Shown piece by piece: positions 1 to 34,598 of a stretch of DNA of 34,598 bases. Below the pieces are notes generated by a model. It ran no database searches and had not been told where the DNA came from. It was given only the letters and a program-made list of their open reading frames with translations. This DNA comes from Candidatus Doudnabacteria bacterium (GTDB lineage Bacteria; Patescibacteriota; Doudnabacteria; UBA920; O2-02-FULL-48-8): positions 1-34,598 of the forward strand of contig JANWIA010000029.1 in the NCBI GenBank assembly GCA_025450105.1. The letters run 5' to 3'. A program made the translations under genes and the position numbers. Position 1 is the stretch's first letter. Each line of letters begins with the position of its first letter.

Positions 1-142
1 CCAGTACTTTTTTGGGAGGGACCCAGCGAATCAAGGGCCAATTGCCTGTGAACTCAAATACTCCCCACATAGGTACATCCCAGTATTCACGATGAGTACT
101 ATCGTCAAGTTCACTTCTATGGTGTGGGACTCTCCATAACAT
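1..142 (-). CDS. Partial open frame running off the left edge, unknown
   Basis: On the minus strand a frame starting at ATG 142 (product begins MLWRVPHHRSELDD) stays open to base 1, giving 47 codons within the window. It has no Shine-Dalgarno of its own and overlaps the 3' end of the 51-residue frame in a different register. It may be the continuation of that frame after a frameshift. Composition is protein-like, but no family was recognised. Confidence 0.3.
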   Translation of the reverse strand, partial: MLWRVPHHRSELDDSTHREYWDVPMWGVFEFTGNWPLIRWVPPKKVL

Positions 143-272
143 CCCAATGGTGGCGAACTTCCTTATTGTAAAGGGGCGTTATGCCAAAAGACATCCGGGC
201 ATTTGTTCCTGGATAGGTTTCCACAACTACGGCCCGTGACGGTTGTTCGTAGACTTTGCGGATAAGAGACAA
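117..272 (-). CDS. Small unrecognised protein, possibly the 5' half of a frameshifted gene
   Basis: A 51-codon frame opens with TTG at 272. It is preceded six bases upstream by a full AGGAGG Shine-Dalgarno (279-284), the best ribosome site at this end of the window. It closes with TAG at 117-119. The product begins MSLIRKVYEQ and I do not recognise it. Just before its stop, another minus-strand frame (from ATG at 142) is open to the window edge with plausible protein composition (many W, P, E, R). A single +1 shift near the stop would join the two. A TAGACA-18-TAGGAT promoter-like pair lies upstream, over a short CTAGA/TCTAG inverted repeat at 312-327. It could be a real 51-residue protein, a pseudogene or a sequencing frameshift. 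Confidence 0.45.
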   Translation of the reverse strand: MSLIRKVYEQPSRAVVVETYPGTNARMSFGITPLYNKEVRHHWDVMESPTP

Positions 273-337
273 ATTTGTCCTCCTTTTCGATTTAACATCC
301 TAACATTAAAACTAGAGTTATGTCTAGCTTAAAAAAC

Positions 338-371
338 AAAAAAATCGACAGACTGGTCTGGCGATTTTTTT
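338..371. terminator. Bidirectional rho-independent terminator
   Basis: AAAAAAATCG at 338-347 pairs with CGATTTTTTT at 362-371. Inside it CAGAC (349-353) pairs with GTCTG (356-360). A-tract and T-tract flank the stem, so it can act on either strand. It sits 23 bases beyond the stop of the minus-strand zinc-finger gene, which it most likely terminates. Confidence 0.85.
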
Positions 372-393
372 GAACTTACGTTCGTGGTTGTGT

Positions 394-801
394 TCAGTCG
401 AGATCGATGATTCCGACTTTCCGCGCGCGTCGTTCTCTGTCTTCCTGAATCTCTCGGGCTTCTTCGCACGCCCTGCAGCGAACAGCGAATGGAAGACTTT
501 TCAAACGCCGTTCCGAAATCTCACCGCCGCACTCAAAGCAATACCCGAACTTTCTGTCTTCGAGCCGGATCAGCGCTTCATTAATCTTGCGCAGGGTTTC
601 CCCTTTCATCTGGACCAGGGCAAACTCGATGTCATCTTCGACGTCGGCGTTGGAAAACGCGCTGAGAGCATCGTCTTCGTCGACCGTCGTTTTACGAACC
701 TCGCTCACTTTTTTCATAACCTCGTCGAGAATTTCCCTCCGTCTCTGCTCGAGAATCTTTTTCAGGTCCGCAAACCGTTCATCACTCATAGGTACTGTCA
801 C
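394..801 (-). CDS. DksA/TraR-family C4 zinc-finger protein
   Basis: This 135-residue cytosolic protein has an N-terminal coiled-coil segment and a C-terminal C4 zinc finger. The finger is CFEC followed 17 residues later by CRAC, the DksA/TraR arrangement. The acidic stretch DEDDALSAF lies where DksA proteins carry the aspartates of the coiled-coil tip that enter the RNA polymerase secondary channel. By family, it would modulate transcription initiation, classically of stable RNA genes. The frame could extend to 879, but AAGGAGG ends five bases before GTG at 801, which favours that start; ATG at 789 is the alternative. It is monocistronic and ends at the terminator at 338-371. The family call is firm; its targets are unknown. 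Confidence 0.88.
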   Translation of the reverse strand: MTVPMSDERFADLKKILEQRRREILDEVMKKVSEVRKTTVDEDDALSAFSNADVEDDIEFALVQMKGETLRKINEALIRLEDRKFGYCFECGGEISERRLKSLPFAVRCRACEEAREIQEDRERRARKVGIIDLD

Positions 802-863
802 AACATCCTCCTTCGAACTCTGATTCCAAAGTCTACTCTGGAATTGGGACAGTGTCAATGTTG

Positions 864-892
864 TTGAAAATAAACCCAAAAACCAGTATAAT
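864..892 (+). promoter_or_regulatory. Sigma70-type promoter for the folded element and tRNA-Gln
   Basis: TTGAAA at 864-869, a 17-base spacer and a perfect TATAAT at 887-892. The predicted start is near 899, so the transcript would carry the folded element at 917-1019, tRNA-Gln and the terminator at 1119-1138. It overlaps the 5' flank of the divergent zinc-finger gene. Confidence 0.75.
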
Positions 893-916
893 TATTACGA
901 TATTTTCGGTTAGCGA

Positions 917-1019
917 GGGTTTGATGAAAAATTAACCCGTAGTCCTGCTAAGCAAGGACGAGCGAGTAGGCTGCATTTTGCGGTAGCAAAATGACAGCGA
1001 TAATTTTTCAGGCAAATCC
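917..1019 (+). ncRNA. Strongly folded element, novel RNA or palindromic repeat
   Basis: A long closing helix pairs TGAAAAATTA (925-934) perfectly with TAATTTTTCA (1001-1010). It is extended outward by GGGTTTG (917-923) with CAAATCC (1013-1019), with one G-U pair. Two hairpins are enclosed. In the first, GTCCT (942-946) pairs with AGGAC (955-959). In the second, CATTTTGC (974-981) pairs with GCAAAATG (986-993) across a GGTA loop, extended by CTG/CAG. It lies between a consensus promoter and tRNA-Gln, starting 18 bases after the predicted start site and ending 10 bases before the tRNA. It does not look like tmRNA, 6S, SRP RNA or RNase P RNA. It could be a tRNA leader, an independent small RNA or a MITE-like repeat with inverted termini. 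Confidence 0.55.
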
Positions 1020-1029
1020 GAGCGCATTT

Positions 1030-1104
1030 TGGGGCGTAGCCAAGCGGTAAGGCAGAGGCCTTTGAAGCCTCCATTCGTAGGTTCGATCCCTACCGCCCCA
1101 GCCA
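1030..1104 (+). tRNA. tRNA-Gln (anticodon TTG)
   Basis: The cloverleaf is complete. The acceptor stem pairs TGGGGCG (1030-1036) with CGCCCCA (1094-1100). The anticodon stem GAGGC/GCCTC encloses loop CTTTGAA with anticodon TTG, and the T arm is GTAGG TTCGATC CCTAC. Discriminator G1101 is followed by a genome-encoded CCA (1102-1104). The U1-A72 start is typical of bacterial tRNA-Gln. It is transcribed from the promoter at 864-892 behind a folded leader. Confidence 0.96.
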
Positions 1105-1118
1105 GGAAACATAATTAT

Positions 1119-1138
1119 CGCCCTCGTGGCGGTTTTTT
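1119..1138 (+). terminator. Terminator after tRNA-Gln
   Basis: CGCC (1119-1122), a five-base loop and GGCG (1128-1131) are followed by a T6 run (1133-1138). It ends the tRNA-Gln transcript 15 bases after the CCA. The next gene starts only 14 bases further on. Confidence 0.75.
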
Positions 1139-1152
1139 GTTATTATATATTC

Positions 1153-1524
1153 ATGCCTGAATCTAAACTTGAAGAACAATTTAAACAGCTCCAGGAATTA
1201 GCGAAAAAGGATAAGAGTATCGATGTCGCCGGATTAATGGTTAAGGCCCTGGAAACTCATAATGATAATTTCATCCCAATCAAAGAAAAGCGCTGGGCAT
1301 ATATTGTTTCGATTGCCGTACCGCTTGCCGGTTTCTATTATGTCATCAAGTATTTTACTTCGGATAAGGAAGACGGGCTGCAGAACGCAATGATCTGCAC
1401 CATCCTTTCCTGTTTTTGTTTAATCATCACTTGGATTGTCAGCGGAACACTGTCTGCAGGGCTAAGTGGTGGTGTCCCGGGCCAAACTGCCAGCCCACAA
1501 GAGGTTTTAGACTTAATCCAATAA
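1153..1524 (+). CDS. Small two-helix membrane protein, unknown function
   Basis: This 123-residue protein begins MPESKLEEQFKQLQ. It has a charged, helical cytosolic N-terminus of about 50 residues and two hydrophobic segments, WAYIVSIAVPLAGFYYVI and ICTILSCFCLIITWIVSG. A short Gly/Pro/Ser tail follows. The frame extends upstream to GTG 1126, but that codon lies inside the tRNA terminator, so ATG 1153 is the start. There is no Shine-Dalgarno. TATTAT (1141-1146) stands six bases before the ATG, the geometry of a leaderless message. The gene has its own terminator and is not clearly linked to its neighbours. I do not recognise a family. Confidence 0.7.
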   Translation: MPESKLEEQFKQLQELAKKDKSIDVAGLMVKALETHNDNFIPIKEKRWAYIVSIAVPLAGFYYVIKYFTSDKEDGLQNAMICTILSCFCLIITWIVSGTLSAGLSGGVPGQTASPQEVLDLIQ

Positions 1525-1541
1525 ATAAATTTAGTGAATGT

Positions 1542-1567
1542 AAAAGCTGACAAATTGTCAGCTTTTT
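1542..1567 (+). terminator. Terminator overlapping the next promoter
   Basis: AAAAGCTGACA (1542-1552) and TGTCAGCTTTT (1556-1566) form a nearly loopless stem with flanking A and T tracts. The CTGACA of the left arm doubles as the -35 box of the promoter for the exporter operon. Confidence 0.8.
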
Positions 1568-1575
1568 AGTATAAT
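1547..1575 (+). promoter_or_regulatory. Promoter of the MacAB-like exporter operon
   Basis: CTGACA (1547-1552), a 17-base spacer and a perfect TATAAT (1570-1575). The -35 box and spacer are the terminator hairpin itself. The predicted start is near 1582, leaving an AT-rich leader of about 58 bases with no evident Shine-Dalgarno before ATG 1640. Confidence 0.75.
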
Positions 1576-1639
1576 GTTAAAGCTTGAAAGAAATGTTTAG
1601 AAACAAAAACAAACTAAAATCCAGTAATTAAGATTAAAT

Positions 1640-3166
1640 ATGAGCATTAGAAGATTTTTTACAAAACGGAGATTGATTTGGTGGGGTATTGCTGCTTTGG
1701 TTGTTGGGCTCATTGCCATGCAAGTTTACAAATCCAAACACGATACCAGTAATATTTTGACTGAGACTGCCAAACGGCAGAATTTAACGCAATCGGTGTT
1801 GGCCACGGGTGAAGTGGTTTCCAACACGGATTTGTCATTGAGTTTTAAAGGAAGTGGCATTGTTAAAAAAGTCAGTGTTAAGGTTGGAGATAAGGTTAAG
1901 GCTGACCAACTGTTGGCGAATTTGGAACAGGCTTCGGAATTGGCCTCATTGACTAGTGCTCGTGGTGCACTCGCTTCGGCCCAGGCAAATTACAATAAAG
2001 TTTTAAGCGGCGCATCGAACGAAGAAATCCAGGTTGCCCAACAAGCAGTTGATGGGGCTCTGGTCACATTAAACAGCACCAAGGCCCAACAGCAGATTAT
2101 CGTTAACAACGCCTTGCGTATCTATCTGAACAGCGGCTTGGAAGCCGAACCGCGCTCAGGAAACTATAACAATCAGGATCCGGTTATTACAGGTTCATAT
2201 TTGGGAACTGTTGAGGGTAAATACACCATCGACCAAAACGGCGGTGAATTCAATATTCGTGGATTAGAATCAATTGATGATGTTAATTTTCCTGACGGTG
2301 TTACTAAACCTCTGGGAACCAAAGGACTATTCATTACTTTTCCAGATGGAACAACCAATACCTTTAGCGATAATTGGGATGTTGAAATTCCAAACACACA
2401 AGCCTCAAACTATTTAACAAATTTAAATGCTTACCAAGCCGCGCTCGAGTCACAGATAGTGACTGTGGCTTCGGCCCAATCGAATTATGATTCGGCAGTA
2501 GCAAATTTGAATTTAGAAAAAGCGCAGGCTCAACCAGCAGATTTACAGGCAGCGCAAGCGCAAGTCTTGTCTGCGCAGGGCCAAGTCCAAAGCGCGCAAT
2601 CAGCTTTGGAAAATACAATCATCCGCGCTCCGGCGGACGGAACAATCACCAGTGTTGATATTAAGGTCGGCGAGTTGGCCACATCCTCAGACGCGGTGAT
2701 TGTGCTTCAAGACGTCGATAATTTGTATCTCGAGGCCAATGTCAGCGAAGCCAACGTTGCCTTAATTAAAATGGATCAGGAAGTAAAAGTTACATTTGAT
2801 GCACTCGGCCCGGACAGAGAATTCATCGCAAAAGTTGCTTCGGTAGAACCAGCCTCGAACGTTGTTTCCGGAGTGGTCAATTATAAATTGACGGCAAGGA
2901 TTGATCAGTTTTCGGAATTGCGTCCGGGTATGACCGCGAACATGACCATTGAAACCGGATCGCGATCCAATGTCATTGCCGTGCCGCAACGTGCCATCAT
3001 CCAAAAAAATAACAAGAAATATATTCGCGTGGTCACTAACCTAAAAACCAAAGCGTATGTGGAAACAGAAGTCCAAACTGGTTTGCTGGCTGATGGCGGT
3101 TTAGTGGAAGTCAATTCCGGCCTGCAAGCGGACCAGGAAATAATCACGTTTATTGATAGCAAATAA
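1640..3166 (+). CDS. MacA/HlyD-type membrane fusion (adaptor) protein of an ABC exporter
   Basis: This 508-residue adaptor is anchored by one N-terminal transmembrane helix (about residues 13-29). Two lipoyl-like half motifs (about 55-97, and 326-355 with RAPADGTITSV) form the barrel-sandwich domain. They flank an alpha-helical coiled-coil hairpin rich in Ala and Gln (about 97-155 and 260-325). A beta-barrel and membrane-proximal part follow, including LRPGMTANMTIETG. About 100 residues (158-256) rich in Gly, Asn, Asp and Thr are inserted at the tip of the hairpin, which is longer than in classical MacA. The family couples an inner-membrane ABC transporter to extracytoplasmic export. The stop is immediately followed by the ATPase ATG. 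The substrate cannot be told from sequence. Confidence 0.9.
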   Translation: MSIRRFFTKRRLIWWGIAALVVGLIAMQVYKSKHDTSNILTETAKRQNLTQSVLATGEVVSNTDLSLSFKGSGIVKKVSVKVGDKVKADQLLANLEQASELASLTSARGALASAQANYNKVLSGASNEEIQVAQQAVDGALVTLNSTKAQQQIIVNNALRIYLNSGLEAEPRSGNYNNQDPVITGSYLGTVEGKYTIDQNGGEFNIRGLESIDDVNFPDGVTKPLGTKGLFITFPDGTTNTFSDNWDVEIPNTQASNYLTNLNAYQAALESQIVTVASAQSNYDSAVANLNLEKAQAQPADLQAAQAQVLSAQGQVQSAQSALENTIIRAPADGTITSVDIKVGELATSSDAVIVLQDVDNLYLEANVSEANVALIKMDQEVKVTFDALGPDREFIAKVASVEPASNVVSGVVNYKLTARIDQFSELRPGMTANMTIETGSRSNVIAVPQRAIIQKNNKKYIRVVTNLKTKAYVETEVQTGLLADGGLVEVNSGLQADQEIITFIDSK

Positions 3167-3883
3167 ATGTCCCTGATTGAAATCAAGAACCTGACCAAGG
3201 ATTACGTCAACGAAGATGTAGTCACGCCGGTTTTGAAGGGGATTGATTTTAAAATTGAGGCCGGGGAATTTGTGGCCATTATGGGCCCGTCTGGCAGCGG
3301 CAAATCAACCCTAATGCATATTTTGGGATTTTTGGATCGGCCGTCATCGGGTAAATATTTATTCCAGGGTAAAGACACAACCGAGTTCGATGACCAAATG
3401 CTGGCCGAGATCCGTAACGAAAGCATTGGTTTTGTTTTTCAAGCTTTTAATTTGTTGGCCCGGACTTCGGTTTTGGAGAACGTGAAGTTACCGTTGGTTT
3501 ACAGCAAACGAGAAAACCACGACGCTATGGCCACAAAGGCTTTAGAGGGGGTGGGGCTTGGTCATCGGCTGAATTTCTTCACAAACCAAATTTCCGGCGG
3601 GGAAAAACAGCGCGTGGCAATTGCTCGGGCATTGGTCAACGAACCAAAAGTTATTTTTGCCGACGAACCAACCGGGAACTTGGATTCCAAATCAGGCAAC
3701 ACGGTCATGAAAATTTTGCAGGACTTAAACGACCAGGGCAAAACGATTATTTTGGTCACGCACGAAATGGACACGGCCGAGCATGCCAAGCGATTGATCA
3801 GGATCAAGGACGGGCAAATTATTCTTGACGAGAAAATCAAACAACGAAAATTAGCTAAGGACCAAGGTGAGTTAATAAAATGA
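3167..3883 (+). CDS. ABC transporter ATP-binding protein, MacB/LolD type
   Basis: This 238-residue ATPase has all nucleotide-binding motifs: Walker A GPSGSGKST (about 40-48), Q-loop Gln 92, signature SGGEKQ (about 143-148), Walker B VIFADEPTGNLD (about 162-173) and switch His 199 in LVTHE. DEPTGNLDS is typical of the MacB/LolD/FtsE branch. It would energise the adjacent FtsX-like permeases. The ATG directly abuts the adaptor stop, and its TGA overlaps the next ATG (ATGA at 3880-3883), so the operon is translationally coupled. Confidence 0.95.
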   Translation: MSLIEIKNLTKDYVNEDVVTPVLKGIDFKIEAGEFVAIMGPSGSGKSTLMHILGFLDRPSSGKYLFQGKDTTEFDDQMLAEIRNESIGFVFQAFNLLARTSVLENVKLPLVYSKRENHDAMATKALEGVGLGHRLNFFTNQISGGEKQRVAIARALVNEPKVIFADEPTGNLDSKSGNTVMKILQDLNDQGKTIILVTHEMDTAEHAKRLIRIKDGQIILDEKIKQRKLAKDQGELIK

Positions 3884-5124
3884 TTATTTCCTGGATCAAA
3901 AATATTAAACAAGTCTACACCGCGATTTTATCCAGAAAAGCGCGGTCTTTTCTTACTGTCCTGGGAATCGTTATTGGCGTGGCCGGTGTGATTATCATTC
4001 TGTCGCTTGGGGCCGGCGCCCAAAGTCTGGTCCTATCCCAAATTACCAAACTCGGGACTAATTTGATTGGGGTGTTGCCCGGAAAAAGTAATGAAACCGG
4101 TCCGCCGGCGCAGGCTTTTGGGATTCAGGTCACGACCTTGATTCAGGAAGATGTCGTGGCTATGCAGGATAAAACCCGCTTTCCACACATTACTGATATC
4201 GCTGGATTCGTTACGGGGCCTGCGACAATCATTTGGCGCAACCAAAATATCGATACGAATTTTGTTGGCACGCAGGCGGCCTATCCAAAAATCCAAGATG
4301 TGGAAGTGGCAGAAGGCCGGTTTTTTGATGAGCGCGAAGAACTTGGCTCAAACGTTATTGTTCTTGGGTTTGACATCAAACAGGAATTGTTTGGAGAGAC
4401 TGACGCCATTGGCGAGGTCGTAAAAATTAAAAATGTCCCATTGCAGGTGGTTGGGGTCATGGCTAGACAAGGCACAGTTGCGTTCCAGAACCAAGACGAC
4501 CAGGTTTTTATGCCGTTAAATATTGGCCAACAACAACTGCTGGGAATTAAATATATTCAATTCATTCGCGGCAAGGTTGATTCATCGGACAATGTCGACT
4601 CAACTATTTATGAGGTCGAGACAATTTTGCGGGAGCGTCACCATATTAGTGATCCGGAAAATGATGATTTTTCTGTCCGGGATTTAGCTTCGGCCGTTGA
4701 TACGTTATCGGCAATTACCGATTCGTTAAAATTATTTTTAGTTGTCATGGCTGGAATTTCTTTGGTTGTCGGTGGCATCGGCATTATGAACATCATGCTT
4801 GTTACTGTTGCGGAACGGACCCGCGAAATTGGTTTGCGCAAAGCCGTTGGCGCCACGAACAAACAAATCCGTAACCAGTTTTTGATTGAATCCGGCGCCC
4901 TGACTTTATCCGGTGGCGTTATTGGAGTGCTGATTGGCGTTGTAATTTCTTATCTTGCCGCAATTGGGGCAAGGCTTGCTGGTTTTGATTGGGACTTTGT
5001 GGTCACGCCGCTGTCCATTATCTTAGCCATTGGCGTTTCGATTCTCACAGGTGTGGTTTTTGGTTTGTACCCGGCGTTTAAAGCAGCCAAACTTAATCCA
5101 ATTGAGGCTTTACGATATGAGTAG
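3880..5124 (+). CDS. ABC transporter permease, MacB/FtsX type (first copy)
   Basis: This 414-residue permease has the MacB topology. One helix near the N-terminus (about 23-45, starting FLTVLGIVIGVAGVI) is followed by a large extracytoplasmic MacB_PCD domain (about 50-275). Three C-terminal helices carry the conserved cytoplasmic loop ERTREIGLRKAVGA after GGIGIMNIML. It overlaps the ATPase gene by four bases and the second permease by eight, so both permeases are made from one message. Two non-identical permeases suggest a heterodimer, in contrast to homodimeric fused MacB. Confidence 0.93.
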   Translation: MIISWIKNIKQVYTAILSRKARSFLTVLGIVIGVAGVIIILSLGAGAQSLVLSQITKLGTNLIGVLPGKSNETGPPAQAFGIQVTTLIQEDVVAMQDKTRFPHITDIAGFVTGPATIIWRNQNIDTNFVGTQAAYPKIQDVEVAEGRFFDEREELGSNVIVLGFDIKQELFGETDAIGEVVKIKNVPLQVVGVMARQGTVAFQNQDDQVFMPLNIGQQQLLGIKYIQFIRGKVDSSDNVDSTIYEVETILRERHHISDPENDDFSVRDLASAVDTLSAITDSLKLFLVVMAGISLVVGGIGIMNIMLVTVAERTREIGLRKAVGATNKQIRNQFLIESGALTLSGGVIGVLIGVVISYLAAIGARLAGFDWDFVVTPLSIILAIGVSILTGVVFGLYPAFKAAKLNPIEALRYE

Positions 5125-6376
5125 ATTGATCCGAATATTTTTCCAAGCGGTGCGCGCTCTGACTTCGAACATGGTTCGAAGCACTTTAACTACGCTTGGA
5201 ATCATTATCGGCATTGCCACCGTGATTATGGTTTTTTCAATCGGTGAAGGATTTAAGAGTTATATTACTTCACAAATTGAAAATTTCGGAACCAATACAG
5301 TCTTTATCCAAACGCGCGTGCCGCCCACGACTAAAGCGCGAAACGGCGGACCGGCTAACAATGGCCCGCAATCAACTGTAATTGCCATTACGACTTTTAA
5401 GAACAAGGATATTGAGGATATTAAGCGATTGCCAAATGTTAATGGTGTTTATGGTGCAGTGACCGGACAAAAAGTTGTGTCCTACCAAAATGTCACCAAG
5501 AACGCCATTATTTTTGGAGCCAGTCCGGCGCGGTTTGATATTGACCGCGGCAAAATCGAAACCGGGCGGGCATACAACGAGGCCGAAAACGCTGCAGCGG
5601 CCCAGGTCGCGGTTCTTGGTTCTGATATTGCCAAAGATTTATTTGGCCAAAATGATCCTATAAACAAAATTATTCGCGTTTGAGAATATAATTTTACGGT
5701 TGTCGGCGTTTATGAACGCCGCGGCAGTTTTGGTTTTTCCAATGATGACCAACAGGTTTTTGTGCCGCTTTTCACTGCGCAGAAAAAACTATTGGGCATC
5801 GACCATTTGGTATTGGGCATTGCCCAAATGAAGGACCAGACCATTGCTGAAGCAACTGCGGAGGACATGCGGTTTATCATCCGGAAAAACCACGGTATTA
5901 CCGACCCAGCCAAGGATGATTTTGAGGTTATGACCCAGGCGGAAGGCCTGGAAACTCTTGATACGATCCTAAATGCTATCAAGTTCCTGCTTATTGCCAT
6001 TGGTGCCATTTCCTTGGTCGTAGGAGGCGTTGGAATTATGAATATCATGTATGTCATCGTAACTGAAAGAACGGCTGAAATCGGCCTTAAAAAAGCCCTG
6101 GGAGCCACTCAAAAAGATATCCGTGACGAATTCCTGATTGAGGCGCTTTTGGTAACGCTGATCGGCGGCATTCTGGGAATATTGGTAGGGACTATGATGT
6201 CATTTATTGTCGCCCAAATTGCCAAGGCTTTTAATTTCGACTGGAAATTTGTGGTCCCTTTAAGTGGTATTATCATAGGTGTTGGTGTGTCCGGCACTAT
6301 TGGTATGATCTTTGGAGTCTTTCCCGCCCGCAAAGCTTCGCGGCTGGACCCAATTCAAGCGCTTGGCCACGAGTAA
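5117..6376 (+). pseudogene. Second MacB/FtsX-type permease interrupted by one in-frame UGA
   Basis: The 420-codon frame starts at ATG 5117 (MSRLIRIFFQAVRALTS), overlapping the previous stop. Codon 189 (5681-5683) is TGA. After it the same frame stays open to TAA 6374-6376 and reads as an intact permease. FTVVGVY follows directly, then GGVGIMNIMYVIVTERTAEIGLKKALGA and the last helices. The upstream part has the N-terminal helix and most of the extracytoplasmic domain. No other lesion is visible, so the break is recent, a sequence error or read through. The tail could be reinitiated at GTG 5762, but no ribosome site is seen there. Intact, it would pair with the first permease. Confidence 0.85.
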
Positions 6377-6382
6377 CCAGAC

Positions 6383-6411
6383 TTGCCATTTTGCGCCGAG
6401 ATTCCTAAAAT
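6383..6411 (+). promoter_or_regulatory. Leaderless-type promoter
   Basis: TTGCCA (6383-6388), a 17-base spacer and TAAAAT (6406-6411). The -10 box ends six bases before ATG 6418, so transcription would start at or next to the start codon. Confidence 0.7.
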
Positions 6412-6417
6412 ACCTTT

Positions 6418-6918
6418 ATGACCTTTGATTTTGACCATAAATTTGCTAGATTTAACAGCCCCACTCATGGCCAAATGGACTTTCCTGAAGTCGTTGAAAA
6501 ACTTCTTGGATATCTTCAAGCTGAACCAGGGATGGCTTATGAATTGATTATTGGCACTGATTCCATGCCCGGCCCGGATGCCGAGGCCGAGTTTGTCTCG
6601 GCTATTGTAGTTCACCGCAAGCGCAGTGGTGGAATTTATTTCTGGTCCAAGCGCCACGAAACCAAACTTCACACTTTGCGCGACCGAATTTTTCTGGAAG
6701 CGTTGTCGTCCCTTAAGTTAGCCGAAACTTTAATTACTTCGCTTCGCGAAAAACAAATCACAGACTTCAACCTGGTCATCCACGTTGACGTTGGCCCAAA
6801 TGGCGAAACCAAAAAAATGGTTCACGAAATCGTGGGCATGATCAAAGGAAACGGATTTGAAGTTAAAACCAAACCAGATTCCTATGGCGCATCGTCAGTT
6901 GCCGACCGACACACCTAA
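6418..6918 (+). CDS. YkuK-family (DUF458) RNase H-fold protein
   Basis: This 166-residue cytosolic protein matches the YkuK/DUF458 family, predicted RNase H-like nucleases. An acidic residue lies in the first strand motif IIGTDSM (about 45-51), a second in the strand VIHVDVGPNGETKK and a third in the C-terminal SVADRHT. These give the three-carboxylate pattern expected of an RNase H fold. Catalysis has not been clearly shown for this family as far as I know. There is no Shine-Dalgarno; the promoter position implies a leaderless message. A strong terminator follows, so it is probably monocistronic. Confidence 0.8.
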   Translation: MTFDFDHKFARFNSPTHGQMDFPEVVEKLLGYLQAEPGMAYELIIGTDSMPGPDAEAEFVSAIVVHRKRSGGIYFWSKRHETKLHTLRDRIFLEALSSLKLAETLITSLREKQITDFNLVIHVDVGPNGETKKMVHEIVGMIKGNGFEVKTKPDSYGASSVADRHT

Positions 6919-6931
6919 ACCTTACTAGTGC

Positions 6932-6965
6932 AAAACCCTGCTTCTTACGAGAGGCAGGGTTTTTT
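6932..6965 (+). terminator. Rho-independent terminator
   Basis: AAAACCCTGC (6932-6941) pairs with GCAGGGTTTT (6954-6963), with further T residues to 6965. It ends the YkuK-type gene 13 bases after its stop. Confidence 0.9.
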
Positions 6966-7036
6966 GTCCACAATTTTTTGTGTAATATTTCACATTCTAG
7001 CCATAAGCCTGTAATTGCTTTGGCTATGCTGGCCAG

Positions 7037-7064
7037 TTGAGGCATTGTGCGGAATGTATAAAAT
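7037..7064 (+). promoter_or_regulatory. Leaderless-type promoter
   Basis: TTGAGG (7037-7042), a 16-base spacer and TAAAAT (7059-7064), which ends exactly six bases before ATG 7071. No Shine-Dalgarno is present. A TAGCCA/TGGCTA inverted repeat lies just upstream (about 6998-7026). Confidence 0.65.
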
Positions 7065-7070
7065 ACTAGT

Positions 7071-7313
7071 ATGGAAGTACAAGAAGTTTTTTATGCAATC
7101 GCCGCGTTTGCCATGGGGCTCTTAAGCCTGGTTTTGGTTTTAGTAATTGTGACGCTGTTCGTTTTGCAAAAAGCAATTCGAAACGCCGGCAACCAAATGG
7201 CGGAACTGCGCAAAAATTTTGACCAATCAATGTCTTCTGCGGCCAGCAAATGGGGTACAGTAACTTTAATGGGAGTAGCCTTGAAAATATTAACCAGGTT
7301 AATAAGGAGATAA
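7071..7313 (+). CDS. Small single-helix membrane protein with coiled-coil tail
   Basis: This 80-residue protein has one long hydrophobic helix (about residues 9-35, rich in L and V). A basic and amphipathic segment follows (AIRNAGNQMAELRKNFDQS), then a second short hydrophobic stretch. The layout resembles small DUF948-like proteins, but the match is only by architecture. It is followed after one base by the YtxH-like gene with a good ribosome site, so the two form an operon. Function unknown. Confidence 0.65.
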   Translation: MEVQEVFYAIAAFAMGLLSLVLVLVIVTLFVLQKAIRNAGNQMAELRKNFDQSMSSAASKWGTVTLMGVALKILTRLIRR

Positions 7314-7314
7314 T

Positions 7315-7629
7315 ATGACACATTATAAGGAAAACAGTATTGGGACCGGGGCGATTGCGTTTCTTGGTGGCATGGTCGCCTGGGCATTGCTCGGCCCAAA
7401 GATTAAATCATGGCTGAATAACAATGAGACCTGGAACCAAATGAAAACCGAAGTTTTGGATCAGGCCAGGAACGTCAAGGACATGACTAAAGAGCAGTAC
7501 GAAAAATTGATTGACGAAACATCGGATAAATATCGCAAAGTAAAACGAATCGGGGACAATGAATTGCAGGATTTGAAAAGTGATCTATTAAAGCATTGGG
7601 ATAAAATCAAAATCGCCTGGCAAGAATAG
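7315..7629 (+). CDS. YtxH-like small membrane protein
   Basis: This 104-residue protein starts at ATG 7315 with AAGGAG five bases upstream (7304-7309). A Gly-rich hydrophobic N-terminal segment (GTGAIAFLGGMVAWALLG, about residues 11-28) is followed by a long charged helical tail (WNQMKTEVLDQARNVKDMTKEQ). That is the YtxH/gas-vesicle-like pattern often linked to envelope stress. The tail likely lies along or near the membrane. Confidence in the family is moderate; precise function is unknown. Confidence 0.65.
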   Translation: MTHYKENSIGTGAIAFLGGMVAWALLGPKIKSWLNNNETWNQMKTEVLDQARNVKDMTKEQYEKLIDETSDKYRKVKRIGDNELQDLKSDLLKHWDKIKIAWQE

Positions 7630-7685
7630 GCGATCTGAACCGATACCCGCTTCAATAAAATTAATTTAAGAGGGAGGTGATTAAC

Positions 7686-7952
7686 ATGAACGTAATATTG
7701 TGGATTGTATTCGGAGGCATTGTCGGCTGGCTGGCCAGTTTGGTTATGCGCACGGATTCGGAAATGGGTGTTGGGGGCAATATCATTGTTGGTATCCTCG
7801 GCGCACTTTTGGGCGGCTGGATCGTAACATTGTTTGGTGGCCCAATGGTTACAGGGTTTAACCTCTCAAGTTTCATCGTTGCACTAATCGGCGCGATTGT
7901 GCTATTATCGATTGTTCGAGGCTTTAGAACCCCGGTCAGTAGAGGGTTTTAA
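7686..7952 (+). CDS. GlsB/YeaQ/YmgE-family membrane protein
   Basis: This 88-residue protein has three hydrophobic segments and the family's glycine-rich signature: GGIVGWLASLVMR near the N-terminus, then GNIIVGILGALLGGW. The family is annotated as 'transglycosylase-associated' and is connected with envelope stress, without a proven enzymatic role. ATG 7686 is chosen because GGGAGGTGA (about 7672-7680) lies five bases upstream; the frame could otherwise begin nine bases earlier inside that site. It is probably in one transcription unit with the preceding membrane proteins. Confidence 0.85.
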   Translation: MNVILWIVFGGIVGWLASLVMRTDSEMGVGGNIIVGILGALLGGWIVTLFGGPMVTGFNLSSFIVALIGAIVLLSIVRGFRTPVSRGF

Positions 7953-7975
7953 CCTAAATCATTAATCAAAAACAT

Positions 7976-8206
7976 ATGGCAGAGCCAAGTGAAGCACACT
8001 ACCATCACTATCATGAGCATTTAGAGTCTGAATCTGAAGGTAGCCGAATGGTCTGGGTTGTCCTGACCGTTATCCTGGTAGCCGCAATCCTGTTACTGGG
8101 TTTCCGCTACATTGGACGAAACACGACCCCAACCACGGATAATTCAACCAATATAAATGTTCCAAATCCGGTACCGACAAATGGAGCAGGCGAAACAACC
8201 CCGTAA
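7976..8206 (+). CDS. His-rich single-helix membrane protein, unknown
   Basis: This 76-residue protein has a histidine cluster near the N-terminus (HYHHYHEH, residues 8-15) followed by an acidic stretch. One transmembrane helix follows (about 25-43, VWVVLTVILVAAILLLG), then a low-complexity tail rich in Thr, Asn and Pro. Such tails are often extracytoplasmic. The His cluster could bind metal, but that is inference. No Shine-Dalgarno is seen. A bidirectional terminator follows 9 bases after the stop. Confidence 0.6.
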   Translation: MAEPSEAHYHHYHEHLESESEGSRMVWVVLTVILVAAILLLGFRYIGRNTTPTTDNSTNINVPNPVPTNGAGETTP

Positions 8207-8215
8207 AAATAAAAT

Positions 8216-8246
8216 AAAAAACCTCTCGTTTCTCGAGAGGTTTTTT
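8216..8246. terminator. Bidirectional terminator between convergent genes
   Basis: AAAAAACCTCTCG (8216-8228, with A tract) pairs with CGAGAGGTTTTTT (8234-8246) around a five-base loop. It separates the plus-strand membrane-protein genes from the minus-strand thioredoxin gene and can serve both. Confidence 0.92.
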
Positions 8247-8266
8247 ATTTGCCACTATGTAAGAGG

Positions 8267-8593
8267 TTACTGGATTTGAAGGATATTCTTAAGTTTTTGT
8301 TCAATGACATGCTTTGGCGCCGCACCAACGATCTCACCAATGATTTTTCCGCCTTTGAAGACTTTGAGAGCCGGAATGCTGAACACTGAATACTTGGAGG
8401 TCGAGGTCGGATTTTCATCAACATTGAGTTTCCCGACTGATAAATGCTCTTTCAGGTCCTCGGCCAGTTCGCTGACTGCCGGAGAAACCTGTTTGCACGG
8501 GCCACACCATTCGGCCCAGAAGTCCACCAAAAATGGTTTTTCCGAAGCCAATACCTCTTGATCAAAATTTTGATCGGTAATTACATGTTCCAT
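8267..8593 (-). CDS. trxA: Thioredoxin
   Basis: This 108-residue protein has a canonical thioredoxin fold: active site WCGPC (about 29-33) after FLVDFWAE, the cis-proline loop SIPALKVF and the C-terminal GGKIIGEIVGA strand. It is a cytosolic dithiol-disulfide oxidoreductase that would be reduced by a thioredoxin reductase; none is encoded in this window. There is no signal peptide. It is read from a near-consensus promoter at 8677-8706 with a leader of about 75 bases, and ends at the shared bidirectional terminator. Confidence 0.97.
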   Translation of the reverse strand: MEHVITDQNFDQEVLASEKPFLVDFWAEWCGPCKQVSPAVSELAEDLKEHLSVGKLNVDENPTSTSKYSVFSIPALKVFKGGKIIGEIVGAAPKHVIEQKLKNILQIQ

Positions 8594-8676
8594 TTGTTTT
8601 CTTTCTACCGCATACCCTGCATTAGCCGCGTTTGATGATTATCAGTAGTAAACGGATTACTTTACGTTGCCAAATT

Positions 8677-8706
8677 ATTATAAGGGTCCGGAATTTAGGT
8701 TGTCAA
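8677..8706 (-). promoter_or_regulatory. Consensus promoter of the thioredoxin gene
   Basis: On the minus strand, TTGACA (8706-8701), an 18-base spacer and TATAAT (8682-8677); both boxes are perfect. This is the strongest-looking promoter in the window and implies high constitutive expression. It lies back to back with the promoter at 8718-8746. Confidence 0.85.
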
Positions 8707-8717
8707 CGAGCCGGCGG

Positions 8718-8746
8718 TTGCTTAAACATTGTTTCTCTAGTAAGAT
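8718..8746 (+). promoter_or_regulatory. Promoter of the D,D-carboxypeptidase gene
   Basis: TTGCTT (8718-8723), a 17-base spacer and TAAGAT (8741-8746). The predicted start is near 8752, about 16 bases before ATG 8768. No Shine-Dalgarno is present. The region 8594-8758 otherwise holds only the two divergent promoters and the thioredoxin leader. Confidence 0.6.
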
Positions 8747-8767
8747 ATTTAAGAATTATTGGCAAAA

Positions 8768-9697
8768 ATGAAACAAATCGGCACCCCCACTAAAATCATC
8801 ACCGCAACAGTCCTTTTGGCAGGGACGCTTTTTTTTCCGGCCAAGGCTTTGGAAGAAAAAATTATCAAACCGGCTCGCGTGGCCGGAGTTTCCGCCACTA
8901 AAGAGCAACCGTATATTAACCCTGCGCCCGAGTTTTTAAATTCACCAGTGACTCCGGAACTGACTGCCAAAGCGGCTTATGCCTTTGATGTCAATTCCGG
9001 CACAATTTTGTATACCAGCAACTTTGACGAAGCCTTGCCAATTGCCAGTCTAAGTAAGCTTATGACCGCCTTGTTGGTTTTGGAAAAACGCGACTTGAAT
9101 TCAATCATGGTTGTCACAAAGGAAGACACAACAGTCATTGGCACGAACATGGGTTTGTTGGCAGAGGAGCGGATTAAAGTCCTAAATGTTCTGAAAGGCA
9201 TGTTGATTTCTTCCAGTAATGACGCGGCGAAGAGTTTAGCCCGAACGACATCGGTTACCGAACAAAGATTCGTCAGTTTAATGAATGAGCGCGCGCTTGC
9301 TCTGGGAATGACGCAAACCAGGTTTACAAATCCAACCGGTTTAGACGGTTTGGATAATATTGATAACAATTATTCGTCGGCGTTTGATTTGTCGTTATTG
9401 CTTACTGAGCTTAACAAGCACGAAATATTTTCCGAAATTGTCAAAACACGGGAAGAGGAAGTCACTTCCACCAACAACTACATTGTCCATCGATTGCACA
9501 CGACCAACAAGCTAATGTTGGAAAATCCGGAAGTCGTTGGAATCAAAACCGGATTCACATCATTAGCCAAAGGAAATTTGATTATCCACCAAAATCACAA
9601 TGGTACCGAAATTGTGACCATTGTTTTAGGTAGTGACAACCGTGAAGAAGACACCAAAAAGTTAATTGAGTGGATTTTTAACGCTTATCGTTGGTAG
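8768..9697 (+). CDS. D-alanyl-D-alanine carboxypeptidase, peptidase family S11
   Basis: This serine penicillin-binding protein has the three active-site motifs: SLSK (Ser 94, Lys 97), SSN (about 149-151) and KTG (260-262), numbered from ATG 8768. An N-terminal hydrophobic segment (about 10-28) ending in PAKA looks like a signal peptide or anchor, so the enzyme acts outside the membrane. It trims the terminal D-Ala of peptidoglycan pentapeptides. At 309 residues it is a minimal S11 enzyme. TTG 8759 in the same frame is an alternative start. It lies just upstream of mraY and the mur/fts genes and so serves the same pathway. Confidence 0.93.
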   Translation: MKQIGTPTKIITATVLLAGTLFFPAKALEEKIIKPARVAGVSATKEQPYINPAPEFLNSPVTPELTAKAAYAFDVNSGTILYTSNFDEALPIASLSKLMTALLVLEKRDLNSIMVVTKEDTTVIGTNMGLLAEERIKVLNVLKGMLISSSNDAAKSLARTTSVTEQRFVSLMNERALALGMTQTRFTNPTGLDGLDNIDNNYSSAFDLSLLLTELNKHEIFSEIVKTREEEVTSTNNYIVHRLHTTNKLMLENPEVVGIKTGFTSLAKGNLIIHQNHNGTEIVTIVLGSDNREEDTKKLIEWIFNAYRW

Positions 9698-9720
9698 TCC
9701 AGTCTGGTGAGTCAGTAATT

Positions 9721-9750
9721 TTGCCTTGACGATACCATTTATGGTATAAT
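9721..9750 (+). promoter_or_regulatory. Promoter and palindrome ahead of the mraY operon
   Basis: TTGCCT (9721-9726), an 18-base spacer and a perfect TATAAT (9745-9750). The palindrome ATACCAT-TT-ATGGTAT (9732-9747) covers the spacer and half the -10 box. It could be an operator, but no candidate repressor gene is adjacent. Confidence 0.6.
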
Positions 9751-9764
9751 AAAGGTGATTTTTA

Positions 9765-9818
9765 GTGTTAAGGACAGATTTTCTTTTTTTGAGAAACAAA
9801 ATTCATGGCAATTTTTGA
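9765..9818 (+). CDS. Possible 17-codon upstream reading frame overlapping the mraY start
   Basis: AAAGGTGAT (9751-9759) is a good ribosome site five bases before GTG 9765. The 17-codon frame ends with TGA at 9816-9818, 11 bases beyond the mraY ATG (9805-9807). mraY itself has no Shine-Dalgarno, so translation of this frame could load ribosomes for mraY by coupling. It may also be chance. No conservation can be judged here. Confidence 0.3.
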   Translation: MLRTDFLFLRNKIHGNF

Positions 9819-10848
9819 CCAAATCATTCGGGTTTTCACTTTATCAGCACTTTCCTTCGTTACGGCAATACTTTTGACTCCGTTATTGAGTGGGTTGCTG
9901 TACAAATACAAGGCCGGAAAACAGATCCGGGCTGACGGCGATACTCCGGTCTTTACCAAATTACATTCCAAAAAAGCAGGAACACCAACCATGGGTGGGA
10001 TTTTAGTTTGGTTTACGACCATTGCGCTGGCGTTTCTATTTTGGTTTCTGGATCGAGTTTTGAATTTAGAAATTTTTCACCCGTTGAATTTTTTTACGCG
10101 ACAACAAACCTTATTACCGCTCGGGGCGCTGTTGGCCAGCTCGATGCTTGGGTTTATAGATGACTACTTGGGCATTCGCGGTATCGGTGGGAAGGGCGGC
10201 GGTTTGCGAATCCGATTCAAATTGGTTTTGTATACCATGGTCGCTGTTGTCGGCGCCTGGTGGTTCTATTACAAGTTAGGTTTTGATACTTTGCATATTC
10301 CTGGGTTCGGAGATTTTGTCATCGGCGCTTGGTATTTGCCACTATTTATCTTTATTGTTGTCGCAACCAGTTTTTCTGTTAACGAGACCGATGGCCTGGA
10401 TGGTCTGGCCGGCGGCGTCCTAACGATCGCATTCTTTTCATTTGGACTAATCGCGTTCCTGCAGGGGAGATTTGAACTTGCCGCCCTGTCCGGAGTAATT
10501 GGTGGAAGCTTATTGGCATTTTTATGGTTTAATATTTACCCGGCAAGATTTTTTATGGGTGATACCGGGGCGATGGGTTTGGGTACTGTCCTGGCTGTCA
10601 TTGCATTTTTAACCAACTCTGTTGCCGTACTACCCTTGATCGGTCTGGTTCTAGTCATTGAATCGTTATCAGTTATGATCCAGTTGACATCCAGAAAATT
10701 ATTTAAGAAAAAAGTTTTTATTTCTACCCCGCTGCACCATCACTTCGAGGCATTGGGTTGGCCGGAAACAAAAGTCACAATGAGGTTTTGGGTAATATCC
10801 GCGGTCGGGGCAGTGGTTGGGTTGGCAGTTAATTTAATTGGACGATAA
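9805..10848 (+). CDS. mraY: Phospho-N-acetylmuramoyl-pentapeptide transferase
   Basis: This 347-residue polytopic membrane enzyme transfers phospho-MurNAc-pentapeptide from UDP to undecaprenyl phosphate, making lipid I. Family motifs are all present: the DD pair in GFIDDYLG (119-120), NETDGLDG (193-200), MGDTGAMGLG (about 249-258) and the C-terminal HHHFE. The N-terminal basic loop KLHSKKAGTPTMGG is the classic MraY signature. It is the first gene of a tightly packed cell-wall block; its stop is followed directly by the ATG of the amidohydrolase gene. Confidence 0.97.
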   Translation: MAIFDQIIRVFTLSALSFVTAILLTPLLSGLLYKYKAGKQIRADGDTPVFTKLHSKKAGTPTMGGILVWFTTIALAFLFWFLDRVLNLEIFHPLNFFTRQQTLLPLGALLASSMLGFIDDYLGIRGIGGKGGGLRIRFKLVLYTMVAVVGAWWFYYKLGFDTLHIPGFGDFVIGAWYLPLFIFIVVATSFSVNETDGLDGLAGGVLTIAFFSFGLIAFLQGRFELAALSGVIGGSLLAFLWFNIYPARFFMGDTGAMGLGTVLAVIAFLTNSVAVLPLIGLVLVIESLSVMIQLTSRKLFKKKVFISTPLHHHFEALGWPETKVTMRFWVISAVGAVVGLAVNLIGR

Positions 10849-12414
10849 ATGAAAGATATTTTAATACAAAATGGCACTGTGATTGACGGTATTGCCAAGG
10901 CGGCTTACAAAGCCGATGTTCTGATTGATAAAAATAAAATTGTGGAGATTACTCCAAATATTTCCGAAAAGAGCGCCAAGAAAGTTATTGATGCCACAGA
11001 CAAATACGTCACACCGGGATTCATCGACATCCAAAACCACTCCGATTCATATTGGACAATTTTTGATCAGCCGGATCAGTTAAGTTTAGTTTCGCAAGGA
11101 ATTACCACAATTGTCATGGGCAATTGTGGTTCTTCATTGGCCCCGATTTTTAACCAGGAGGCAATTAAGACTGTTCAGAAATGGCACAGCCTGACAGGAG
11201 TTAACGTTAACTGGGCGACATTTGAGGAATTTTGCAAAGCATTGGAGCAAATTAAAATCGGCGTTAATGTCGCGAGTTTAATCGGCCACGCCACTTTGCG
11301 CCGCGGCTTACTTGGAGATCAAGTTAGGAATATTACCCCCGGCGAATTGAAAGTTATGGGCAAATTACTAAATCAATCTTTGGATGAAGGCGCGCTAGGA
11401 CTGTCGCTGGGATTGGTCTACGCGCACGAAGTTGATTCAACTCAAACTGAATTGGAAGAATTGGCCAAGAACCTAAAGCGCCAGGATAAATACTTAAGTA
11501 TTCATTTGCGAAACGAAGGCGCCGAAATTTTAGACGCCGTAGACGAAGCCTTGCACATTGCTCAAAAATGCGAAATCAAACTAAAAATTTCCCATTTGAA
11601 AGTTCGCGAAAAGCAAAATTGGCATTTGTTTGAGCATGTCATGAACAAACTGGAAAATGCTTTCCACCAGGGTTCAGATGTTTCTTATGATGCCTATCCG
11701 TATTCCACTTCGTGGTCAGTCCTCTATACATATTTACCGCGCTGGGCGTATGAAGGCGGGCGTGATGCAATTTTAGCTAAATTAAGTAATCAAACAGAAC
11801 GCCGAAAAATTTTGGATTTTTTGCGCAACCAGCAATACGATTACAACAGCATGCGTGTCGCGACCGCAAAGGATAACCCAACGTTAGTCGGAAAGACTAT
11901 AGGTCAAATTGCCGAGAATCAAGGCGTGTCAAAGGAAGATGCAATGTTGACCGTGCTGGCCGCATCCAAAGGCCAGGCCATTGTTTTTGACCGTAATGTC
12001 TCGACCGAACAAATGGAATTATTAATCTCCTCGCCGCTGGCAATTGTCGCCACCGATGGTGCCGGATACACCCACGAGAGTGCAGACTTGGTCCACCCGC
12101 GATGTTTTGGCAGCATGCCAAAATTACTGAAACTTGTCCGTGAGAAAAAACTTTTAACCTGGGAGCAGGCTATTAAAAAAATTACTTCTGAACCAGCGCG
12201 TTTAATGGGATTGAAATCGCGAGGGGTTTTGAAGCCTGAAGCCTTTGCCGACGTTGTGGTTTTCGATCCGGCTACGGTTTTAGATTTAGCCGATTACGAC
12301 CAGCCATATCAAATTGCCAAGGGGATTACCACTACCATCGTTAACGGGGAAATTGCCTACAGTGAAGGTGAAGCTAAGACTCAAGCCTTGGCCGGGGAAA
12401 TAATTCGACGATGA
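10849..12414 (+). CDS. N-acyl-D-amino-acid deacylase-like amidohydrolase
   Basis: This 521-residue amidohydrolase resembles D-aminoacylases. It has an N-terminal beta domain, then PGFIDIQNHSD (about 56-66), GNCGSSLAP (Cys 93), IHLRNEG (His 219), ISHLK (His 249), TDGAG (Asp 403) and HPRCFG (416-421). In the family, Cys and the last two His bind the catalytic zinc. The usual HxH of the second metal site is here Q62-N-H64, so one His is lost. Members remove acyl groups from N-acyl-D-amino acids. It abuts mraY without a gap and overlaps murD by four bases (ATGA at 12411), so a role in D-amino-acid or wall-peptide metabolism is a reasonable inference. The substrate is unknown. Confidence 0.85.
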   Translation: MKDILIQNGTVIDGIAKAAYKADVLIDKNKIVEITPNISEKSAKKVIDATDKYVTPGFIDIQNHSDSYWTIFDQPDQLSLVSQGITTIVMGNCGSSLAPIFNQEAIKTVQKWHSLTGVNVNWATFEEFCKALEQIKIGVNVASLIGHATLRRGLLGDQVRNITPGELKVMGKLLNQSLDEGALGLSLGLVYAHEVDSTQTELEELAKNLKRQDKYLSIHLRNEGAEILDAVDEALHIAQKCEIKLKISHLKVREKQNWHLFEHVMNKLENAFHQGSDVSYDAYPYSTSWSVLYTYLPRWAYEGGRDAILAKLSNQTERRKILDFLRNQQYDYNSMRVATAKDNPTLVGKTIGQIAENQGVSKEDAMLTVLAASKGQAIVFDRNVSTEQMELLISSPLAIVATDGAGYTHESADLVHPRCFGSMPKLLKLVREKKLLTWEQAIKKITSEPARLMGLKSRGVLKPEAFADVVVFDPATVLDLADYDQPYQIAKGITTTIVNGEIAYSEGEAKTQALAGEIIRR

Positions 12415-13652
12415 TCAATTTAACAGGAAAAAAGATTGCCATCCTTGGCATGGGAGTAAACAACCGCCACCTGGCGGATTATTTTACTAAGCAAAATATT
12501 CCGTTCAAAATTTTTGATGGCTGGAACGACCCAATGGAAATAAAAGAGCAACTTAGGGGTTACGAGATTGTTTTTCGAACGCCCGGATTGCCCTACAAAT
12601 CAGAACTGATCCAAGCCTTACAAAAGGACGAGGTGGAAATTTATAGCCAAACGAAATTGTTTTTTGATTTGTGTCCGTGTCCGATAATTGGCGTGACCGG
12701 CACGAAAGGCAAAGGCACCACTTCCAGTTTGATCAGCGCCATTTTAAAAACTGCCGGAAAAAAAGTTTGGCTAGCCGGCAATATCGGTGGCGATCCATTT
12801 GAATTTTTGGACCAAATCCAGGAATCGGATTTTGTTGTTTTGGAGCTTTCCAGTTTTCAGACACAAGACTTGCATAAGGGACCGCATATTGCTGTGGTTT
12901 TGAACGTAACCCAGGACCATATCAACCCAAACCTAAAAATGTCCACGCATTACTCGCAAAAAGAATATGTGGAAGCTAAATCTCAATTACTAAAATTCCA
13001 AACCGAAACCGATTTTGCTGTACTCCACCCGGCCCTTCCAGATTGGTTTAAGGATTTGGGGATGGCAAAGAAAGTTTTTATAAATCCGGATAGTGTTGCG
13101 GATTTCAAAACTCAGTTGCTTGGGAAACATAATTTAGAAAATATTTCCGCTGCTGTGGAGTCGGCAAGATTTCTCAATATCGATGACAAAACCATTCGGG
13201 CGGCAGTTTCGGAATTTAAACCATACCCTCATCGGTTACAGTATTTTAAGGGGTCAGATGAGCTTGTTTATGTCGATGATTCTGCCAGTACTAATGAAGA
13301 ATCTTCGATTGCCGCGATTCGCGCCATTACCCAACCAATGGTTTTGGTTCTTGGTGGATCTGACAAAGGATTTGATTACAAAACATTGGCCGAGGAAATT
13401 TTTAACACTGATCGTATTAAAGGTATAGTTGTTATGGGTGATGTTGCCGATAGGATTAAAGGCGCGTTAAGTGCCTATTCTGGAAAAATTGTTGATGGCG
13501 GCAGCAATATGAAAAGTATTGTCGCGGCGGCGAGAAGTTTAGCCAGTCCCGGGGATGCGATTGTTTTGTCACCGGCTGCAGCGAGCTTTGGGCTTTTCAA
13601 AAATTACAACGAGCGAGGGGATTTGTTCCAGAAGGAGGCAACATCTAAATGA
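12411..13652 (+). CDS. murD: UDP-N-acetylmuramoylalanine--D-glutamate ligase
   Basis: This 413-residue cytosolic Mur ligase adds D-Glu to UDP-MurNAc-L-Ala. It has an N-terminal Rossmann-like domain, then the ATP loop GVTGTKGKGTT (usually GTNGK in MurD) and the central-domain motif LELSSFQ. Further motifs are DHINPNLK, YVEAK with the lysine expected to be carbamylated, VYVDDSASTNEES, LGGSDKGFDY and the C-terminal SPAAASFGLFKNYNERG. It is slightly shorter than E. coli MurD. It overlaps the amidohydrolase and ftsW genes by four bases each. Placement after mraY follows the classic wall cluster order, with an amidohydrolase interposed. Confidence 0.95.
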   Translation: MINLTGKKIAILGMGVNNRHLADYFTKQNIPFKIFDGWNDPMEIKEQLRGYEIVFRTPGLPYKSELIQALQKDEVEIYSQTKLFFDLCPCPIIGVTGTKGKGTTSSLISAILKTAGKKVWLAGNIGGDPFEFLDQIQESDFVVLELSSFQTQDLHKGPHIAVVLNVTQDHINPNLKMSTHYSQKEYVEAKSQLLKFQTETDFAVLHPALPDWFKDLGMAKKVFINPDSVADFKTQLLGKHNLENISAAVESARFLNIDDKTIRAAVSEFKPYPHRLQYFKGSDELVYVDDSASTNEESSIAAIRAITQPMVLVLGGSDKGFDYKTLAEEIFNTDRIKGIVVMGDVADRIKGALSAYSGKIVDGGSNMKSIVAAARSLASPGDAIVLSPAAASFGLFKNYNERGDLFQKEATSK

Positions 13653-14770
13653 AGAAATTTTTACCATCAGTAGATTATTATACGCTTGGAGTTGTTGTCG
13701 CGCTTCTTGGATTTGGACTGATTGCATTATCGTCGGCCTCAACCGTATTATCGTTCGAGCGCTTCGGCAACAATAATTATTATTTTTTGCGCCAAGTACT
13801 TTATGGATTGTTGCCGGGGATTGTCATGTTGTACATTTTGTCACGGATTGACTATCACATTTGGCAAAAGTTTGCGCCCTTGGCGATTTTTGTCGGCATC
13901 GCATTGTTGGTTGTGGTATTGATTCCATCCATTGGGTTTAAAGTGGGAAATGCCCGGCGTTGGATTCACTTTGGCCAATTTTTATTTCAGCCGGCGGAGT
14001 ATGTAAAGCTTGCAGTGATTTTTTATTTGGCGAGTTGGTATGACAAACGCCAACACCATGTCCACGATTTGTACTACGGATTTTTGCCGATTTTAGCCAT
14101 TATCGGATTAATATCTGGCTTGATTATTTTGCAGCCGGATATGGGCACCATGATGGCCCTGGTTGCCATTGCCGCTTGTATGTTTTTTATCGGTGGCGTG
14201 CACATGAAATATTTATTTTCCGCAGCGGGTGCTGCGCTGTTCATGTTATGGATTTTAATCAAAGCCGAACCATACCGTTTGGAACGTTTAACGACATTTT
14301 TTGACCCGTCGATTGATTCCAAGGGAATTTCTTATCAAATTACCCAGGCCTTGATTGCCATCGGTTCTGGTGGCATATGGGGGCAAGGCTTTGGCCAATC
14401 GCGGCAAAAGTACAGTTACTTGCCGGAACCAATCGGCGATTCCATTTTTGCCATCATGTCGGAAGAGCTTGGGTTTATCAGAATCTTAATTGTCCTACTT
14501 TTAATTTTTGCCTTTGCCTGGCGCGGCTACAAAATTGCCCGTAAGGCCCCGGATACTTTCGGAAAATTACTGGCTGGTGGAATTACTTCTTGGATAGTTT
14601 TTCAGACCTTAATAAATATTGGCGGCATTACCGGCATCATACCGTTGACCGGGATCCCGTTGCCCTTTATTTCCTACGGATCAACGGCCTTGGTTGTAAA
14701 CCTATCAGCAATTGGGATCCTCCTTAATATTTCCCGCTTTGCGGACCTAAACAATGAACAAAGAGCTTAA
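13649..14770 (+). CDS. ftsW: SEDS glycosyltransferase, FtsW type
   Basis: This 373-residue protein has about ten transmembrane helices. It carries SEDS-family motifs: WIHFG, QPAEYVKLA, LQPDMGT, GQGFGQSRQKYSYLPEP, GDSIFAIMSEELGF and the C-terminal PLPFISYGSTAL. SEDS proteins polymerise lipid II into glycan strands with a partner transpeptidase. FtsW rather than RodA is chosen from its place after murD. AAGGAGG (13632-13638) lies about ten bases upstream inside murD, and the ATG overlaps the murD stop. No cognate class B PBP gene is in the window. Confidence 0.92.
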   Translation: MKKFLPSVDYYTLGVVVALLGFGLIALSSASTVLSFERFGNNNYYFLRQVLYGLLPGIVMLYILSRIDYHIWQKFAPLAIFVGIALLVVVLIPSIGFKVGNARRWIHFGQFLFQPAEYVKLAVIFYLASWYDKRQHHVHDLYYGFLPILAIIGLISGLIILQPDMGTMMALVAIAACMFFIGGVHMKYLFSAAGAALFMLWILIKAEPYRLERLTTFFDPSIDSKGISYQITQALIAIGSGGIWGQGFGQSRQKYSYLPEPIGDSIFAIMSEELGFIRILIVLLLIFAFAWRGYKIARKAPDTFGKLLAGGITSWIVFQTLINIGGITGIIPLTGIPLPFISYGSTALVVNLSAIGILLNISRFADLNNEQRA

Positions 14771-16682
14771 ACAGCAGGAATTTCCAAAAGGATCATCGCC
14801 CACGGCACAAATTTTCACGCTGGTTAGCGGAATAGTCGTGATCATGTTGGTTATGCAATCCATTGGTTATTTGGCCGCGGCAAAAAATGATTCTGAAAAA
14901 ATCCTAGGTGTTGCAACCCAGGGTTATTCCAATATTAATTTAGCTGCAGATGATTTAAAACAACAGAATTTTGAAAATGCCGCCAGCCTGTTTGAAGCAG
15001 CGCAGGTTAATCTCGATACCGCGGCAGGAAGCCTGGACCAGTATTGGTTGCTGACAAAGATTTTACCTCAGGCAAAAAGTGCTGATAAGTTACTCAATGG
15101 TGCACAGTATTTGGCGCAGGCCGGTGAACGACTCAGTTCATCACTGAAGATATTAAGCGAATTGAAAGTGAATCATGAAGGTGTTGAGACGGTTGATTTC
15201 ACAAGTTTATTGGCACAAAGCAGTGCCTCGCTCCAAAGTACCCTAACTCTTTTGAGGTTAGCGCAAACAGAATTTGAGGAAGTTAGTAGTTTGCCAGAAC
15301 CTTATTCGGAAAATTTGACGATTGCACAAGCCCAAATCACTTTACTTCAAGGATTACTCACCAACATGGTAGAGATTGAAAATTTGTACTTATCAATTTT
15401 TGGAAGCCAATCCAAAACTTATTTGTTGGTTTTTCAAAATTCCGACGAGCTACGGGCCACTGGAGGATTTATCGGCACATTCGGTGTTTTGAAAATTGCT
15501 GATAATAAAATCCAAAGCTTGAATATTGAAAGCATCTACAATTTGGACGGGAGTATCTATGACCAAATCGCGGCACCCGGCCCGTTTCAGCCGGATATAA
15601 AGAAATGGGGCAGCCGGGATGCTAATTGGTTTGTCGATTTTCCAACCTCTGCCCAAAAGCTTTTGGAATTTTTTGAGAAAGGGCGAGAAACTGCCGACGG
15701 GGTAATTGCCCTGACACCGCAGGTTTTTGTGCAACTATTAAATCTGACTGGTCCGATTGAAATGACGGATTATAACGAAGTTTTAACCGCAGATAATTTT
15801 AAAAACACAGTGCAGCGGGAAACTTCTTATGAGTATGACAAAGAACTGAACCAACCAAAAAAGTTTTTGGCGGATTTTGCGCCGGTCTTTTTGGATCGCT
15901 TACAGAATTTGCAGGATCAAGATTGGATCAAACTGCTTCAAATTTTGAACGACAATCTATTGGCTAAGAATATTTTACTTTACAGCACGGATCCAAAAGT
16001 CCAGGAATTTATTGAAAGATTGGGTTTAGCCGGAGATGTCGTCCAAACGGAGGGTGATTATTTGTATATTAATAATTCAAACCTCGGTGGCACTAAAAGT
16101 GATTGGAAAGTAGAACAAACAATTGAATTCAATTCCAAACTTAGTTCCTCCGGAGAAATTGTCGATACTCTCACAATAACCCGTAAAAATTCTGCGCAGG
16201 AACATAATAAATCTTTTATGCGAATCCTAGTGCCTTTTGGCAGTAGACTTATCTCTGCCAACGGTTTTGATATCACGCCGCAATTTAGTTCTACGGCCGA
16301 AGGCTTTAAGCCAGACCCGTTGCTTACCGAGTGGGATAAGGGAATTAACAGGGATGGAAATATCTTTGAAAGGATTGAAGCGGGCAAAACCGAATTTTCC
16401 GGTTGGTTGGATGTTCCAGCTGTTGATAGCCGAACAGTGAAGTTAACTTATCAATTGCCAGCTCAGTTAGATTTTTCGGGGTTGAGCAATAACGCTTCGC
16501 ACAGCCTAACATTCCAAAAGCAGCCCGGAGTTGATTCAACAAACATTGCTGGAGAATGGGACACAAAAGCCTTTGATGTCATTTGGAATTCTGCTAATTC
16601 GATAATTGAAAACGGAACGTTTAAGTTTAACACCAATGGAGAGCGCGATAATTATTGGTCTGTGATTTTAAGCAATGACTAG
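14754..16682 (+). CDS. DUF4012 extracytoplasmic protein
   Basis: This 642-residue protein has one N-terminal membrane anchor (about residues 22-42, TLVSGIVVIMLVMQSIGYLA). A helical, Ala/Leu/Gln-rich region with repeat-like helices follows (about 45-210). The DUF4012 core comes next, marked by LVFQNSDELRATGGFIG (about 224-240), then FPTSAQKLLEFFE and a beta-rich C-terminus. The family is common in CPR and Gram-positive bacteria and has no established function that I know of. It overlaps ftsW by 17 bases and murJ by eight, so it is embedded in the wall-synthesis message. That makes a role at the cell surface or in wall or glycopolymer assembly a fair inference. Confidence 0.85.
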   Translation: MNKELKQQEFPKGSSPTAQIFTLVSGIVVIMLVMQSIGYLAAAKNDSEKILGVATQGYSNINLAADDLKQQNFENAASLFEAAQVNLDTAAGSLDQYWLLTKILPQAKSADKLLNGAQYLAQAGERLSSSLKILSELKVNHEGVETVDFTSLLAQSSASLQSTLTLLRLAQTEFEEVSSLPEPYSENLTIAQAQITLLQGLLTNMVEIENLYLSIFGSQSKTYLLVFQNSDELRATGGFIGTFGVLKIADNKIQSLNIESIYNLDGSIYDQIAAPGPFQPDIKKWGSRDANWFVDFPTSAQKLLEFFEKGRETADGVIALTPQVFVQLLNLTGPIEMTDYNEVLTADNFKNTVQRETSYEYDKELNQPKKFLADFAPVFLDRLQNLQDQDWIKLLQILNDNLLAKNILLYSTDPKVQEFIERLGLAGDVVQTEGDYLYINNSNLGGTKSDWKVEQTIEFNSKLSSSGEIVDTLTITRKNSAQEHNKSFMRILVPFGSRLISANGFDITPQFSSTAEGFKPDPLLTEWDKGINRDGNIFERIEAGKTEFSGWLDVPAVDSRTVKLTYQLPAQLDFSGLSNNASHSLTFQKQPGVDSTNIAGEWDTKAFDVIWNSANSIIENGTFKFNTNGERDNYWSVILSND

Positions 16683-18291
16683 AGAAAATAATAATTCAAA
16701 CAGCTACGTCGGACGCGCGACAATCGTCATCGCGGTTTTGTCATTGCTGGCCAAAGTCCTAGGCGTTGCCCGTGATGCAATTTTTTCCAACCAATTCGGG
16801 ACCAGTTACATTATTGACGCATATTTTGCGGCATTCCGAATTCCTGATTTTATTTTCAATTTACTTATCCTGGGAACATTTTCTGTTGCTTTCATTCCGA
16901 TTTTTTCAGAAGTTCTGATGAAAAATAAGGAGCAGGCAGACAGAGTAGCCTCATCAATCCTTAATTTGACCTTGTTATTAATGGGCGGGCTAAGTGCCAT
17001 AGCATTAATTTTCATTGATCCGCTCATTAGTTTGATCGCCCCGGGATTTTCCGGCGAACAACGGGACCTGACTAAAACTTTTACCCAAATCTTTTTGTTG
17101 GCGCCGATCTTCCTGACCCTATCGTCGATTGTTTCGAGCATGCTCAACACAAAAAAGCGTTTTGGTGTTGTCGCTTTTGCTCCGGTAATTTACAACCTGT
17201 CGATTATTATGGGCGCGGTTTGGTTTTACCCTAAATTTGGGAACGTTGGTTTGGCAATCGGAGTCGTCGTAGGGGCCTTCCTGCACTTTGCCATCCAAGT
17301 CCCACAATTGTTTACAATTGGATTTAAATATCAGGCGAAAATTAATTTTGCTGACGAAGCTTTCCGAAAATTCTGGCGATTGTACTGGCCGCGGATTTTT
17401 TCAATGGGCACCGGCCAAATTACTTTATTGATTGCTACGTTCTTCGGATCGTTTTTGGCCGCCGGGTCTTTATCCGCGTTTTATTACGCCAATAATTTGC
17501 AGGCAGTGTTCTTAAGTATCTTTGCGGTTTCAGCGGCTCTTGCTGTATTCCCATTGCTTTCAGATCTCTTTAACCAAAAAGACGAGCAAGGGTTCAAGGA
17601 CGTCATTGCCAAAACCGCAATTCAAATATTGTTTTTTATAGTTCCATTGTCGGCAATCATGTTGATAATGCGCGCCCAAATTGTCCGTTTGGTTTTGGGT
17701 GTGGGACAAGACACGAACTTTACTTTTGATGACACCAGAATCGTTGCTCTGACTCTGGGACTCTTTTCGGTTTCGTTGTTTGCACAAGGATTAATTCCAC
17801 TCCTCACCAGAGCATTTTACGCCCGGCAAAATACTGTCATTCCAGTAGTCATTAGTGCCATCACAGTCGTAATTAATGTTGTCGCAACATATTTCTTTAC
17901 CCGATGGCTTGGGATTCCGGGCATGGCAATTGCTTTTTCACTGACCTCAATAATCAATTTGATTTTGTTGCTGGCAGAACTTCACCATAAGCTTGGTAAC
18001 ATCCATGATGAATACCTGATCATTAACACTCTAAAGATATTAATTGCCACAACTTTGTCGGCAACTGCATCTTTTATTGGTTTGTATATGATTGCCCCAT
18101 GGGTCGACATGACCCGCTATGTCGGCGTTCTGATTCAAGCCGTTGGCGCCGGAACCTTTGGCGTGGCGGTTTATTTGGCAATTGGCTGGATGCTAGGATT
18201 GTCTGAATCGCATAATTTAGTTAAACTCTTAAGAAGTATGCTTACAAAAACGGTGCGACCATTCGTAATAATTTGGAGCATGTGGAGCTAA
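16675..18291 (+). CDS. murJ: Lipid II flippase MurJ
   Basis: This 538-residue protein of the MOP superfamily has about 14 transmembrane helices. The N-terminal signature GVARDAIFSNQFGTS...DAYFAAFRIPDFIFNLL is characteristic of MurJ/MviN. It flips lipid II across the membrane after MraY and MurG action. It overlaps the DUF4012 gene and ends two bases before the lepA start. The polymer-facing steps FtsW and MurJ thus share a message with MraY and MurD, while murG and murC are not in this window. Confidence 0.95.
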   Translation: MTRENNNSNSYVGRATIVIAVLSLLAKVLGVARDAIFSNQFGTSYIIDAYFAAFRIPDFIFNLLILGTFSVAFIPIFSEVLMKNKEQADRVASSILNLTLLLMGGLSAIALIFIDPLISLIAPGFSGEQRDLTKTFTQIFLLAPIFLTLSSIVSSMLNTKKRFGVVAFAPVIYNLSIIMGAVWFYPKFGNVGLAIGVVVGAFLHFAIQVPQLFTIGFKYQAKINFADEAFRKFWRLYWPRIFSMGTGQITLLIATFFGSFLAAGSLSAFYYANNLQAVFLSIFAVSAALAVFPLLSDLFNQKDEQGFKDVIAKTAIQILFFIVPLSAIMLIMRAQIVRLVLGVGQDTNFTFDDTRIVALTLGLFSVSLFAQGLIPLLTRAFYARQNTVIPVVISAITVVINVVATYFFTRWLGIPGMAIAFSLTSIINLILLLAELHHKLGNIHDEYLIINTLKILIATTLSATASFIGLYMIAPWVDMTRYVGVLIQAVGAGTFGVAVYLAIGWMLGLSESHNLVKLLRSMLTKTVRPFVIIWSMWS

Positions 18292-18293
18292 AA

Positions 18294-20063
18294 ATGCAAA
18301 GCAAGATCAGAAATTTTTGTATCATCGCGCATATCGATCACGGCAAGTCTACATTGGCAGACCGTCTTTTAGAAATGACCTCAACTATTTCTAAGCGCGA
18401 GATGAAGGACCAGCTCCTCGACACAATGGACTTGGAGCGTGAGCGAGGTATTACGATTAAATTGCAGCCGGTAAGAATGGAATGGAAAGATTATATTCTG
18501 AACTTAATCGACACGCCGGGCCACGTCGATTTTACTTACGAAGTTTCCCGATCCTTAGCAGCTTGTGAAGGGGCGATTTTAGTCGTCGATTCTACGCAAG
18601 GTATTGAGGCACAAACCTTGGCTAACATTCATTTGGCCCAGCAGCACAATCTTAAGATTATTCCTGTAGTCAACAAGATTGATTTGCCAAATTCGGACCG
18701 CGAAAAAACGACGCAGGAAATTATTCATGCCTTTGGTTTTAAAGCAGAAGAAATTTTATATGCGTCCGGCAAGACCGGCGAGGGTGTGGAAAAAATCCTT
18801 GAAGCCGTGGTTGATCGCGTCCCAGCACCGACTGGTAATACTGACAAACCACTTCGGGCGCTGATTTTTGATTCAACCTATGATCAACACAGGGGAGTGA
18901 TTACATTTATCCGCGTTGTGGACGGAAAGATTTCCAAAAACGATAAAATTTACATGCTTGGTACAAAAACGGCTGCGGAGTCATTAGAGACCGGATATTT
19001 CCACCCAAAAATGGTTCCGGCAAAAGAAATAAACACCGGTGAAGTCGGCTACGTTGTTACTGGCTTGCGCGATGTTCGCAAAGCGCGCGTTGGTGATACG
19101 GTTACGGTTTCCGATAAAATCGAAGCACTGCCTGGTTATAAGCAAATAAAACCGATGGTCTATGCCAGTATTTTTCCCGTTAGTGGGGATGAATATCCGT
19201 TGTTACGTGATGCAATCGACAAATTGAAATTGAACGATGCCGCTTTGGAATTTGAACCAGAAAATATTCCGGCATTGGGATTTGGTTTCCGCACGGGATT
19301 CCTTGGATTGCTCCATATGGACATTGTCCAAGAGCGACTGACTCGCGAATATGGCTTGAATCTGGTATTAACCGCGCCGTCTGTTGAGTACAAAATCCAT
19401 TATAAGTCTGGGGAGAAAAAAATTATTCATACTCCAGCGGAATTGCCAGACCCGTCGTTGTTCGAAAAAATCGAAGAACCTTGGGTATCAATTGAAATTC
19501 TGGTTGACCAAAAATACATTGGCGGAATTTTGGAATTGATTACTGGCCGGCGGGGGATTTATAAAAACATGGATTATTTGTCCAATGACCGCGTATTGAT
19601 CTCAGCCGAAATGCCACTGGCCAATATCATTATTGATTTTTATGATAAACTTAAAAGTGTCTCCTCGGGATATGCTTCCTTAAACTACGAGTTTATGGAA
19701 TTCCGTTTGGGAGATTTGGTAAAATTGGACATTTTAGTCGCTACTGAAAAGGTAGACGCGCTTTCTATGATTGTCCACAAAGATTTGGCAGAAATGGAAG
19801 GCCGGGTTTTGGCAGAAAAACTTAAAACCCTCATTCCCCGTCAGCAATTTGAGATTGCTATTCAGGCTGTAATCGGCGGCAAAGTTGTCGCCCGCGAAAC
19901 CATTTCAGCAGTGCGCAAGGACGTGACTGCAAAACTCTATGGCGGTGACGTAACTAGAAAAATGAAGCTATTGGAGAAACAGAAAAAAGGAAAGAAGCGC
20001 TTAAAACGCATAGGTTCGGTAGACATTCCACAAGAAGCATTCTTGGCAATTCTAAAGAAATAA
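18294..20063 (+). CDS. lepA: Elongation factor 4 (LepA), ribosome-associated GTPase
   Basis: This 589-residue translational GTPase has G1 AHIDHGKST, effector and switch region GITIKLQPV, G3 DTPGH and G4 NKID. The LepA-specific C-terminal domain follows, with GGKVVARETISAVRKDVTAK and KLYGGDVTRKMKLL. The frame extends seven codons into murJ, but ATG 18294 fits the usual LepA N-terminus and follows a GTGGAG ribosome-like site. LepA acts on stalled or assembling ribosomes. Its linkage to wall genes probably reflects operon packing only. Confidence 0.97.
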   Translation: MQSKIRNFCIIAHIDHGKSTLADRLLEMTSTISKREMKDQLLDTMDLERERGITIKLQPVRMEWKDYILNLIDTPGHVDFTYEVSRSLAACEGAILVVDSTQGIEAQTLANIHLAQQHNLKIIPVVNKIDLPNSDREKTTQEIIHAFGFKAEEILYASGKTGEGVEKILEAVVDRVPAPTGNTDKPLRALIFDSTYDQHRGVITFIRVVDGKISKNDKIYMLGTKTAAESLETGYFHPKMVPAKEINTGEVGYVVTGLRDVRKARVGDTVTVSDKIEALPGYKQIKPMVYASIFPVSGDEYPLLRDAIDKLKLNDAALEFEPENIPALGFGFRTGFLGLLHMDIVQERLTREYGLNLVLTAPSVEYKIHYKSGEKKIIHTPAELPDPSLFEKIEEPWVSIEILVDQKYIGGILELITGRRGIYKNMDYLSNDRVLISAEMPLANIIIDFYDKLKSVSSGYASLNYEFMEFRLGDLVKLDILVATEKVDALSMIVHKDLAEMEGRVLAEKLKTLIPRQQFEIAIQAVIGGKVVARETISAVRKDVTAKLYGGDVTRKMKLLEKQKKGKKRLKRIGSVDIPQEAFLAILKK

Positions 20064-20067
20064 TTTT

Positions 20068-20169
20068 ATGCGGAATAGGAAATTAATAAAGGCGGTTTGG
20101 ATATTCATCTCGCTGATTGCAATTTTCAGCATGTTGGTTTTTACTATGTCGGCATTTTTCATACGATAA
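20068..20169 (+). CDS. 33-residue single-helix membrane peptide
   Basis: ATG 20068 opens a 33-codon frame four bases after the lepA stop (TAA at 20061-20063). It ends in TAATG, whose ATG starts the FtsB-like gene. The product is MRNRKLIKAVWIF..., a basic N-terminus followed by about 23 hydrophobic residues with an SMLVFTM core, a clean membrane anchor with N-in orientation. The exact fit between two genes and stop-start overlap argue it is translated. No function is known; a small partner of the adjacent division protein is one possibility. Confidence 0.6.
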   Translation: MRNRKLIKAVWIFISLIAIFSMLVFTMSAFFIR

Positions 20170-20534
20170 TGGACCCAAAAGTTTTCTTCCAATCAAAAAT
20201 TACTACAATTTTGCTGGCAAGCATGTTGGTGTTAATAATGATTGTCACGGCCAGACTGTTGTTGCAAAAGCGGGAGGTCGACAGGGAAATCCAAAAACTT
20301 CAATCCCAAGCCAATGAAGTTCAAAAAAGCAACCAACAGTTATCCGAACTGATAAAATATTTGAACACGCCGGAGTATGCCGAAAAAGAAGCGCGCGAAA
20401 AGTTGAATTTGAGAAAAGAAGGCGAACATGTTGTGGTTTTACCAAAAGATTCTGATGAACAGGTTGCCGGGGCAAATGTCGCAGATCAAAGTAATCCAAA
20501 ATTGTGGTTTAATTATTTTTTTGGGAATAAATGA
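20169..20534 (+). CDS. FtsB/DivIC-family septum formation initiator
   Basis: This 121-residue protein begins MDPKVFFQSK at ATG 20169. The frame extends further upstream, but that part overlaps the small membrane peptide out of frame. It has one transmembrane helix (about 10-30, ILLASMLVLIMIVTARLLL) and then a heptad coiled coil (KREVDREIQKLQSQANEVQ). The family's YAEKEAREKLNLRKEGEHVVVLP segment follows, close to the DivIC consensus. These bitopic proteins form a complex with FtsL and FtsQ/DivIB at the division site and activate FtsW. Start and stop overlap both neighbours (TAATG, ATGA). Confidence 0.9.
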   Translation: MDPKVFFQSKITTILLASMLVLIMIVTARLLLQKREVDREIQKLQSQANEVQKSNQQLSELIKYLNTPEYAEKEAREKLNLRKEGEHVVVLPKDSDEQVAGANVADQSNPKLWFNYFFGNK

Positions 20535-21376
20535 AGTTGACCAAACGAAACAAAACAATAATTTATATCGTTTTAGGCATTATCGCCTTGAAAGGTTTAG
20601 TATTGTTTGATGTTTATGGTACGCGACTATCTGATCCAGTCAGCCTGCAGTTTAAACAGTTTTATCCTGTAAAATTGATCGGGTGGCACATGGTTTCAGC
20701 CTATGACCGCCAAGTCGCATACAATGCAGCAAAAAATATTGATCCAACTGTTACCGAAGACCAGGTCATGCAACAATTGATTCGCGCCGAACAATATCGC
20801 AATTTTGCCGAAGGCTTGCGAGTAAAACTTCCTCGCGATGCCGCTTCGGATGAGCTGACTCATATTTCAAAGTCCGACCTGGCTGCCTACAAACAGATGC
20901 TAGATACCAGTTTTGGTGGGCATGAAGCGGACATAAGAAAGTTTGTTGCGTATCCACGCGCCTGGGAAGCATTGGTCCGACAATATTACAATTCCCAATT
21001 AATGAATAGTAAGGAGCAGTTTGATCTGGCCCAAAGTGTTTTGGACCGAATTAAAAACGGCGAAAAGTTTGAAGACCTGGCTATGCAATACAGTGAAGAT
21101 CGCGCTAGCGGCCAATTGGGTGGGGATTTAGGATTTGTCGAGCATGGGCAATTGTTGCCGGAACTGGAAAAACAAATGGCAATCAGCCCGCAAGGAAGTG
21201 TCACAGAAAATATTATTGTTTCGAGATATGGCTACCATGTCCTTTATCCGGTCGAATCGACAAACATTGACGGCAAGAAACTATGGCATGTGAAGCATAT
21301 CTTTTTTGAATCCCGTGGATTCGAAGCTTGGTTTGATGCCCAAGCAACGCATATTAAGGTTATAAATTTGTTTTAA
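20531..21376 (+). CDS. Membrane-anchored parvulin-type peptidyl-prolyl isomerase
   Basis: This 281-residue protein has an N-terminal anchor (about residues 9-28) and a SurA/PrsA-like chaperone segment. A parvulin domain lies at about 165-240, with FEDLAMQYSEDRASGQLGGDLGFVEHGQL and SRYGYHVL as signature parts. It would assist folding of secreted proteins on the outer face of the membrane. It overlaps the FtsB-like gene by four bases. Its stop lies only five bases before tRNA-Gly, so read-through into the tRNA is likely. Confidence 0.88.
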   Translation: MKLTKRNKTIIYIVLGIIALKGLVLFDVYGTRLSDPVSLQFKQFYPVKLIGWHMVSAYDRQVAYNAAKNIDPTVTEDQVMQQLIRAEQYRNFAEGLRVKLPRDAASDELTHISKSDLAAYKQMLDTSFGGHEADIRKFVAYPRAWEALVRQYYNSQLMNSKEQFDLAQSVLDRIKNGEKFEDLAMQYSEDRASGQLGGDLGFVEHGQLLPELEKQMAISPQGSVTENIIVSRYGYHVLYPVESTNIDGKKLWHVKHIFFESRGFEAWFDAQATHIKVINLF

Positions 21377-21381
21377 GCCAG

Positions 21382-21455
21382 GCGGGATTCGTATAGTGGC
21401 AGTACGCGGCCTTCCCAAGGCTGTGGCACGGGTTCGATTCCCGTATCCCGCTCCA
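21382..21455 (+). tRNA. tRNA-Gly (anticodon CCC)
   Basis: The acceptor stem pairs GCGGGAT (21382-21388) with ATCCCGC (21445-21451), with discriminator T and an encoded CCA (21453-21455). The anticodon loop is TTCCCAA with anticodon CCC, and the T arm is ACGGG TTCGATT CCCGT. It is squeezed between two protein genes with five bases before and seven after and no visible promoter or terminator, so it is probably excised from an mRNA. Confidence 0.95.
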
Positions 21456-21462
21456 GAAAATC

Positions 21463-22377
21463 ATGATCAAATCCAGAATAGTTTCTTTACTTCCGTCAGC
21501 AACGGAAATTCTTTATTTGTTGGGACTGCAGGATAATATTATCGGCCGTTCCCATGATTCAGATTTTCCAGCTGAAGTTCTAAAAAAGAAAATTGTTTCC
21601 GCACCAAACATTGAAGAAAGTTTAAGCAGTCTGCAAATTGATGAGGCTGTGAAAAACTTAATCCATCGCGGCACAAGTGTTTTTCACATCGACCAAAAAA
21701 GACTGGCGCGCATGAAACCAGATATGATTTTGACACAAGAACTTTGCCCGGTTTGCGCCCCTACTGTCACGGAAGTAAAAAAAGCGGCCAGGGTCCTAGA
21801 TTATAAAACCCGCGTCGTATCTCTTGAGCCACACAGCATTGAAGATGTTTTTGAAAATATCAATTTGATTGCTAAGGAAGCCGGTATTCCGGACCGGGCT
21901 CGGTCAGTAATCGAGCGGCTTCGTTACCGCCTGGACAATATTCCACCGCGACACAAAAATGTCCGCAAGCCAACTGTAATTGTTGTGGAATGGCTAAACC
22001 CTGTAATGATTTCCGGGCATTGGGTCAATGATATGGTCAAAATCGCTGGCGGCAATTTACTTTTATCAGAACCAGGAGCTAAGTCCCGCTACGTTGATTG
22101 GTACGAAATCGTAAACGCTAACCCGGATTTTATTATTTTGGCGCCATGCGGCTTCGACATTGAGCGGTCCAAAAAGGAAATTTATTTATTCAAGCACCGC
22201 ACTGGTTGGGACAAACTAAAAGCGGTAAAGAGGAAACAAGTGTATTATATGGACGGAGATGCTTACATTACCCGTTCCGGCCCGCGGCTAGTCGATGGCG
22301 TGGAAATTATGGCCAGAATTTTTCATCCGACCTGGTTCGGGTACCCGCATCCACACGATGCGCAGCCAATTGTTTAA
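21463..22377 (+). CDS. Cobalamin-binding-type periplasmic-binding-fold protein
   Basis: This 304-residue protein has the BtuF/FepB-like helical-backbone binding fold: RIVSLLPSATEIL at the N-terminus, the LLGLQDNIIGRSHDSDFP segment, TQELCPVCAPT with two Cys, and VVEWLNPV and HWVNDMVKIAGG in the second lobe. No signal peptide or lipobox is present, so unlike transport BtuF it would be cytosolic. That matches the 'cobalamin-binding protein' subgroup, whose role is unclear. No ABC partner genes are adjacent. It starts seven bases after tRNA-Gly. Confidence 0.8.
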   Translation: MIKSRIVSLLPSATEILYLLGLQDNIIGRSHDSDFPAEVLKKKIVSAPNIEESLSSLQIDEAVKNLIHRGTSVFHIDQKRLARMKPDMILTQELCPVCAPTVTEVKKAARVLDYKTRVVSLEPHSIEDVFENINLIAKEAGIPDRARSVIERLRYRLDNIPPRHKNVRKPTVIVVEWLNPVMISGHWVNDMVKIAGGNLLLSEPGAKSRYVDWYEIVNANPDFIILAPCGFDIERSKKEIYLFKHRTGWDKLKAVKRKQVYYMDGDAYITRSGPRLVDGVEIMARIFHPTWFGYPHPHDAQPIV

Positions 22378-22394
22378 ACTATTAATAATTTTCT

Positions 22395-23018
22395 ATGAAA
22401 GACTTGATTCGACTGTTTAAAATTCTCCAGGTTACAAGAGCACAACCACAGTATGGCTATGCTTTGAGCGGACTCAGAAAAAGTGACCTGAGTAGTCTTG
22501 CCGAACACCACTATCTTGTGACCATGATTGCTTGGCATATAGGAAGGCAATTGGTGGAAAAAGGAGCAAAAATTGATGTTGCTAAAATTGTTGAGTATTG
22601 TTTGATCCACGATCTGGGTGAGTTGTTTGGCAGCGATATATCGAGGCATTACGGGGCAATCAATCCGGAAGCTCGAAAGCTGGCCAAGGCATACGAAACC
22701 GAAAACCAAAAATTCTTGTCACGATATTTTAGTTTTGACAAGGAGTATTACGCAACACTTACAAATGAAATAATGGATGCTCAAACTGATGAAGGTCTTA
22801 TAGCAAAAGTTGCTGATTATTTAGAGTGCGGGCATTATTTGAAATACCTAAATTTATTTAAGGAATCAGATGCTAAAGTCATATTAGAGGGGTTGGTACC
22901 ATTTATTTCAAAAATAAAGGATCCGATAGCTAAAGCATACATAACAAATTTTGTTTCAGAGTGGGGTAAGGATTCATTTGATAGTTCATTGCCCGAAGTT
23001 TTTTACGATTCTAAATAA
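22395..23018 (+). CDS. HD-domain hydrolase, YfbR-like
   Basis: This 207-residue cytosolic protein has the HD-superfamily metal motif: EHHYLVTM (His about 38-39), the HD pair in CLIHDLGELFGSD (about 69-81) and the distal Asp in KVADYLECGHYLKY. The closest known architecture is YfbR/HDDC2, 5'-deoxynucleotidases acting on deoxyribonucleoside monophosphates. The substrate is an inference. It lies 17 bases after the cobalamin-binding-type gene and eight before the oligopeptidase gene, so the three may be co-transcribed. Confidence 0.8.
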   Translation: MKDLIRLFKILQVTRAQPQYGYALSGLRKSDLSSLAEHHYLVTMIAWHIGRQLVEKGAKIDVAKIVEYCLIHDLGELFGSDISRHYGAINPEARKLAKAYETENQKFLSRYFSFDKEYYATLTNEIMDAQTDEGLIAKVADYLECGHYLKYLNLFKESDAKVILEGLVPFISKIKDPIAKAYITNFVSEWGKDSFDSSLPEVFYDSK

Positions 23019-23026
23019 TTTAAGTA

Positions 23027-24823
23027 ATGACTGATTCAAAAGATACATTACCATCTTGGGATTTATCCGATATCTACAAAGGAATTACTGATCCAAAAAT
23101 CAAAAAGGATCAGGAATTTTCTGTTGCGGAATCAGAAAAATTTCAAAAAAGGTATTACGGAAAAGTTAATATGGTTACTTCTCCTGAAGATTTACTGAAA
23201 ATGTTTCAGGAGTATGAGGTTGTATATTTACCGATTGCTAAAGCTTCTCAATATGCCCATATAGTTTTTAGCACCGATAGCGAAACCGCCGAAAATGGCG
23301 TGCTGATGCAGCAAACAAATGATAACTATCTTAAAACTAGGAAAAATCTCATATTTTTTGAATTAGGATTAATGGAACTCGATGCCAGCAAAATCGAGGA
23401 ATTAGCGGCTAGTCCGGTATTAAAAAATTATAAACACTTCATCCAAAATATTTTAATTTGGAAACCACATAAATTGTCGGAGGAAGCCGAGCAAATATTT
23501 AACGACAAATCAGCCACGGCAAATGCTTTTCTCCGTTTGTTTGACCAAAACTTCTCATTGAAGCGCTTCAAGGCGGCAATTGATGGGGCCGAAAAAGAAT
23601 ACACCCTCGAAGAAATTATTACTCTGACTCAAAATCCAAACCGCGCGACTCGCAAAGCCGCGGCAGAGGCAATTACACAAGGTTTAGAACTGGATTTAAG
23701 AATGAACTCCTTAATTTACAATACTTTAATTAAGGAAAAGGCAATCGGCGATGCCTATCGAAAATTCTCGACACCCGAGGAATCCAGGCATCTTGCCAAC
23801 GAACTTGATAAGGAAACTGTTGATTCTATGGTCGCAGCAGTTACGGCCAACTATAAGATAGTGGAAGACTTCTATAATTTCAAACGGGAAATTATGGGGC
23901 TGGATAAATTGTATGCCTATGACAAATACGCCCCGGTTACAAATTCTGTTACAAAGTACCAGTTTTCTGATGCCAAACAGTTAGTGCTTGGAGCATTTAA
24001 TAATTTTTCTCCAAAGTTTGGCGAAATCGCAAAGAAGTTTTTTGATAATAATTGGATAGATGCGCAAACGAGAATTGGAAAAAGGGGAGGTGCATACTGT
24101 ACTTACCTAACACCAGACCTCCATCCGCTCGTTTTTCTCAACTATACCTATTTAAATCAGGACGTTAAAACCTTGGCTCATGAACTTGGGCACGCCATCA
24201 ATGGCGTCTTTATGCAAAAACAAACACTCTTAAATTATGAAACCCCATTGACCCTTGCCGAGACCGCCAGTGTCTTTGCGGAAAGTTTGCTGTTTGATGA
24301 GTTTAAAAAAACCGTTACCGACCCCAAAGAACTCTTTGATATTTACATGGACCGGATCCAGGGAATTTTTGCCACAGTGTTTAGACAAACCTCCATGCAC
24401 CAATTTGAACAGGAAGTTCATTATTTGCAAAAGGATGTGGGGGAACTAACGCCGGACAAGATTAATGAGCTTTGGGTCAAATACCAAAAACAAATGTACG
24501 GCAATTCAATAGAGATTCAGGATAAGGACGCCAATTGGTGGAGTTATGTCCCGCATTTCCTGCACACCCCGTTTTATGTTTACTCCTACAGTTTTGGTGA
24601 ATTGTTGGTTTTGGCTCTATATTCCAAGTATAAAAAAGATGGCCAAGGCTTTGTCGATAAATATATCAAATTAATGGAAGCAGGGGCCTCTTCCTCACCA
24701 AAAAAACTACTGGCAATGTTTGAAATTGATTTAACGGACAAAAACTTTTGGAATGAAGGGCTAAAGTATATTGCAGATTTGGTAGCGGAAGCTAAAGCAC
24801 TACATAAAAAATTAAATAGCTAA
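23027..24823 (+). CDS. pepF: Oligoendopeptidase F, peptidase family M3
   Basis: This 598-residue cytosolic zinc metallopeptidase has the HExxH motif in LAHELGHAINGVF (about 386-398). The third ligand Glu lies about 25 residues on, in LAETASVFAESL. The M3B shape is complete: an N-terminal helical half, TRKAAAEA region, then the C-terminal catalytic half ending in a Tyr-rich FYVYSYSFGELL segment. It would cleave short peptides for amino-acid recycling. No signal peptide is seen. It ends shortly before tRNA-Thr. Confidence 0.94.
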   Translation: MTDSKDTLPSWDLSDIYKGITDPKIKKDQEFSVAESEKFQKRYYGKVNMVTSPEDLLKMFQEYEVVYLPIAKASQYAHIVFSTDSETAENGVLMQQTNDNYLKTRKNLIFFELGLMELDASKIEELAASPVLKNYKHFIQNILIWKPHKLSEEAEQIFNDKSATANAFLRLFDQNFSLKRFKAAIDGAEKEYTLEEIITLTQNPNRATRKAAAEAITQGLELDLRMNSLIYNTLIKEKAIGDAYRKFSTPEESRHLANELDKETVDSMVAAVTANYKIVEDFYNFKREIMGLDKLYAYDKYAPVTNSVTKYQFSDAKQLVLGAFNNFSPKFGEIAKKFFDNNWIDAQTRIGKRGGAYCTYLTPDLHPLVFLNYTYLNQDVKTLAHELGHAINGVFMQKQTLLNYETPLTLAETASVFAESLLFDEFKKTVTDPKELFDIYMDRIQGIFATVFRQTSMHQFEQEVHYLQKDVGELTPDKINELWVKYQKQMYGNSIEIQDKDANWWSYVPHFLHTPFYVYSYSFGELLVLALYSKYKKDGQGFVDKYIKLMEAGASSSPKKLLAMFEIDLTDKNFWNEGLKYIADLVAEAKALHKKLNS

Positions 24824-24839
24824 ACTAAGTCTTTTTCGC

Positions 24840-24845
24840 TATACT
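24840..24845 (+). promoter_or_regulatory. Possible -10 box for tRNA-Thr
   Basis: TATACT lies ten bases before the tRNA 5' end, within a CTAAGT/ACTTAG inverted repeat (24825-24848). No convincing -35 box is seen at the right distance, so this is tentative. Confidence 0.35.
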
Positions 24846-24854
24846 TAGGGCATT

Positions 24855-24930
24855 GCCGATGTAGCTCAGCTGGTAGAGCAATGCTTTCGTAAAGCAGAGG
24901 TCGTCGGTTCGATCCCGACCATCGGCTCCA
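24855..24930 (+). tRNA. tRNA-Thr (anticodon CGT)
   Basis: The acceptor stem pairs GCCGATG (24855-24861) with CATCGGC (24920-24926), with discriminator T and encoded CCA (24928-24930). The D arm is GCTC AGCTGGTA GAGC, the anticodon loop TTCGTAA with anticodon CGT, and the T arm GTCGG TTCGATC CCGAC. It closely resembles other bacterial tRNA-Thr(CGT). Confidence 0.95.
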
Positions 24931-24953
24931 GAAATTAATTAAATAATTATCAT

Positions 24954-25319
24954 ATGAATCCAGAAATGAACCCACCGCCACAAGAGTTTGAACGTCACCC
25001 GAATGTTGATCCCTATTTACAGGATAAAATGGAAGAGGCAGAAATTTTGGGCGGGGTAGATATTCGTAATGTGGAAGTAGGTAAATCATTGTTAGTCACG
25101 ACTTTAAATAGCAAATATACGATTGAACATCGGGAGGACGGGTTTTATATTTCTGGTGGCGAGCGCTTCAAAAATCCTGTGCTAGCGGTCATTAATGGTT
25201 CAACATATGGAGGTTCAGTCATCAAGGATCAATTTATTGGACGCGGAATGCATCTGGAGTTTATAGTGGACAAGAAAACAATCGTAACCAGTCCAATTCA
25301 AGAAGTCGAAGAAATATAG
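24954..25319 (+). CDS. Unrecognised beta-rich protein
   Basis: This 121-residue soluble protein has a Pro-rich N-terminus (MNPEMNPPPQEF) and a body predicted to be mainly beta strands: SLLVTTLNSKYTIEH, DGFYISGG, INGSTYGGS, FIGRGMHLEFIV. There is no signal peptide, transmembrane helix or Cys. The pattern of short strands and glycines suggests a small beta barrel or sandwich. It starts 23 bases after tRNA-Thr and ends just before the terminator at 25339-25373. I cannot assign a family. Confidence 0.65.
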   Translation: MNPEMNPPPQEFERHPNVDPYLQDKMEEAEILGGVDIRNVEVGKSLLVTTLNSKYTIEHREDGFYISGGERFKNPVLAVINGSTYGGSVIKDQFIGRGMHLEFIVDKKTIVTSPIQEVEEI

Positions 25320-25338
25320 ATAAAAAGTCAAGAGGGCC

Positions 25339-25373
25339 AAAAAATGCCAGGCTTGCCGAAACGGCATTTTTTT
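25339..25373 (+). terminator. Terminator before the ATP synthase operon
   Basis: AAAAAATGCC (25339-25348) pairs with GGCATTTTTTT (25363-25373). The loop and right flank carry the promoter boxes of the next operon. Confidence 0.85.
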
Positions 25374-25381
25374 GTTAGACT
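25353..25381 (+). promoter_or_regulatory. Putative ATP synthase operon promoter
   Basis: TTGCCG (25353-25358), 17 bases and TAGACT (25376-25381). The -35 box lies in the terminator loop and the spacer covers its T tract. The predicted start is near 25388, a leader of about seven bases before ATG 25395. Confidence 0.5.
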
Positions 25382-25394
25382 TTACGCGCTTAAC

Positions 25395-25664
25395 ATGGAA
25401 AAACCTGAAATTGAAACTAAGAGTGATAAAACAAACCCTCAAGGCCCGAAAATGGTTTTGAACAAGTCTTCGTTTATCAGTTTAAGTTTTGAACTGGGCT
25501 ATATAATCGCCCTGCCTTTGGTCTTGTTCGGACTCGCAGGCAGATGGGCTGATAACCGCTTACACCACGAATTTCCGTGGATTACGCTCATTGGCATTGC
25601 CATAGCGATTGCATCGACCACTATGTGGTTAACTAAAAGATTATCCAAATACCTAAATAAATGA
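25395..25664 (+). CDS. atpZ: AtpZ/AtpI-like ATP synthase accessory protein
   Basis: This 89-residue protein has a charged N-terminus and two transmembrane helices, the first SLSFELGYIIALPLVLFGLAG and the second about 65-82. The LFGLAGRWADNRL segment between them matches the AtpZ family, encoded first in many atp operons and implicated in assembly or Mg/Ca handling. The frame extends upstream to 25344, but that part lies in the terminator hairpin, so ATG 25395 is the start. It overlaps atpB by four bases. Confidence 0.8.
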   Translation: MEKPEIETKSDKTNPQGPKMVLNKSSFISLSFELGYIIALPLVLFGLAGRWADNRLHHEFPWITLIGIAIAIASTTMWLTKRLSKYLNK

Positions 25665-26494
25665 TTCTAGCTTTGCCGCCACTTGTTGCGGAACCAATTT
25701 TTCATATCGGAAGTTTCCCAATAACCAACGCCTACATTAATTCCAGTATCGCGGTGGTTTTCTTTTTGATCATGGGACTGCTTTTGCGCAACCGAAAAGC
25801 ATCCGTGCCAAAAGGATTACAGAACTTTGCCGAATCCGTGATGGAATTTTTACTGGGCTATGTTGATCAGGTGACCAAGGACCGAAAAAAATCCCTGAAA
25901 TTCTTTCCAATCGTTGGAGCGCTATTTTTATTTATATTGTTCTCTAACTGGATTAGTTTGATTCCTGGGACTGGATCGATAGGCCGATGGTTAATCCACG
26001 AAGGACATTTGGAACTGGTGCCAATCTTGCGCCCGGCAAACAGTGATTTGAATTTAACCTTAGCCATGGCCCTATTTTCTGTGATTATTTCGCACGTTGT
26101 TGGTATTGCCATGATTGGATTTTTTAAGTACGCCAACAAGTTTATTAAAGTCTGGGATATTATCAAATCCTTCTCAAAGGGTGGCATGAGTATTTTTGTG
26201 GCAATGATTGAATTTGTTGTTGGTATCATTGAAGTCATTTCTGAGATAGCCAAAATTATTTCGCTCTCTCTTCGTTTATTTGGCAACATTTTTGCTGGTG
26301 AGGTTTTGCTGACTGTTTTGGCCGGCCTTATTGCATATGGTGTGCCTTTGCCGTTTATGGCGCTTGAAATATTAGTCGGACTAATTCAGGCCACGGTATT
26401 TTCAATGTTGGTTTTGGTTTACTTAACGATTGCTACTACGCCGATTCACGAGCATGATAGTGAGGCTCACGCCGAAGCAACCACAGCGCATTAG
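25661..26494 (+). CDS. atpB: ATP synthase F0 subunit a
   Basis: This 277-residue polytopic subunit forms the proton half-channels against the c-ring. The essential Arg is in SLSLRLFGNIFAGE (about residue 205), followed by the Asn/Glu-containing helix and by LVGLIQATVFSMLVLVYL near the C-terminus. The first helix region and the DQVTKDRKKSLKFFP cytosolic loop are also typical. Its ATG overlaps the atpZ stop. Confidence 0.95.
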   Translation: MILALPPLVAEPIFHIGSFPITNAYINSSIAVVFFLIMGLLLRNRKASVPKGLQNFAESVMEFLLGYVDQVTKDRKKSLKFFPIVGALFLFILFSNWISLIPGTGSIGRWLIHEGHLELVPILRPANSDLNLTLAMALFSVIISHVVGIAMIGFFKYANKFIKVWDIIKSFSKGGMSIFVAMIEFVVGIIEVISEIAKIISLSLRLFGNIFAGEVLLTVLAGLIAYGVPLPFMALEILVGLIQATVFSMLVLVYLTIATTPIHEHDSEAHAEATTAH

Positions 26495-26502
26495 GATTTA
26501 GT

Positions 26503-26821
<319 letters not shown>

Positions 26822-26832
26822 TTTGAGATTGA

Positions 26833-26862
26833 AAATTGGAAGTTAGGGGACTAATTTCCAAT
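26833..26862 (+). repeat. AT-rich hairpin between atpE and atpF
   Basis: A 12-base stem pairs ATTGGAAGTTAG with CTAATTTCCAAT around a GGGA loop, with one G-U pair. It is followed by similar TCTAATTTC/TCTAATATC pieces. There is no T tract. It may be a dispersed repeat or an mRNA-processing and stability element helping to set the c:b expression ratio. Confidence 0.55.
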
Positions 26863-26884
26863 ATCTAATTTCTAATATCTAAAT

Positions 26885-27454
26885 ATGGATTTACACCAAA
26901 TATTACTGGCAGCCACAGAGGTTGTGCAAGAGGCTGCTGAAACAACCGCACACGCGGAAGAATCAAGCGGAATTTTAGGCACGTTGGGAATTAACTGGAA
27001 ATTGTTTTTGGCTCAGTTGTTTAACTTTGCAATCGTTTTGTTTGTATTTTGGAAATGGATTTTTGGGCCAATCAGTTCCAGCTTAATTGCCCGGCAGGAC
27101 AAAATTGAAAAGAGTCTGCAAAATGCCGAGATGATTGAAAAAGAAAAGCGCCAATTGGCCACTGACAAAATTGAAGAGATGCGCGTTGTTCGACAAGAAG
27201 CGGAAAAAATCATCAAATCAGCCACTGATACTGCGAAAAAGATGAAAGAGGAGATTATTACGGAAGCGCAATCGCAATCCAGCAAAATGATGGAACAAAC
27301 GAAAGCACAAATGGTTATGGAAAAGCAAACCATGCTTAAGGAAGTTAAGCAGGATGTGGCAGGCTTGGTGGTTGAAGCTGCAGAAAAGATTTTGCGCGAA
27401 AAGCTTGATTCCAAAAAGGACCACGAATTAATCATGAAAGCGATTAAGAAATAA
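26885..27454 (+). CDS. atpF: ATP synthase F0 subunit b
   Basis: This 189-residue subunit has an Ala/Glu/His-rich N-terminal extension of about 35 residues. One transmembrane helix follows (about 39-57, LFLAQLFNFAIVLFVFWKW) and then a long charged coiled coil, rich in K, E and Q, that forms the peripheral stalk. The 35-residue extension before the anchor is longer than in E. coli b. The stop overlaps the atpH start (TAATG). Confidence 0.92.
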   Translation: MDLHQILLAATEVVQEAAETTAHAEESSGILGTLGINWKLFLAQLFNFAIVLFVFWKWIFGPISSSLIARQDKIEKSLQNAEMIEKEKRQLATDKIEEMRVVRQEAEKIIKSATDTAKKMKEEIITEAQSQSSKMMEQTKAQMVMEKQTMLKEVKQDVAGLVVEAAEKILREKLDSKKDHELIMKAIKK

Positions 27455-27852
27455 TGAAAATCAGCCCGAAACAATATGCCACGGCGCTTCATGATACCTT
27501 GAGTACTACCGCGCCAAAAGACCATGACACAGTTTTGGATAAGTTCGTGCAAGTCTTGGCTAGAAACAACGACCTCAAGTTATTCGAGAATATCTCTGGA
27601 GAATTCCATAAGATCGAATTGGCTAGCAAGGGAAAAATTCAGGCACAAGTTACGACGGCGCAACCGTTAGGCGCAGCAGAGGAGAAAGAATTAATCCATG
27701 AACTGAACGAACTTATTGGCAAGAAAGTGGAACTGAAAAAGAAAGTGGATGCGGGAATTGTTGGCGGAGTGGTGGTCCAAGTCGAGGACACTGTGATTGA
27801 CGGCTCTACAAAAAGGGCATTGGAAGATTTAAAAAATAACCTAAGCGAATAA
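27454..27852 (+). CDS. atpH: ATP synthase F1 subunit delta, short form
   Basis: This 132-residue protein is placed by synteny and by the delta signature near the C-terminus, [23 protein letters not shown]. Typical delta (OSCP) is about 180 residues, so the N-terminal helical domain is shortened by roughly 45. It still starts with [11 protein letters not shown], like full-length delta. It links the top of F1 to the b stalk. It lies one base before atpA. Confidence 0.9.
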
Positions 27853-27853
27853 T

Positions 27854-29341
27854 ATGAGTAACGTAATACTGGATTTAAAAAAGAAAATTGAAGCATTTCA
27901 AGTCAGTACCAAAACTGAAAAGGTTGGCCAGGTTCTTGAAATTGGAGACGGCATCGCAAAGGTTAGCGGGTTGAGTGACACTAAAGCGTCAGAAATGTTG
28001 GAATTTCCTGGTGGCACGCTCGGTGTTGCCTTGAACCTGAACCAGGATTCAATAGGCGCAGTTTTGCTTGGCGAATACAACCATATTAAAGAGGGTGACC
28101 AAGTTAAGGGCACTGGTAAGATTTTATCTGTTCCTGTGGGCGAAGCTTTAGTTGGGCGCGTAGTAAATGCCTTGGGTCAGCCAATTGATAACAAAGGTCC
28201 AATCAAAACCGAAAAGACTTATCCAGTTGAAAAAATTGCCCCAGGGGTTATTGCCCGACAATCTGTGCACGAACCAATTCAGACAGGTATTAAAGCAATT
28301 GATTCCATGATCCCAATTGGTCGTGGACAACGACAGTTAATTATTGGTGACCGCCAAACCGGCAAAACTGCTATTGCATTAGACACGATCATCAATCAAA
28401 AAGGTAAGGGCGTTATTTGTATTTATGTGGCGATTGGCCAAAAGGAATCGAAAGTTGCCCGCATCGTTGCTGATTTGGAAAAGCATGATGCCATGGCACA
28501 CACCATCGTGGTCGTTGCCGGCGCATCTGATGCCGCGGCTCAATCTTATATCGCACCGTTTGCCGGTTGTGCTATGGGTGAGTATTTTATGGATAAGGGT
28601 AAACACGCTTTGATTATTTACGATGATTTATCCAAGCATGCTGTAGCTTACCGCGAAATTTCCTTGTTGCTGCGCCGCCCACCAGGGCGCGAAGCTTATC
28701 CTGGGGATGTTTTCTATTTACATTCCCGTTTGCTGGAACGCGCCGCAAAATTGAGCAAAGAAAATGGCTCCGGTTCGTTAACGGCGTTGCCGATTATCGA
28801 AACACAAGCCGGCGACGTGTCCGCTTACATTCCAACAAACGTTATTTCCATTACTGATGGACAGATATATTTGGAAAACGATTTATTCTACCAGGGTATT
28901 CGCCCGGCGTTGAACGTTGGTATTTCCGTTTCGCGCGTCGGATCATCGGCGCAAATTAAATCGTTAAAGAAAGTTGCCGGAAAGTTGCGCTTGGATATGG
29001 CGCAGTTTCGGGAACTTGCTGCGTTTGCACAATTTGCTTCTGATTTGGATCCGCAAACTCGTGGTCGTATTGAGTTGGGCCGTCGCATTACTGAAGTTCT
29101 GAAACAAGATCAATATCAACCATTGGCCGTAGAGAATGAGGTCGCGATCGTTTATGCCGTAACAAACGGTCATTTGGACAGCATTGCAATCGAGAAGGTT
29201 AAGGATTGGGAAGGAAAATTCCACCGCTTTATGGGATTACAGTATAAGCAGCTACTCGAAAAGATTAGTAAGGATTGGACTCCAGAAATTGAAAATGAAT
29301 TGAAAGCAGCAATTAAAACCTTTAGCGAAAGTTACGTCTAA
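27854..29341 (+). CDS. atpA: ATP synthase F1 subunit alpha
   Basis: This 495-residue subunit has the beta-barrel domain with [17 protein letters not shown], the P-loop [10 protein letters not shown] (about 168-177) and [34 protein letters not shown] in the catalytic core. The C-terminal helical domain contains [13 protein letters not shown]. The alpha subunits form the non-catalytic nucleotide sites of the F1 hexamer. No Shine-Dalgarno precedes the ATG. Confidence 0.98.
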
Positions 29342-29344
29342 TTT

Positions 29345-31589
<2,245 letters not shown>

Positions 31590-31592
<3 letters not shown>

Positions 31593-31650
31593 CGCGAAGC
31601 TCGAGCGCAGCGTCATCCTGGACAAGGGCTTGATGCCCGAGATTCAGGAT
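31590..31650. repeat. GC-rich double-hairpin repeat between atpD and atpC
   Basis: The first hairpin pairs TGACGC (31590-31595) with GCGTCA (31610-31615) and contains the palindrome GCTCGAGC. The second pairs ATCCTG (31615-31620) with CAGGAT (31645-31650) and encloses GGGC/GCCC (31626-31629, 31635-31638). It resembles the intergenic palindromes of the form 'GTCATCCTG...CAGGATCT' seen in many bacteria. It starts at the atpD stop codon and leaves 13 bases before atpC. Confidence 0.7.
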
Positions 31651-31663
31651 CTAAAACTAATTT

Positions 31664-32083
31664 ATGATCAACTTTAGCATTACAACACCAGAACGCAACC
31701 TGCTTACCGAAACGGTAGACTCTATTACAGTGCCCACAGAAATGGGAGAGATTACGATTTTGGAGAATCATATTCCGCTGATTGCCAATTTGGCGCCAGG
31801 TGAGGTTCGCTATTCTGGCAAGCAAGGTCAACTGTCCTTTGCCGTTTCGGGCGGTTTTGTTGAAATCAAAAAAGGAAATCAGGTTGTAATTTTGGCGGAC
31901 ACTGCTGAGTTTGGTCATGAGATTGATCTTGATCGCGCGGAAAAAGCTCGTGAAGACGCCCAAAAAATCATGCAGCAAAAAGGCACCAAGAATTTTGCCG
32001 ATGTTTCCGCGGCCCTACAGAAAAACCTGGCCCGCATTCGCGTAGCTAAAAAGCACCATTCTAGAGGCAGCCACAGTACATAG
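31664..32083 (+). CDS. atpC: ATP synthase F1 subunit epsilon
   Basis: This 139-residue subunit has an N-terminal beta sandwich (INFSITTPERNLL, SITVPTEMGEITILENHIPLI, FAVSGGFVEI) and a C-terminal helical hairpin (DRAEKAREDAQKIMQ...LQKNLARIRVA). That hairpin can regulate ATP hydrolysis in bacteria. The tail KKHHSRGSHST is basic and His-rich. It ends the operon; no terminator is evident before the next promoter at 32098. Confidence 0.95.
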   Translation: MINFSITTPERNLLTETVDSITVPTEMGEITILENHIPLIANLAPGEVRYSGKQGQLSFAVSGGFVEIKKGNQVVILADTAEFGHEIDLDRAEKAREDAQKIMQQKGTKNFADVSAALQKNLARIRVAKKHHSRGSHST

Positions 32084-32097
32084 CTCAAGCAAAAGCG

Positions 32098-32126
32098 TTG
32101 AAGAAAGGACATTTTTATGGTAATAT
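32098..32126 (+). promoter_or_regulatory. Promoter of the GC-rich cassette
   Basis: TTGAAG (32098-32103), 17 bases and TAATAT (32121-32126). The predicted start is near 32133, a leader of about 52 bases ending in a strong GGAGGAG ribosome site before ATG 32185. Confidence 0.6.
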
Positions 32127-32184
32127 GTCTTGTCGCCAGCGCTTTAAAATTGCTGGAGGACAATACAACTCTCTCGGAGGAGAA

Positions 32185-32805
32185 ATGCCACAGATTTGTG
32201 AGAAGGACTGGCAGACTGTGCAAGAGTTCAGAACAAATGGCATCCTTGTCGACCTCGACAAGGAAAAGCTGCAATCCATGAACACGGGAGTAATTGTGCT
32301 TGGATGCGGTGATGCCAATCGCGACCCGGAGGACACTGACTACCTGATGCGACTGCTGCCAAATCACGCGAAGATGCCCAAGGTTCACAGCATCAAGCGT
32401 AACGGCGGCGCCATGTTGCTTGCCCCGGCTTCACCTTTGGTGCCGCTCGGAAGGACGGCGCACCTGGATCTTCTCGACGACATTTACGATGCCCACGTGG
32501 AACTCGGCATCATGAACATGATAGCCAAGGCCCACATCAAGTGCCTCAAGTGCTTCCAGAAGAACCTGTTCGCCAACCACGTCGTGTTGGGGCTCATCGC
32601 CGCGAAGAAGGTCATCAAGACCCGCTGCCCTGACCTGTCCGTGACCCTGTGTCTGGACGTCGACGGCGGTGAATTCAACAACAACCGCAAACAGACCTTC
32701 AAAGTCAGTCGGACAGCATTGCAGGGCTGCAGTCACCTGCCGACCGTGGTGGACCTGCTCCAGGAACAATATCCTGACAGGGTCACCGTCACACACAGGC
32801 ACTAG
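32185..32805 (+). CDS. GC-rich divergent carbonic-anhydrase-like protein (putative)
   Basis: This 206-residue soluble protein has VIVLGCGDANRD (Cys 41, Asp 43, Arg 46), KRNGG at about 71-75 and HIKCLKC (His 117, Cys 120). The order Cys-x-Asp, Arg, Gly-Gly, His-x2-Cys mirrors the zinc site of beta-carbonic anhydrases, though Arg is one residue further off and the rest is unfamiliar. ATG 32185 is chosen over 32098 because GGAGGAG precedes it. Two sampled lines (32581-32700) are 71 G/C of 120, against 18 of 60 in the next gene (32941-33000), and codon use is G/C-ending. With its own promoter and terminator it looks horizontally acquired. The enzymatic role is unproven. Confidence 0.6.
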   Translation: MPQICEKDWQTVQEFRTNGILVDLDKEKLQSMNTGVIVLGCGDANRDPEDTDYLMRLLPNHAKMPKVHSIKRNGGAMLLAPASPLVPLGRTAHLDLLDDIYDAHVELGIMNMIAKAHIKCLKCFQKNLFANHVVLGLIAAKKVIKTRCPDLSVTLCLDVDGGEFNNNRKQTFKVSRTALQGCSHLPTVVDLLQEQYPDRVTVTHRH

Positions 32806-32817
32806 AACGTGCAACCT

Positions 32818-32850
32818 GACTGGAGAGTTGTCTACTCTCCAGTCCTTTTT
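32818..32850 (+). terminator. Strong terminator of the GC-rich cassette
   Basis: GACTGGAGAGT (32818-32828) pairs with ACTCTCCAGTC (32834-32844) around a five-base loop, followed by CTTTTT. It is the longest perfect stem among the terminators here. Confidence 0.93.
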
Positions 32851-32852
32851 TA

Positions 32853-32881
32853 TTGCCAAAATATATTTTTTTCGCTAATAT
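32853..32881 (+). promoter_or_regulatory. Promoter of the carbonic-anhydrase-like gene
   Basis: TTGCCA (32853-32858), 17 bases and TAATAT (32876-32881). The predicted start is near 32888, about 17 bases before ATG 32905. No Shine-Dalgarno is seen. Confidence 0.6.
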
Positions 32882-32904
32882 TTACAAGTCATTAATTATT
32901 TCTT

Positions 32905-33324
32905 ATGTCCCACACAGCACAAGCGGTTGCATTAACCTGTATTGATTTCCGTTTCCGAAAAGCCTTACATGATTTTTTTGAAAACGAATTAAACCTTTAC
33001 GCAGTGGATCACATGGCTATTGGTGGCGGGGTCAAGCAGTTGATCGAAAACGAAGGTGAGCTTCGAGATTTTATTTACAAGAATTTCGACATTGCAGTTA
33101 ATTTGCACAAGGTCAATAAAGTAATTTTGATCAATCACCAGGACTGTGGCGCATATGGCGGTACTGCAGCGTTCCAATCGCCAGAAGTTGAAATTACAGA
33201 GCAGGAAGTATATTTGCGTCATGCGGTATCCGCGGTTCATGCAAAGTACCCAGATAAGCAAGTTGAGGCTTACCTCGCGCTCATCGACAGCGACAACAAC
33301 ATTACATTTAAAAAAGTTATTTAA
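32905..33324 (+). CDS. Small beta-carbonic-anhydrase-like protein
   Basis: This 139-residue cytosolic protein has TCIDFRF (Cys 12, Asp 14, Arg 16), MAIGGGVKQL (about 37-46) and INHQDCGAYGG (His 78, Cys 81). Cys, His and Cys are the zinc ligands of beta-carbonic anhydrases, and the Asp-Arg pair is their gatekeeper dyad. It is shorter than standard enzymes (about 200 residues), lacking much of the C-terminal part. Hydration of CO2 is likely by motif but not certain. It has its own promoter and terminator. Confidence 0.75.
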   Translation: MSHTAQAVALTCIDFRFRKALHDFFENELNLYAVDHMAIGGGVKQLIENEGELRDFIYKNFDIAVNLHKVNKVILINHQDCGAYGGTAAFQSPEVEITEQEVYLRHAVSAVHAKYPDKQVEAYLALIDSDNNITFKKVI

Positions 33325-33331
33325 CAGATTG

Positions 33332-33352
33332 CCCAACGAAAGTTGGGTTTTT
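33332..33352 (+). terminator. Terminator after the carbonic-anhydrase-like gene
   Basis: CCCAAC (33332-33337), GAAA loop, GTTGGG (33342-33347) and T5. The next ATG (33355) follows after two bases, so that gene is either leaderless or fed by read-through. Confidence 0.85.
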
Positions 33353-33354
33353 CT

Positions 33355-34598
33355 ATGAAACTAAATTTAATCAAGAAACAAAAATTACTTCGACCGGTTA
33401 CTGATATTATCAAGCTAATCAAATCGAACGATTATCAGGTTTATTTGGTTGGCGGAACGGTTCGCGATTTGATATTGAACCGGCCAATTGATAATTTTGA
33501 TTTGGCGACTGACGCATTGCCTGGAGAAGTCGAAAAGATTTTAAAGAAAGGTAAATACATTACCAAAGACTTTGGCAAGAAATTTGGAACAATTTTTACA
33601 GTCTCAAATGGTTTTCCAATTGAAATCACAACCTTTAGATCTGAAAGCCGTTATTCAGACCGCCGCCACCCAGACTATGTAAAGTTTGAAACAGATTATT
33701 TGGTTGATTCCAAACGCCGCGATTTTACAATCAATTCCATGTACTTAGATTTGGACTCTGGCGAGGTCTTGGATCCCCAAAAGGGAATGAAGGATTTATC
33801 GGCAAAACTTATCCGTTTCGTTGGTAAAGCGACTGACCGTATTGATGAGGATGGTCTGAGGATGTTGCGGGGAGTACGCTTGTCTGCGCAGCTAAATTTT
33901 AAACTGGAAAAGAATTCTTTTGCGGCAATCAAGACTCGGGTCAAGTATATTCAGACCCTGCCAGGTGAACGGATCAAACCTGAGTTGGATAAGATTATAC
34001 TTTCTGATATGAAGGTTAAAGGCATAAAATTACTTAACGAGCTTGGCTTGCTCCGGTTCCTTATTCCTGATTTCCATAAATTGAACAATGTTTACCATAA
34101 TTCAAAAAGGTATCATTTGGAAGGAAGTGTTTTTGCTCATACCTTACTCGGTTTGAATTACCTGCATGAACTCGATACAAATTATGCGTTTCTTTTTCAC
34201 GATTATGGAAAGAATTACACGGGTAAAAAAATTCACAAGGACGGGGAATGGGTAAACAAATTTTTTGACCATCAAAAGGTTTCTGCTGAACACTTTAAAC
34301 CGTTCGCGGAACGACTAAAATTTTCTGCTAAATCAAAGCGATTGATCAGCTGGTTGATTGAACACCACGATGATCGATTGGTCTTTCGCCAATCTTCGCT
34401 TCGAAAGCAGCTCGACTATGTTCAACACCCGTACTTTGAAAAAATGTTGGATATTTGGTTGGCAGATTCTATGGCCAATCTCAGGCTAGGCGAAGATGGT
34501 AAGGAATACTCAAGGCCATCCGAAGCCGTGACACTTGGTAAGCAGCTTACACAAAAACTTAATTCAAAGAAGAATTTAATTTTAAAATTGGCCAATGG
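33355..34598 (+). CDS. CCA-adding enzyme/poly(A) polymerase family nucleotidyltransferase (3' end beyond window)
   Basis: The frame is open for 414 codons to the edge. It has GGTVRDLI (about 33-40), RPIDNFDLATDA, the FGTIFTV and TTFRSESRYSD strands, RRDFTINSM, EDGLRMLRGVRL and an HD motif in LFHDYGK. This is a class II tRNA nucleotidyltransferase head with an HD domain. The catalytic pair is usually Asp-x-Asp before LAT or IAT; here the aligned residues are Asn 47 and Asp 49, preceded by Asp 46. All three tRNAs in the window already encode CCA, so repair would be the likely role. The start at ATG 33355 lies two bases after a terminator, with no Shine-Dalgarno. Confidence 0.85.
   Translation, partial: MKLNLIKKQKLLRPVTDIIKLIKSNDYQVYLVGGTVRDLILNRPIDNFDLATDALPGEVEKILKKGKYITKDFGKKFGTIFTVSNGFPIEITTFRSESRYSDRRHPDYVKFETDYLVDSKRRDFTINSMYLDLDSGEVLDPQKGMKDLSAKLIRFVGKATDRIDEDGLRMLRGVRLSAQLNFKLEKNSFAAIKTRVKYIQTLPGERIKPELDKIILSDMKVKGIKLLNELGLLRFLIPDFHKLNNVYHNSKRYHLEGSVFAHTLLGLNYLHELDTNYAFLFHDYGKNYTGKKIHKDGEWVNKFFDHQKVSAEHFKPFAERLKFSAKSKRLISWLIEHHDDRLVFRQSSLRKQLDYVQHPYFEKMLDIWLADSMANLRLGEDGKEYSRPSEAVTLGKQLTQKLNSKKNLILKLAN

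Follow-up and report, generated by a model that had tools for sequence, protein, structure and literature searches.

A dispersed palindromic element with a conserved three-way junction fold at gene and tRNA ends in one family of Candidatus Doudnabacteria

Introduction

What is the strongly folded sequence that lies between a consensus promoter and the tRNA-Gln gene in a Candidatus Doudnabacteria genome? The window analysed here is the whole 34.6-kb contig (34,598 nucleotides) of a genome totalling 688 kb. A first-pass annotation of its sequence drew attention to a fold of about 100 nt and offered three options, a new small RNA co-transcribed with tRNA-Gln, a leader guiding tRNA processing or a MITE-like palindrome. 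Many unlinked copies were to indicate a repeat, and a single copy per genome beside tRNA-Gln with compensatory changes an RNA.

Three kinds of bacterial palindromic repeat are relevant. REP sequences are hairpins of 20–40 bp with a GTAG or CGTC tag, linked to a RAYT (Y1) transposase and present in hundreds of copies. ERIC, the NEMIS repeats of Neisseria, Ype of Yersinia and Efa of Enterococcus are about 100–170 bp long. Rickettsia palindromic elements (RPE) are palindromes of about 100–150 nt with a conserved fold, found in reduced genomes.

Results

The element between the promoter and tRNA-Gln

A consensus scan located a sigma-70-type promoter on the plus strand at 864–892, matching 11 of 12 consensus positions, with TTGAAA at 864–869, a 17-nt spacer and TATAAT at 887–892. 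On the same strand the tRNA-Gln (TTG) gene occupies 1030–1104 (ARAGORN; Rfam RF00005, 65.6 bits), followed by an intrinsic terminator consisting of a 6-pair stem and T tract at 1117–1140 (also called at 1117–1133). The self-contained unit of promoter, fold, tRNA and terminator that had been proposed is thus present. Divergent from it, on the minus strand at 394–804, is a gene for a DksA/TraR-type zinc-finger protein (PF01258, E 2.2e-7).

The element itself extends from 912 to 1024 on the plus strand, from AGCGAG to CGAGCG, and its ends were set by comparing recently copied pairs of elements at unrelated loci. It has a minimum free energy of -47.4 kcal/mol (z -5.1), none of 200 dinucleotide shuffles folded as well, and it matches the covariance model with an E value of 8.8e-18. 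The predicted structure is a three-way junction made up of a closing helix (917–934 with 1001–1019) and both of the hairpins originally recognised. The strong fold was therefore confirmed, and two details of it were revised. The closing helix had been described as 17 pairs; it is not unbroken, being interrupted by a mismatch of 924 against 1011–1012 and including one G-U pair. It is also longer than was thought, because a tandem G-A step and two further pairs extend it to the bounds given above. The reported 10-base gap to the tRNA is correct from 1019, but only 5 nt separate the tRNA from the true end at 1024.

In the window copy the terminal GCGAG and CGAGC pair with each other by way of two G-A steps. 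The 5′ arm of the closing helix P1 (plus strand, 913–934) carries the step G915-A916 and its 3′ arm (1001–1023) the step G1020-A1021, and all ten modelled P1 pairs covary. Hairpin H1 (935–967, plus strand) has a conserved motif at its base (ACCCG ... CGAGCGAGT) and is kept across copies with paired changes. Hairpin H2 (970–998, plus strand) is preceded by a conserved AGG and contains a bulged A994 and a GGTA loop; all 11 modelled pairs covary, with changes on both sides.

Copies in a single family of genomes

When the fold was compared by blastn with 98 genomes, no relative was found outside its own genome. Within that genome a second copy, 77% identical, lies between tRNA-Cys and tRNA-Leu on another contig. 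It folds with a z score of -7.7, and most of its differences from the window copy fall in paired positions with pairing kept. Because blastn gave no relatives in other genomes, a covariance model was made from these two sequences. It matched 12 of the 14 genomes of the family and none in other families of the order. A second model, built from 39 copies, detected the element in all 14 genomes, which like the others are metagenome assemblies, with about 110 copies in total and between 1 and 17 per genome. The element was absent from all 35 other genomes of the class by the same approach, and a search of 380 genomes of the phylum yielded just four additional single matches. Two of these (L069 and L070) retain the core motifs and complementary stems and, judged by sequence, are likely to be distant relatives, and in L069 the match seems to lie against a stop codon too. 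A weak relative in another family of the phylum (L072 1501–1576, genome G172) lies within a terminator-like palindrome, with an A tract before it and a T tract after it.

Among named genomes, a pattern scan picked out Candidatus Doudnabacteria alone. In a covariance search of Rfam 15, only chance-level scores were obtained at the gathering threshold or at E ≤ 10; this agrees with the annotation's statement that no known RNA class fits, and assignment to a known structured RNA was rejected. No match was found in phages or plasmids or with IMG/VR patterns, including by blastn of the window copy, and the 19 IMG/VR matches to a 15-mer of the element are within chance expectation. The part of the Patescibacteria literature covered contained no description of the element, and the family appears to be previously unnamed.

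The nucleotide and covariance searches that the annotation had recommended thus found both dispersed copies and covarying stems. Many unlinked copies place the element among repeats, which upholds the palindrome option, whereas a role specific to tRNA-Gln found no support, since of about 110 copies in 14 genomes only the one in the window adjoins tRNA-Gln. The copies nevertheless carry the compensatory changes that had been taken as the sign of an RNA, so the choice between repeat and RNA was too simple: this is a dispersed element with a conserved fold.

Conservation of the fold and turnover of the sequence

Copies are roughly 105–125 bp long, with a full range of 99–135 bp, and consist of three helices, and nearly all have the ends AGCGAG and CGAGC(G). 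In an alignment of 105 copies, 98.0% of the cells at modelled pairs are paired, and 26 of the 27 pairs have changed on both sides. The covariation score was 0.616, compared with at most 0.104 when the partners were slid. As this alignment had been fitted to the model, copies were also folded without constraint, and the closing helix with two hairpins formed in 90 of 95 (median z -7.5). Variation is lowest at unpaired positions, namely the terminal G-A steps, the AGG before H2, the CGAG and CAG motifs at the H1 base, and the bulged A in H2. What is conserved is the three-way junction together with its tandem sheared G-A steps; the stems drift by paired Watson-Crick changes.

Pair cells across the copies comprise 2,656 Watson-Crick, 34 G-U and 17 A-C combinations. 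G-U pairs make up 1.3% in the element and 4.6% in the tRNA stems of genome G012, a comparison that is valid for the G-U figure alone, as ARAGORN draws standard pairs only. The rarity of G-U pairs hints, without proving it, that both strands and hence the DNA are constrained, or that the copies are young.

In RNA and DNA alike, CGAG/CGAG steps give stable sheared tandem G-A pairs. These steps and the GNNA-type loops are sensible on only one strand. As sheared pairs can form from the G-A steps of one strand alone, it is the drawn strand that is more likely to fold, whether as RNA or as single-stranded DNA. Fold energy was indecisive in this respect, with 27 of 39 copies favouring the drawn strand (mean 2.1 kcal/mol).

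Variants of the structure were also seen. Two copies in genome G006 (L130 and L056) have an extra hairpin or sequence at the H1–H2 junction, which in L056 makes a four-way junction. A second subtype of about 97 bp, type B, has the same GCGAG and CGAGC ends around a different junction core (AATTG-H1-CTTAG-H2-CGT), in some cases with a second internal tandem G-A step. Searched with its own model, type B was present in 8 of the 14 genomes and absent from the genome of the window; its sites include contigs C5, C6, C7, C25, C26, C31 and C38 of G012, and others in G001, G002, G003, G005 and G009.

Position relative to genes

Copies are intergenic, usually with one end at a stop codon or beside a tRNA. 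For the counts, ends were taken as GCGAG and CGAGC, and genes were called crudely, by open reading frame only. Of 49 testable copies, 35 have the CGAGC end no more than 6 nt from a stop codon belonging to a gene that reads on the opposite strand. If copies were spread uniformly over the same gaps, 12.7 would be expected, and no simulation among 20,000 exceeded 23. Within 25 nt of stop codons, 42 copies were antisense-adjacent and 10 sense-adjacent (p 1.7e-6; two copies are in both counts). The neighbours, named by eye from their sequences, are ordinary housekeeping genes, including those for EF-G, B12-dependent ribonucleotide reductase, DnaB, L7/L12, L3, S10, GroEL and GreA.

A tRNA lies 5–9 nt from the CGAGC end in 12 of the 105 copies, six in each orientation. 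The window copy is the sole one of the 105 beside tRNA-Gln; others are similarly placed before tRNA-Leu, tRNA-Met and tRNA-Cys. Beyond CGAGC in the plus sense there is mild enrichment of T with no tract, and the flank after the fold in the sense of the gene is A-rich.

The same genus also harbours a different palindromic repeat (GCGACGGGT ... ACCCGTCGC), unrelated to this one, that is likewise found directly 3′ of a stop codon. It occurs after the EF-G stop codon (L150), at L192 3800–4880, in several flanks in G001 and G012, and once inside a type A element.

Probable movement of copies

The closest relative of a copy belonged to its own genome in 48% of cases, compared with 10% once labels were shuffled. 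Identity between copies at unrelated loci is as high as 98%, and the similarity stops at AGCGAG and CGAGC. One copy is nested inside an older copy (L090), and at L035 and L134 the 3′ half of a second element follows a copy.

Occupied and empty versions of the same site were compared in 12 genomes at the EF-G gene. Five of them have an element end no more than 3 nt from the stop codon, with nested elements in two, and seven have no element; the C-terminus of EF-G is essentially unchanged across occupied and empty genomes. Between two genomes of one genus, the sites L067, L135 and L081 hold an element in G001 but not in G012, and the L103 site carries one in both. At L077 and at both L109 sites, G012 carries an element of the other subtype, type B. 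Where a position is shared across genera, both inherited copies and repeated insertions may contribute.

No target-site duplication of fixed length was detected; direct repeats at the boundaries had a mean length of 1.40 nt, compared with 1.19 ± 0.13 nt after shuffling. A pair of copies at L092 was considered as a target duplication and rejected, as by eye it is a tandem duplication of a gene end together with its element. Elsewhere (L022 1609–1837, G000 contig C13; L002 1610–1838), tRNA-Leu(TAA) is followed about 120 nt on by a second copy of the tRNA 3′ end (CGATTCCCTCCCTAGGCACCA), and a degenerate element (L022 1733–1825) separates them, an arrangement that looks as though the 3′ end of the tRNA had received an insertion.

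Y1 transposase genes (PF01797) do not track the element. They are present in 7 of the 14 genomes, with none in G006 (17 element matches), G012 (15) or G002 (6) and two in G007 (1 match), and a REP/RAYT origin was rejected as the two do not co-occur. A retroelement origin was rejected in the same way, since reverse transcriptase (PF00078) neither co-occurs with the element nor follows its copy number.

Discussion

The analysis showed copies that are dispersed, amplified within genomes, sometimes nested and missing from some equivalent sites in relatives, that keep one position and orientation relative to gene boundaries, and that share a conserved fold. The fold in the window is probably a copy of a new non-autonomous, dispersed, palindromic mobile repeat family of one Candidatus Doudnabacteria family. 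A host or trans-acting recombinase or transposase would recognise the folded single strand and spread copies. Insertions would persist wherever CGAGC comes to lie against a completed gene boundary, whether a stop codon, a tRNA 3′ end or a tRNA 5′ end, perhaps because promoters and ribosome-binding sites occupy the opposite side of the gap between genes. The window copy would have landed between the tRNA-Gln promoter and the tRNA, and its transcription would give the tRNA a folded 5′ leader, to be cut off by RNase P at the tRNA 5′ end. This leader is likely to be its only effect in the window, and the copy probably has no job specific to tRNA-Gln. A more far-reaching reading, which we consider unlikely, is that the folded single strand, as DNA or RNA, is the substrate of a novel mechanism that places it in one orientation and precisely at gene 3′ ends and tRNA ends, and that the element is kept only as a shape by strict Watson-Crick covariation.

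Several observations run against mobility. The exact abutment on stop codons and the orientation bias exceed plain tolerance of insertions; the different subtypes at orthologous sites shared by G001 and G012 suit selection for having an element; and neither mobilising enzyme (Y1 transposase or reverse transcriptase) tracked the element, target-site duplication was not consistent, and the motifs belong to one strand.

The precise position and the change of subtype at occupied sites lend weight to a selected cis-acting transcript element. Here the reverse strand would fold in mRNA directly after the stop codon, or the element would form a leader or trailer beside tRNAs, and it would protect 3′ ends, set processing sites or limit read-through, with copies recruited and kept. 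Such a role would account for the fixed distance and orientation to stop codons, for the occupation of orthologous sites across genera (EF-G, B12-dependent ribonucleotide reductase, tRNA-Pro), for the exchange of subtypes at sites that stay occupied, and for perfect pairing maintained through paired changes. A precedent exists in E. coli, where ribosomes stall at REPs that lie no further than 15 nt from a stop codon (cited in PMC12306157). However, the host genes are unrelated housekeeping genes, EF-G lacks the element in 7 of 12 genomes, copy number varies from 1 to 17, no T tract follows the fold in the gene sense, and G-U pairs are rarer than in plain RNA. We regard this explanation as the chief rival, possible if on balance unlikely.

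Bidirectional intrinsic terminators that resemble each other by convergence are very improbable. The copies are strong hairpins between genes, and the weak relative L072 lies within a terminator-like stem with a T tract, but conserved non-Watson-Crick motifs and exact ends speak against this, no long T tract lies past CGAGC, and copies upstream of tRNAs and inside operons are placed where stopping would do harm. Classification as an intrinsic terminator was rejected, as no T tract follows the hairpin on the transcribed strand. Least probable, and already disfavoured by the tRNA counts above, is a dedicated tRNA-Gln leader or small RNA, for which the intact transcription unit in the window and the like placement before three other tRNAs speak, and against which stand the abutment of most copies on protein genes and the equal split of tRNA-adjacent copies between orientations.

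Several known systems come close to the element. Like REPs and REPINs it is short, intergenic, dispersed, non-autonomous and often at stop codons, and H2 is preceded by GTAG or GCAG, with an imperfect stem. It differs in forming a three-way junction of 99–135 bp in place of a 20–40 bp hairpin with a tag, G(T/C)AG standing before H2 only; in having 1–17 copies where REPs have hundreds; and in its ends and lack of Y1 co-occurrence. In GTAG REPs the repeat itself can contribute the TAG stop codon (PMC3733652). ERIC, NEMIS, Ype and Efa are dispersed, foldable, co-transcribed with flanking genes and found near gene 3′ ends (PMC1590033), and resemble the element in size, dispersal and placement. The element is not known to be related to them in sequence, and its tandem G-A junction fold, strict pair-wise turnover and occurrence in Candidatus Doudnabacteria, with likely relatives elsewhere in the phylum, set it apart from them by description. 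RPEs share a conserved palindromic fold in reduced genomes, but can sit in frame in coding sequences, whereas the Doudnabacteria copies are intergenic with one end at a stop.

An integron attC site is likewise a structure-conserved, sequence-variable palindrome immediately after a stop codon. The element lacks RYYYAAC and GTTRRRY core sites and cassette arrays and forms a three-way junction, and attC was rejected on the AGCGAG and CGAGCG ends of nearly all copies and the missing R′ and R″ core sites. A classical MITE derived from a DDE transposon would fit the terminal inverted repeats AGCGAG and CGAGCG, in which the tandem G-A step is the imperfect part, and was rejected for want of a target-site duplication of fixed length. 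Because the defining features of REP/RAYT, attC, classical MITEs and terminators fail where tested, the element is placed as a new family of the intergenic palindromic repeat kind. Our best reading is that it is comparable to REP and ERIC, has an unusual junction fold and is carried into transcripts.

In the Candidate Phyla Radiation, where the biology of non-coding repeats seems little described, the element appears to represent a dispersed, structured family that had no name before. Annotators could mask or model it in Doudnabacteria genomes with the covariance model. Its strict paired turnover, near absence of G-U pairs and orientation-locked abutment on stop codons are testable clues to how small palindromes spread and settle in streamlined genomes.
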